A DNA stretch of 44,623 nt, from positions 1-44,623 of the IMG/VR virus record IMGVR_UViG_3300046096_000239. The stretch is one strand, 5' to 3'. The DNA comes from a virus. A program made the position numbers and the translations under genes. Below the pieces are notes generated by a model. That model was not told where the DNA came from. It did not search any database and saw only the letters and a program-made list of their open reading frames with translations. Below, one piece after another: positions 1-44,623 of the stretch. Numbering within the stretch: position 1 is the first letter of the stretch; each line of letters starts with the position of its first letter.

Positions 1-2371
1 GAGGTACAAATACCTCACGGAACCTAGCAGCTTGTCCCTCTATCTTAGGATGCTTAGGCATTTGTTGAGTATTGGGAGCACTTGAACTAGCTCGGCGTGT
101 ATTGGTAGCGCACTGATTGTGACTGCTGTGGATACGCCCTGTCTTCCAGTGCACAAAATATGGATAAGGTTTGTAATATAGACCTCTACGTGTTTCCACC
201 ATCTTCATCAACTGCAAGGCTTGGAGTACAGGTTTAGTCTCGTCTGTAGCGTCCATCGCAAAGGCATAGCTGAAAGCCAGTGCATTAGCTTGAGGGTTAC
301 CTTGCCGAATGCCTGCCTTACGCATGACCGGTGTAGGTTTGTTATACACTCTGATAGGCAAGCCCATAGTCGTGTACATCAGATCACACATCTGCTTAGG
401 GCTACCTGTATTGAAGATAGGCTTAGCAGTCCACTTGCTGCGTACAAAATCTGTAAGACCCTGCCAATCGCTATTGACCAAAAAGTCAGCCATGTTCAAG
501 CCACCTTGCTCTGCCATAGCCGCAGCGATGCGGTCAATCTTGCGTACTGCCGTGTCAAGCTCCTTGCCATAGACGATCTGGAAGGATTCTTTTAACTGTG
601 CTGGTGTAGACTCTATGCTGTAAGTTGGGGCCACAGTACCTGACCAACCTTTAGTCACAAGGTAGGCTTCAAGAATTTTCTCTGCGTCGTTGAACGTCTG
701 ATCGTCTATAGCCTCAAGCTCTTTAGACTTGGCTACGTCACACTTAGTACCGTGGATGAAGCTTTGTGTGTGCAGATACATAGCATCAATCTCTACGTCT
801 AAGTAGACCTGCCATGTATGCTCCAACCCCATGAACAGCTTGAAGAAGTTATGCAACGATGCAGTAACGATAGTATCGTCGCATCCGTAGTCCTTGACAT
901 GAGCACCAGTCAGCTCATTCATCTTGTACTGCACACCATCTATGCTCGTGACTGCTTTGTAGTCTACTTGGTCGTAGTTAAACCACTTCTTGGATAGCTT
1001 CTTCAGACCTAGGCTGTCGTTCTCGTCTACATAAGACGCCTCTAGCTTAGTGTCGAGACAGTTAGGTAGTAGGCCTTCATAACCGTTAGCTTTCCAGACT
1101 ATGTCCTCTGAAGCCCATTCGCTATACAGGACTGTTCCTTCGAATGAATAATTCTGTATTATCAGTTGGACACCTGCATCGCAGATATTTTTGATGTAGT
1201 CTTTGAGAACATCGCTAGGTACGTTAACAGTATCTTTATGGTCTACAGGTATGTAGACTGTATGCTGCAGGTTCTCACCGTAAGTCAGTGACATACCTGT
1301 CAGCTTAGAGCCGATAACATCTACACCTGCGTTATCCTCCTTGCCTTGAGCAGCAAGCCAGTCATCTGACTCGTCTGGTGTGGAAGTCTCTATATCAAGT
1401 GCTACGTATTCGGAATAACACAGGTCTTTAAAAGCGTTTTTGGTCCAGCTTTCCCACTTGTCGAGTGTGATTAGTCTTGCAGTGCATGACCACTGCACCA
1501 GTCTCTCATCAGTGACCTCACCCCTGATAAGCCCCGGCTGGAACTTAAGAGGATGGTGCAAAGTGTTAACCCACTCAGGATACACCTTAGCCAGCGCATA
1601 AGATTGTAAAAATTGCTCACGGCCTTCGTATATCTTTAAAGCCATCTTGTTGTCTAGGTCATCTAGCAGACCATCTAGTGACCCTGTCTTAGCCATACGA
1701 TCCAGCTCTGCCAGACCATCTACACCAAACTCATCAAAAAATGCTTTCCATGCCACCTCGCCAAAGCCCTTGATGCCTGTGATAGAGTCTGAGGAATCCC
1801 CCACAAGTGCCTTGTACACCGTGACAAACTGCATGGGGAAATCACCATACTTGTTCTCACCGAGAACACCGTTGACAAGCACAGTGATCTTAGCCCCGTA
1901 TTTGTTAGTGCCATTTAGCACTGTCATGTCACCATCGTTAGTAGAGATGAACAGGTCTTCCTCACTATTGAGAGCAAGGTAACCTAGTGTATCATCACCT
2001 TCAGCCTTATCCTGTGTAACTGCACAAGCTCCTAGCTTACCGAAAACATCTTTCAGCATGTCTCCCAAAATCTGAAACTCTGCGTAAGCCTCTAGTGGGC
2101 GATTGCCACGCCTAGCTTTATAGGTGTTAGCAATAGCAAGCCTTGGAGCTTTGCTGTCGATACCCTCAAAGACCATGATCATGTTACGGGGAACAAGGCC
2201 ACAGTTCTTGAGTGTAGCTACTATGTGATTGACTGCATTTTCATAACCGTAGGCTGCGGTATTAACTGGCATAATCCTGCCATTGTGCTCTACCCTCTTA
2301 GCTTCTACATCTTTACCTGCAGAAAGGCATGTCCATATAACTGAGGACATATCAAATGCAATTCTTGTCAT
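1..2371 (-). CDS. polA: DNA polymerase I (family A) with 5' nuclease and 3'-5' exonuclease domains, partial
   Basis: A family A DNA polymerase with the full Pol I layout, cut by the left window edge: 790 codons are visible and most of the polymerase core lies outside. Residues 1 to about 290 form a 5' nuclease (FEN) domain, seen as FDMSS at 6-10, EGDDTLG near 122, a following NDGDM, and GDSSDSITGIKGFGE near 191. From about residue 320 a 3'-5' exonuclease begins with DIETSTPD. RRASSSAPNTQQM near 765 matches the family A polymerase stretch that precedes the catalytic motif. The ATG at 2371 has AAGGAT upstream. It should copy phage DNA together with the neighbouring SSB, primase-helicase and ligase; the 5' nuclease could remove primers and the exonuclease could proofread. 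T7-type phage polymerases lack the 5' nuclease domain. The catalytic polymerase aspartates cannot be checked here. Confidence 0.93.
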   Translation of the reverse strand, partial: MTRIAFDMSSVIWTCLSAGKDVEAKRVEHNGRIMPVNTAAYGYENAVNHIVATLKNCGLVPRNMIMVFEGIDSKAPRLAIANTYKARRGNRPLEAYAEFQILGDMLKDVFGKLGACAVTQDKAEGDDTLGYLALNSEEDLFISTNDGDMTVLNGTNKYGAKITVLVNGVLGENKYGDFPMQFVTVYKALVGDSSDSITGIKGFGEVAWKAFFDEFGVDGLAELDRMAKTGSLDGLLDDLDNKMALKIYEGREQFLQSYALAKVYPEWVNTLHHPLKFQPGLIRGEVTDERLVQWSCTARLITLDKWESWTKNAFKDLCYSEYVALDIETSTPDESDDWLAAQGKEDNAGVDVIGSKLTGMSLTYGENLQHTVYIPVDHKDTVNVPSDVLKDYIKNICDAGVQLIIQNYSFEGTVLYSEWASEDIVWKANGYEGLLPNCLDTKLEASYVDENDSLGLKKLSKKWFNYDQVDYKAVTSIDGVQYKMNELTGAHVKDYGCDDTIVTASLHNFFKLFMGLEHTWQVYLDVEIDAMYLHTQSFIHGTKCDVAKSKELEAIDDQTFNDAEKILEAYLVTKGWSGTVAPTYSIESTPAQLKESFQIVYGKELDTAVRKIDRIAAAMAEQGGLNMADFLVNSDWQGLTDFVRSKWTAKPIFNTGSPKQMCDLMYTTMGLPIRVYNKPTPVMRKAGIRQGNPQANALAFSYAFAMDATDETKPVLQALQLMKMVETRRGLYYKPYPYFVHWKTGRIHSSHNQCATNTRRASSSAPNTQQMPKHPKIEGQAARFREVFVP

Positions 2372-2385
2372 AACTATCCTTAATG

Positions 2386-2411
2386 TTTAAAAGCCCACCA
2401 GAGTGGGCTTT
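2386..2411 (-). terminator. Rho-independent terminator between two leftward genes
   Basis: A perfect 9-bp stem (AAAGCCCAC with GTGGGCTTT, 4-base loop) is followed on the minus strand by TTTTAAA. It lies 3 bases after the stop of the 65-residue gene and just before the ribosome site of the polymerase gene, so it should reduce transcription into the polymerase. Confidence 0.75.
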
Positions 2412-2413
2412 GT

Positions 2414-2611
2414 TTACTTAAATGCTGCTATTCGCTCAGCTAAGACTTCACCGTACTTCTGCATGATCTTCCACTGACGGTTGAGCCTATCTTGCTCGGC
2501 AGAGTCTAAGTTTAGGAACTCTCTGGAACCAAAGAACATGCCTAGTCCTGTGGTCTTGATGAACAGCTCATCATACTCATTTAACAATCGTTGCTGGTAC
2601 GGAGCTAACAT
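2414..2611 (-). CDS. Acb2/Tad1 hairpin-domain-like small protein, possible anti-defence sponge
   Basis: A 65-residue, all-helical, soluble protein. The pattern YQQRLLNEYDEL, then a short FxxLxxAEQDRLxxQ segment, then MQKYGEVLAERIAAF resembles the small phage proteins of the Acb2/Tad1 hairpin family (also called crAss001_48-related). Some members bind cyclic nucleotides and block CBASS or Thoeris signalling; many members are untested. The match is from memory of the family pattern, not from a search, so the sponge role is inference. Its start is 1 base from the end of the upstream nucleotide-hydrolase gene, so the two are probably translated together, and a terminator follows directly. Confidence 0.6.
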   Translation of the reverse strand: MLAPYQQRLLNEYDELFIKTTGLGMFFGSREFLNLDSAEQDRLNRQWKIMQKYGEVLAERIAAFK

Positions 2612-2952
2612 TATACAGCCTTTGCCCTAATCTCTAGCTCCAGACTAGCTAGTAGGTTCCAAGCCATTTGCGCCTTGTGATAGCACTTGGTATCCTCGTC
2701 TAGAATCTCACCAGAACCTAGCTTTAACAGGTGTCTACCAAAAGCTTCCATGTAGCGCTCCTGCCCATTAGCTACCTGTGCCCAGCCATTAGGGGTGTAC
2801 TTCTCTGCACCCTTGGTAGTCACTCTAACTACCTCTGTCAAGGCGTTAGAGAACCCTGCTAGGCACAGCCAAGGTAGCAGCTTACCTTGGTCTAGCTTAG
2901 CTCCCGGTGTGTGGGCTGTAAGCCCATTTGGATCTGATTCTTCTTGGCTCAT
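2611..2952 (-). CDS. dATP/dGTP diphosphohydrolase N-terminal-type protein (DUF5664-like)
   Basis: A 113-residue protein with the signature of the phage family named dATP/dGTP diphosphohydrolase, N-terminal (formerly DUF5664): KLDQGKLLPW at about 20, then VTTKGAEKYTPNGW, RYMEAFGRHLLKL and GEILDEDTKCYHKAQMAWNL. The family is all-alpha and MazG-like, with a cluster of Glu, Asp and His residues expected to bind metal. Members are thought to hydrolyse or sanitise deoxynucleotides, but this protein's substrate is not shown. It overlaps the upstream MazG-like gene by 4 bases (ATGA). A GAGAGGG ribosome site precedes the ATG. The pairing suggests shaping of the dNTP pool for replication. Confidence 0.75.
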   Translation of the reverse strand: MSQEESDPNGLTAHTPGAKLDQGKLLPWLCLAGFSNALTEVVRVTTKGAEKYTPNGWAQVANGQERYMEAFGRHLLKLGSGEILDEDTKCYHKAQMAWNLLASLELEIRAKAV

Positions 2953-3374
2953 ACGCCCTCTCTATAAGAAAGTAACACTTCCCGAATCTTTGGTTCGGGC
3001 TTCCAATAATTAGGCCCCTTTTGCACCTTTGAATCTCTAATAATCGGTAACCCATCTGCGCCTAGTTTTGAGAAGTTAGATTCCATAATCACTTCAAGTA
3101 CATCTCCTATCGGTATGCCGTACCGCATAGCTTCTGATGTGCAATAGACGATAATGTCACCAAGCCAGTCAGACAGGGCCACTAGATCATCAATTTCATC
3201 TTTGCCAGCGTGAGTGATAATATCATCGACCTCTGATAGCTCATCTGCCAAGATAGGCTTGAACGCTGTCATACGAGTCAGCACAGGCTCAAGGCTGGTT
3301 GTGGGCTTGTCTGCAACCGGCAGACCGTACATAGCGTTGAACTTGCGGATTTGGGAGATAAAATTTTTGTTCAT
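2949..3374 (-). CDS. MazG/phosphoribosyl-ATP pyrophosphohydrolase-like protein
   Basis: A 141-residue protein with the helical PRA-PH/MazG-like arrangement common in phages. It has an N-terminal IRKFNAMYGLP segment, an acidic ILADELSEVDDII helix (EExxE-like metal ligands), then LSDWLGDIIVYCTSEAMRYG and the C-terminal signature MESNFSKLGADGLP followed by KVQKGPNYWKPE. Such enzymes cleave NTPs or dNTPs to the monophosphate and pyrophosphate; the substrate here is unknown. It is coupled by ATGA overlaps to the exonuclease gene upstream and the DUF5664-like gene downstream. The Shine-Dalgarno site is weak, consistent with coupling. MazZ of 2-aminoadenine phages belongs to the same broad family, but the key purine-synthesis gene of that pathway is not in this window. 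Confidence 0.8.
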   Translation of the reverse strand: MNKNFISQIRKFNAMYGLPVADKPTTSLEPVLTRMTAFKPILADELSEVDDIITHAGKDEIDDLVALSDWLGDIIVYCTSEAMRYGIPIGDVLEVIMESNFSKLGADGLPIIRDSKVQKGPNYWKPEPKIREVLLSYREGV

Positions 3375-4030
3375 GCTAATAGTTTCAGGTGGTTGAGGGT
3401 ATAAAGTATATCTGGATGCCAGTCTTCTTGCTCTGTCATCCAGCGTATGTAGGACTTAGGTATATCACTAAAGAGCTTACCACGGTGCATACCGAAAGGC
3501 ATCTTAGGTAGTACCTTTGGTTTAGACTCTAACTCAAGTAAAGCTGGCAGTGCTCGCCCAGACTTATCTAGCAGAACCTTGAGCAGATCTTTAGTTGTTC
3601 GGCAGTCGCCTAAAGCAGAGTGAGATTTCTGGGCACTGAGGCCTAGCTCTTTTTGTAGAGTACCTAATTTGTGATTTGTAGTGTGAGAAATCCAGCGTCT
3701 AGCCAATGCTAGAGTACAGAGGTTACCGTTAAAGGTTACATGTTCTGCTATCACACGCTGGTCATAAGAACTATTATGACCTACCCAGACAAAAGGTTGA
3801 GGCATTTTAGCACAGATTTCGCTGTTACTGGGGAAGCCCTTGACCTGTTCGTTAGTGATACCATGAATTGCTACGGCTCCGGGGTCCATTGTGATCTGCG
3901 GGTCAGTCAGATAGACTTGTTCGTCTAAGGTGTTAAGGTTTTCATCTATCTTGATGAAAGCAATTTCACATGCACGAACTGGAGAGACTAGTCCGCTAGT
4001 TTCTGTATCGACAATAAGGTAGGTTTTCAT
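3371..4030 (-). CDS. DEDDh 3'-5' exonuclease with ExoX-like C-terminal domain
   Basis: A 219-residue exonuclease of the DnaQ/ExoX class. Exo I is DTETSGL with D8 and E10, Exo II is HNSSYD ending in D90, and Exo III is HSALGD with H137 and D142, so the DEDDh catalytic set is complete. Residues about 178-219 (MPFGMHRGKLFSDIPKSYI) match the small DUF3820-like domain that follows the nuclease in ExoX-type proteins. It likely degrades or trims DNA ends in repair, recombination or nucleotide recycling. It overlaps both neighbours by ATGA, so it belongs to the translated block with the MazG-like gene. Confidence 0.88.
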   Translation of the reverse strand: MKTYLIVDTETSGLVSPVRACEIAFIKIDENLNTLDEQVYLTDPQITMDPGAVAIHGITNEQVKGFPSNSEICAKMPQPFVWVGHNSSYDQRVIAEHVTFNGNLCTLALARRWISHTTNHKLGTLQKELGLSAQKSHSALGDCRTTKDLLKVLLDKSGRALPALLELESKPKVLPKMPFGMHRGKLFSDIPKSYIRWMTEQEDWHPDILYTLNHLKLLA

Positions 4031-4605
4031 AACTTTGCAAAATCTCTGTAGTGATATATAGCTGCTCGGTTGTAAGCTTCCTTTGCTTCGTGTATAGAGT
4101 CGTAAGTACCTAAACTTTTACTCTTAGAATTGACAGTTATCTTGGCTTCCCATCTGTTAGCCGCCTTAGCAGGATAGACTCCCTTTAGGCCAGATTTAGA
4201 CTTTTGCCAACCAAGGCCATTACGGTTGTTTTCTGCTCTAGTAGCTGATCTGAGGTTAGTCCATATGTTATTAGATCGGTTTCCATCAATATGATCTAAG
4301 ATTTCAGTAGGCCAGCTACCAGTAACCATGCACCATATCACTCGATGGACCAATAACCTAACTCCGTCTACAGCTACAGAAGAGTAACCTGCATTGTGCT
4401 TGAAATCCACTAACTGACCAGCTAAAGCTTTATAGTTAATAGTAACTTTTCTTATTAACTGCCCTGTCACAACTGAGTAAGTGAATAGCTCGTTTAGCCT
4501 CTCAGAAGTTATCTCTACTTTAGGTAAAGCTGCTTTACGTTCTCTAGCTTTAGCTTTATATGTAGCAGCCCTAGCTGCTACATACTCAGGAGAGTGTACT
4601 ATCAT
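4027..4605 (-). CDS. HNH endonuclease with AP2 domain (free-standing homing type)
   Basis: A 192-residue HNH nuclease. The core runs from LLVHRVIWCMVTG (H87) through ILDHIDGNRSNN (H105, N113) to ATRAENNRNG (N128), the HNH_3 layout. Residues 139-192 (GLKGVYPAKAANRWEAKI, then SLGTYDSIHEAKEAY) form an AP2-like DNA-binding domain. Residues 10-30 are very rich in Ala, Arg and Lys. Proteins like this are usually selfish homing endonucleases that cut near their own insertion point. It sits between the RHH gene and the exonuclease with 4-base overlaps on both sides, an unusually tidy fit for an invader. The gene is more AT-rich than its neighbours, as free-standing homing nucleases often are. Confidence 0.9.
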   Translation of the reverse strand: MIVHSPEYVAARAATYKAKARERKAALPKVEITSERLNELFTYSVVTGQLIRKVTINYKALAGQLVDFKHNAGYSSVAVDGVRLLVHRVIWCMVTGSWPTEILDHIDGNRSNNIWTNLRSATRAENNRNGLGWQKSKSGLKGVYPAKAANRWEAKITVNSKSKSLGTYDSIHEAKEAYNRAAIYHYRDFAKL

Positions 4606-4736
4606 ACCCCCTCCTTTTTGAGGTAGTCTTCAACGGCTCTGCGAATAAGGTCAGACAGAGATAACCCTGTCTGACCTTGTAGGAGCTTAAGCCGAGCCAA
4701 CATGACCTCGGGGAACAGTAGGTTTAGCTTTTTCAT
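4602..4736 (-). CDS. Ribbon-helix-helix (CopG/Arc-type) small DNA-binding protein
   Basis: A 44-residue protein found by translating the gap: it starts MKKLNLLFPEVMLARLK and continues with a GLSLSDLIRRAVEDYLK segment. A short beta strand, a helix and a second helix opening with Thr/Gly-Leu-Ser-x-Ser-(D/E)-Leu-Ile is the classic RHH pattern. RHH proteins dimerise and bind palindromic operators, often their own. An 11-bp inverted repeat covers the region immediately before the ATG (4736), so autoregulation is plausible. The stop codon overlaps the HNH start (ATGA), suggesting joint expression of regulator and nuclease. Confidence 0.75.
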   Translation of the reverse strand: MKKLNLLFPEVMLARLKLLQGQTGLSLSDLIRRAVEDYLKKEGV

Positions 4737-4763
4737 GCCCCAATTGTACATGCAATTGGGGCA
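4736..4763 (-). promoter_or_regulatory. Inverted repeat covering the RHH gene start, candidate operator or translational switch
   Basis: GCCCCAATTG and CAATTGGGGC form a perfect 10-bp stem (11 bp with the flanking T-A pair) around a 6-base loop. It ends at the ATG of the RHH gene and lies 9 bases after the SSB stop. As DNA it is a good dimer operator. As RNA it would bury the region where a ribosome site would sit. It could also end the SSB transcript, but it has no U tract. Confidence 0.6.
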
Positions 4764-4771
4764 AACCGCAG

Positions 4772-5431
4772 TTAGTTCTGAGGCAAGTCCTCACAAAAGT
4801 CATCCTCGGCTCTTGACTTACCGCCAAGAGATTCGCCACGTTCCCAGAAAAGCACATTGCCTAGTCCAAAGGAAACACCACGCTTACCGCTATAGTCATA
4901 GCCATAAGCACTCAGGCTTACCTTGAAATAGTCACCAGAGCCGCACTCAGCAGGGTCGATAATCTCGTTGCTTTCGCGGTCCAAGATTTTAGGCTTGTAC
5001 TTGGAGGCTACAGCCATTACCATGTGACCCTTGCACTCGTCGCCGTAGTCTTCACCATTAGAGACTTTAGGTGCATCACCATCATGCAATGTGGTGTCGA
5101 TCTTGGCAGGGCGCTTGCCGGGCCATTTAGTTGTGATAGCTACTTCACGAGCAGCTTCTAGTTTAGCCAACGTAGCTACGTCAGTCTTAGGGATCAGCAC
5201 TGTCATGCTGTACTTAGGAGTATCGCCTTCCTTGGCGTTTTGTGGCAATTTAGCCTGAAATAGGGAGAGGTAGGAACCGCGAACAACGCCTGTTACAGCT
5301 TTAGTGGTGGGTGTAGTAGTAGCCATTTTTGTGCCTTTAGCGGGAGTTACGGATTGAGAGAGAGAAGTTGTAGAAGCGCCAACTGAGGGATCATCGGCTT
5401 CTTCAAATTTAGGTGCATTTAACAAGCCCAT
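4772..5431 (-). CDS. Single-stranded DNA-binding protein (Enc34/DUF2815 type)
   Basis: A 219-residue protein. Residues about 45-205 fit the phage Enc34-type SSB family (formerly DUF2815): VVRGSYLSLFQAKLP, then KYSMTVLIPKTD, and late segments KVSLSAYGYDYSGKRGVSFG and LGNVLFWERGE. This family has an OB-like fold and coats ssDNA during replication. The tail is acidic (AEDDFCEDLP), as in many SSBs where it docks partner enzymes. The ATG at 5431 has AGGAACT before it. A second in-frame ATG at 5326 also has an AAAGG and would give a protein starting MATTTPTTK, so the first 35 low-complexity residues may be optional. It lies directly downstream of the primase-helicase. Confidence 0.85.
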   Translation of the reverse strand: MGLLNAPKFEEADDPSVGASTTSLSQSVTPAKGTKMATTTPTTKAVTGVVRGSYLSLFQAKLPQNAKEGDTPKYSMTVLIPKTDVATLAKLEAAREVAITTKWPGKRPAKIDTTLHDGDAPKVSNGEDYGDECKGHMVMAVASKYKPKILDRESNEIIDPAECGSGDYFKVSLSAYGYDYSGKRGVSFGLGNVLFWERGESLGGKSRAEDDFCEDLPQN

Positions 5432-5495
5432 ATAGTTCCTGTAGTAATAACCGTGCTTTCCGGTCTGTCATCCTAGAAGGAGTCTAGGAGGCTAT

Positions 5496-5526
5496 ATTCT
5501 GCCAGACTTTTCAAATCTGGCAGAAT
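5496..5526 (-). terminator. Strong hairpin after the primase-helicase gene
   Basis: ATTCTGCCAGA and TCTGGCAGAAT form a perfect 11-bp stem, which extends to 14 bp on the minus strand if a G-U pair is allowed. It starts at the primase-helicase stop codon. There is no U tract, so it may be a weak terminator or an RNA-processing or stability hairpin between this gene and the SSB gene. Confidence 0.5.
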
Positions 5527-8396
5527 TATTTTGTAAAAAAGGCGTAAATACCTTTCCGTTGCATATCCTCGTAGTCAAAGACAAGTGTTTCTTGGGCAGT
5601 ATGCTTAGTCCCTGTGCCAGTCTTAATGAAAACTGGGCAGTTCTTAACTGACTGTACGAAACTCTCAGCACTCATATACAGGGCCACTGTATTTATAGCT
5701 CTGCAATGTATGCGGTACTTATTGTAAGCTGTACGAGCTACAATATTGATAGTTGCTTTACCTCCTATGTTACTAACCTCATAATCATAACCTTGATTAA
5801 GTTTAGCCTGATTCATTTCAGGGAACCTAGACATATCCGAGAACATATCCAAGACCTTGATGTACTCAGGCATTGAGTTATCAATAACGTTAGCCAGTTC
5901 TTCGTAGTGTGCGGCCTGTAGCGGGTCTAGCATAGCTGCTAACTCTTCTAACCTGTTAGGGAAGAAGAGTTCAAGGTGCTTCCTGAACATTTTCAGGCCA
6001 AACTCAGCTACGGCATAGTTGAAACAAACACGCTCATTCATGTTAGCTTTCAACTTAATCATTTCAGCCCCGATAACCTCTATGTCATCCTCTGGCTGTG
6101 GCATGTACTTCAACAGGGCTGCTTCATGTAGAGGCTCAAACTCTTCTTTGAGTCTCTCTACAGAATAGCTCTCAATGATTACACCTGCCATGTGTGCGCC
6201 GAAGATGCCTAACAGGTTCTCATCTTTCTTCAGCCGCTTCCATGCTGAAAGTGACTGCGCTGTAAGTCTACCAGCTTGACGCTTGAGAATGATAAGCACA
6301 CTTCTATGCAAGATCGCTGACTCAGACTCTGCTGCTTCCCCCATATAGCATACAGGTGCTGTCAGTTCAATATAGCTGAGAGCCTTGTAACTACTAGAAA
6401 CCCTGTTACCGCCACCTCTAGAAACAGCAGTACCGTTGTAGCAAGTCCTAAAAGCGTCACGCAAACCCTCTAGTAGTTCTTGGTTCATAACGCTAGGCTT
6501 GTACTCGTCAAGCACTACAGGAATAGAGGCACTTGCTCCCATAATCTTGTGAATAGAGAACAAAGAACTCTTAGCTGTAAATGACTGACTCTTCTCAGCC
6601 TTGTAGGAGAAGCGCATCAAGGCTTCCATCATCTGCGTCTTGCCTGTACCTGCTGGCCCTGCAATGTGCATCAATGGAAACTGCTTGTAGGCTTCTCTGA
6701 ATAGCTGGGTGAAGAAACATGATACAGTCCAACCAATCATGTTAGCTAAGCTGGTAGGTTGCTGGCACCCTAGCAATCCAGATATAACCCCGAAGAACTT
6801 ATCTGCATTATCTGGATGCTCACCCACAAATTCAGGCCATGACGGATTATTGACCAGATCAGTCTTCAGTAGTGGGGGACCATCTTCAGGAGCAAGCTCC
6901 ATCCTTAACCCCTTGTCTCTCAAAGACTGAGGTATCCTGACCTCTCTACCATCTGCCCACACCAAGAATGGTGTCCTAGCTTCTACTATTGGGCACATAG
7001 GCATACGCACCAGATCAAGCCCTTCCGACGTAGTGGCGTAAGATACTGTACCGTTAGACTTAGTCTCTTTTAACATATGCGTATAGATATACCTTGCGTG
7101 AATATCTGTTCCAGTAAATGAAGCTCCCTTACTTGCTATAGCCTTATGAAGACCGCTATTGGTAGTAAACGCATCACGCTCTACCTTGACGTTAGTAAAT
7201 ACTTTACCACCAGTTACAAACGTGGCGTTAATCAAAGAAATACTATCGTCGTTCATGTCCAGTAACGTAGCTACGTCTTTGAACTTGCCATCCATTATAT
7301 GCCTATCACCCTGCTCTGTAGCAGCAAAGTAATTATTACCCCTGATGAAGATGCCAGTATTGTCCTCTGTTATGTCCTCACCACTGTCATCTTCGTCTTC
7401 ATTGCCAAACTCGTCGCGCTCTTGCAACATACTGGAGATTGGACCAATAGCATACTCGTAACCTGTACCTTCTTCAAGGTAGCAGTACATCCTGCGTAAT
7501 TCTAGCTCACGCTTGGAGCTATTGTTATATCTGTAGCCATCGCCGTTGTGCTTGGCTAGAAGGCCCTTGCACTTCTCTATGAAGTCATCCTCAAGTAGTT
7601 TAGCTTCGTGTGCATATAGGGCTAACTGTATCGCTATCTTATTAAAACCTATGCCATCTTTAACACTTTCGCCATCCATCAAACGCTGTACTATGGGTGC
7701 ATGTTGACGCAGCGTTGCGGCACTCACAGGCTTGGTACGAACCTTTTTAAGGGCTTGAATCTTCTGGAGAATACCCACGTAGAGGATTGACAGCGCAGGC
7801 CGAAATACGGGCGTTTTGGGGGTCAGGGGCCGAGGGATTTTGCAGATTTCTTGGTAGGAATCGGCGGTCAGATTCTCCAGTTCCTCAGTAGTGATCTGCA
7901 CCTTGTAGTTCTGGTTATCACGCACGTTATAGTGTGTGCGTAACATCCTGCCTCTACGCGCAGAATATACACTGAAGTCTAGTGTATCAACAGCCAAGTT
8001 AAAAGCTATCTCTTTGTAGATAGCTGGCAACTTATTTACTGCTGCTACCTTCTCCATGAACACCACTGGCGGTATCAGGATATGCAGACCCTTCTTGCCT
8101 GACAGATAGATTTCAACGTCCTGGTCTGACAGACCATAGCCCTTCAGCTTGCCCCACAATGTCTGAGCGCCATCTATAGCTGGGCCTACATCATTCGCGT
8201 CATCCAAGTCAAAGTACATTGGCCCAAGATACTTGGCACTTTCTACCATAGTCTTGGGGCTGTCCTTGGCTATGAGCGTGTCACAGCCTAACACAGTAAT
8301 GAAGGTAGGCTTTAGCTCGTCGAAGTTAGCATCTTCGCGGCACACTACCCAATTCTCAGTTCCACCTACTAACTGGTAGGATCTATATAAGGTCAT
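5526..8396 (-). CDS. Primase-helicase: AEP-type primase fused to a P-loop helicase
   Basis: A 956-residue replication protein. The N-terminal third is an archaeo-eukaryotic (AEP) primase: FDLDD at 62-66 supplies metal ligands, SGKKGLH at 99-105 is the sxH motif, and a later DFSVYSARRGRM segment supplies the third acidic residue. The C-terminal part is a helicase ATPase with Walker A GPAGTGKT near 580 and Walker B-like VVLDEYKP near 628, followed by an arginine-containing CYNGTAVSRGGG segment. It should unwind the fork and lay primers for the polymerase. I chose the ATG at 8396 because GGAG lies 8 bases upstream and it overlaps the preceding gene by 14 bases. A longer reading from 8459 would lie deep inside that gene. 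The acidic linker near residues 325-345 separates the two halves. Confidence 0.88.
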   Translation of the reverse strand: MTLYRSYQLVGGTENWVVCREDANFDELKPTFITVLGCDTLIAKDSPKTMVESAKYLGPMYFDLDDANDVGPAIDGAQTLWGKLKGYGLSDQDVEIYLSGKKGLHILIPPVVFMEKVAAVNKLPAIYKEIAFNLAVDTLDFSVYSARRGRMLRTHYNVRDNQNYKVQITTEELENLTADSYQEICKIPRPLTPKTPVFRPALSILYVGILQKIQALKKVRTKPVSAATLRQHAPIVQRLMDGESVKDGIGFNKIAIQLALYAHEAKLLEDDFIEKCKGLLAKHNGDGYRYNNSSKRELELRRMYCYLEEGTGYEYAIGPISSMLQERDEFGNEDEDDSGEDITEDNTGIFIRGNNYFAATEQGDRHIMDGKFKDVATLLDMNDDSISLINATFVTGGKVFTNVKVERDAFTTNSGLHKAIASKGASFTGTDIHARYIYTHMLKETKSNGTVSYATTSEGLDLVRMPMCPIVEARTPFLVWADGREVRIPQSLRDKGLRMELAPEDGPPLLKTDLVNNPSWPEFVGEHPDNADKFFGVISGLLGCQQPTSLANMIGWTVSCFFTQLFREAYKQFPLMHIAGPAGTGKTQMMEALMRFSYKAEKSQSFTAKSSLFSIHKIMGASASIPVVLDEYKPSVMNQELLEGLRDAFRTCYNGTAVSRGGGNRVSSSYKALSYIELTAPVCYMGEAAESESAILHRSVLIILKRQAGRLTAQSLSAWKRLKKDENLLGIFGAHMAGVIIESYSVERLKEEFEPLHEAALLKYMPQPEDDIEVIGAEMIKLKANMNERVCFNYAVAEFGLKMFRKHLELFFPNRLEELAAMLDPLQAAHYEELANVIDNSMPEYIKVLDMFSDMSRFPEMNQAKLNQGYDYEVSNIGGKATINIVARTAYNKYRIHCRAINTVALYMSAESFVQSVKNCPVFIKTGTGTKHTAQETLVFDYEDMQRKGIYAFFTK

Positions 8397-8868
8397 GAGC
8401 AATCTCCGCATCGAACATAGCTTGTTCGAGTATATAGAAAGTGCCTTCGTTTTTAACAACGTAGGCGCTATGGCTAGTTCTATATAGCATGGAGAATCTT
8501 ATGTTGTAGACACCTTTATGTGGCTGATAGCGCACATCGCTGTGAAAGGTGTGCCACATGAATACAGATGGATAAACCTCTGTAGGTACGGATGATAGAT
8601 TGTGAACCCTATCTGAGTGGCTGCTTCTCCACACGGAGGCCATACCACCTGAGTTCTTCATGCTCACATCAGAGCATGTTATGGTGTCTACTATGACAGG
8701 CTTGCCAGCTACAAACTTGAAGACAATCATCTTCTTGTTCACAAAGCCCATGAATCTGTGGGCTGACCTGCAACCTTCCCATCTTTCTAAAGTCTCCGGG
8801 TCTAGCCTCCAAAGCATACCAGCAAGTAGTTGCTTTTCAGCATCTATAGAATCTATAGCTCTAGCCAT
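8383..8868 (-). CDS. Hypothetical protein upstream of the primase-helicase
   Basis: A 161-residue protein I do not recognise. It is soluble, with a predicted helical start (IDAEKQLLAGMLWRLD) followed by a strand-rich body containing many aromatic and His residues (SVFMWHTFHSDVRYQPHKG). No catalytic motif stands out. The ATG follows AAGGTGTTAT. Its end overlaps the primase-helicase start by 14 bases, so the two are probably made in proportion and it may be a replisome accessory factor (context inference only). Confidence 0.75.
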   Translation of the reverse strand: MARAIDSIDAEKQLLAGMLWRLDPETLERWEGCRSAHRFMGFVNKKMIVFKFVAGKPVIVDTITCSDVSMKNSGGMASVWRSSHSDRVHNLSSVPTEVYPSVFMWHTFHSDVRYQPHKGVYNIRFSMLYRTSHSAYVVKNEGTFYILEQAMFDAEIAHDLI

Positions 8869-8953
8869 ATAACACCTTAAAAATACTTAAATTCCGCGCA
8901 GATCGGCGCGGTAGCGCACAGACAGGTCGAAGATTCTACCCGACTTTTCGCTC

Positions 8954-10363
8954 TTAAACGGGTTTGCCTCCTAGTAAAAGGCTTCTTAAAGCACTTTTTG
9001 TTTCGACCCTACTGACTAGATCATCATTGTGAAGAAGTGCATCTATCGTACCTTCTTGAACGGTGCCCTTAGCAACTGCTATGCGCATAGTGGGCGCTAC
9101 GGTCTGCCCCATACGATCTAGCCTCCCAAGTGCTTGTGTAACCTGCATTGAAGACGTAGGTGTTTCAAGGTGCAAACTTTCTGAACACACGAACTGGGGG
9201 TTTAGCCCGCTGCCTGCACTCTGATACTGAAATACACCTATGCGGCACTTGGGGTCGCCCATGAACAGGTCGAAACTCTTGGAACTATCCTCCTCACTGT
9301 AAGCACCTACAGCATAGTAACCTCTGCTGCGCAGATACTTTAGCACGCCACGGCTGGTCATCTTATAGAATGTCCAAATAATTAACTTAGACTTTGTAAC
9401 GTCTAGGCACTCAGTTTGCTCAATGGTAAGGTCTATCAAGTCGTAAGCTACTGATCGCTTCTCAGGTTCACCTGAGAAGTAGTCCCAATTGCAAACGATT
9501 TGCTGACAAGCGTGACGCAACTTCATAGCTGTAGTGGCATCTATCTTACTACCATCGTCTAGCAGTAGCAACTGTTCTTCTACTAACTTCTCATACAGCT
9601 TGTAATGCTCAGGGTCTAGTTCATAAGTTGTGTCAGGGAAGACAGGAACGAGCGAGTAGCCGTGAACCTCTTGCTTAGTACGCTTGATAGACTTAACAGC
9701 AAAGTTTGCAGTCAGTTCATCAAGCAGTTGGTAGGACTTGACAGAGCCAAAGAAGTCTCTTTCAGCTACGTGCATATTTTCAAAGTGAGCGTAGCTTCTA
9801 TACATCTCTGGTGAGCGCAACCTAATGTAGGTGTAGCAATCAAGTGGTGTAGAGGTTGGCGTACCTGTTAGCATTTGCATACGCCGATTCTGCACAAACG
9901 TGCCTGACATAGTGTACAGCTTGCTCTTAGGGTTTTTGAGGGCCTGTGCTTCGTCTACAATAAGCTCTGCATTCATGCCGTGCAAGTCAGACATGATGCG
10001 TTCAAAGTCTATCCTGAATATGCCATGAGACATTAGTATCCAACGCTTGTCAGTTAGGGTAAATTTCTTTCTGACTCCTGGAGTGCCCCTGTAAACTAGC
10101 ACATTGTCAGACACTTTTTCAAGCCACCGCTTCCATGATGTAATTAGAATCGGTGGCATTGTAACAACGGTTATTTCTACATTTGACATAAGACTGACAA
10201 CAGTGGAGATAACAGTTTTCCCACAGCCGACTTGATAGCGATTCAGGCTCTTACGCCACTTCAGAAACTCGATAGCGTCTTCTTTCTGCACGGAAGAGAG
10301 GGCGAACCCCGCCCTCTCTTCAAAGCCTAGTGCTTTGTTAAACTCATCATATGTGCTGTACAT
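8954..10363 (-). CDS. SNF2-type superfamily 2 helicase/ATPase
   Basis: A 469-residue SF2 translocase. Walker A is YQVGCGKT (residues 43-50), Walker B is VDEAQ (about 136-140), motif III is LTGTP (about 165-169), and the second RecA domain ends with QSAGSGLNPQF and the Q-x-x-GRLDRMGQ motif VI with its arginine finger. Such phage SNF2-like proteins act as branch-migration, annealing or roadblock-removing helicases in recombination and replication. I chose the ATG at 10363 because GGAG lies 6 bases upstream; a GTG 21 bases further out lacks one. It overlaps the upstream gene by 17 bases. The protein is short for an SNF2 ATPase, as usual in phages. Confidence 0.88.
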   Translation of the reverse strand: MYSTYDEFNKALGFEERAGFALSSVQKEDAIEFLKWRKSLNRYQVGCGKTVISTVVSLMSNVEITVVTMPPILITSWKRWLEKVSDNVLVYRGTPGVRKKFTLTDKRWILMSHGIFRIDFERIMSDLHGMNAELIVDEAQALKNPKSKLYTMSGTFVQNRRMQMLTGTPTSTPLDCYTYIRLRSPEMYRSYAHFENMHVAERDFFGSVKSYQLLDELTANFAVKSIKRTKQEVHGYSLVPVFPDTTYELDPEHYKLYEKLVEEQLLLLDDGSKIDATTAMKLRHACQQIVCNWDYFSGEPEKRSVAYDLIDLTIEQTECLDVTKSKLIIWTFYKMTSRGVLKYLRSRGYYAVGAYSEEDSSKSFDLFMGDPKCRIGVFQYQSAGSGLNPQFVCSESLHLETPTSSMQVTQALGRLDRMGQTVAPTMRIAVAKGTVQEGTIDALLHNDDLVSRVETKSALRSLLLGGKPV

Positions 10364-10745
10364 GCATTGCTCCAGTAGCTGCACTGATTAGAGAATGCTT
10401 ATCTTTAGGGTCCAGAGTATCAGCAGCACTAATTAAAGCCTTGAAGCCTCTAGGTCCGAGTAGGCAAGCCCAGTCACCTACAGGTTCACCATTTACAGGC
10501 AACAGTGTAAGAACCTGAAACTTAGCAAAGTTTATTACTAGCTCATGCTGCTCATCTTTGGTCTGCCACTTGCCTTGACAAGTGCCCCAAGCAAGGTTGA
10601 AGGCACCGTAGTTACGGTCTGCAATCTTGCCTACACCTCTAAGTGAGCCTTCTATATCTATAGTGTAGGTCGTTGGATGCTGTGGTGACCAGTGATAGCT
10701 GGTGAGCTTTGCAATTAAGTTACCTACTTTTTCTTTAACATCCAT
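10347..10745 (-). CDS. Hypothetical protein between helicase and ligase genes
   Basis: A 132-residue protein with no family I can name. It is mixed alpha/beta, with a conserved-looking start MDVKEKVGNLIAKL, a Trp/Gly-rich middle (NLAWGTCQGKWQTKDEQHE) and a LLGPRGFKALISAADTL segment. It has no membrane segment or metal motif. AGGAGATACT precedes the ATG. It lies between the ligase (10 bases) and the SNF2 helicase (17-base overlap), so a replication or recombination accessory role is a contextual guess. Confidence 0.75.
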   Translation of the reverse strand: MDVKEKVGNLIAKLTSYHWSPQHPTTYTIDIEGSLRGVGKIADRNYGAFNLAWGTCQGKWQTKDEQHELVINFAKFQVLTLLPVNGEPVGDWACLLGPRGFKALISAADTLDPKDKHSLISAATGAMHVQHI

Positions 10746-10754
10746 AGTATCTCC

Positions 10755-11618
10755 TTAAGTGTCTATTTTACTGCGCCAGCGAATGAACCTACCGTGTCGC
10801 GGTACATCTTTCTCTCCAATAGGCAGGTGCCTAAATGTAGCAAGCTGCCCAATGTACTTCTCTTTGTTAGCTAACACCTCACGCCGCTGACCGTGGTTTA
10901 ACTTTCCAGCCGCTATGTTGAACACCTTGGTACCCATACGCACGGTGAAGCCACCTGCCATACCGTTGCCTTCAAGGTTTTCAGCGTGTGTGCTTCTAGT
11001 GGTGCGGCCCAACTCGTTGGTAAAGGCCTCGTTATTGTTGGTCATAGCCTCATAAACATCGACTACAATTGCGTCTGAGTCTAAAAAAGGCTTGAATTTA
11101 AGCATGTCTTGGGACTTTGCAGTTGCTCTCCCCTCTTTATACATAGCATAGCTATTTCGCAGAATAGCGCCTTCATAGCCAAGATCTAGCTGCCTAAGGT
11201 AGAATGTGTCAAGGTCTTCTTGGCTTATCAGTGTGTCTTGGTGCAGCACCTTAACAATTGTAGGTAAGTTCATGCTCATCAGTCTGTCATACCTAGTACT
11301 GTAAGGCACTTCCGGTATCAGCAGATCAAAGGCATAAAACATAATGTCATCAATCTCTCTGTCTTCTGTCATGACAGCAGAATAAGTCTTATGATAGCAG
11401 TCTGGTGCAGTAGGTTCACCGCAGATAAACTCACCATCAAGGCCCTGCACTATTGCTAGGTACTCTCTCAATCGCACATTGGGCACAGGCTTTAACGACC
11501 TTGTAAGGCAGGTGCCATACTGTGTAAGCCCTCTGATACCGTCTAGCTTAGAGCTGGCGTACTTTGGAAATGTCAGAGGATACTTTGGGTCAGGCTCACT
11601 CGCTAGGTTAGGTTTCAT
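10755..11618 (-). CDS. ATP-dependent DNA ligase
   Basis: A 287-residue minimal phage ligase, smaller than the 359-residue T7 enzyme. Motif I is SSKLDGIRG with the AMP-accepting K24, then LDGEFI (motif III region), FYAFDLLIPE (IIIa), GYEGAILRN (IV) and MLKFKPF (V). The C-terminal OB domain ends in RHGRFIRWRSK (motif VI-like). It seals nicks between Okazaki fragments using ATP. The start lies 1 base after the upstream stop, with a weak GAAAGA site, so expression probably depends on coupling to the gene before it. Confidence 0.9.
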   Translation of the reverse strand: MKPNLASEPDPKYPLTFPKYASSKLDGIRGLTQYGTCLTRSLKPVPNVRLREYLAIVQGLDGEFICGEPTAPDCYHKTYSAVMTEDREIDDIMFYAFDLLIPEVPYSTRYDRLMSMNLPTIVKVLHQDTLISQEDLDTFYLRQLDLGYEGAILRNSYAMYKEGRATAKSQDMLKFKPFLDSDAIVVDVYEAMTNNNEAFTNELGRTTRSTHAENLEGNGMAGGFTVRMGTKVFNIAAGKLNHGQRREVLANKEKYIGQLATFRHLPIGEKDVPRHGRFIRWRSKIDT

Positions 11619-11619
11619 G

Positions 11620-12036
11620 TCAGTCTTTCAAAAGGGGTTTAACTTTGGTGATGTAGTAGTCATGCGCTGGACTACCTTTTACGTAAACGTTCTCAATTAT
11701 CTGTCGCATGGTGTAGCGTTTGTGCAGCCGTTCCATTGCGTCTATATGCTCAACCAACTTAGCTTCTGCAGCTAACGTAGTGTTATAGTCAGACATGTCT
11801 ACTTTTTGCACAACCCACTTGTAATCAAACTTGGCCTCAAAGTCAATCTGAGGTGTGGCATGTACCTGAACTACTTGAACTACTTTGAGTACATCGTTGA
11901 CAGAGACAATAACCCAATCATTTCTCTGTAACTTTAGCCGTGTCTTGTAGGTGTACAGCTTGCTTGCTGCATCAAAGCGTACAGCAACTGTTGTGTACTC
12001 TCCGTCAATTAGCGATACTAGGTGTCTGGGGTTCAT
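11620..12036 (-). CDS. Hypothetical phage protein
   Basis: A 138-residue protein without a recognised family. The first half is strand-rich (IDGEYTTVAVRFDAAS, then KLQRNDWVIVSVND), suggesting an SH3- or OB-like barrel. The second half is a helix (TLAAEAKLVEHIDAMERLHKR) with a basic MRQIIENVYVKG tail. The ATG at 12036 has AGAAAGG upstream and follows the preceding stop by one base. A start 48 bases earlier would sit inside the zinc-ribbon gene and is less likely. Confidence 0.7.
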   Translation of the reverse strand: MNPRHLVSLIDGEYTTVAVRFDAASKLYTYKTRLKLQRNDWVIVSVNDVLKVVQVVQVHATPQIDFEAKFDYKWVVQKVDMSDYNTTLAAEAKLVEHIDAMERLHKRYTMRQIIENVYVKGSPAHDYYITKVKPLLKD

Positions 12037-12037
12037 C

Positions 12038-12232
12038 TTAAGCCTTTCTATAGTATGAGCCACGTTTGGCTTTACGAACAACATCAGGTATAGTTACAGA
12101 GTCTGCAATCTCTTCTATACTTGTGAACTTCCACAGACAGCTTAGACATTTCTTAGTCCTGTATGTGCTGTCATGTGTTTGGAATGTCTCTACAGTATGC
12201 AGTTTTAAGTTACCGCAGTTTGGGCACTTCAT
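12038..12232 (-). CDS. Zinc-ribbon protein, NrdR-like finger
   Basis: A 64-residue protein with two CxxC knuckles, CPNCG at 3-7 and CLSC about 28 residues later. The arrangement CPNCGN-x-K-x-HTVETFQTHD-x-x-x-RTKKCLSC-x-W-x-F resembles the N-terminal zinc ribbon of the repressor NrdR, but the ATP-cone is absent. It may be a small nucleic-acid-binding or regulatory factor. It overlaps the upstream membrane-protein gene by 4 bases. Confidence 0.7.
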   Translation of the reverse strand: MKCPNCGNLKLHTVETFQTHDSTYRTKKCLSCLWKFTSIEEIADSVTIPDVVRKAKRGSYYRKA

Positions 12233-12429
12233 GATAGGCGTATGATTAAATCCTTGTTAATCTTTTTCAATACTTCTAATATTTCAACCATCAGAGCGTA
12301 CAGGTTAACGAGAACCAGCATAAAAATAGCCGCTGCTACACCTGCTATTGGGTTAACACCAGAGGTAACCAATGAACCTACAGCTACCACTAAGATAAGC
12401 GATAGAATACTATTTAGTATTTTCTGCAT
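12229..12429 (-). CDS. Small membrane protein with two hydrophobic segments
   Basis: A 66-residue protein. Residues about 5-27 (ILSLILVVAVGSLVTSGV) and 30-52 (AAAIFMLVLVNLYALMVEIL) form two membrane segments with a short Gly-rich turn, followed by a charged LKKINKDL tail. A holin is possible by shape, but the location among early small genes does not favour lysis. The start overlaps the upstream gene by 20 bases. Confidence 0.65.
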   Translation of the reverse strand: MQKILNSILSLILVVAVGSLVTSGVNPIAGVAAAIFMLVLVNLYALMVEILEVLKKINKDLIIRLS

Positions 12430-12880
12430 AGTCTGCTCCTAGAAAAGATTTAGCTGTACGATGTTCTACAGACTTGCCGCCATACAGAGAAGGCAAGGCT
12501 AGGAAGTCGTAAGCACCCTCGCGAAGGCATGTGTCTTTTAACTCTGCGCCATTATAGCTACCACTTGGTGGTACGTACTCTTTCTTACCCGCTACTTTTG
12601 AAATAGGTGACACGTACTTGGCAGATAGAAACTCTAGCATACCTTCACCCTTGGCAGTCAAGGTCCACAGGCTGCTGTCGTAACTCAGGTAACCATCTAC
12701 TGCCATCACAGATGTAACATCTGTGACTAGCTGCGCTACAGAAAAGAACCTAGCAGTCTTCTCAGGTAGTCGGTCATAAAGCTCTACTGATGTTAGCGGC
12801 CCTGCTGATAGGCTCTCAAGTAGTGCGTGGTGCAGGCCATTAACCTTATAGTCTTCGCCTGTCAAGTCTGTTTCACTCAT
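12410..12880 (-). CDS. Winged-helix-like protein, possible regulator
   Basis: A 156-residue protein. Residues about 14-85 (GLHHALLESLSAGPLTSVEL, a second helix with VAQLVTDVTSVM, then DGYLSYDSSLWTLTAKGEGM) read like a winged helix-turn-helix with a beta hairpin. The C-terminal half (GSYNGAELKDTCLREGAYDF, then LPSLYGGKS) is a separate segment of a type I have seen in phage hypothetical proteins, function unknown. AAGGAG precedes the ATG. A DNA-binding role is inference. Confidence 0.7.
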   Translation of the reverse strand: MSETDLTGEDYKVNGLHHALLESLSAGPLTSVELYDRLPEKTARFFSVAQLVTDVTSVMAVDGYLSYDSSLWTLTAKGEGMLEFLSAKYVSPISKVAGKKEYVPPSGSYNGAELKDTCLREGAYDFLALPSLYGGKSVEHRTAKSFLGADYAENTK

Positions 12881-13079
12881 TTGTATTCTCCTTTTTATCA
12901 GTTGGTAATCTTGCCCAGCCTACCCAAAATGGGTCTTTGCCATCATACTCACTGTATATGGCAAGCCCACCTTTGCCTTTAAGCTGCACTTTTGTATGCA
13001 GTGGACAGGTACTCATTGGTAGCCAGTGGTACTCTTTATCTACAGCAGCAACGCCTGTAGAGTCAAGGGTTATCTTCAT
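12873..13079 (-). CDS. Small DUF551-like hypothetical protein
   Basis: A 68-residue protein. HWLPMSTCPLHTKVQLKGKG followed by DPFWVGWARLP resembles the short phage DUF551 type (a W-x-P-x-x-x-x-P start and a strand-rich body ending in a conserved Trp). The function of that family is unknown. It overlaps its neighbours by 8 bases downstream and 4 bases upstream. Confidence 0.6.
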   Translation of the reverse strand: MKITLDSTGVAAVDKEYHWLPMSTCPLHTKVQLKGKGGLAIYSEYDGKDPFWVGWARLPTDKKENTNE

Positions 13080-13309
13080 TCTGCAGGTTCCTTGGCTACA
13101 GCGTCTGTCACAGTGTCAGCGTTAGGCTGCATAGGCTTCAGCTTGTGGCCTGACAGCTTAGCATGGCATCTAGCCAACTTAGCTGACAAATTTTTAACAG
13201 GAGTAGGCTGATCTGCAAACACTTTACCACTAGCTCTCATGGCGGTATAGAGTAGATTGCACATCAAGCCTGCCTCTTCTACGTTAAGGTCAATTGATTT
13301 TGTTTTCAT
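13076..13309 (-). CDS. Small hypothetical protein
   Basis: A 77-residue soluble protein with a helical first half (NVEEAGLMCNLLYTAMRASG) and a basic middle (KLARCHAKLSGHKLKPM). The acidic tail is low in complexity. Nothing identifies a function. The stop overlaps the next gene's ATG. Confidence 0.6.
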   Translation of the reverse strand: MKTKSIDLNVEEAGLMCNLLYTAMRASGKVFADQPTPVKNLSAKLARCHAKLSGHKLKPMQPNADTVTDAVAKEPAE

Positions 13310-13315
13310 AGCACG

Positions 13316-13687
13316 TTACTCGGAAGATGAACAGCTTGAACTATCGGAAGATGGGCTGTCAGAACAGGCGCTGTAGCTGGGTGTAGCGTCATAGTAGGGT
13401 ATGTGGCTAGAGCTAGGACTGGCGAGGCTCTGTGAAGCTGTAGGGAACACCACGGCACTGGATGTTTCAGGCTTTGCAAACACTTGAGCCCTACGCTTGA
13501 CTGCTGGGACTCTGCTCAAGAACACATTTGCTCTAGCTGCAAACTCTCCGTAGCTTTCATAGGCCATAAGACTAGCAAGCTGTCTAGCTGTTAAGTCTAC
13601 GCATTGCTGGCAGACTGGGGCTGCAAAACCGAACACTAACTTTTTGAATGTATGGCCTTTGCTACAAGTATGTTTATACTTTATCAC
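13316..13687 (-). CDS. Zinc-binding-like protein with a serine-rich tail
   Basis: A 123-residue protein. A CSKGHTFKK segment and a CQQC knuckle near residue 27 suggest a small zinc-binding head; residues about 33-70 are helical. From about residue 72 the chain becomes Ser/Pro-rich and ends in a nearly pure Ser/Asp/Cys run, which should be disordered. I chose the GTG at 13687 because AAGGAG lies 5 bases before it; the GTG two codons earlier lies too close. Function unknown. Confidence 0.65.
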   Translation of the reverse strand: MIKYKHTCSKGHTFKKLVFGFAAPVCQQCVDLTARQLASLMAYESYGEFAARANVFLSRVPAVKRRAQVFAKPETSSAVVFPTASQSLASPSSSHIPYYDATPSYSACSDSPSSDSSSCSSSE

Positions 13688-13829
13688 GGTCACTCCTTGT
13701 GCTAACAGTAAATCTTCCGAGCCTGTACACCACAGTGACAGGTACGTAGAACAGTAAGAACACTACGAACAGTTGCAGACCTATGATTCCTAAAAACATA
13801 GACGTTAATGTTAGTTCATCTCTTTTCAT
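13674..13829 (-). CDS. Small single-pass membrane protein
   Basis: A 51-residue protein beginning MKRDELTLTSMFLGIIG with one strong membrane segment (GLQLFVVFLLFYVPVTVVY) and a basic tail. The ATG at 13829 has AGAAGG upstream and overlaps the previous stop (ATGA). A longer reading from 13877 would run far into the previous gene. Function unknown. Confidence 0.6.
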   Translation of the reverse strand: MKRDELTLTSMFLGIIGLQLFVVFLLFYVPVTVVYRLGRFTVSTRSDRDKV

Positions 13830-14122
13830 CTTACAACCTTCTGTACTGGTGGAATCTTGAACCACCAGGTATAGCACACTTCAGACAGAAGTTGCTTGTT
13901 TATTTTAAGCTGCTCCTTGAAGCTCATAGACTCTCTACCGTCTTCAAGGCCTTCGTCGTAACCTGTGGTATACGCTGCCTTGTATGTGCTTATAATTAGA
14001 AAGTAGCTGTAAAATGCTAGTGCAATAGCGCCCATGCACAATCTAATAAGGCTTACCAGCTTTTGCTGCCGCGAGGGCTTCACGGATTGCAGCACGCCTC
14101 GGATTAAACGGATTTCTTCCAT
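13826..14122 (-). CDS. Single-pass membrane protein, hypothetical
   Basis: A 98-residue protein with a basic N-terminus, one membrane segment (MGAIALAFYSYFLIIST, about residues 30-47) and a soluble tail containing GYDEGLEDGRESMSFKEQLK and a Trp-Trp pair. The start is uncertain. The ATG at 14122 has a moderate GAGAAGA site but overlaps the upstream gene by 80 bases; the ATG at 14035 avoids overlap but has no site. A TTG at 14170 is least likely. Confidence 0.6.
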   Translation of the reverse strand: MEEIRLIRGVLQSVKPSRQQKLVSLIRLCMGAIALAFYSYFLIISTYKAAYTTGYDEGLEDGRESMSFKEQLKINKQLLSEVCYTWWFKIPPVQKVVR

Positions 14123-14354
14123 GTAAATCTTCTCTTTCTTCACAGTCAATGCTGTATATTTCTGCCTCAAAACCTGTAATGTCTCCCATACTCATGATGG
14201 GTCTACTGCCGTGACTTGCAGCCCACATCACACGTTCTGGATTGTTCTGTTGATACAGTTCGCACACCATGCTTATAAGGCAAGACAAAGTGTGCTCAAA
14301 GCCTAGTGGTAATTCTACAGGCACTGGAAATGTAATTTCAATTGTCTTAATCAT
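14043..14354 (-). CDS. Conserved-looking phage hypothetical protein
   Basis: A 103-residue soluble protein. TIEITFPVPVELPLGFEHTL, then VMWAASHGSRP and EIYSIDCEEREDLHG, form a pattern I associate with a widespread small phage protein of unknown function. It has a conserved Cys in the C-E-R-E-D stretch and a helical, Ala-rich end. It overlaps the upstream gene by 8 bases. Confidence 0.7.
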   Translation of the reverse strand: MIKTIEITFPVPVELPLGFEHTLSCLISMVCELYQQNNPERVMWAASHGSRPIMSMGDITGFEAEIYSIDCEEREDLHGRNPFNPRRAAIREALAAAKAGKPY

Positions 14355-14637
14355 AGCAATTTGCCTCTGCCATAGCTTCGTCTATGCACTTTCTAGCATA
14401 CTCCTGATCGTCCTGTGTGCTTGCTTCTTTGCAGCCGCACAAGCCTTCCTCTTCCATGAAGTAACCATTACCATTCAGGAGCCAGCGCATACGTTTAGCG
14501 TCTGCTGCATCATTAACAGCATGTTTACGGCCTTGCTCATAGACATTGCAGAGGTCTCCGTAGTCGTAGACTTCATTATCATACATATCAAGGTCTGTAA
14601 CTACCGTAGCCACTGGTCTTACAAAAAATTCTGTCAT
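14347..14637 (-). CDS. Hypothetical protein with DAKRMRWLL phage motif
   Basis: A 96-residue acidic protein. The middle DAADAKRMRWLLNGNGYFME is a recurring phage pattern (D-A-x-R-x-R-W-L), followed by a Cys pair (GLCGC). The rest is helical with many Asp and Glu. GAGGTG lies before the ATG. Function unknown. Confidence 0.7.
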   Translation of the reverse strand: MTEFFVRPVATVVTDLDMYDNEVYDYGDLCNVYEQGRKHAVNDAADAKRMRWLLNGNGYFMEEEGLCGCKEASTQDDQEYARKCIDEAMAEANCYD

Positions 14638-14885
14638 GGTTGCACCTCAATTGGTAAAATAGCAGTACGATGTGTCTTTGCACAGTCAGTGCATATAACA
14701 GCCCAATCACCCACATAACCGAGCCCTGCACCTAACTGACCCTGATCTGCACCAGCGATACGATAAGGAGTTTCTGAGCAAACCCATTTACCATCAACTT
14801 TATAACCAATATCGTAACTTAAATTTGCATCGTAAAATGCTTTATTGCTGCACCGGTCACACAGCTTGTAGTCTGCTGCAGCCAT
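14634..14885 (-). CDS. Small protein with two Cys pairs, hypothetical
   Basis: An 83-residue protein with CDRC near the N-terminus (residues 9-12) and CTDC near residue 65, a spacing that could hold one zinc ion and close a small beta domain rich in Gly and Tyr. GGAGG precedes the ATG. It overlaps the next gene by 4 bases. Role unknown. Confidence 0.65.
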   Translation of the reverse strand: MAAADYKLCDRCSNKAFYDANLSYDIGYKVDGKWVCSETPYRIAGADQGQLGAGLGYVGDWAVICTDCAKTHRTAILPIEVQP

Positions 14886-15148
14886 TATGTAACCTCCAAT
14901 ACGTGAAACACCATGTGACCACCAGATAGCTGGTAGGTCCCTATGTAGTTGATCCAGTCCTCAGGTATAGGATGACCTGTGCCTCTAGTAATAAACTGCC
15001 TAGCCTTAAGAGGGCTATCGGTATCTACAAGTGCCCATATACAGGGCGAGTTCATTTGAGTCTGAATGGACAGGATTGCCGCGCCTTGAGGCATCTGAAT
15101 TTCCTGCCAATCCTCTAATTGTAACGGAAATTTGTGAATTGTTTTCAT
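14885..15148 (-). CDS. DUF7352-like small phage protein
   Basis: An 87-residue protein of a common phage type: IHKFPLQLEDWQEIQMPQGA, then ILSIQTQMNSPCIWALVDTD and a GTGHPIPEDW segment ending YQLSGGHMVFHVLEV. The pattern matches the widespread beta-rich family I know as DUF7352, whose function is unknown. I start it at the ATG at 15148, where AGGTAAGACTT precedes it. A terminator for the gene upstream separates the two. Confidence 0.75.
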   Translation of the reverse strand: MKTIHKFPLQLEDWQEIQMPQGAAILSIQTQMNSPCIWALVDTDSPLKARQFITRGTGHPIPEDWINYIGTYQLSGGHMVFHVLEVT

Positions 15149-15170
15149 AAGTCTTACCTTTAAAAGCGAC

Positions 15171-15197
15171 AAAAAGGCCCACCGAAGTGGGCCTTTT
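15171..15197 (-). terminator. Strong rho-independent terminator
   Basis: On the minus strand AAAAGGCCCACTTCGGTGGG continues with CCTTTTT: an 11-bp stem closed by a UUCG tetraloop and followed by a U tract. This is the clearest terminator in the window. It ends the transcript of the 90-residue gene at 15220-15492, 23 bases beyond its stop. Confidence 0.92.
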
Positions 15198-15219
15198 AAC
15201 TAGAGCTAAACCTATAGGT

Positions 15220-15492
15220 TTAGGCAGCAGGTGCTTCAGCAATCTTCCATACGCCGATACGGTCAGTACCGTCTTCAGCCTTGAAAGTCCGAACACTGAA
15301 GCGGGACCGATCGCCAGTGCGGCTACGGTATGCAACCAAAGCAGAGGTCATCTTGCTTTGGGCTTTCTTGCTATCCACAACTTCGGATTCGACCATAGCT
15401 GGTCCACCTACGGTGAGGTCACCGAATTTGTACTTGCTGGAAGCAGTACGAGAAGTCTTAGGGATAGCTACGTTCATGAGTTCGATTGACAT
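15220..15492 (-). CDS. Small basic phage protein, hypothetical
   Basis: A 90-residue protein. IPKTSRTASSKYKFGDLTVG, followed by KKAQSKMTSALVAYRSRTGD and RFSVRTFKAEDGTDRIGVWK, reads as a flexible basic N-terminus, a helix and a closing beta hairpin, resembling small phage proteins of the DUF7303 type (uncertain). TAAGGAAATCACC precedes the ATG, and a very strong terminator follows, so it may form its own well-expressed unit. A nucleic-acid-binding role is only suggested by charge. Confidence 0.7.
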   Translation of the reverse strand: MSIELMNVAIPKTSRTASSKYKFGDLTVGGPAMVESEVVDSKKAQSKMTSALVAYRSRTGDRSRFSVRTFKAEDGTDRIGVWKIAEAPAA

Positions 15493-15601
15493 GGTGATTT
15501 CCTTAATTAAGGTTTGGTTGGTGAGAACTGAATTATATAGAGAAAAATTGGTTGGTGCGAGATATTTGCAAAATTATTTAGTCATCTGGTCTTCCCTTCC
15601 T

Positions 15602-15844
15602 TTAAGAATTGCCAAACAAGGTGGCTTGTTGTGCAGTGGCAACATCTTCTGTGCGCTGAGTCACTAAGAGAGCCTCGTCTCTAGCTATACAACCTTTGTA
15701 GTACTCTATCATCAAGGTTGAATAATGTGCTTGAGCTTCGGCTTGCCTCAAGTGTAGCTGACTTGCTGCTAGGTCGCGTTCAGCTACTTTTAAATAGTTT
15801 GGTACGGTAAACCAAAACCACAGGTTCTCAATAAATTCAATCAT
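15602..15844 (-). CDS. Small protein with membrane-proximal start and coiled-coil-like helix
   Basis: An 80-residue protein. An aromatic start (IEFIENLWFWFTVPNYL) could sit at a membrane. It is followed by a long helix (VAERDLAASQLHLRQAEAQA) continuing to a second helix around YYKGCIARDEALL. No family recognised. The stop is followed by about 110 bases before the next gene. Confidence 0.6.
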   Translation of the reverse strand: MIEFIENLWFWFTVPNYLKVAERDLAASQLHLRQAEAQAHYSTLMIEYYKGCIARDEALLVTQRTEDVATAQQATLFGNS

Positions 15845-16077
15845 GTTACTTTTACCTCATAGTTGGAAGTCTCAGTGCGTTGAGACAAGTGAACAAATAC
15901 TTTATTATCTACGGACATAGCATACTCAAGAACTCCCGGCCTCATACAAGGTCTTAAGTCTATATCTCTACGTGGTGGGGCCTGTATGGTAGCTTCTGCA
16001 GAATCTTCCGGTAAGTGCTTGAGAAGCTCTGCTATGGCCTGCCCATCTGGATGAGGTCCGTATATGCTTATTTTCAC
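15841..16077 (-). CDS. Small hypothetical protein with GTG start
   Basis: A 78-residue protein starting KISIYGPHPDGQAIAELL after the initiator. The GTG at 16077 has GAGGAAGAG just upstream and overlaps the previous stop (GTGA); a longer reading from 16143 would lie inside that gene. It is mixed alpha/beta and I cannot assign a family. Confidence 0.6.
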   Translation of the reverse strand: MKISIYGPHPDGQAIAELLKHLPEDSAEATIQAPPRRDIDLRPCMRPGVLEYAMSVDNKVFVHLSQRTETSNYEVKVT

Positions 16078-16358
16078 AACTCTTCCTCTAGTTGAGTTTC
16101 TTTGGTCCTCACGGGCTCTGGTGGCATGACCTCTAGCCAGCACTCAAGGAAGTCAGCCTCTAGCCCTGCACCGTAGTAGGTCGTTAACAAGCTGCTAGAG
16201 CAGCAGTGCCACACATTCTCTTGCTCTATACCTGCCTTGTTATCGTGCAGGTATTGTGTAACTACTATCTTGCCGAAGTTGGGACTCTGCCCTTCACCAT
16301 TAGCTGTAGCTCTACCGCCTATGACACGGCATCGTTGTCCGGGTTTTGTCGGGGTCAT
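16074..16358 (-). CDS. Conserved-looking phage hypothetical protein
   Basis: A 94-residue protein. KPGQRCRVIGGRATANGEGQ followed by GKIVVTQYLHD and ENVWHCCSS, then a DFLECWLEV end, forms a small beta-barrel-like phage protein that I have seen repeatedly without a function. AGGAGG lies before the ATG. The end overlaps the next GTG start. Confidence 0.7.
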   Translation of the reverse strand: MTPTKPGQRCRVIGGRATANGEGQSPNFGKIVVTQYLHDNKAGIEQENVWHCCSSSLLTTYYGAGLEADFLECWLEVMPPEPVRTKETQLEEEL

Positions 16359-16366
16359 GTAACCTC

Positions 16367-16558
16367 CTATTGAATTTGTTTCGCCGCCTCCATCATGTGC
16401 GGCCCATGCTTAACGTGGTTGGTTATCATTTCTAGGGCATGGACAAGTGCTGTCTTGCCTACTTGTCCCTCGGCTTCTACATACTCGGCTAAGTTCTCAA
16501 TATTAAGAACATAGTCGCCTTTGCCTACTGCTGTGAAAGTGATAATGATCTCTACCAT
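16367..16558 (-). CDS. Small hypothetical protein
   Basis: A 63-residue protein with an N-terminal strand pair (VEIIITFTAVGKGDYVLNIE) and a C-terminal helix ending HMMEAAKQIQ. Nothing identifies its function. The ATG overlaps the upstream gene by 7 bases and has only a weak ribosome site. Confidence 0.55.
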   Translation of the reverse strand: MVEIIITFTAVGKGDYVLNIENLAEYVEAEGQVGKTALVHALEMITNHVKHGPHMMEAAKQIQ

Positions 16559-16872
16559 GAGACTTTAGCTATGAACTCTTCAAGAGTTACTTTGCTTAGC
16601 TTTCTAGCTGCTCTGTAACTAGCCAAGGAATCTTGGTACTCTTCTCTAGCGCCTGCAAGTAGCTCTTGCAGCTCGTTGTAGGCCTGGCGTAGCGCCTCTT
16701 CTGGCGTTTTGAAGTACATAGCCATGTCTGAATCTAGGCTTGTCCTAATTCTGTGACCTCCCGGCGTAATCAGAATAGCTACGTTAGTCTTAGGGTAAAA
16801 CTCTATTACCCTAAACTTTTTTAATCTGTGATCTTCTACTATGTAAACATTCTCTACTTCGCAGGTAAACAT
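16552..16872 (-). CDS. Hypothetical protein
   Basis: A 106-residue protein. The first 60 residues are strand-rich (VENVYIVEDHRLKKFRVIEF, then NVAILITPGGHRIRT) and the rest is one long helical region (EEALRQAYNELQELLAGARE). AAAGGAATTAGAGT precedes the ATG, which overlaps the upstream gene by 19 bases. Function unknown. Confidence 0.65.
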   Translation of the reverse strand: MFTCEVENVYIVEDHRLKKFRVIEFYPKTNVAILITPGGHRIRTSLDSDMAMYFKTPEEALRQAYNELQELLAGAREEYQDSLASYRAARKLSKVTLEEFIAKVSW

Positions 16873-17063
16873 ACTCTAATTCCTTTTTCAAAATGCACCA
16901 ATTGCTTCCAGTCACCTCTATGGCGACCGTGAATGATGCGATACTCTTTAGTGCTCTTAGCTGCAGCTATAGCTGTCAAACTGCAGTAGTGAGCACTCTT
17001 AAACTCACCGCGCTTAGTCGTGACTGCATACGGTGCTTCTGTCTTGTAGTTCCTGAATGCCAA
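16854..17063 (-). CDS. Small basic hypothetical protein with TTG start
   Basis: A 69-residue, strongly basic protein (MAFRNYKTEAPYAVTTKRGE, then STKEYRIIHGRHRGDWKQL). There is no ATG at a sensible place; the TTG at 17063 has GAAAGG 8 bases upstream and is the best start. A small nucleic-acid-binding protein is possible from charge alone. Confidence 0.55.
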   Translation of the reverse strand: MAFRNYKTEAPYAVTTKRGEFKSAHYCSLTAIAAAKSTKEYRIIHGRHRGDWKQLVHFEKGIRVCLPAK

Positions 17064-17079
17064 GTTGTTAGCCTTTCTG

Positions 17080-17460
17080 CTACTCTAGTCTCAGTATCTC
17101 AAACGTAGTATTGTCCCTGACTGTGCTAATGTACGTCTTGTTTCCCCACATCCTACTAGCCTCTCCAGTAGCCGCCCGTTGCAAGTCCTTAGCGGTGTCC
17201 TTTGAACTACACTTATAAGACCACGACTCGCCGGGAGACAGGGTTTTCAGGGCTTCAATGTACCCTGTGTAAGTCTGGCTCTTACGAGGCTTTACCACCT
17301 TCTTGGGAATAAGTGTACCAGAAACTACACCGTCCCGACGCAAAGCAAACTCTGTGCCACCTGATGTATGCTCCTTGCCATTGTAAACAATAGCGTAGGT
17401 AGCCCCAATAGTGGATAGCAGAAGTGCTGCTCTGCGAAATGCTGCTTCTTTAACGTCCAT
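17080..17460 (-). CDS. Basic hypothetical protein
   Basis: A 126-residue basic protein: an N-terminal helix (VKEAAFRRAALLLSTIGA), a beta region, then a lysine-rich stretch (IPKKVVKPRKSQTYTGYIEA) and a C-terminal strand end. AAGGAGATCTTA precedes the ATG. No family recognised; the charge and fold suggest DNA or RNA contact, without proof. Confidence 0.65.
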   Translation of the reverse strand: MDVKEAAFRRAALLLSTIGATYAIVYNGKEHTSGGTEFALRRDGVVSGTLIPKKVVKPRKSQTYTGYIEALKTLSPGESWSYKCSSKDTAKDLQRAATGEASRMWGNKTYISTVRDNTTFEILRLE

Positions 17461-17494
17461 TAAGATCTCCTTTAAGCATAGTTAGGTTTAAGCC

Positions 17495-17698
17495 TTATAG
17501 GTTCTCTTTTCGCAAGAAGTCTTGGCTTTTAATTCGCACTGAGCCGACCACCACATTGTTTTCCGTGTAAAGGATTTTCCACACGCGCTTTGGTCGGGTC
17601 TTGTACCCTTCAGCCGCACAGGCTAGCAGAGTTCTCAATGTAACCCCTATGTCTGGCACCTTGAGTGTACCTGCTTCTGCATCTATAATTACTGACAT
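17495..17698 (-). CDS. Small hypothetical protein
   Basis: A 67-residue protein (IIDAEAGTLKVPDIGVTLRT, then YKTRPKRVWKILYTENNVVV). It is beta-rich with a basic middle. TTAGGAATGTAAA precedes the ATG, which lies 1 base after the metallopeptidase stop. Function unknown. Confidence 0.6.
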   Translation of the reverse strand: MSVIIDAEAGTLKVPDIGVTLRTLLACAAEGYKTRPKRVWKILYTENNVVVGSVRIKSQDFLRKENL

Positions 17699-17699
17699 T

Positions 17700-18857
17700 T
17701 TACATTCCTAACAACATTTGTAATCTTGCTACTCGACCACGTTCAGCGTGAAGCTCTACTTGCATCTTCATGATAGCAGTGGTCAACTCATCATCACCTA
17801 CATACTCTACAAGGTCTTGGTAGGTCATGTTCTCAAGGTCTATATCTAGTGTGTCTTCTAGCATGGCAGCAGACTTGGGTGGCACATAGACGCCCTTCTC
17901 AGATTTCTTGGACTTGGCAGGCTTGAACGGGTCACCCTTCCAGTCATCGTAAAAGCCCTTGTAGCCGCCGTTGTTGTGCGTCTTAGGGGCAACATAGGCA
18001 GGGGCTGGTGTCGGCACGCGCTTAGGCTTGATAGAGTCCCAGTCAATGCCGATAGCCACTTTGGTCAGGCTTAACAAGTGGCCCCAATCTTGGTACTCTT
18101 GGTTAGAGTGCTGGTTAGAGTAACCTACACCAATGTTGATACATTCAGGGATAATGTCACGATACACTTTGGAGTCTGTGAAGACACCTCTAGTGCTAAT
18201 CTCGTACTTCATACCTTCCTTGCTCAAGGCTGCAGCAAGCTCTCTACCGTACTCAGGTGAAGCACAGGGTGAGCCACCTTGTGTAATGATGACCTCATCG
18301 TTGTTTGGTCGGTCGAAAGCAATACAAGCATTAAACTTCTTGAGGAACTCAGGGTGCTTAGCTAAAATAGCACGAGCAGATATACCGCCCTTCTCTTCGC
18401 CTCGATGGAATACATATGTACCCTTGACCTGAGCTTGAATCATCTTCAGCAAGATATAGATACCTGCACCGTCATCTGCACCGAGACAAGTAGTAGTCTT
18501 ATCACCGCAGAAGATATGGCCGAAGGCAGGGTCGTAGAACACTTTTTGCAGGCTACCGTCACACTCTGTAGCTTGGTGCACAGTATCAAGGTGGCAGGAG
18601 AACATAGTCTTACCACCAGTGCCAACCTCTACAGAGATAGCTCCCTCTGCTAGTGGTAAAGTCGTAACTTTGAGTTCTTCAAGGTACTTGTACAGCCATG
18701 CTACAAAGTTAAGTTCTCCTGTAGAGTTGTGACACCTTTTAGTAGCTAGGATAACCTCAATCAGCTTATCCATTTCAGGCGTGTCTGGTGTACCGTCAAC
18801 GAGGGCTAGTGCTGGGGCAGGTTCTTTGGGTGTGATTGTCAAAGTAGATATAGTCAT
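17700..18857 (-). CDS. M20/M28/M42-like zinc metallopeptidase or deacylase
   Basis: A 385-residue hydrolase of the M20/M28/M42 (MH) clan. The visible metal and catalytic set is SCHLDTVH (H89, D91), GADDGAG (D128, D129), HRGEEKGG (E154, E155), FDRP (D182) and NQHSNQEY (H250, E253), in the usual order, so it looks active. Residues 285 onward form a Pro/Lys-rich linker and a C-terminal helical tail outside the peptidase fold. The enzyme should cut a peptide or amide bond using two zinc ions; its substrate is not evident. AAAGGAATTATC lies before the ATG. It follows the 698-residue gene by 15 bases, which suggests a shared pathway. Such enzymes are uncommon in phages. Confidence 0.82.
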   Translation of the reverse strand: MTISTLTITPKEPAPALALVDGTPDTPEMDKLIEVILATKRCHNSTGELNFVAWLYKYLEELKVTTLPLAEGAISVEVGTGGKTMFSCHLDTVHQATECDGSLQKVFYDPAFGHIFCGDKTTTCLGADDGAGIYILLKMIQAQVKGTYVFHRGEEKGGISARAILAKHPEFLKKFNACIAFDRPNNDEVIITQGGSPCASPEYGRELAAALSKEGMKYEISTRGVFTDSKVYRDIIPECINIGVGYSNQHSNQEYQDWGHLLSLTKVAIGIDWDSIKPKRVPTPAPAYVAPKTHNNGGYKGFYDDWKGDPFKPAKSKKSEKGVYVPPKSAAMLEDTLDIDLENMTYQDLVEYVGDDELTTAIMKMQVELHAERGRVARLQMLLGM

Positions 18858-18872
18858 GATAATTCCTTTAAG

Positions 18873-20969
18873 TTAAACTACTGACGCTGCTGTTACAGCA
18901 TGGTAGACTGGAGTGTAAGTAGGCGTGGTAGTAGAAGTGCCTAACCAACTTGCAGTACCAGTAGATATAAATGTTTCACCTGTTGCATAGCCAGGCAAAT
19001 TAGTCTCACCAGCCAACACAGCAGAAGGCTGTGGCAAGTTAGTAGGTACAGGCAATACTGTTGGACCTGCATGTTGGTCATTGTAGTCAATAGCATTTGC
19101 CTCTGCTTCACGCAACTGCAGTACATAGTACATCAGCTTAACAGTAATGTCTGAAGACATACCGCTGGTAGGGTCTGACATACCAGCTTCTAACGGGAAG
19201 TTATCCTCGCTGTAGGTCTGGACATAGTTGTTATTTACATAGTTGTTATTTACATAGACGTAGCTGTAATTTTTACGGATCAATCTGTAGATTGATTTAC
19301 GCAAATCAGGCATAGTCTCATAATCAGCCCGCAGTAGACTGATACCAAGCTGATTGTTAATGCTAGGTACTTCATCACCTTTAGCTACAAAGAAGGTCAT
19401 ATGACCTACCCGCACAGCAGTAAGGTTACGAGTGAACTCCCACTGACTCTTGTACGTCTTCTTTACAGCATGGATACTGTTGACTACCTTACGACCAGAT
19501 ATAGTCTTGTGTACCAGTACATCAGGCATTGCATACAGGTCTTGGCCTCTGTGCAACGAGTGCACTTTGATCCAGCCCTTGCTAACTTCCTGCTGATGCA
19601 CTGTAGACTTAATAGGTTGACCCTCTTCGCTCATGCATATGATACTAACAGCATCAACAGCCTTGATAAGCTGACCGTTACGATCCTTCTTAGTACCTGC
19701 TGGGAAGGTCTCATAGCACCCAGCAGACAGCCAACCCTGCTCGTCTGGGTAGTAAACCGCAGACAGTTTAAGCTGACCGTCAAACATACGCTGCTCATCA
19801 CTGTCAATGCTCTGTGTACCGCGCTCATTGGTGAACGTAGGTACATCCATAGGTGCAAATACATTTACAAGAGAGCCGCCCTTAGTACGCCTTGCTATAA
19901 AATTGCCGTAAGGACCGTCTTCTATAGCATCTGGATGCGCACTAACTATAGCACCGTTAAGCCAGAACAGCACGGATGCATCTTCCAGACCTATGTTTTT
20001 ACCTGACAGAGGGCACACGGCATTAACATCAGACTCCATAATCTCCTTGAGAGCACAGACACCTGAAGTATTAGTAGCACATACAGCACCTGGAGGGCCG
20101 AACTTAGCGTGATACTTGCAAGCTAAGTTGTAGGATATAGCCAACAACTTACCACCTACATAAGCTACATAACTGACAGTAGTAGAACCAGGAGCACCGT
20201 TACCGTCAAGGTAAGGCATAACTAAGTTGATGGTATCCCTGGCTGGGTCAAGTCGGATAGCCTTAAATTCTGCACCGTGCCATGCGCCAGCTTTGTAACC
20301 TGCTCTCACCAGCATCTTCTTGAGTTTAGCGTCACCGTAAACACGGATAAAACGCTTGTCAGTCTCGGAGGCATCGTACAGCATAGATCGTGCTGTGATA
20401 TCGCCCTTGTCATTACGCAGCACAGCCATAGATATGTTAGGCATATCGTAGACTTCTGAAGGATGGTGACCTTTTGCTAGTGTGTAACCTGCCTCAGCTT
20501 TAGACATGCAAGCGCCAGTACCACCTGAGTTCAGGTATGCTTTTACAATGTCAACACCTCTAAGCACCTCGTAGTTACTATTGAGTTCACCTAGGTGATC
20601 TGCAACAATAGCGCCAACCATATCGTCGGGCACATGCGGATAATACTTAGCAATGAAGCGACCGAGTGTAGTCTTTAGCTGCTTGTCTGCCTCACCTGAT
20701 GGCCTATCCGGTGTGTAAGCAATGTACGCTGGGTCTTCGGTAGATACGTGGATAGCCACGTAGGGCATATGAACATTGATCTTGTCTAAAACCTCAGTAG
20801 GTGCTGGGTAAACTTTGTGCTCAATGCGAAGCAACTCGCGCTGTGCCCACCAAGGTAATGGTATGTTGGCGTTAGTAGGCGAAAATGCACCCGATGCAAA
20901 CGATGGTGCGGGTAAATGTAGATCATAAAACTGCTGCTTGCTGGTTATCTTCTGTGATAACTTTTCCAT
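18873..20969 (-). CDS. Large conserved-looking phage protein of unknown function
   Basis: A 698-residue soluble protein. Its N-terminal part contains SGGTGACMSKAEAGY near residue 155 followed by ISMAVLRNDKGDITARSML and FIRVYGDAKLKKML. A small residue before Cys-Met, then a VL-x-x-x-x-G-x-x-x-A/G-R-x-L-L strand and a RIYG segment, recurs in a family of uncharacterised phage proteins (from memory). The C-terminal half is long and beta-rich with Cys pairs such as CHP and CICMSEEG. The ATG at 20969 has a perfect AGGAGG. It directly precedes the metallopeptidase gene and follows a terminator, so it heads a transcription unit. I cannot give a biochemical role. Confidence 0.75.
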   Translation of the reverse strand: MEKLSQKITSKQQFYDLHLPAPSFASGAFSPTNANIPLPWWAQRELLRIEHKVYPAPTEVLDKINVHMPYVAIHVSTEDPAYIAYTPDRPSGEADKQLKTTLGRFIAKYYPHVPDDMVGAIVADHLGELNSNYEVLRGVDIVKAYLNSGGTGACMSKAEAGYTLAKGHHPSEVYDMPNISMAVLRNDKGDITARSMLYDASETDKRFIRVYGDAKLKKMLVRAGYKAGAWHGAEFKAIRLDPARDTINLVMPYLDGNGAPGSTTVSYVAYVGGKLLAISYNLACKYHAKFGPPGAVCATNTSGVCALKEIMESDVNAVCPLSGKNIGLEDASVLFWLNGAIVSAHPDAIEDGPYGNFIARRTKGGSLVNVFAPMDVPTFTNERGTQSIDSDEQRMFDGQLKLSAVYYPDEQGWLSAGCYETFPAGTKKDRNGQLIKAVDAVSIICMSEEGQPIKSTVHQQEVSKGWIKVHSLHRGQDLYAMPDVLVHKTISGRKVVNSIHAVKKTYKSQWEFTRNLTAVRVGHMTFFVAKGDEVPSINNQLGISLLRADYETMPDLRKSIYRLIRKNYSYVYVNNNYVNNNYVQTYSEDNFPLEAGMSDPTSGMSSDITVKLMYYVLQLREAEANAIDYNDQHAGPTVLPVPTNLPQPSAVLAGETNLPGYATGETFISTGTASWLGTSTTTPTYTPVYHAVTAASVV

Positions 20970-20982
20970 ATAGCCTCCTATT

Positions 20983-21015
20983 AAAAAACGCATGGCGGGA
21001 ACACCCCCGCCATGC
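20983..21015 (-). terminator. Rho-independent terminator after the histone H1-like gene
   Basis: GCATGGCGGG and CCCGCCATGC form a perfect 10-bp stem with a 6-base loop, followed on the minus strand by six T residues. It lies 10 bases beyond the stop at 21025 and just before the AGGAGG of the 698-residue gene. Confidence 0.9.
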
Positions 21016-21024
21016 TAGTGCTAA

Positions 21025-21741
21025 TTACTTAGCTGCTTTAGCTTTCATAGTCGCGGGCTTGGCTTTGGCTGCTGGAGCCCTAGCGTTGACCAACGCTAGG
21101 GCAGGTGCTTTGCCCTTAGCCGCTGGCTTTGGGGCCGCTGTGGGCTTGGCTTTGGCCTTGGCGGGTGCCTTGACAGCCTTGGCCTTGTCGGCGGCGACCT
21201 TGGCTTTAGCCTTGTCAGCAACGATCTTAGCCTTAGCTTTATCGGCTGCTACTTTAGCTTTAGCTTTATCGGCTGCTACTTTGGCTTTAGCTTTATCGGC
21301 TGCTACTTTGGCTTTAGCCTTGTCAGCGGCGATCTTAGCCTTAGATTTAGCGACTGCTGCTTTAGTCTTGCCCGCAGCTACTGTTACTTTAGGCAACTCA
21401 GTAGGCTTAGACTTAACTACAGGTGCTGTCAGTGCTTCTACTGGTGTAGGTGCTGGCAATGCAGCAACTGGTGCTTCTACCGGTGTAGGTGCTGGCAATG
21501 CAGCAACTGGCGCTAGGCGACCGTCATCCAAGGGTAGCTTAGTAATCTTACTACGGATAACACAATACAATGGGTTGTCTTCATTCTCGACAAATACCAC
21601 AATACGTGGCTTCTTGGGCAAGCCGTGCTCTACATGGATAGCATTGAAGATAGTACGCTTAGTCTGCTTACGCTGATAGTGGTCCATCTTACGTGCGGCC
21701 AACAGAGTCTGAGCTTGCTTTTCCGAGATTAACATTTGCAT
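21025..21741 (-). CDS. Histone H1-like, Lys/Ala-rich repeat protein
   Basis: A 238-residue protein. Residues 1-75 form a compact basic head (KQAQTLLAARKMDHYQRKQT, then LYCVIRSKITKLPLDDG). Two copies of APVAALPAPTPVE follow. Then come six 9-residue repeats of the form K-V/I-x-A-D-K-A-K-A, and a Lys/Ala/Pro-rich tail ending MKAKAAK. This is the composition of eukaryotic histone H1 tails and of bacterial H1-like proteins, which neutralise and compact DNA. The likely role is DNA binding during replication, packaging or host takeover; the head domain is unrecognised. The ATG at 21741 has AAAGGAACTATC upstream. A strong terminator follows directly, suggesting abundant, separately controlled expression. 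Confidence 0.8.
   Translation of the reverse strand: MQMLISEKQAQTLLAARKMDHYQRKQTKRTIFNAIHVEHGLPKKPRIVVFVENEDNPLYCVIRSKITKLPLDDGRLAPVAALPAPTPVEAPVAALPAPTPVEALTAPVVKSKPTELPKVTVAAGKTKAAVAKSKAKIAADKAKAKVAADKAKAKVAADKAKAKVAADKAKAKIVADKAKAKVAADKAKAVKAPAKAKAKPTAAPKPAAKGKAPALALVNARAPAAKAKPATMKAKAAK
21180..21345 (-). repeat. 27-bp tandem repeats coding the KVAADKAKA units
   Basis: About six tandem 27-bp units, nearly identical in the middle copies, with variants at both ends. They code for the 9-residue repeats of the H1-like protein. Such repeats expand and contract by slippage, so copy number may vary between relatives. The flipped reading frames give long spurious open frames. Confidence 0.85.
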
Positions 21742-21773
21742 GATAGTTCCTTTAAGAAGGTGGTTAATACGTC

Positions 21774-21799
21774 GGTCTATACCATGCTTAATATAGACC
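21774..21799 (-). promoter_or_regulatory. Hairpin in the leader of the H1-like gene
   Basis: GGTCTATA and TATAGACC pair perfectly around a 10-base loop, 33 bases before the H1-like ATG. The 131 bases between the two genes hold this stem, a weaker AGCACA/TGTGCT stem and no clear -35/-10 pair. It could be a processing site or leader structure. No function is proven. Confidence 0.4.
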
Positions 21800-21872
21800 A
21801 ACAGGTGTGCCAGTATTGCGTCACCGGCGGGATATGTTAGCACAGAGCAGACTTTGTGCTGATTGATTCTTA

Positions 21873-22265
21873 CTATTGCAGATTGTTCACCATAGCAAGC
21901 AACTCCTCTAGGCTTTGGCCCTCTAAGTGCTCATTCTCTTTCTTGGAGATAAGTGCCAACAGGTTTTGCTTTTTCTCTGCATTAGCTGCAGCAGCATTAC
22001 GTGTAGCATTTTCTACCAAGCGTGTCTCGATGATGTGCTTAGCAATGTCTAGCTTCAACTGCACAGTTTCGTCTGCCTTGGCAGGTGTGTTGACGAATGA
22101 CACAGTGGCTGTCTCTTTAACTTGATTGAACAGGTCTACAGCAATGCTGTCTAAGTTGGGCTTACCGGTCGCTGATGTGAGAGGCAGGTCCCACAAATCT
22201 TCTACTGTCAAATCTCCCTTGGTCGTAGTGAAACGTAACTTCAAACGCGATGCTTTATCGAACAT
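21873..22265 (-). CDS. Conserved-looking phage hypothetical protein
   Basis: A 130-residue protein beginning MFDKASRLKLRFTTTKGDL and TVEDLWDLPLTS, a pattern I recognise from many phages, then a helical rest (TVQLKLDIAKHIIETRLVEN, ending LEGQSLEELLAMV). Its function is unknown. AAGGAGCTATT precedes the ATG. It lies between the 659-residue gene and the H1-like gene in the same transcription direction. Confidence 0.75.
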   Translation of the reverse strand: MFDKASRLKLRFTTTKGDLTVEDLWDLPLTSATGKPNLDSIAVDLFNQVKETATVSFVNTPAKADETVQLKLDIAKHIIETRLVENATRNAAAANAEKKQNLLALISKKENEHLEGQSLEELLAMVNNLQ

Positions 22266-22274
22266 AATAGCTCC

Positions 22275-24254
22275 TTAAAATACAATCTTGATAACACGGG
22301 TAAAGGCACCCGACACCTTCGCCAGTACACTATTGCGCTGTGTACTGGAGAAACCTAAACCACTTAACTGCTGTGTCGCAGGTGCGGTTTGTAACTTACT
22401 GCCTACCATTTCTAGGGTCTTACGGTGCTGCGTAAGGTCTTCTCTCAAAAATTCATTAAAGAAGCCTCTTGCTTGACCCTCATTTGCGCAACCATCTAGC
22501 ATAAAGAAGTAATGCTTATTTCCAGTCTGCTCACCGTCCCAATAGTTAGGGCTCATCATCAAGGCGTTGACCTTAGTAAACATGTTGGTATTCAAGCCCC
22601 ACACTAATTTGGATGCACGGTTTTGCTTGAGGTCTGTAGTTAATTTGAAGCCTTCAAGGCTTGCTTCAAATTTAGCTACAGTAATTGTGTCACCAGATCG
22701 TAGATGCTCAGCATGTACATAATTATACGTCTGCCCTTGCAACTCAATCTCTACCTCAAAACCTCCGTTAGTAGTGCTACGTCGGCTAAACTGGTTAACC
22801 TTTAGTTCAAAGCTACCCTTGGTAGGCAGGTAAGTGTAGAAGATGTTCTCTACTGGATGCTCCATCATGCCTGAGCCACCATTGGCATCTACGTCTAGTC
22901 GGCCACCGTTAGGTGACATGACGTTACGGTTGCCGTAGTAGATGTTATAGTCAGCTTTGGCGTTGTTAGTTTCATACATCTTTAGGTCAAGGTCATCTGT
23001 GTTATACCATGCAAGTCTACAGCACAGATCACCCCTAGTATTACCACCAGCAGCCTTAACACGCTCCTTGATGCTGTCAGCTACACCCCCGTTGTAGTCC
23101 CATGAGAAGGCATTGCCCCACTTAAACAACGGGTTAGCAGTTGCATCTGTAGGTGCAATTAAGCTGACTAGGTTAGGTTGATGACTGTTCTCCATCATTA
23201 CTTCGATAGTCTTAGCACTAGGTAGCACATCAGTAATGAACTTGTCGATAGACATTTCTTCTACTTTGCCGAATGTCTTGAGAGGTGCTGTAGCGATCAG
23301 ACTAGCAAACACATCTTTCACCAACGGTGTACTACGATCTGCAAACAATACGTTGTTAATCGTAATGTCGTTGATGGTGGCATAGCGGCGCTCCAGTGCT
23401 GAAGCAAGTCCTGCTGCATCAATGGTTTGCTTGGCTTTCTCAATCATAGCTTTAGTGACCAAAGCTGTAGGACGCTTGTAGTTGGTAGGTGCTACCTTGG
23501 TTTCAAACATCTTGACAGCATCTTCAAGGTCTACACCATTAGACAGGTCTGTTACTAGCGTACCGATAACAGTGTTACGGAACCGATGCTTAACATCTAA
23601 ATTCTTCCAGATGAATGTATCTGTACCGTCATACTCTGCCTTCAACCTCATAAACTCTCTGAGTGCTGGCATGTGCTCTGCACCCCGATACAAGCTGTTC
23701 TGGTCGATCAACTCCATAACTGCAGCTACTGACTCGCTGGTAAGCTCAGTCAGACCGCGTTTCATAACATCGAACGTAGCACGGTGCTCACCCAGTTTAG
23801 TCCCAATGTCCTTGGATACATACTGCTCTGGTATGTTGACAAAAAAGTGTTCCCATTGCTTAACCCCATCAAGAGTGCCTTGAAAGTTCTTGTCTGTGCC
23901 TGCTGCTGGCTCTGCACTCAGGAACTTATTTTCGATAGGATGGGGCCGTACCAGTGCAGCCATAGCGTCTGCTACTACTTGGTAAGCTGGGTCAGGCACG
24001 GTAATGTCCCAGATGCTGACTACCTGACCTCTAATGATTGCTACTGTGTCACCTACTGAGCGAATGAATTGCTTGCAACATGTGCAATCGTGTTCTGTAC
24101 GTTCTTTGTAAATAGGATTAGTACCCTCGGGAAACGACGCAAGGTAGGTGGTCCACAGGTCATCCTTGGTGACTGAACTGCGATACAGTCCGTGAGTAAC
24201 AAGTGTTGCGAACTGCGCAGCAACGGCTGATTTGAATACCTTAAAATCTAACAT
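22275..24254 (-). CDS. Large phage protein with DUF2135-like segment
   Basis: A 659-residue soluble protein. The N-terminal part has an EHDCTCCKQFIRSVGDTVAI block (about residues 50-72), a Cys-rich pattern that recurs in uncharacterised phage proteins. Residues about 400-490 read AWYNTDDLDLKMYE, then GGRLDVDANGG and HPVENIFY followed by GSFELKVN, which closely follows the DUF2135/YfaP-type beta-sandwich (D-L-D-L, G-G-x-L-D-V-D, P-E-N-I). The C-terminal segment is mostly alpha. Its job is unknown; the DUF2135-like fold suggests protein or ligand binding. The ATG at 24254 has AAAGGAAATATT. It sits with the 698-residue protein and the peptidase. Confidence 0.75.
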   Translation of the reverse strand: MLDFKVFKSAVAAQFATLVTHGLYRSSVTKDDLWTTYLASFPEGTNPIYKERTEHDCTCCKQFIRSVGDTVAIIRGQVVSIWDITVPDPAYQVVADAMAALVRPHPIENKFLSAEPAAGTDKNFQGTLDGVKQWEHFFVNIPEQYVSKDIGTKLGEHRATFDVMKRGLTELTSESVAAVMELIDQNSLYRGAEHMPALREFMRLKAEYDGTDTFIWKNLDVKHRFRNTVIGTLVTDLSNGVDLEDAVKMFETKVAPTNYKRPTALVTKAMIEKAKQTIDAAGLASALERRYATINDITINNVLFADRSTPLVKDVFASLIATAPLKTFGKVEEMSIDKFITDVLPSAKTIEVMMENSHQPNLVSLIAPTDATANPLFKWGNAFSWDYNGGVADSIKERVKAAGGNTRGDLCCRLAWYNTDDLDLKMYETNNAKADYNIYYGNRNVMSPNGGRLDVDANGGSGMMEHPVENIFYTYLPTKGSFELKVNQFSRRSTTNGGFEVEIELQGQTYNYVHAEHLRSGDTITVAKFEASLEGFKLTTDLKQNRASKLVWGLNTNMFTKVNALMMSPNYWDGEQTGNKHYFFMLDGCANEGQARGFFNEFLREDLTQHRKTLEMVGSKLQTAPATQQLSGLGFSSTQRNSVLAKVSGAFTRVIKIVF

Positions 24255-24264
24255 AATATTTCCT

Positions 24265-24675
24265 TTACAGTGAAAAGCCAGACATATACTGGCTAGGTCG
24301 AACTCCATAACGATAACCTACCCACTTGTAAGTTCCGTTTTCTTTCTTGCCACACTGATAGAAGAGGCCTTCAGGTGACTGCATAGCCATGTTAATGGTT
24401 CTAGCCATACGAATCTGATAGTTCATAACTATCAAATCTCGCTTGCAAGCTTTGGCCATAGTTTTATCACTGCCCTTGTAGAGAATGCCGTAGGTTATGT
24501 CCCATGCGGCCATTTCTGTTTCAAGGTAATCAGGTAGTGTATAGGCTAGATTGCATACATCAGAATACTTCATTTTCACTGAATCGGGGAACTCCTGAAG
24601 CTGTACCTCCCATAACTCAGCTTGTACTTCTGCAAGTTGCGCCTCAAAGAGGGCTTTCTTTGTTTCGTAGTGCAT
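24265..24675 (-). CDS. Hypothetical helical protein
   Basis: A 136-residue protein: a long N-terminal helix (TKKALFEAQLAEVQAELWEV), an aromatic middle (AAWDITYGILYKGSD), and a C-terminal Gly/Tyr-rich end with a lone Cys. No family recognised. GAAAGGTTGAGTA precedes the ATG. It is 10 bases upstream of the 659-residue gene, so the two are probably co-translated. Confidence 0.65.
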   Translation of the reverse strand: MHYETKKALFEAQLAEVQAELWEVQLQEFPDSVKMKYSDVCNLAYTLPDYLETEMAAWDITYGILYKGSDKTMAKACKRDLIVMNYQIRMARTINMAMQSPEGLFYQCGKKENGTYKWVGYRYGVRPSQYMSGFSL

Positions 24676-24896
24676 TACTCAACCTTTCGTAAGGCTTGGA
24701 TATAGCCGTTGTTGTTTGATTGGCATTGGTGGTTAAAACAAGCATTGCCACAGCTGCCTACACAAGGCGCCCACACTGTGTGGTCAGCTTCTGCCCATAT
24801 CTCGTATGAAGTCTTCTCCCTAGGTTTGGGCTGGTGCTCTGACGCCCTAGAGTAGTCTAGTATGCTTGGGACATAGCAGCCAAGGAATCTAGCCAT
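24675..24896 (-). CDS. Small cysteine-containing hypothetical protein
   Basis: A 73-residue protein with a possible metal site near the C-terminus (APCVGSCGNACFNHQCQSNN). The ATG at 24896 has GGAGGGTGG and overlaps the previous stop (TAATG). A start 15 bases earlier lies inside that gene. Function unknown. Confidence 0.6.
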   Translation of the reverse strand: MARFLGCYVPSILDYSRASEHQPKPREKTSYEIWAEADHTVWAPCVGSCGNACFNHQCQSNNNGYIQALRKVE

Positions 24897-25108
24897 TATT
24901 CCACCCTCCAAAGTCTTAGCATGTCACCCACCCTACGTTGTGTAAACTTATAGCCAAAACAGCGGCTAAGGTTACTAGCTATAGGTGATCGTGTATAGGG
25001 CACATCTACACAGGCGCCTACAGGCATCTGGGCTACTGTAGTGTATAGCTCTTTATTCTGTGCCTGTTTGGGCTCTGGGATAGGCACACCCATTCTGTAG
25101 TTGGTCAT
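24896..25108 (-). CDS. Small basic hypothetical protein
   Basis: A 70-residue protein. The C-terminal half (PYTRSPIASNLSRCFGYKFT, then QRRVGDMLRLWRV) is Arg-rich and may form a small helical nucleic-acid-binding unit similar to a helix-turn-helix, without a certain match. The ATG overlaps the upstream stop by 4 bases. Confidence 0.6.
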   Translation of the reverse strand: MTNYRMGVPIPEPKQAQNKELYTTVAQMPVGACVDVPYTRSPIASNLSRCFGYKFTQRRVGDMLRLWRVE

Positions 25109-25320
25109 GGACAGACTTTCAAGTCATCTAGGCACTCTTGTGCTATACTTTTCCACGTGTCTTGATTCACAAAGGTGGTACTTGACCAAGGTTCTGCTGC
25201 TAATTGTTGCTCAGCGTAAGCTCTGATTGCTTCCATAATGAAGCCTTGTTTTAATGCGCCAAAATGACTGAAGTTCATCATGCGCTTAATGCGCTGCTCG
25301 TTAGTGACTGTCTTAGGCAT
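25105..25320 (-). CDS. Small hypothetical protein
   Basis: A 71-residue protein, MPKTVTNEQRIKRMMNFSHF followed by GALKQGFIMEAIRAYAEQQL. It is basic and mostly helical, a common shape for small phage proteins. The ATG at 25320 has AGGAGGCAAT directly upstream, which fixes the start. A reading from 25548 would overlap the previous gene and lacks a ribosome site. Confidence 0.7.
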   Translation of the reverse strand: MPKTVTNEQRIKRMMNFSHFGALKQGFIMEAIRAYAEQQLAAEPWSSTTFVNQDTWKSIAQECLDDLKVCP

Positions 25321-25377
25321 ATTGCCTCCTATAAAATCTAGGGTGAGGCCTAGTCCTGTTTGTACATTGCTGCTGCA

Positions 25378-25395
25378 GTTATCAAAACTGATAAC
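25378..25395. promoter_or_regulatory. Short inverted repeat, possible operator
   Basis: GTTATCA and TGATAAC form a 7-bp inverted repeat with a 4-base centre in the 100-base gap before the 71-residue gene. The same gap holds AT-rich stretches but no clear -35/-10 pair. It could bind a small regulator or form a short RNA hairpin. Confidence 0.35.
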
Positions 25396-25420
25396 ATGCC
25401 TGTGCATCTTCCCGTTCGCT

Positions 25421-25630
25421 TTACTGCTGGGACTGCAAGAGCTTCTCACCTTTTTTAACACGCTCTGCGTTGGTGACTTCAAGTGCCGCATGGGCTTCAT
25501 TAGCCTTGGCGATGAATGCTTGGCGTACACGCTCTTTACCCTCTGCATCAGCTATAGCTTTGAGCCTGTTACGCTCAATAGCCATCCTAATGCGCTCTTC
25601 TCTTGAACCTCTGCAATTTGCTTGTCCCAT
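25421..25630 (-). CDS. Small charged helical protein
   Basis: A 69-residue protein, very rich in Arg, Lys, Glu and Ala (EERIRMAIERNRLKAIADAE), likely a single long helix or coiled coil. AAGGAGATAGC precedes the ATG. No function known. Confidence 0.65.
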   Translation of the reverse strand: MGQANCRGSREERIRMAIERNRLKAIADAEGKERVRQAFIAKANEAHAALEVTNAERVKKGEKLLQSQQ

Positions 25631-25653
25631 GCTATCTCCTTATGTTGGTTGGA

Positions 25654-25721
25654 TCGTGGCCTGCTGCTAGGTGCTAAGGTATCCGCAGGATGCTTACAAG
25701 GCCTTGGATAGCAGGCCACGA
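25654..25721 (-). ncRNA. Structured intergenic RNA element (12-bp closing stem, inner hairpin)
   Basis: TCGTGGCCTGCT and AGCAGGCCACGA form a perfect 12-bp closing stem around 44 bases. Inside, on the minus strand, TAAGCATCC and GGATACCTTA pair through a bulge over a 3-base loop. It fills the gap between two leftward genes. There is no U tract, no T-loop and no CCA, so it is not a tRNA or a standard terminator. It could be an mRNA processing or stability element or a short structured RNA. Confidence 0.45.
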
Positions 25722-25727
25722 AACTGG

Positions 25728-25886
25728 TTACTTGGTAAACCCGAGTGCTGCAAGCCATGCCGCCCATGTGGATTCTACGTAGTATTTGTGACTTTCATAT
25801 GTAGTGCCTGTCCACATGGACTCTACATCTGATGGGTCTATAGAAGCGTAGTCTGCAAACCACTCTTCAAATCTTTTGTTTCGCAT
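25728..25886 (-). CDS. Small acidic-aromatic hypothetical protein
   Basis: A 52-residue protein, MRNKRFEEWFADYASIDPSD followed by VESMWTGTTYESHKYYVEST and WAAWLAALGFTK, found by translating the gap. The run of Trp, Tyr and Glu with a closing WAAWLAAL helix is typical of tiny phage proteins with an E-x-x-W-x-A-A-x-A end. AAGGGAAAATAA precedes the ATG at 25886. Function unknown. Confidence 0.65.
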   Translation of the reverse strand: MRNKRFEEWFADYASIDPSDVESMWTGTTYESHKYYVESTWAAWLAALGFTK

Positions 25887-25896
25887 TTATTTTCCC

Positions 25897-26100
25897 TTAT
25901 GAATGCGTGTAACCGTCTGGCTCAATCCCTAGCCACATCCCTGCGAAGTTAATCATTACGCAGCCGGGGCCGAGCTGTACTTGGCGTCTGAACTCCCGAT
26001 ATGGAACAGTGCCTAGGTAGCCAGCACCACAAGTGCGTAGCCATACTTTATGCAGCGACTTGCGCTGTGGTTTCGTCAAGGTTATCACCATCTTCTCCAT
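25897..26100 (-). CDS. Small phage protein with GMWLGIEPDGYTHS end
   Basis: A 67-residue basic protein: KPQRKSLHKVWLRTCGAGYL, then YREFRRQVQLGPGCVMINFA, closing GMWLGIEPDGYTHS, a C-terminal signature I know from several phages. The start could be the ATG at 26100 or that at 26091, where GGAG is only 3 bases away. Function unknown. Confidence 0.7.
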   Translation of the reverse strand: MEKMVITLTKPQRKSLHKVWLRTCGAGYLGTVPYREFRRQVQLGPGCVMINFAGMWLGIEPDGYTHS

Positions 26101-26191
26101 AACATGGGCAACCCTCTGCGGACTGGCTCGTTATTGATACAGGCTCTGCATGGTAGTAACCACAGCAGTAGCCTTCACTTTTGTATAACAT
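26048..26191 (-). CDS. Possible small Cys-rich protein
   Basis: A 47-residue reading, MLYKSEGYCCGYYHAEPVSI followed by a CPCYGEDGDNLDE stretch. It overlaps the neighbouring genes on both sides and lacks a clear ribosome site. The Cys/Tyr/Gly content looks coding rather than random, but this is a weak call. A longer start at 26239 is possible. Confidence 0.4.
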   Translation of the reverse strand: MLYKSEGYCCGYYHAEPVSITSQSAEGCPCYGEDGDNLDETTAQVAA

Positions 26192-26387
26192 ACACAAGTA
26201 CTTCTTTGTCTGCCATAGGGCAGATAGATATGCTTCCAATGTCTGTCTCTGCAGGTATGCAGTTTACAACTCTGTCAGTCAGTTCGTCAAAGTAAGTAGA
26301 CACAGTCTCTTCTACAGTAGCTGACTGAAACGTAATGACAATTCCTAGCTGAAAAGCTAGTTTAATTAGTGCAGATATAGCGATCAT
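26175..26387 (-). CDS. Small hypothetical protein
   Basis: A 70-residue protein with a hydrophobic N-terminus (IAISALIKLAFQLGIVITFQ) and a beta-rich acidic remainder ending VLVYVIQK. The first part could be a membrane anchor. GAGGAATTACTAAA lies before the ATG, which overlaps the stop of the 59-residue gene (ATGA). Confidence 0.6.
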   Translation of the reverse strand: MIAISALIKLAFQLGIVITFQSATVEETVSTYFDELTDRVVNCIPAETDIGSISICPMADKEVLVYVIQK

Positions 26388-26563
26388 TTTAGTAATTCCT
26401 CAATTGCTTCACGAATAGCTGTTAATGGTGTCTGACTGTGCCACCTGTGAGTGCGAAAATCAGTCTTGTGGCAGATAGTGCAAGCTCGCCACTGTTGTAT
26501 GTGGCCGCTGTAGGTTTGCATAGGCTCGGACCATACTGAGTATTTACAGAGATGAAATCTCAT
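26384..26563 (-). CDS. Small CxxC protein
   Basis: A 59-residue protein read from the gap: MRFHLCKYSVWSEPMQTYSG, then WRACTICHKTDFRTHRWHSQ and a closing helix IREAIEELLK. A CTIC knuckle with nearby His residues suggests a small zinc-binding fold. It is joined by ATGA overlaps to the DUF1289 gene upstream and the 70-residue gene downstream. Confidence 0.65.
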   Translation of the reverse strand: MRFHLCKYSVWSEPMQTYSGHIQQWRACTICHKTDFRTHRWHSQTPLTAIREAIEELLK

Positions 26564-26760
26564 TGTGCTCTCTCTTTATAGGTAGTAAACCTTTTAGCTG
26601 TTCCTTCTGCCTCAATGCGTATCCATATAGCGTCTTTAACTTCTTGGGTAAAGCCGTTCCACTGCGATACTTCAAGGTAGTGCCTACCGCACCCTGTACA
26701 TACGTCTTGGTACAGGGTGTCACAGATCGCTATACAAGGGCTGTCGGGTCTTGTTTGCAT
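26560..26760 (-). CDS. DUF1289 family protein
   Basis: A 66-residue protein. SPCIAICDTLYQDVCTGCGR followed by HYLEVSQWNGFTQEVKDAIW matches the bacterial DUF1289 family: SPCI-x-x-C, C-x-G-C-x-R and E-I/V-x-x-W, probably a small Zn- or Fe-S-type Cys cluster. Its role is unknown in bacteria and phages. The start overlaps the 47-residue gene by 31 bases with no strong ribosome site, so coupling is likely. Confidence 0.8.
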   Translation of the reverse strand: MQTRPDSPCIAICDTLYQDVCTGCGRHYLEVSQWNGFTQEVKDAIWIRIEAEGTAKRFTTYKERAQ

Positions 26761-26873
26761 GATTTGAGCATATCTAGTAAGCCTTGTATAATCGCCCTGT
26801 ACTGTGCACCAGTGTGCAGCACATCAGGATTGTCTAGAGAAAATTGCGCTTGTGTGACAATATCGTCGTTCAT
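26730..26873 (-). CDS. Tiny hypothetical protein
   Basis: A 47-residue protein, MNDDIVTQAQFSLDNPDVLH followed by TGAQYRAIIQGLLDMLKSCK. It has a strong AAAAGGAGCTACT before its ATG at 26873, which the longer overlapping DUF1289 gene lacks. It is mostly helical. Function unknown. Confidence 0.55.
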   Translation of the reverse strand: MNDDIVTQAQFSLDNPDVLHTGAQYRAIIQGLLDMLKSCKQDPTALV

Positions 26874-27376
26874 AGTAGCTCCTTTTGGTTATCTGCAATG
26901 ATCTTGTCCAACAGTGCGGGGGTTAGGTTAATACGTTCGGCTGACACATTGATATACCTCAGATCGCCTAGCACATTGCTGTGCAAGTGTCCGTGGATGT
27001 TACCTTTGAAGCGATTAAGCTGCTCGGGGTGTACAGGTACATGACTTAGTATGTATCCTCTCAGGCTCGTGCAGCCTAGAACCTGATTGAAGTGCTCTAG
27101 GTAACGTGTAGTAGGGTAGTGGTCATGATTACCCATTACCAACTTCTTCACACCATTAAGCCTAGACAAGACAGAAAAGGCTTCCTGACCAAACAGCAGA
27201 TCGCCTAGATGCCACACAGTATCTTTCTTGCCTACTGTGTCGTTCCATCGGCGTATTAGCTCTTCGTCATGGTCCTCTATTGTTTTGAAGGGACGGTTAG
27301 CTGCTTCAAATTCTATAATCTTCTTGTGACCAAAATGGGTATCAGATATAACAAAAACTCTATTCGGTAGGTTCAT
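26870..27376 (-). CDS. Calcineurin-like metallophosphoesterase
   Basis: A 168-residue enzyme with the full motif set: SDTHFGH (D12, H14), GDLLFG, GNHDHYP, ILSHVPVHP and NIHGHLHSN. These bind two metal ions in the class that cleaves phosphomonoesters, phosphodiesters or nucleotides. The substrate is not visible; phage members have been linked to RNA or cyclic nucleotide turnover in other systems. The ATG at 27376 has GAGGCCGAAA upstream; a TTG 12 bases earlier is possible. It overlaps the upstream gene by 17 bases. Confidence 0.88.
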   Translation of the reverse strand: MNLPNRVFVISDTHFGHKKIIEFEAANRPFKTIEDHDEELIRRWNDTVGKKDTVWHLGDLLFGQEAFSVLSRLNGVKKLVMGNHDHYPTTRYLEHFNQVLGCTSLRGYILSHVPVHPEQLNRFKGNIHGHLHSNVLGDLRYINVSAERINLTPALLDKIIADNQKELL

Positions 27377-27653
27377 TTTCGGCCTCAAGAATTAGCAGAG
27401 TTAGTACATACTTGTCCATAGTGTCCATGTCTTGCCAAGGTTCACCGTGTACATACTTATTGGCTATACCAGAGGATAGCCACCAGCCACCTCTGTCAGT
27501 TTGCAGCCTTGTGAACTTCAAGACTAGCTGCCTCCCGTTCTCAAGGCGCTTGGCTTTGTCTTTCTTAGCTGCCTTTTTTCCTATAAGGTAATAGAGGTAT
27601 AGCCCTAGCAAACTAAGTACTGTAATGGTTAATGCGACTTCGTGTGGTCTCAT
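27360..27653 (-). CDS. Single-pass membrane protein, hypothetical
   Basis: A 97-residue protein with an N-terminal membrane segment (EVALTITVLSLLGLYLYYLI), a Lys-rich stop-transfer stretch and a soluble C-terminal region containing a TDRGGWWLSSG turn. No family recognised. Confidence 0.65.
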   Translation of the reverse strand: MRPHEVALTITVLSLLGLYLYYLIGKKAAKKDKAKRLENGRQLVLKFTRLQTDRGGWWLSSGIANKYVHGEPWQDMDTMDKYVLTLLILEAENEPTE

Positions 27654-27680
27654 ATTTGCCTACTCAGACTTGGTTGTAGT

Positions 27681-27926
27681 TCATGGTGAGGCCCTGCCTA
27701 GAAGCTGGAACATAAGTGGTTGAACATGGTCACCCTTCAAGGTAATAGATGTTGCGTTAGACTCACCTCCTGCGTGAGGTGAGTCTAGCGATATGACTGT
27801 CATAACATCATTTAGATGCTCTACAGTACTGATGTAGGTGATATGGTCTGCATTGATGAGTAGACGTTTAGTGCCTACCATGCAGCTTTCTGTACGTGTA
27901 AACGTGGTTAAATTAAGGAATTTCAT
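27681..27926 (-). CDS. Small beta-rich hypothetical protein
   Basis: An 81-residue protein: MKFLNLTTFTRTESCMVGTK followed by RLLINADHITYISTVEHLND. The LxL-x-x-x ... I-N-x-D-x-I-x-x-I pattern recalls small FlbD-like phage proteins with no certain function. TAAAGGCAACCC precedes the ATG. Confidence 0.6.
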   Translation of the reverse strand: MKFLNLTTFTRTESCMVGTKRLLINADHITYISTVEHLNDVMTVISLDSPHAGGESNATSITLKGDHVQPLMFQLLGRASP

Positions 27927-28123
27927 GGGTTGCCTTTACAAATGTTAGGTACTAGCCGCTAGGTGCTTCAGACTGCGTAAACCTCTGATGCTGCCCTGAT
28001 ACTACCGTCCGACTCGTTGAGCTAGGTGTAATACACGAAACTTGTTGAAGCCAACGGGCTTGATGCTGACGTGATACGCGGTTTATTACGTATGTGGAAC
28101 TGCTTCCTAGGGCTAGTAACTGG
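27927..28123 (-). other. Gap with imperfect repeats before tRNA-Met
   Basis: About 195 bases without a convincing gene. It holds two imperfect copies of a CTAGGTG ... GATGCTG(C/A)C(C/G)TGATAC unit and short palindromes such as CTAGCCGCTAG. No tRNA T-loop, strong terminator or promoter is visible. It may be a relic of tRNA genes or a small structured RNA. Confidence 0.4.
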
Positions 28124-28198
28124 TGGTGGGACGTATAGGACTTGAACCTATACAATACAAATTATGAGTTTGTGGCACTACCTTTATGCTAACGTCCC
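28124..28198 (-). tRNA. tRNA-Met (CAT)
   Basis: The acceptor arms GGGACGT and ACGTCCC pair fully. The anticodon stem ACAAA/TTTGT encloses CTCATAA, giving anticodon CAT. The T arm is ATAGG-TTCAAGT-CCTAT. Discriminator A and an encoded CCA follow. The D arm is short. The anticodon CAT can be Met, or Ile if lysidine is added; which applies cannot be told from the sequence alone. Confidence 0.93.
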
Positions 28199-28205
28199 GT
28201 GTAAT

Positions 28206-28412
28206 TTAAGCCTGCCAAATAACCTTGACATTGTTACAAGCAGGACTGCGCTCATACTTGAACTGATCTTCGTGCGGGTAAACAATAGCATATGTCAAGC
28301 CGCCGTCGAACATATTTTCATATGTCACGATTTTAGAGCAACGAGGGTCTGTCTCGTAAACTCCATCGTTAGCTATGATCTCTTCTGCTACTTTCTTGGC
28401 GATACTGCCCAT
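28206..28412 (-). CDS. Small phage protein between the two tRNAs
   Basis: A 68-residue protein. GSIAKKVAEEIIANDGVYET, then GGLTYAIVYPHEDQFKYERS, is a phage-type small protein I have seen without a function. The ATG at 28412 has AGGAGAGCCATC upstream, which rules out the longer start at 28460. It lies between tRNA-Arg and tRNA-Met, 7 bases from the latter. Confidence 0.7.
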   Translation of the reverse strand: MGSIAKKVAEEIIANDGVYETDPRCSKIVTYENMFDGGLTYAIVYPHEDQFKYERSPACNNVKVIWQA

Positions 28413-28434
28413 GATGGCTCTCCTATTAAAATGG

Positions 28435-28511
28435 TGGTATGCGGTGCGGGGTTTGAACACGCGACCTAAAGTTTAGAAAACTTTTGCTCTATCCAGCTGA
28501 GCTAACCGCAT
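28435..28511 (-). tRNA. tRNA-Arg (TCT)
   Basis: Acceptor arms ATGCGGT and ACCGCAT pair fully. The D arm is GCTCAGCTGGATAGAGC. The anticodon stem AAAGT/ACTTT holds TTTCTAA, giving anticodon TCT for AGA/AGG. The T arm is GCGTG-TTCAAAC-CCCGC, with one mismatch (T against C) in its stem. CCA is encoded after discriminator A. AGA codons are frequent in the phage genes, so it may supplement a host-rare tRNA. Confidence 0.92.
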
Positions 28512-28519
28512 GTGACTGA

Positions 28520-28822
28520 TTAAAGCTTGTAAAAGGTCTTAGCCTCTTCTATCAAGGATTGTATATCATGCTTAGCATGTTGTGTCTCTATGACTTTGCT
28601 AGTAACCCTAGGATACTTCACAGACTCAAGGCGTTTGCTGAAGTCCTGGTACATAGTGTGTGTCTCCCAGCTACTTTCTACTTTAGACACAGTAGCAGTG
28701 GTAACAACTGCACCACTTTCGACTTTATAGGTCGAAACTTTGAGGCGCAAGGTGGGGCTAAGATCTACGTCTGTCCATGCTTTCCAGTTATTTCGTATGT
28801 CTTTGCGAATATATGTAGTCAT
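28520..28822 (-). CDS. Hypothetical protein
   Basis: A 100-residue protein. A basic N-terminus (TTYIRKDIRNNWKAWTDVDL) leads to a beta-rich body and a helical end (HDIQSLIEEAKTFYK). No family recognised. AGGAAGCAAC precedes the ATG, which overlaps the stop of the open frame upstream. Confidence 0.65.
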   Translation of the reverse strand: MTTYIRKDIRNNWKAWTDVDLSPTLRLKVSTYKVESGAVVTTATVSKVESSWETHTMYQDFSKRLESVKYPRVTSKVIETQHAKHDIQSLIEEAKTFYKL

Positions 28823-28959
28823 GTTGCTTCCTGTAATAGTGGTCTTACCTGATCGAAGGGCAAGCTCTCAAGCCAATCTATGTACTTCTCAAGGGTTTCT
28901 AGCGGTACATAGCTGTAGATTTCGTCGCTTTCCCAGCCGTATTGGGCGATTATTGGCTC
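28819..28959 (-). pseudogene. Open coding-like frame without a start codon
   Basis: 46 codons reading EPIIAQYGWESDEIYSYVPL then ETLEKYIDWLESLPFDQV, ending in TGA that overlaps the next ATG. The composition is clearly protein-like. However, a TGA precedes it in frame and no ATG or GTG occurs; the only TTG is near its end. Upstream the same frame continues as RLRFGRAWLCA before the TGA, beside the end of the 48-residue gene. It may be a decayed C-terminal part of that gene (frameshift plus stop), or be translated from a non-canonical start. An 8-bp hairpin lies at its 5' end. Confidence 0.5.
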
Positions 28960-28975
28960 TCAGGCACAGAGCCAA
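28953..28975 (-). terminator. 8-bp hairpin at the broken gene junction
   Basis: TTGGCTCT and AGAGCCAA pair perfectly around a 7-base loop, exactly where the upstream 48-residue gene ends and the start-less frame begins. There is no U tract, so termination is only one possibility. Confidence 0.35.
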
Positions 28976-28978
28976 GCT

Positions 28979-29125
28979 CTACCGAACCTGAGTCGGAGTG
29001 GTGCACATCACTCTTTGTATGTTGATTGCTATACCGTTGGTGCATACAAACGGTCTGCGAGTATAACTGTAAACAAACTTATCTTTGTCAGCTAAATGGG
29101 CAATGATACGGTTAAAGGTGGTCAT
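28979..29125 (-). CDS. Tiny hypothetical protein, possibly truncated
   Basis: A 48-residue protein: MTTFNRIIAHLADKDKFVYS, then YTRRPFVCTNGIAINIQRVM, ending CTTPTQVR. Its ATG overlaps the upstream stop (ATGA). The frame next to it continues as plausible protein, so this may be the N-terminal part of a longer gene cut by a frameshift. Confidence 0.5.
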   Translation of the reverse strand: MTTFNRIIAHLADKDKFVYSYTRRPFVCTNGIAINIQRVMCTTPTQVR

Positions 29126-29409
29126 ACTGTGAACTCTTCGGGTACGGTAAACCCTGCTTCTTTTAACAATTCAATAGCAGGCTTGGGAAGATTGTAGATA
29201 CCATCGTAGTCTTCAAGCGTGTTGTTTATGATGGTTAGGCCTATGTTTGTCACATAGTCTGCTGTGAGTATCACCCACTCTATGAAGTGCTCTCCCGAAT
29301 GTCGGTAGAGTTCCATAGTAGATTTATGCACACCAAGTGGTGCATTCTGCACATCTATAGAGTAGATGCGTCCTTCAAGTGCTTTTGACGCTAGTAGAGT
29401 CAGTGGCAT
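29122..29409 (-). CDS. Hypothetical protein
   Basis: A 95-residue protein with a beta-rich N-terminal half (LEGRIYSIDVQNAPLGVHKS) and a helical C-terminal half (YNLPKPAIELLKEAGFTVPE). The ATG at 29409 has GAAAGG 8 bases upstream; a TTG 15 bases earlier is less likely. No family recognised. Confidence 0.65.
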   Translation of the reverse strand: MPLTLLASKALEGRIYSIDVQNAPLGVHKSTMELYRHSGEHFIEWVILTADYVTNIGLTIINNTLEDYDGIYNLPKPAIELLKEAGFTVPEEFTV

Positions 29410-29530
29410 ACGATGACCTTTCAAAAATTACGGCGAAAAATGCCGTGGTGGCGAGGATTAGGGTAGCGACCCAAAGAATGGCGGCTAGGATGGCTCTACG
29501 GCGCGATTGGCGGGGTGTTAGGGACTTCAT
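29375..29530 (-). CDS. Tiny single-pass membrane protein
   Basis: A 51-residue protein: MKSLTPRQSRRRAILAAILW, then VATLILATTAFFAVIFERSS. A basic cytoplasmic start is followed by one strong membrane segment. It overlaps the next gene by 35 bases and has no good ribosome site. The stretch is GC-richer than its surroundings. It might be a holin-like or spanin-like part, but there is no lysis context here. Confidence 0.45.
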   Translation of the reverse strand: MKSLTPRQSRRRAILAAILWVATLILATTAFFAVIFERSSYATDSTSVKST

Positions 29531-29558
29531 TTCAGAAATGGGCTACGCTGGGTGCTTG

Positions 29559-30482
29559 TCAGCCTTTACGGCGCTTCAGGGCTTCGTCTTCAGCGGCCCA
29601 CTCTGCCTTTTGCTTAGCTAGGATAGCTTGTGCTTCTACGGCTTTGCGTTTAGCTGAAGCATTAGCCAGAAATGTCCCATCCTCCCAGGATCTCTGATGG
29701 GCTGGTATGGCCGCTATGCGCTGGCACTCAAGGAGTTCTTGGTCTGGTGAGGCTTCTGGTGAGGCTTCTAGTGAGGCTTCTGGTGAGGCTTCTACAGGTT
29801 TAGACGCTGGCTTTGGTGCAAGTGCTTTAGCTACAGGTTCGGCCTTGGCTTTAGGTGGTTGGTCTAATGGCCATGTCTTTGTATCTTTCCAGTACAGGTA
29901 AGCATACTGTATGCCGTCTTCCTCTACCCACTTAGTTTGGGAACCTTGGTGAACCGTAGCGTAAACTTTAGGAGGCTCATGCACAAGTGTCTTCCATAGT
30001 GCAGTGGCCTCTTCCTGCTCTTGCTCAGTAAGTTCTGGGTCTTGGTCTGGGAAGGCGAAGTAGTCCACGTACTTAGCGGGTACTTTCGCATGGGCTACAT
30101 ATCCAAGGTCGGGCTCTGGAGTACCTGTGACTTTAGGCACTAGAGGGGAGAGTACCCGTTCACTCTTCATTTCGTAGAGCATGGCATTCTCTGGCAGGGC
30201 TTCGCCTTGCAAGTAGATTTCCATATGGCTACCGTGGTATGCAACGACTACCCCTTGCTCAAACAACTGGTGCAGGAGAGAAGACCGTCTTGTAGGCAAG
30301 GTGCAGCTAGGGCACTTTACCTTGTCCTGTTTGAGGTTAGAAGTCCACGTATGCTTTAGAGTACCGCAAGCAAGGCATTTAAGTATTATGCGTTGGTTAG
30401 AGGTGCCTGCATAGGAGGACTTGTCAAGTACGTGCCAACCATTCAAGGTGGAACCGATTATGTAGTTGGATTTTCTGCCCAT
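29559..30482 (-). CDS. Zinc-ribbon protein with PEAS repeats
   Basis: A 307-residue protein. The N-terminal IIGSTLNGWHVLDKSS, CLACG and KVKCPSC segments form a zinc ribbon of a type often found next to homing nucleases and DNA-binding proteins. The middle is alpha/beta with Tyr/Trp-rich patches. Residues about 215-250 hold Pro/Ala/Ser-rich linkers with PEASLEASPEASPD repeats. The end is a Lys/Glu/Ala-rich helix. The ATG has only a weak ribosome site. A DNA- or RNA-binding role is inferred from the zinc ribbon. Confidence 0.6.
   Translation of the reverse strand: MGRKSNYIIGSTLNGWHVLDKSSYAGTSNQRIILKCLACGTLKHTWTSNLKQDKVKCPSCTLPTRRSSLLHQLFEQGVVVAYHGSHMEIYLQGEALPENAMLYEMKSERVLSPLVPKVTGTPEPDLGYVAHAKVPAKYVDYFAFPDQDPELTEQEQEEATALWKTLVHEPPKVYATVHQGSQTKWVEEDGIQYAYLYWKDTKTWPLDQPPKAKAEPVAKALAPKPASKPVEASPEASLEASPEASPDQELLECQRIAAIPAHQRSWEDGTFLANASAKRKAVEAQAILAKQKAEWAAEDEALKRRKG
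29749..29796 (-). repeat. Tandem 12-bp repeats coding PEAS units
   Basis: Four copies of a GAGGCTTCTGGT-like unit (one copy with AGT in place of GGT) code the Pro-Glu-Ala-Ser repeats of the zinc-ribbon protein. Confidence 0.75.
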
Positions 30483-30563
30483 GATGGATTTAATAGAGTA
30501 GTGCTTATTATATCATACGATAAAAAAGAGGGGGGTGTCCCTTGTGAGAGAAAAATTTTTTAG

Positions 30564-30582
30564 TGCTATCAAGTTGATAGCA
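30564..30582. promoter_or_regulatory. Perfect 19-bp palindrome, candidate operator
   Basis: TGCTATCAA-G-TTGATAGCA is a perfect palindrome with a single central base, so it suits a dimeric DNA-binding protein better than an RNA hairpin. It lies in the 193-base gap between two leftward genes. TATAAT-like sequences flank it but without a good -35 partner. Confidence 0.45.
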
Positions 30583-30675
30583 AGAAAATATCTCGCCTAA
30601 CGTAATACCCCTCTACTTTTAATAGTAGCAGAATACCTTATATTATATACGATAAGAGGTGTTTTGGGCCTATTT

Positions 30676-30924
30676 CTAGTAGTTTCGGCCTATATTTACC
30701 TTGATACGCCAGTTTCTACGGCTAATCTTAGTCACTTGGTAGCTGTAAACGGGGCACCCGCAGCAGTCATAACCGTGGCTACAGTGACTTGAATAGCGGT
30801 TTCTCAGGTACTCGTATACTGTGCTAATTGGAGTATTTCGTGGTGTAACGGCATGGTAATCGTATATTCCAATATATTCAAAGCCGTAAATCTTGGTGAA
30901 CCGGCCTCTTAATTCTTTTATCAT
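30676..30924 (-). CDS. Small Cys/Tyr-rich hypothetical protein
   Basis: An 82-residue protein with a CSHGYDCCGC cluster near residues 48-57 that could bind a metal, a helical region and a basic C-terminus (KISRRNWRIKVNIGRN). AAAAGATTAT precedes the ATG. No family recognised. Confidence 0.6.
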   Translation of the reverse strand: MIKELRGRFTKIYGFEYIGIYDYHAVTPRNTPISTVYEYLRNRYSSHCSHGYDCCGCPVYSYQVTKISRRNWRIKVNIGRNY

Positions 30925-30970
30925 ATAATCTTTTTATATTTAATTGCTGGAAAGTGATTGCTTAGGCGGC

Positions 30971-31035
30971 AATCGTATACTTGATTTATACGTATAGAAT
31001 CGTATAAATCAGGCATACGACCTCGTATCGTATAC
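30971..31035. promoter_or_regulatory. Cluster of ATCGTATA octamers with an 11-bp inverted repeat
   Basis: The 120-base gap upstream of the 82-residue gene has ATCGTATA at 30972, 30999 and 31027, plus a perfect inverted repeat TGATTTATACG/CGTATAAATCA (30982-30992 and 31001-31011, 8-base spacer). The same octamer or its one-base variant recurs at 30514, 30646 and 30859 in either orientation. By chance about 0.02 copies would be expected in 540 bp. These look like binding sites for one regulator or a repeated promoter element. Confidence 0.5.
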
Positions 31036-31044
31036 TCTTTATAC

Positions 31045-31299
31045 TTAATTTTCGAGGCTATCGTACTTAACTTGTGGGCATTTAGCCCACGATGTACGCA
31101 GCATCTTGAAGCCTGAATCGTTGCGTTTGGTCTTGTCTAACTGCTTCTGCAGTGTTATTAACTGCTTCTGCAAGTAACGCTTGAGTGCAGGCTGGGACTC
31201 TTTGTGAAAGTCTTTGCGCGTAATCTTTACTCTGTAGGACAGTTCTTGGATGCTAGCGACTTCCTCATAAGGGAAGCCGTGCTCGTTATACTTAATCAT
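31045..31299 (-). CDS. Small basic helical protein
   Basis: An 84-residue protein with many Lys, Gln and Leu residues (LKRYLQKQLITLQKQLDKTK), likely coiled coil. AAGGACGATCT precedes the ATG. The start overlaps the upstream gene by 4 bases. Function unknown. Confidence 0.65.
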   Translation of the reverse strand: MIKYNEHGFPYEEVASIQELSYRVKITRKDFHKESQPALKRYLQKQLITLQKQLDKTKRNDSGFKMLRTSWAKCPQVKYDSLEN

Positions 31300-31457
31300 A
31301 GATCGTCCTTAGTTGCAATTAAACCGATTAGAAAGCTAACGAGAATGCCTACACAGGCTATAGTGACCTGAGGGGCTGTGGTGGCCATGATTAAGGCTTG
31401 AATAACGCTGACAAACAAGCCTAGTAGTGCAGCTAGCATGAGAAAGAACTTAAGCAT
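31296..31457 (-). CDS. Small two-pass membrane protein
   Basis: A 53-residue protein with two hydrophobic segments (FFLMLAALLGLFVSVIQALI and VTIACVGILVSFLIGLIA) and a KDDL end. I chose the ATG at 31457, which overlaps the upstream stop by 8 bases; a start at 31493 would lie well inside that gene. Holin-like in shape but without lysis context. Confidence 0.6.
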   Translation of the reverse strand: MLKFFLMLAALLGLFVSVIQALIMATTAPQVTIACVGILVSFLIGLIATKDDL

Positions 31458-31695
31458 AGACTGCTGCTGCTTGTAACCAGAGTGCGGCTGCATCTGTGTT
31501 CATTTCGCAGTCGTAGTCTGCATTTTGATCTTGATTGCACACTGACAAGTCTTCAAGTTCATCGTCTATGTCGTTGAACTCTTCATGGGTGTTAAGGCCA
31601 TGCAGGTGTTGTAGCTCTGCAAGCATTACTGTGCTGATAAACTGTATTTGGTCTGTGCGAGGCTCTACAGTGCCTGTAGGGGTGATCTTAATCAT
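31450..31695 (-). CDS. Small acidic hypothetical protein
   Basis: An 81-residue, very acidic protein (LNTHEEFNDIDDELEDLSVC) with a helical Ala-rich C-terminus. AAAGGTATATC precedes the ATG. DNA-mimic proteins are acidic like this, but nothing else supports that idea. Confidence 0.6.
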   Translation of the reverse strand: MIKITPTGTVEPRTDQIQFISTVMLAELQHLHGLNTHEEFNDIDDELEDLSVCNQDQNADYDCEMNTDAAALWLQAAAVYA

Positions 31696-31863
31696 GATAT
31701 ACCTTTGAAAAATGCCTGTTGGAAACAGTCAGGCTCTGCCTATAGTGGTTCTGTGTGTCGGCGCGTTGGGTTTCCGGTGTAACCTTAGCCTGAATTTCCG
31801 GTGCGGTCTTTACGCAATCTAGTAGTCGCCCACTTTACTACTAGAGTTTGTGAGTTTCATTGT

Positions 31864-31895
31864 CACAAAAGATAGGCTTGCGCCTATGCTTTGTG
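31864..31895 (-). terminator. Hairpin with GCAA tetraloop after the 73-residue gene
   Basis: CACAAA ... ATAGGC-GCAA-GCCTAT ... TTTGTG: an inner 6-bp stem closed by a stable GCAA loop, an outer 6-bp stem and a CTTTTG run on the minus strand. It lies just beyond the stop at 31898. The next 160 bases hold only short repeats (TTTCCGGTG twice, CTAGTAGT/ACTACTAG) and no gene. Confidence 0.6.
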
Positions 31896-31897
31896 TC

Positions 31898-32119
31898 CTA
31901 AAACTCAGCAGAGTATGCACCTTTACGCAGCACAGCTTGTGCCATAGCGTAGAAGCAGCCAGTTTTGTTGTCTCCGTAGGTGCTGCCTGCCGGTAGCTCT
32001 ATGGGTGCATCTATGCAGTATGTTTGCTCATAGCCTTGACGCATATTGTGTATCATGCCCTCACCGGTGCTGTGCACAGGGCAGTTTATGATTATCTTGC
32101 CATTATCTGCACGTTTCAT
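31898..32119 (-). CDS. Small hypothetical protein
   Basis: A 73-residue protein: NGKIIINCPVHSTGEGMIHN, then a DAPIELPAGSTYGDNKTGCF middle and an Ala-rich helical end. A Cys/His pair near the N-terminus may bind metal. GGAGAGGCTAAC precedes the ATG. Function unknown. Confidence 0.65.
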   Translation of the reverse strand: MKRADNGKIIINCPVHSTGEGMIHNMRQGYEQTYCIDAPIELPAGSTYGDNKTGCFYAMAQAVLRKGAYSAEF

Positions 32120-32120
32120 G

Positions 32121-32240
32121 TTAGCCTCTCCAGAACAGGATAGAGCCGGGTGTAAACACTATTGCTGTAAACACTTTGTGCTCATGCTTAGCTTGCATAG
32201 TAGCCAGCTTGCAATGCAAGCGAATTAGTCGGTTTGACAT
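32121..32240 (-). CDS. Tiny hypothetical protein
   Basis: A 39-residue protein, MSNRLIRLHCKLATMQAKHE followed by HKVFTAIVFTPGSILFWRG, found by translating the gap. The ATG at 32240 has AAAAGG 7 bases upstream, and the ribosome site of the next gene is inside its last codons. Mixed basic and hydrophobic; role unknown. Confidence 0.5.
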   Translation of the reverse strand: MSNRLIRLHCKLATMQAKHEHKVFTAIVFTPGSILFWRG

Positions 32241-32299
32241 ACGATAACCTTTTTAAAATCTAGGGTTCTGCCTAGTCAGTCTGTGCGAGTACACAAAGT

Positions 32300-32323
32300 A
32301 AAGCCCTCGGGTTAGAGGGCTTT
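32300..32323 (-). terminator. Rho-independent terminator
   Basis: AAAGCCCTC and GAGGGCTTT pair perfectly around a 6-base loop, followed on the minus strand by TACTTTG. It lies 10 bases after the stop of the 62-residue gene. Confidence 0.78.
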
Positions 32324-32332
32324 CGGCTTTGG

Positions 32333-32521
32333 CTACTCTTGCTTAACTAAGTAAATTTCTCCTGCCTCTACTTTGTCGCAGCTTATATGCCATAGCATAG
32401 AGCATCCGTAATTAGATCTCTCAACAGCTAACCTTGCCTCTGCAAAGTTAGTGGCACACACTAGCACTGTGTCTATGTGTTGGTGGCTGTCGTGGCGCAC
32501 TTCATACACTACTTTAAACAT
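32333..32521 (-). CDS. Small hypothetical protein
   Basis: A 62-residue protein (KVVYEVRHDSHQHIDTVLVC, then NFAEARLAVERSNYG) of mixed alpha/beta type. AGAGGTGAGCC precedes the ATG, which overlaps the upstream gene by 8 bases. No function known. Confidence 0.65.
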   Translation of the reverse strand: MFKVVYEVRHDSHQHIDTVLVCATNFAEARLAVERSNYGCSMLWHISCDKVEAGEIYLVKQE

Positions 32522-32861
32522 GGCTCACCTCTAAATCGTCTGCTGGATAGCAGGCATGATTGTATGTATCTAAGGCTTCAAGCGCCTGCCTAAGCTCAGG
32601 CAAGCATTTAGCGCCCCTCACAAACTGCTCTTGCAGCTTGTTATGCACCTCTTCTAGCCGTGTACGTTCTTCCTCTCTGTCAAAGATGTTCCACAGCATA
32701 ACGCCCTCACTTGCAGGATGCGTGCATTGGTTGTACACCAGTCCACGACGTTTACCGCTAACTGCATCGTCTCTGACGCCCCAAGCCATGCCTTCTACGC
32801 TCATTAGGGGCTTAGTCCACAAAACGCTGTGATGTGCTGCATAAGCTGTAACCATTAACAT
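32514..32861 (-). CDS. Hypothetical protein
   Basis: A 115-residue protein with an N-terminal His/Trp-containing segment (TAYAAHHSVLWTKPLMSVEG) and a long C-terminal helix (REEERTRLEEVHNKLQEQFV). GAAAGGTAGATT precedes the ATG. It is the last gene before a 955-base gene-free stretch. Function unknown. Confidence 0.65.
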   Translation of the reverse strand: MLMVTAYAAHHSVLWTKPLMSVEGMAWGVRDDAVSGKRRGLVYNQCTHPASEGVMLWNIFDREEERTRLEEVHNKLQEQFVRGAKCLPELRQALEALDTYNHACYPADDLEVSHV

Positions 32862-32893
32862 AATCTACCTTTCAAGATAGGCAACATCGCCTA

Positions 32894-32917
32894 GATAGCG
32901 CTGTAAGCAGCGCTATC
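32894..32917. repeat. 10-bp stem-loop
   Basis: GATAGCGCTG and CAGCGCTATC pair perfectly around a TAAG loop, 33 bases upstream of the 115-residue gene. It could be a leader hairpin. It has no U tract on either side. Confidence 0.7.
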
Positions 32918-32967
32918 GAAGTTGTCGCAGACAATGGGCAACTACATAGCCCTTGATACGCACGTTT

Positions 32968-33027
32968 GAACCTTCTAGATGTAGCAGTACATTGCTATTC
33001 GCTTTGTAGATTTATTCTAGAAGGTTC
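32968..33027. repeat. 12-bp inverted repeat with 36-base spacer
   Basis: GAACCTTCTAGA and TCTAGAAGGTTC are perfect complements. The spacing allows an RNA stem or two operator half-sites. No associated protein is evident. Confidence 0.7.
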
Positions 33028-33569
33028 CTGCTGTGTCAGGTTCCCTATCATTCCTCGCGCCAAAGGTGGGCGCTTTTCGGGGTGCTAACCCCTTACCTTA
33101 ATTGCATTATTAGTTCACCATACCATGCTGCTCACTCATAACTTATTCCCTGTTACGGGTTCTATGCTGTGACACTGGTTTCAGAACTAGTCCAGTCTAT
33201 TGCGCTAGCTGAGACTGAAGCCTACAACCGTAGTTGTATATCGTAAGGTTAACGACTAAGAACATTCTGTAATCTATCTAGGGTAAGTAGGATTTGCTAT
33301 TCTGTTTATCAGTACGTTGGCATTAAAGTTTAACAACGAAGAACGCACGTTATTGTCTCTCCGGCTCTGTCAGAGTTATTTATACAAACTATCTCTAACG
33401 CATTGGAGGGTTTTGTGTGAGTCGCACCGTACTATTTATGCATACTACAATTTTCAGGATTACATGGTGTAATTCGACAATGCAGCGGCGCACCTACTAT
33501 TCTAAGTGGTTTGCATTGTCTGTCTTTAGTATCAAGTGGCCTATCATGCGCCATGTTGCGATGCTTGTC

Positions 33570-33629
33570 AGACTATAAACCCGTTGCCGGTGTTGATTCG
33601 TTAGACTGTAAACCCGTTGCCGGTGTTGA
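33570..33629 (+). repeat. Pair of 27-bp direct repeats
   Basis: AGACTATAAACCCGTTGCCG continuing GTGTTGA occurs at 33570-33596 and again at 33603-33629 with one mismatch, at a 33-bp period. TGCGCCATGT motifs flank the pair on both sides (near 33547 and 33635). This resembles a minimal iteron array; two copies are too few to be sure. Confidence 0.6.
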
Positions 33630-33754
33630 CACACTGCGCCATGTATGCGCTATTCACCCGGACATGTTGCCGGGTTTCTAAGGGCGTGTTTATCCCCTAG
33701 TGTTACCACTCAATTGTTAATGATCCGCACAACTTTGGTGCAATGTAGGGACGA

Positions 33755-33807
33755 TGCCTACACGATAGCGTTAACGCTATCGTGTAGGCACTGGCATAGT
33801 GCCAGTG
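33755..33807. repeat. Perfect 36-bp palindrome plus a second tandem hairpin
   Basis: The palindrome at 33755-33790 (core TAGCGTTAACGCTA, arms TGCCTACACGA...) is perfect with no central spacer. CACTGGCA-TAG-TGCCAGTG at 33789-33807 follows at once, overlapping it by two bases. In RNA these make two strong hairpins just beyond the 184-residue gene stop. There is no U tract, so they may be stabilising hairpins, a weak terminator or a protein-binding palindrome. Confidence 0.75.
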
Positions 33808-33816
33808 CCTGGCTAC

Positions 33817-34371
33817 TTACTCGCTTGTCACAGTATCGACGCTTGTCACCATGTCATCACTTGTCAACCCTGCGTCAGTCAGTGCGGCTACTTGTGCGGA
33901 CATTTGTGCCGCGTCATACTCTGCCCTCATGTCTGAGACGTGGTTAATTAGCGCAGTCACTCGCTTTGCCACAGCAGATCGCGCTACTAGTGTCTTGTCG
34001 CTGGGTGTCTTCTTGTCATAGGCACCACGTGCCCATGCGGCGACATCGCCGCGATACGCATAGAACCCAGTATGCCCCATGGGGCAAGCTGGGAGAGCAT
34101 CAGTGTCGGCTAGTTGGCCGGTTATGGCTCTCACCGCTTTGGCGAAGTTACTTACATTCTTGCACTCTGAAGAAACGAAACCTGCACACAGCTTGTCAAA
34201 GCCTTGTGACGCCATTGCTGCAGCCGCTAGTGTGCGGGTTGCACCTTTGCCCACACTGGCAACCACTGCTAAAGTGTCGCTATCCATTGAACCCACTAAA
34301 TCAAGTGCGCGGATCTGGGATTTTGACAGAATGGCATTTACGCCAGTAGCGACCAAAGAAAATGTTGTCAT
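33817..34371 (-). CDS. First leftward gene, Ala-rich hypothetical protein
   Basis: A 184-residue soluble protein, Ala/Ser/Val/Thr-rich: VATGVNAILSKSQIRALDLV, then GATRTLAAAAMASQGFDKLC, a middle FAKAVRAITGQLAD and a C-terminal helix. It has no membrane or catalytic motif and I do not recognise it. The ATG at 34371 has AGG 10 bases upstream; a GTG 12 bases earlier is less likely. As the promoter-proximal gene beside the origin-like region it could be expressed first after infection (inference). Its GC content is higher than that of the adjacent non-coding DNA. Confidence 0.7.
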   Translation of the reverse strand: MTTFSLVATGVNAILSKSQIRALDLVGSMDSDTLAVVASVGKGATRTLAAAAMASQGFDKLCAGFVSSECKNVSNFAKAVRAITGQLADTDALPACPMGHTGFYAYRGDVAAWARGAYDKKTPSDKTLVARSAVAKRVTALINHVSDMRAEYDAAQMSAQVAALTDAGLTSDDMVTSVDTVTSE

Positions 34372-34545
34372 GATATTTAACACCTATAAAAGAACCCTAG
34401 TGTAGCGGGTAGCTATCGGCAACCACTTTAGTTACCTAGGGTTGCTGTAATCAGCTAACCCATGCCATTAATGTACAGTGATTTTTGAGTGTGTGCCAAA
34501 TATATTTTTGTGTGTGTGCTTTATGCCACATCACATTATGACCTA

Positions 34546-34935
34546 GTGCGCACTGCGCACACTGCGCACAATTAACACACTTCACAATATATCCCTTATA
34601 CATAATTGTAATATACCAGACTGTGGATACTGTGGATAAGTTCTGGGGATATAGCTGTGGATAACATGTTGTTATGATGCAACAGCCGCTAACCCTGTGA
34701 ATAACATATTTTGATGGTAAGGTGGCTTGAGTATGCTTTGAACGATCCTAGAGCATCCTAAAGGCTCATCATTGTATTTAACTATGGCAGTGTGCTGGTA
34801 TGATAGTAAAATACTAATGGACAAATAAGTTATCCACAGCTTGTGCACATGGTTGTCCACAGCCTGTGCATAACTCAGTGATTGTGCATAGGTTATCCAC
34901 AAGTGACGTATGGCCTGTGGATAACCTGTGGACGA
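34546..34935. other. Candidate replication origin: seven DnaA boxes beside AT-rich DNA
   Basis: Exact TTATNCACA boxes lie at 34631, 34656, 34696, 34865 and 34916 (minus strand) and 34830 and 34893 (plus strand). Five are TTATCCACA. Near matches are at 34622, 34853, 34883 and 34927. About 0.01 exact boxes would be expected by chance in 300 bp. The AT-rich stretch at about 34585-34620 adjoins the cluster, as an unwinding element does in bacterial oriC, and three TGCGCAC copies (34547, 34554, 34563) lie further left. No phage initiator is visible, so host DnaA is the likely binder (inference). Confidence 0.75.
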
Positions 34936-35003
34936 TGCTGCGCCTCTACCTACCCAAGAAACGCGCCAAAATTTTCCATATAAATTTCTCATACTTCGCA
35001 CAT

Positions 35004-35045
35004 TTTGGCACGTTTCCGGGGTGTTAAACCCGGAAACGTGCCAAA
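35004..35045. repeat. Perfect 17-bp inverted repeat
   Basis: TTTGGCACGTTTCCGGG and CCCGGAAACGTGCCAAA are perfect complements with an 8-base spacer GTGTTAAA. A degraded copy (GAAACGCGCCAAAA) occurs at about 34970. It could be an operator, a termination or attenuation hairpin, or an origin-flanking structure. No U tract follows on either strand. Confidence 0.75.
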
Positions 35046-35117
35046 CCTCACAGACCGACACCTCGTTCACCCACCCCACAACCATAAAAATAAAAATTTT
35101 TTCTAATACAAAGAAGC

Positions 35118-35142
35118 ATTTGGCAATACACCACTGCCAAAT
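35118..35142 (+). promoter_or_regulatory. Operator-like palindrome over a possible late promoter
   Basis: ATTTGGCA and TGCCAAAT form a perfect 8-bp inverted repeat with a 9-base spacer, 20 bases before the ATG of the HTH gene. TTGGCA (35120-35125) is close to a -35 box; TACCAT, 16 bases later, is a poor -10. The half-site TTTGGCA is shared with the larger inverted repeat at 35004-35045. The adjacent HTH protein is the obvious candidate to bind it. Confidence 0.45.
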
Positions 35143-35161
35143 ACCATGTTAGACTAGGAAT

Positions 35162-35536
35162 ATGCATACACTAAATACTCACGGTTATCCAGCAGAATGG
35201 CCGCAGCCTACTGATCGCATAACCTCTACTGTATCTCGCATCACTCACGCGCAGAAGAAAGCCTTGTATGAGCGGACTGTCACTACTAGATCGCTAGCTA
35301 AGCTTTTAGGTGTAGCAGAATCACATCTATCATACTTATTTCCGGGTAAGGTGCCAGCACGTAAACGAGTTAAGAGTTCATTGAGTACAGTCAGGAAAGA
35401 GTTTCGCATAGTATGCGCCAAACGAGTCCTAGCCAGTGAGATTTCAGTCACCGAAGCCGCCTCTATAGCACGAATCAGTTACAGAAGTATGGCTAGAGCA
35501 GTGCAAATACTGCGTCAAGAAAGGAAAACACCATGA
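35162..35536 (+). CDS. Helix-turn-helix DNA-binding protein
   Basis: A 124-residue basic protein. SLAKLLGVAESHLSYLFPGK (about residues 44-63) is a clear helix-turn-helix; a second helical unit (VTEAASIARISYRSMARAVQ) follows near 99-118. The TSTVSRITHAQKKALYE stretch is basic. It could be a late regulator binding the palindromes just upstream, or a DNA-recognition protein of the terminase, which follows with a 4-base overlap. AGGAAT precedes the ATG. It is the first gene of the rightward operon. Confidence 0.75.
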   Translation: MHTLNTHGYPAEWPQPTDRITSTVSRITHAQKKALYERTVTTRSLAKLLGVAESHLSYLFPGKVPARKRVKSSLSTVRKEFRIVCAKRVLASEISVTEAASIARISYRSMARAVQILRQERKTP

Positions 35537-35919
35537 AACCAGAGTTCAACATGGAAGATTTCCCTGTCCTAAAAGGCAAAGCTGATGAAAATGACACGTA
35601 CAAACCCGACTTTGTACCTCTTACAGCCACCGGATTAAACCTTGAAACAGAGCTATTAGAACAGTACAACCGTGCTAGACGAGTCCTCCATGATGCTGAA
35701 TATGACAGTGATGTACCTCTTTCGCAGAAAGCAGCAGCATTAAACTCAGCAACGACTATCATCGGAGCCTTGATCAAGTCGCAGGCCGAACTCTATAGCC
35801 TTGAAAGAGTGAAGAAAATAGAGAATGCGCTGATTACGACCTTGAAGAAGTACCCAGAACTACAAGAATCGTTTATGCAAGAGTACACCACAAACCTTGG
35901 AAGTAGCGATGATACGTGA
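35533..35919 (+). CDS. terS: Terminase small subunit-like protein
   Basis: A 128-residue acidic-helical protein. DVPLSQKAAALNSATTIIGA, then KSQAELYSLERVKKIENALI and KYPELQESFMQEY, matches the helical C-terminal part of small terminase subunits of many tailed phages (from memory). It would bind the packaging start site and recruit the large subunit. AGGAAAACACC precedes the ATG, and its end overlaps the large subunit gene by 11 bases. Confidence 0.7.
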   Translation: MKPEFNMEDFPVLKGKADENDTYKPDFVPLTATGLNLETELLEQYNRARRVLHDAEYDSDVPLSQKAAALNSATTIIGALIKSQAELYSLERVKKIENALITTLKKYPELQESFMQEYTTNLGSSDDT

Positions 35920-37567
35920 GCACCTAGCTAGGGTTAAGAACGCTATAGAGAATGTGTACTCTATGGGTAATTTGTCAAAGTGGATCACAGCTAACACTAC
36001 ATACGAGGGTAAGCGATTCTCCTATGCGGGTAGAGAGTACCAACCTACCATCATAGATGACCCTGCCAAAACAGTTTACGTGGTCAAGTGTGCTCAGGTC
36101 GGGCTGTCAGAAATCTTCGCTCGATGGGCGCTTGCCTCTGTTACTTCGCAAGAGAACTTCACTACTATTTATACATTCCCTGCCTCTACAGATGCTGAAT
36201 TGTTTACTAAGTCTAGGTTGACACCTGTTATTGCGGGGTCTAAGTCGATTACGCATTCACTTAGCAGGCTTGTAAACAGTACAGAGTTGAAGCAGTTTGG
36301 ATCTAACAGCTTCCTGTATATTCGCGGTACATATTCAGAAACTGGAGCCTTGTCAGTGCCTGCAGACTTGATTATACATGATGAGTATGATCGGTCAGAT
36401 ATGAACAACGTAGCTGCTTATGTGTCTCGCTTACAGGCTAAGCCTACTAAAATGCGCCGTGTGTTTAGCACACCTACGGTTGCTAAGTATGGGATAGATA
36501 GAGAAGCAAATGCTTCTAGACGAAAGAAGCAGATGTGGACTTGCAGTCATTGCAGACACAAATTCTTACCAAATTATCACGATAACGTGATTATACCTGA
36601 CTTTACAGGCCGTAAACAGGACTTGAATAAGCTGAATATCGTTAATACACGCTGGGCAGAGGCTAAATTATTGTGCCCTAGATGCGGTAAAGTGCCTGAT
36701 AACGGGCTTGAGTACCGCGAATGGGTGATCGAAAATTCAGATGCTAAGTTCGATGCGGTCAGTTATTTCGTGTCACCCTTCTGTGCACCGGGCTTTATCA
36801 CTGCTTCCTACCTTGTCAAGGTATCTACTGAGTTTGAAAAGTGGTCGGAGTTTTGCAATCAGGCCCTTGGAGAGACTTCTGAAGATGCACAAGATAGCTT
36901 GGTAGAGTCAGACATTACCGCTATGCACACCCCGAACACTATGAAGGCTTCAGGTATTCACTTCATGGGTTGTGACATGGGCGCTACTTGTCATATCATG
37001 ATAGGCAAGAAGTTTGAGGGTAAGTTGATAGTAGTGCATCGTGAGAAAGTGTACTTTACGGAGTTTGAGCAGCGTAGAAGAGAGCTTTGCTCTGAGTATT
37101 CAGTGCTAACATCGGTGCATGACTTGTATCCGTACACCGATATTATAGCTAGAGTTACTGCATTCGATCCTAATGCGTTTGGTGCTACTTATGTTTACAG
37201 AAAGACTACAGAGTCGCACTACGTTAAAGAGCAACAGGAAGACCCAGAAGAGGGTAAGGTGAATGTACGATCTGCTATGATTAACAGAGACATTGCATTC
37301 GATGAGTTAATGGCTGAAATTAAAGGTCGCATGATTGTCATCCAGAACTTAGATGACGAAACGGTGCAACACTTCCTAGACATGAAGCGCATACAAAAGT
37401 TTGACAAGTCTAATGTTATGCGATATGTGTGGGAGAAGACAGCAGGGATTGACCATTGGCATCATACGCTGCTATACCTGTACATTGCATCTAAGCTACA
37501 AGGCACAGCAGGTGCATGGACACCAGCAGGGGCTGTGCCATTCGTATCTGCATTCTTGGTAAGATAG
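35909..37567 (+). CDS. terL: Terminase large subunit (GpA-type)
   Basis: A 552-residue packaging ATPase-nuclease. KCAQVGLSE (residues 60-68) is a deviant Walker A of the kind found in GpA-like terminases. LIIHDEYDRS (about 155-164) is Walker B. A Zn-ribbon-like CSHC ... CPRCGK segment lies near 215-260. The nuclease part starts at FMGCDMGATCHIM near 355 with its Asp. It cuts concatemers and drives DNA into the prohead through the portal. GGAAG precedes the ATG at 35909; a TTG 12 bases upstream is unlikely. The portal gene follows after a 92-base gap. Confidence 0.85.
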   Translation: MIREHLARVKNAIENVYSMGNLSKWITANTTYEGKRFSYAGREYQPTIIDDPAKTVYVVKCAQVGLSEIFARWALASVTSQENFTTIYTFPASTDAELFTKSRLTPVIAGSKSITHSLSRLVNSTELKQFGSNSFLYIRGTYSETGALSVPADLIIHDEYDRSDMNNVAAYVSRLQAKPTKMRRVFSTPTVAKYGIDREANASRRKKQMWTCSHCRHKFLPNYHDNVIIPDFTGRKQDLNKLNIVNTRWAEAKLLCPRCGKVPDNGLEYREWVIENSDAKFDAVSYFVSPFCAPGFITASYLVKVSTEFEKWSEFCNQALGETSEDAQDSLVESDITAMHTPNTMKASGIHFMGCDMGATCHIMIGKKFEGKLIVVHREKVYFTEFEQRRRELCSEYSVLTSVHDLYPYTDIIARVTAFDPNAFGATYVYRKTTESHYVKEQQEDPEEGKVNVRSAMINRDIAFDELMAEIKGRMIVIQNLDDETVQHFLDMKRIQKFDKSNVMRYVWEKTAGIDHWHHTLLYLYIASKLQGTAGAWTPAGAVPFVSAFLVR

Positions 37568-37623
37568 CCAAATTGGTCGAAGTCTTAGCCTAAAGCACTT
37601 GAATGGGAGCTTATCTGGTAGAG

Positions 37624-37641
37624 TGGCGCACTTGTGCGCCA
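37624..37641 (+). repeat. 8-bp hairpin in the terminase-portal gap
   Basis: TGGCGCAC and GTGCGCCA pair with a 2-base gap (more likely a 6-bp stem with a TTs-containing loop in RNA). The 92-base gap reads GGGAGCTTATCTGGTAGAG before it, like a tRNA 5' half. No T arm or CCA follows, so at most it is a tRNA relic or a processing element. No U tract follows. Confidence 0.45.
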
Positions 37642-37659
37642 GCAAAATAGGCTAATACT

Positions 37660-39375
37660 ATGTCAATCTACACTAAAGCCCTTGAGATTATCGGTTTTCA
37701 AGCCGCTACACTACCACCTGTGCCTCTGCCTAAGCCACCTACAGGTACACAGGCAGAACCTGGGCATCGTACTGTGGTCGGTGGCTCAGCAGCTAGGATA
37801 GCTCAACCTGATAGAACACCGCTTACTACTGATCGCTTAGTATCAGCTAGAAATGCAACGACTACAGCGGCTGCTATCAGAACCTTGTCTTTTGCGTCAG
37901 CAGATGTGAGTGCTGCTATCTACGCTGCATTGCGGGTAGGTATCCCTGAGAAGTTCTCAGTCATCGCTAGGGACATGGATGGGAGGGTTAACCCTGCTGC
38001 TACCGGAATTGCACAAGAAATACTGAGACGCATTACCTATCTTGGTAATGTGGATGGTACTTATGGTTCTCAGATGACTATTCAGAGCCTATCTGAGAGT
38101 CTGGGTAAGCAGTTGCTGCAAACTGGAGCATGTGCAGGTGAGCTAGCACTTGATAAAGCGCGGATTCCTGCTAGTTTGAACGCTATTCCTGTTACTACTA
38201 TCAAGTGGTACGACGAAGAGAAGGCTGCTAGACCTGTGCAATTACTGGGCGGTATTGAAATTAACCTTGATATTCCTACCTTTATCTACGTTGCACTGGA
38301 CCAAGACTTGCTAGATGTGTACTCAGCAAGCCCTCTAGAAGCGTCTTTGCAACCTGTGTTAGCTGACCTAGACTTCAATAACGACATTCGTAAGGCCTTG
38401 AAACGTGCTGTATTACCACGGTTAATGGCTACCATTGATTCGGAGGCTGTAAAGAAGAGCACACCACCTGACATTCTGAACGATAGCAATAAGTTTGCCA
38501 GCTATAAGCAGTCTATTATCGCTGCTGTGCAGGGTGTGCTTAACGGAGCCAATCCAGAAGATGCACTTGTGAGTTTTTCTGAGATAGGTTACTCTTACAT
38601 CGACGGTGGTAAAGACCCAAGTGCTATTATTGAGCGCATTCAAAGTGTGTTGAACAGTAAGTTGCAGACTGGTGTTAAGACCTTGCCTGTTGTGCTCGGC
38701 CACGGGGCAGGCGCTACTGCTGCATCAGCCGAATCCTTGCTGTTCATAAAGAACGCTAATATGATTCGCGTTAAGCTCAATGAGTTCTACTCTAGAGCTT
38801 TGACAGTTGGTGTTCGCATCATGGGTCAGGATTGCTATGTCGAATTCCGCTACGATGACATAGACTTACGCCCAGACGCAGAGCTAGAGGCTTACAAAGC
38901 CATGAAGCAGAGTCGCATCTTGCAGTTGTTGTCACTAGGTATGACTACTGATGAGGAAGCCTGTATCCAGTTGACCGGAAATCTGCCCCCACAAGGCTAC
39001 AAACCCTTGATGGGCACCATGTTTATGTCTACGGGCGCGGCGGCTGCTGGCAGTGCCTCTAGTCAGCCCGGAACGGCATCGTCGGGGACTTCCAATATGT
39101 CTCAGGCTAAGCCTGATACGCCGAGCGCCCCGAAGACCTCGCCCAAAGCGGATACAGAAGATTTGATGCAGGCCCATAGAGATTCTCTGTCTGCTGTGCA
39201 AGATATGGCTTACACTATGACACGCCAGGCGTCGAAACCTGTAGAAGTTAGTGTGGCGCCAACAGAGTTGCACCTTACTATTGCATCAGAGGCCCAGAAA
39301 CCTACTAAATCAGTCAGAGTCGTACGTGGAGAAGACGGTAAGGTTACAGGAATGGAGGTCGTAAATGGCGATTGA
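37660..39375 (+). CDS. Portal protein
   Basis: A 571-residue protein. The size, its place directly after the large terminase, and the layout (Pro-rich start, conserved helical core with SLSESLGKQLLQTGACAGEL, a stem-like IKKANMIRVKL-type region and ELEAYKAMKQSRILQLLSLG) fit phage portal proteins, which form the dodecameric DNA gate at one capsid vertex. Residues about 460-510 are an Ala/Ser/Pro-rich linker of higher GC content, followed by a helical tail. TAGGCTAATACT precedes the ATG. It overlaps the next gene by 11 bases. Confidence 0.78.
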   Translation: MSIYTKALEIIGFQAATLPPVPLPKPPTGTQAEPGHRTVVGGSAARIAQPDRTPLTTDRLVSARNATTTAAAIRTLSFASADVSAAIYAALRVGIPEKFSVIARDMDGRVNPAATGIAQEILRRITYLGNVDGTYGSQMTIQSLSESLGKQLLQTGACAGELALDKARIPASLNAIPVTTIKWYDEEKAARPVQLLGGIEINLDIPTFIYVALDQDLLDVYSASPLEASLQPVLADLDFNNDIRKALKRAVLPRLMATIDSEAVKKSTPPDILNDSNKFASYKQSIIAAVQGVLNGANPEDALVSFSEIGYSYIDGGKDPSAIIERIQSVLNSKLQTGVKTLPVVLGHGAGATAASAESLLFIKNANMIRVKLNEFYSRALTVGVRIMGQDCYVEFRYDDIDLRPDAELEAYKAMKQSRILQLLSLGMTTDEEACIQLTGNLPPQGYKPLMGTMFMSTGAAAAGSASSQPGTASSGTSNMSQAKPDTPSAPKTSPKADTEDLMQAHRDSLSAVQDMAYTMTRQASKPVEVSVAPTELHLTIASEAQKPTKSVRVVRGEDGKVTGMEVVNGD

Positions 39376-39763
39376 AACATGCTTGACTACTGCAGGACGC
39401 TTGGCGTTTTTGCAAGGTAAAATCAAGCCTAACCACGTATTTAAGATAGCCTTGTACACAGATAAGGCTAACCTGGGTAAATCTACTAAGGTTTATAGCC
39501 CAATTAACGAGGTCACAGCTCAAGGATATAAGCCTGCTATCTTGAATGCACCAGTGTTTAGTGAGTCTGAGGATGTGGCTGTAATGGATTTCCCCGGAGA
39601 GGTGACATGGGCAAATGTGAGCATATCTGCTGCTGGATGCCTCATTTATGACACAGATTTAGCTGATTTGGCAATAGCTGTAGGCTCGTTCGGTGCTACC
39701 ATTACAAGTACAAACGACAAATTCACCCTAGCCCCAGAAGCAGACCTGATTAAATTCATCTGA
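39365..39763 (+). CDS. Small virion structural protein
   Basis: A 132-residue protein. FKIALYTDKANLGKSTKVYS, then INEVTAQGYKPAILNAPVFS and VTWANVSISAAGCLIYDTD, follows the beta-sandwich pattern of a common phage structural family that starts LYT ... NEV ... GY. It may decorate the capsid or belong to the tail or appendage. GGAGGTCGTAA precedes the ATG. Confidence 0.65.
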   Translation: MAIETCLTTAGRLAFLQGKIKPNHVFKIALYTDKANLGKSTKVYSPINEVTAQGYKPAILNAPVFSESEDVAVMDFPGEVTWANVSISAAGCLIYDTDLADLAIAVGSFGATITSTNDKFTLAPEADLIKFI

Positions 39764-39764
39764 C

Positions 39765-42383
39765 ATGACTGCCTACACGATTAACTCCGGTTCGCTAACA
39801 TACTTTGATGCACAGGCAGCACCTAGCGTCAATGCTACGTTAGATACCTACGCTATCAGTAATAATACTACCTTTGTAGTTCGTACTGACACGTATGCTT
39901 GTGCAAATCACAGTATTGCAGGTGGTTCACTTGATACAGTTTCTTTTTCCGGCACAGGCGGTACACTAAGTTTTGACTCTACCTATGTCAGAGTAGTGGC
40001 GTATACAGGCGGTTCGGGTAACTCTCCTGCTTACGGCGCGGCTATCTCTCAGGGTGGTGTGTCGGGTGTGTTCTTGGGCTGCTGGACTAACTGGCAGTCT
40101 GACCCCATCGTGGCTGGTGCGGCCATTGGCGCTACTGGCTTCATGAAGATTGGCGGCACAACAGGCGGGGAGTGGGCTGCGGGTGCTATCACTGGCATTG
40201 CGCTTACTTGCTCCGGCCCATCAGTGCAGGGTTGGATTGAGGTCAAGTCACCGGACACCGCCACCATCACCATGTCCAACATTGCCAAGGTCGAATCGAC
40301 TGAAGCATGGTTTGAGCTGGGTACCACCAACGGAGCACGGGCGCAAATCATCCCTTGCCCTACCACTGCCACGGTGGCGGGTGTGTGGGCTGGTGTGTGG
40401 ATTGAGACTGCTGCTGGCTCTGGCGTTTATGAGAAATACGTCGGCGTGGGTAGCACGGTGGCAGTAGCAGCTTTAGCTACTGACACCCGTGCTAAGTACA
40501 TCTGGCAGACCACAGCAGGTATCCGTATCGGTAGTGATGGGACTAACAACGTAGGTTTCTTGCCACCTACAGGCTGCAAAGTTCGCATACCTGCGACTAT
40601 CCTGACCAACTGCACGCGAAGTGCGTCCGGCTCCGGCCCACGGGTGCTGCCCAACGCAACCATCGCTACTCGGCAGGAGTTCATCACTACCAACGCTGGT
40701 ACGGTTGACCTGAAGACTTGTGTGATTCAGTGGTATCTAAACATGACGCAGGCATTCCTTGTCAAGTACAAGTCCTGCACTATCAATGACTCCATCATCC
40801 TGTCTGAGATTGCCTCGCCTCTGGATGTGGATGATTGCATCGTGGCCCCCACGCAGGCACAGGTGCAGAACTATCTGGTTATCACCTCCTGCTTTGGTGG
40901 TGGCTCCATCAAAAACAGCACCTTTGCCCGTTTCTCGCTGGCCAACAATGCCACGGCAGGGCAAGTGAGCTACGCCACGGGCGTGACTTTTGAGAACAAC
41001 ATTTTTCGCTGCTTGCTCACGCGGGGCACGGTCACATCCTCACTGTTCTTTACCAAGACGGTAGGCTGTATTTTCAAGAACAACTGGATCATTGGTGGTG
41101 GGCGCTTTTTGCATAACCAGTGCATCAGCCCAAGCTACACCACAGGCTTTAGATACTCTGACCATGCGCTGACAACCGCAACCAACACTACAGCGCCTAC
41201 GCAGCTTATCTCATTTGGTGCAGGCGTGTCTAACGTAGTATTTGATGGTACAACTTGCCCTGTCAGCTTCCCATCAGGAGCGCATCAGCCGAACGGCGCA
41301 CTGTTCGATGTGAACAACTGTCTAGGTATTGAGATACGCAATATTGGTACTAAGGCATCACCGCTTAACTGCGTTCCTTCAGGCTCAGCTACTGTCTGGG
41401 GTGTGACAGGTACAGGCAACTCAGCCACTGTGCGCCTCAAGCGCAGCTACATGACAGGTCTTTCCTCCGGTCCATTCACATCCATCAACTCCGACTCTGA
41501 TTGGGTAGTTGAGAACTTTAACGTCACAGGTTACGGAGGTACAGGGGTCAATGCTGGTTTAAATACTACGGTTAAAGGCAGTAGATACATTGGTATAACC
41601 ACAGGCCAAACGTCTGTGTACGGATCACATTGGCGTGACGTATTTACTGCTGCAACTACTGGTTCTATCTGGCTGGCTATGAATCAGCCTACGGCGGCAT
41701 CAGCGGCTCAGTGTGCGGTAACTGGCGGTACACCTCAGTTTTCGTCTACAGGAAACCTGCTGCTGACAAAAGCGGGCGACCAAGTGACGTTTGAGATGCC
41801 GTACTACTGCAAGGGCCACACGGCATTTGCAGTGACTGCACTTGGCATGACTGGTACTAACGTCACGTTTACCAGTGGATCGACCTACGGTAACCACACG
41901 CTGGAGTTTCAGATTGACCTGAACAACGGCGCTGGCTACAACGGCGCTTGGCAGCCGCTTAACCCGACCACGCTTCGCACGTTTACCCTGTCTGCATCTC
42001 TAGGGTTCAAGCTTAAGATTAGAGCTACAACACTTACTGTCAATGCTGGTAACATCTTAACGAATATACGTATATTCACTGAGTCTACTGATGCAGCACA
42101 AGACAACGTGTACCCAATCGCTGTTGCCCCCATACTGGTGACGGGACTTGTTACAGGTTCACAAGTAAAAATTACCAGACTTGATAATGCTGCTATTTTG
42201 TTCAATGGTGCAGAGTCTGGTGGTGTGGTTAACTTTGCAACTAATGAGTACACTGGTGAAGTGGTCATTACTGCTCGTAAGGGTACAGGCACACCAACAT
42301 ATTTTGAGTGGGTGACACAACTTACCCCCATTTCTGGTTCAACAACTAGTGCCACTGCTTTGCAGGCACGCGACGATCAATAG
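39765..42383 (+). CDS. Large beta-helix-like virion protein
   Basis: An 872-residue protein. It is dominated by short Thr/Ser/Gly/Asn-rich strands with N-x-x-F and I-x-x-N-x-I turns (IFKNNWIIGGGRF, VTFENNIFRCLL, IEIRNIGT), the look of a right-handed parallel beta-helix, as in tail spikes and appendage proteins. The part from about 40.05 to 41.1 kb is clearly GC-richer than the genes around it and than its own 3' third, suggesting a segment acquired by recombination. It begins 1 base after the previous stop region without a strong ribosome site, so it is probably coupled. It may be an adhesin or a capsid-associated fibre. Confidence 0.65.
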   Translation: MTAYTINSGSLTYFDAQAAPSVNATLDTYAISNNTTFVVRTDTYACANHSIAGGSLDTVSFSGTGGTLSFDSTYVRVVAYTGGSGNSPAYGAAISQGGVSGVFLGCWTNWQSDPIVAGAAIGATGFMKIGGTTGGEWAAGAITGIALTCSGPSVQGWIEVKSPDTATITMSNIAKVESTEAWFELGTTNGARAQIIPCPTTATVAGVWAGVWIETAAGSGVYEKYVGVGSTVAVAALATDTRAKYIWQTTAGIRIGSDGTNNVGFLPPTGCKVRIPATILTNCTRSASGSGPRVLPNATIATRQEFITTNAGTVDLKTCVIQWYLNMTQAFLVKYKSCTINDSIILSEIASPLDVDDCIVAPTQAQVQNYLVITSCFGGGSIKNSTFARFSLANNATAGQVSYATGVTFENNIFRCLLTRGTVTSSLFFTKTVGCIFKNNWIIGGGRFLHNQCISPSYTTGFRYSDHALTTATNTTAPTQLISFGAGVSNVVFDGTTCPVSFPSGAHQPNGALFDVNNCLGIEIRNIGTKASPLNCVPSGSATVWGVTGTGNSATVRLKRSYMTGLSSGPFTSINSDSDWVVENFNVTGYGGTGVNAGLNTTVKGSRYIGITTGQTSVYGSHWRDVFTAATTGSIWLAMNQPTAASAAQCAVTGGTPQFSSTGNLLLTKAGDQVTFEMPYYCKGHTAFAVTALGMTGTNVTFTSGSTYGNHTLEFQIDLNNGAGYNGAWQPLNPTTLRTFTLSASLGFKLKIRATTLTVNAGNILTNIRIFTESTDAAQDNVYPIAVAPILVTGLVTGSQVKITRLDNAAILFNGAESGGVVNFATNEYTGEVVITARKGTGTPTYFEWVTQLTPISGSTTSATALQARDDQ

Positions 42384-42392
42384 GAGTAAATC

Positions 42393-43835
42393 ATGGCAGC
42401 GATTAGCGCATCAGAGTTCAGTATCAATGGTAGTGGGGATATTCGCACTGCCACAGCCCCACAGATTCACACAGTTTTAGAGCTGCATGAGTGGTTACAA
42501 GCAATGGCAGACGATGCCAACAGCTCAGGGGATGACTCAGTCAGTATCTTGACTGCTAACCCTTCTAAGCTAGACGGTCCTCGCTCAGCCATTAAGCCTA
42601 TGCTGTTAAACCTGTTGAGTACATTCAACATTGATGCATCTGCGGCTCAGTACTTCAGATTCGGATCTATCAGTCAGAACTCTGGTGCTGACTTGTACAC
42701 AGGTGTTAAGTCCATCGGCTCTCCTCTGGTTGCTGGTAGCCCTATGTACATTGTACAGAACGCTGCTAAGCTCTCTACATACTGGCCTACAGGCCACATC
42801 CAGATTCTAGTTAAAGCTATCACTGCCAGCACACCTATCGACTCTGGTGACATTCGGGTTTACTCTCGTAAGTACGGGCAGACCTATGGTGACTTTTCTG
42901 CTAACCTGATAGCTGGTGGTGAGCAACCAGCCGCTATCTCAACTGCTACAACTGACTGGACACCTCTTAACCTTGCTGGTGCCTTGGCACTTAACACCAA
43001 GGTTACTATCACAACAGGTAGTGTTAATCAAAATACAGGTGATGGTAACGGAAGTAAGGAGTACAAGGGTACTATTACGCTTTCGGGTGGCTGCACTATT
43101 GCAGAAGCTGCTCAGTATTGCCAAGCTATTTGCGACGAAGCTAGTACAACAACCGTTGACGGTGTATTAGGCTGGAAGTTTCGATCACTAGGCGATGGCT
43201 CATTTGGCTACACACCTAATGGTGCTGCACCTTTTGGTACAGTGGCTGGTGGTAAGTGGTTCGTAGCACAAGGTTGGTATATCGCTGGAGCATTGGCTGG
43301 TGACTTGCAGAAGTACCAGATGATTTCTCATGACGGTACGACTGTTGGTAATCCTGTTGTAGCTGGCATCTCTATCGGCGGCTTGACTGTTGGCGCTCGT
43401 GTCTTGGTTGGCCGTGATTCAGGCTCTGGTTTTGTTACCAATGAGTACACCACCAACGGTGCTACTACTTCAGGCGGCAACACAGTGATAATGGTTGAGG
43501 CTATCAAAAACGACACGCCTGATACTGGCTACATACGGGTTAACGGTGTACCTTATGCATATACCTCTATCAATCGTGGAACTAAGACCTTTACAATTAG
43601 TGGTACATGGGGTCAGATTCACGCTACAGCATCGCCAGCATGGTGCCCATTCATCGACAAGGTAGCAGCGTCTACCACTGAAACGTCTACTAGCTACACC
43701 TATGTTAGCGACTTTACTGCACGTTTGAAAGTACGGCTTGGTGCAGGTTCTGCATTGCAGCCTTTTGAAACCACGTTTGCTGCGGGTACAAGTGCTACCA
43801 ACGGCACTAACGCAATCGCAACTAGCGATCTGTAA
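42393..43835 (+). CDS. Virion structural protein
   Basis: A 480-residue beta-rich protein (SGDIRVYSRKYGQTYGDFSA, VARVLVGRDSG-type strands near 320, GYIRVNGVPYAYTSINRGTK). It is low in charged residues and high in Thr, Gly and Ala, as in tail-fibre, sheath or appendage proteins. AGGAGTAAATC precedes the ATG. Which virion part it makes is not shown. Its stop overlaps the next ATG. Confidence 0.65.
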   Translation: MAAISASEFSINGSGDIRTATAPQIHTVLELHEWLQAMADDANSSGDDSVSILTANPSKLDGPRSAIKPMLLNLLSTFNIDASAAQYFRFGSISQNSGADLYTGVKSIGSPLVAGSPMYIVQNAAKLSTYWPTGHIQILVKAITASTPIDSGDIRVYSRKYGQTYGDFSANLIAGGEQPAAISTATTDWTPLNLAGALALNTKVTITTGSVNQNTGDGNGSKEYKGTITLSGGCTIAEAAQYCQAICDEASTTTVDGVLGWKFRSLGDGSFGYTPNGAAPFGTVAGGKWFVAQGWYIAGALAGDLQKYQMISHDGTTVGNPVVAGISIGGLTVGARVLVGRDSGSGFVTNEYTTNGATTSGGNTVIMVEAIKNDTPDTGYIRVNGVPYAYTSINRGTKTFTISGTWGQIHATASPAWCPFIDKVAASTTETSTSYTYVSDFTARLKVRLGAGSALQPFETTFAAGTSATNGTNAIATSDL

Positions 43836-44431
43836 TGACTATCAGTATTGACTGGACTAACAAGCTGGTCTTGTCAACGGCCAGCATAACTGACATTGTT
43901 GCTTTCAAGGATACGTTACGTGGCTTTGAGGATGACGATGTTGGTATGCTGTACGACCCTATCATTCAATACAAGCGAGTAGATTTGGGTGGTGGGGCAT
44001 ACTTCCATGATGTGCCATTCATCAACGGTTATCAGTTGAAGTTTCCGAACCCCGGCAATTACACTGTGATTGGTAATATTGGTGCTACTATCGTACCTGT
44101 AGCAGGTGTGTTTGTAGATCGTACCAAGTCAGCAGCCTTTGCTACTGTTGCAGGTAGTGGTGCATCTGGACCTACTGCTAGCGAAATAGCTACAGCCGTT
44201 CGTGCAGAGTTAGCCTCAGAACTAGGGGCTATAGCATCTATTGAGACTAAAGTTGACATAGCAACAGCAATCCTAAAGAACAAGACAGTCACTAACCCAA
44301 CTACAGGGATCATGACAGTCTATGATGCAGATGGTACTACACCATTGCTCACAGCACAGTTATACGAAACTGTCGATGGTTCCGTGCCTTATCGCGGTCA
44401 AGGTGCGGAGCGCAGAGAAGCCCTAGTATGA
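43835..44431 (+). CDS. Virion-associated protein
   Basis: A 198-residue protein. DWTNKLVLSTASITDIVAFK opens a beta domain (YKRVDLGGGAYFHDVPFING) followed by an Ala/Ser-rich helix (ASEIATAVRAELASELGAIA) and a small C-terminal strand unit (GIMTVYDADGTTPLLTAQLY). This head-stalk-tail shape is common in phage appendage and baseplate-associated proteins. It overlaps the previous gene by 1 base. Confidence 0.65.
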   Translation: MTISIDWTNKLVLSTASITDIVAFKDTLRGFEDDDVGMLYDPIIQYKRVDLGGGAYFHDVPFINGYQLKFPNPGNYTVIGNIGATIVPVAGVFVDRTKSAAFATVAGSGASGPTASEIATAVRAELASELGAIASIETKVDIATAILKNKTVTNPTTGIMTVYDADGTTPLLTAQLYETVDGSVPYRGQGAERREALV

Positions 44432-44623
44432 GCTTGGTTACTAGAGGCTTAGGTCTAGGCGGCATACTTGTTACAGCAGGTTTGGCGCTAACTATCGGGA
44501 TAGTTGTAGTACCACCTACTACACCTATTCCTGATAGGTCATGGAACGTAGAGCTTGGGCCTAACAAGCGCAAAAACCTTGTAGACCACAAGGTCGAAGT
44601 CACAGTCACCATACCCGCAGTGC
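44428..44623 (+). CDS. Structural gene, partial at right edge
   Basis: 65 codons visible, starting MSLVTRGLGLGGILVTAGLA followed by LTIGIVVVPPTTPIPDRSW. The N-terminal hydrophobic, Gly-rich segment could cross or touch a membrane. The ATG overlaps the previous stop. It probably belongs to the same virion block; the function cannot be told from the fragment. Confidence 0.6.
   Translation, partial: MSLVTRGLGLGGILVTAGLALTIGIVVVPPTTPIPDRSWNVELGPNKRKNLVDHKVEVTVTIPAV

Follow-up and report, generated by a model that had tools for sequence, protein, structure and literature searches.

A conserved DnaA-box cluster between the divergent gene arms of an uncultured tailed phage, a candidate replication origin opened by host DnaA

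Genes around the DnaA-box cluster

The DNA analysed here (hereafter the window) is the entire IMG/VR record IMGVR_UViG_3300046096_000239, 44,623 bp in length, and is probably a piece of a tailed-phage genome of ~83 kb. We found a cluster of DnaA boxes in a 778-bp gap (34384–35161), the second-longest in the window, which extends from the last leftward ORF to the first rightward ORF and separates a leftward replication arm from a rightward arm. We propose this intergenic region as the origin region of the phage. The leftward arm carries PolA, primase-helicase, SNF2 helicase, SSB and ligase genes, bearing out the claim of an earlier sequence-only reading that the phage has its own replisome. The primase-helicase (5526–8459, minus strand) combines a primase of family phrog_16345 with a P-loop AAA region. 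The gene at 2–2371 (minus strand), open at the contig start, encodes the N-terminal part of a 5'-3' exonuclease–DNA polymerase A fusion, whose homologue in the related contig G006 has 1067 aa. No family was found for the first ORF of the leftward arm (33817–34383, minus strand, 188 aa). The rightward arm begins with an HTH-like gene, a small gene and the large terminase gene. The first of these (35162–35536, plus strand) encodes a putative DNA-binding protein, predicted to be all-helical with two HTH-like units and weakly matching a phage repressor family; a fold search with its model gave no significant match. The terminase large subunit (35897–37567, plus strand) is of the GpA type. An ORF overlapping the cluster (34672–35085, minus strand) was rejected as a gene, its frame being broken in the relative L004 by indels beside a conserved block. 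The longest gap without a called ORF in the window, 955 bp (32862–33816), also belongs to the leftward arm, where it borders the gene at 33817–34383 on the left. The same arm contains tRNA-Met(CAT) and tRNA-Arg(TCT) genes within 28124–28511; G006 has one tRNA-Met.

The boxes and their flanking DNA

The seven exact TTATNCACA boxes and four near matches claimed by the sequence-only reading were all found, spanning 34622–34924. The exact boxes lie at 34631(−), 34656(−), 34696(−), 34830(+), 34865(−), 34893(+) and 34916(−), and the one-mismatch boxes at 34622(−), 34841(+), 34853(+) and 34883(−). From left to right, the array consists of an abutting minus-strand pair, GTATCCACA/TTATCCACA (34622–34639), the second box being exact; two minus-strand boxes, TTATCCACA (34656–34664) and TTATTCACA (34696–34704); three plus-strand boxes with 11–12 bp spacing, TTATCCACA, TTGTGCACA and TTGTCCACA (34830–34861); the minus-strand box TTATGCACA (34865–34873) and near box CTATGCACA (34883–34891); and two copies of TTATCCACA, on the plus strand (34893–34901) and the minus strand (34916–34924). 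A weaker box-like TTATACATA is found at 34596(+). Outside the cluster, the whole 44.6 kb contains one exact box, at 29324.

This clustering is beyond chance. Shuffled sequences gave 2.29 exact boxes per window, or ~0.015 per 294 bp, so the previously claimed expectation of ~0.01 copies is right. The densest 294 bp held at most two exact boxes in 1200 Markov simulations of the whole window, and the whole gap held at most three boxes in 10,000 simulations using its own composition.

The AT-rich flanks and the TGCGCAC repeats that had been described are also real, the latter at about 34547–34570. Computed duplex stability is low at 34570–34630 (top 0.1% of the window over 60 bp) and, on the terminase side, at 35080–35120 (top 0.11% over 40 bp). 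The former stretch, a candidate unwinding element, touches the leftmost box pair (34622–34639). Thus, by computed stability, the cluster adjoins DNA of the kind expected of an unwinding element. The pattern of box, spacer and trio published for bacterial unwinding elements is weakly represented: one match at 34622 has a spacer of 8 nt and four (.A.) units, and other boxes in the region show comparable ones, such matches being frequent by chance here.

Conservation of the cluster in relatives

Conservation of the boxes in related phages had been proposed as a check on their significance. The cluster was found at the same place in L004 and G006, and was absent from ten distant named phages (25–30% terminase identity), which have scattered boxes at most. 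L003, a near-identical contig from a second metagenome, represents the same phage, and its gap is identical at 778 of 778 positions. The terminase of L004 is 86% identical in protein, and DNA identity averages about 75% over the adjacent 4 kb (47–86% in 90-bp windows). The L004 contig begins inside the cluster, and the comparison therefore covers the right part, an 89-bp non-coding block (34843–34931) that is 100% identical. This is the best conserved stretch of the 4.2 kb, top among all windows compared; at 75% identity, the chance of 89 successive matches is about 8e-12. L004 carries one additional exact box. These comparisons suggest that the cluster is under strong constraint; recent exchange of the segment is an alternative to selection for L004.

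In G006 (76%), the cluster occupies the same gap with two exact and three near boxes, including an abutting pair GTATTCACA/TTATCCACA at 200–217 of the same kind as the pair at 34622–34639. In more divergent relatives, the boxes lie in an intergenic region beyond the terminase, not before it: in L007 (55%) there are seven exact boxes, all in a single orientation, and in L153 (57%) two exact boxes and one near box. L005 and L006 (61%) have no boxes in the 425 bp covered. Since boxes occur in L004, G006, L007 and L153 and are not clustered in the ten distant phages, the cluster is a feature of this lineage and not of its wider kin. The most widely shared 10-mers among the gaps of these lineages are the boxes themselves. 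A nucleotide search with the region against phages and plasmids found no homologue, and searches for further relatives through the primase, the HTH protein, the small terminase-like protein and TGACGTATGGC added little. Close relatives were found among neither plasmids nor bacterial genomes, a terminase search of the latter returning distant matches only. Repeated GATAGC motifs occur between the seven boxes of L007 (8640–8860).

The G006 map and GC skew

The G006 contig (82,971 bp) provides an 83-kb map. Both of its ends consist of one 7-bp tandem repeat, and it is therefore probably a circular map opened in the gap. The arms diverge from the cluster and converge at about 40 kb, and the minimum of the detrended GC skew falls at 1.6 kb, near the cluster, with its maximum at 40.2 kb of 83 kb. 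This pattern fits two forks leaving the cluster. However, the skew goes with the orientation of the genes: it is weak or reversed at third codon positions, and the one long counter-oriented gene shows the skew of its own strand. Because replication and transcription are inseparable here, the skew is not independent evidence. The tandem repeat, ACACCAG, forms an array of at least 19 copies that adjoins the G006 box cluster and makes up both ends (L134:1–137 and the end of L138). At the corresponding position, L005 carries a tandem repeat of another kind, which contains GCTATC/ATAGC units.

Box arrays in an unrelated phage group

We searched viral contigs for three same-strand TTATCCACA boxes in a short span, with the strand fixed and spacings of 9–39 bp allowed. 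At least 120 contigs matched. Among 50 stronger cluster-bearing records, many of them short fragments, none encodes DnaA domain IV and 11 carry PolA. Much of the set is one uncultured phage group with a different terminase, a PolA of ~550 aa and a primase (L013, L015, L040, L041, L043, L077, L089, L091 and about 30 more loci), for which the phage collection contains no close isolate. The cluster lies 81–528 bp upstream of the small terminase gene (terS) in all 35 loci showing terS, and mostly between divergent genes where both flanks are visible. Selection of the loci for having clusters does not account for this position. Adjacent same-strand boxes are spaced 11–12 bp apart, about one helical turn, in 296 of 536 cases; this preference is not built in, because the search pattern permitted 9–39 bp.

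Replication genes and the search for an initiator

Searches of the window and of G006, which looks complete at 83 kb, detected no DnaA domain and no Rep_3, ParA or tyrosine integrase, while P1 was positive for the last three under identical searches. The phage–plasmid lifestyle suggested by the sequence-only reading is therefore not supported. PF00308 had no match. PF08299 had only a weak, sub-threshold match to DnaA domain IV, at 29924–30046, which was discarded, as it is out of frame with the local ORF and contains a stop. Family scans of 53 G006 proteins and 51 window proteins returned replication enzymes and no known initiator among the matches listed. The primase-helicase, with its P-loop AAA region, could itself be the initiator, and this is the main gap in the argument for host DnaA.

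Initiation by host DnaA and alternative explanations

We consider it probable, from these comparisons of sequence, that the region is the main replication origin of the phage, marked and opened by host DnaA. Among the three roles offered previously (initiation by host DnaA, titration of DnaA and a phage–plasmid lifestyle), initiation is the best supported, because conserved boxes lie at the divergence of the arms beside unstable DNA, the phage has its own replisome in which no initiator was found, and an unrelated group shows a similar arrangement. The part observed is the match of the sites to the 9-bp consensus; host DnaA would bind the array. A DnaA oligomer might then grow from the abutting pair at 34622–34639 into the unstable stretch at 34570–34620 and open the strands. 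The phage primase-helicase, SSB and PolA would take over, with forks moving outward along both divergent arms. If the phage enzymes take over after opening, dependence on the host would be confined to initiation.

Titration, promoter control and a T5-like entry or packaging signal each agree with some of the observations. The same boxes might instead serve as a sink, titrating host DnaA as phage copies rise and thereby halting host initiation and freeing precursors, in which case they would not be the phage origin. The datA locus of E. coli is a described example of a titration locus (PMC4451416). Many consensus boxes in one place are the make-up of such loci too, and titration requires no initiator, which suits a phage in which none was detected. 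A sink could sit anywhere, yet the boxes cluster at the arm divergence here and beside terS in 35 of 35 unrelated loci. In addition, the cluster adjoins unstable DNA, and the two exact boxes left in G006 are few for a sink, which makes titration unlikely. It is quite improbable that the cluster is a transcription switch, in which DnaA would repress or activate divergent promoters in the gap, so that the timing of early versus late genes would follow the growth state of the host. DnaA is known to act as a transcription factor, and the cluster is suitably positioned between divergent arms. The lambda phage has DnaA-box-like sites downstream of the pO promoter that are DnaA-protected in vitro (PMC3985674). 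However, a promoter scan of the gap found four promoter-like sites against 3.0 expected, which is chance level, and the clustered boxes would seem to outnumber the needs of one promoter.

The proximity of the clusters to terminase genes raises the further idea of a genome-end signal, either an injection stop signal like that of T5 or a packaging site near terS, containing DnaA-box-like repeats. The T5 signal has been described with repeats, palindromes and DnaA boxes (PMC13250531), and holds one exact and four near boxes in about 130 bp; it offers a published precedent for such boxes in a virulent phage. The density of exact boxes is far higher here, and the clusters of L007 and L153 lie beyond terL instead of upstream of terS; we regard such a signal as very unlikely. 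We give slightly less credence still to the boxes being iterons that equal the DnaA consensus by accident and serve a phage protein, either the primase-helicase or the HTH protein encoded at 35162. In other phages and plasmids, primase-helicase fusions of the P4 alpha type are able to recognise their own origins, and the HTH-like gene adjoins the cluster. Against this, the sites fit the DnaA consensus exactly, including its free fifth base (C, T or G), and the same 9-mer is used in unrelated phages whose proteins differ.

Comparison with known systems

Several known systems come close to this region. Bacterial oriC regions (such as those of E. coli and B. subtilis) likewise have an array of consensus boxes, some with 9–12 bp spacing, beside AT-rich unstable intergenic DNA; the present array differs from them in being phage-borne and in having no dnaA gene, a weak DnaA-trio match and a single GATC. 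P1 oriR and plasmids have DnaA-assisted origins with host DnaA boxes. P1 shares host DnaA boxes in an extrachromosomal origin, but it has Rep_3, ParA and Cre, none of which was found here, and its four exact boxes are scattered, whereas seven lie within 294 bp here. In the lambda ori region, too, DnaA binds DnaA-box-like sites close to the origin in vitro (PMC3985674), but lambda uses O-protein iterons and has no cluster of exact boxes. T5 is a virulent phage that, like this one, has its own replisome and clustered DnaA-box-like sites; its signal, in contrast, has a single exact box, sits in the terminal repeat and has a proposed role in DNA entry. Phage origins predicted by Ori-Finder, such as that of PseuGes_254, combine an AT-rich region with DnaA boxes (PMC11512268). 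That is a single-genome prediction, whereas the cluster described here is constrained and recurrent.

In the open-access literature, we found no comparable phage for which a DnaA-box origin has been demonstrated by experiment. As far as that literature shows, it appears to be new for a phage that has its own polymerase and lacks plasmid genes to carry a constrained DnaA-box array as its apparent origin, and for such an array to recur in an unrelated group. Phages carrying a polymerase are usually pictured with their own origin-opening protein or with transcription-primed origins. We tentatively suggest that unrelated groups of virulent phages might have independently swapped a phage initiator for a host-DnaA-box array between the structural and replication arms, leaving the replisome licensed by the host cell-cycle initiator. 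If true, this would be a split strategy of host licensing and phage elongation and a testable link between the host cell cycle and phage replication, the start of which could become sensitive to host growth state. Box arrays with 11–12 bp spacing just upstream of terS could then provide a sequence signature for origins in uncultured phages.

Other motifs in the gap

The gap contains a non-box motif, TGACGTATGGC (34904–34914, plus strand), which is common to L004, G006 (position 490) and L005 (position 115). It is kept near the cluster in divergent relatives and might be recognised by a protein of the phage. Between the cluster and the rightward genes lies a perfect 17-bp inverted repeat, TTTGGCACGTTTCCGGG, with an 8-nt loop (35004–35045). 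The sequence ATTTTGGCAC of this inverted-repeat region is found again in L004 and G006.
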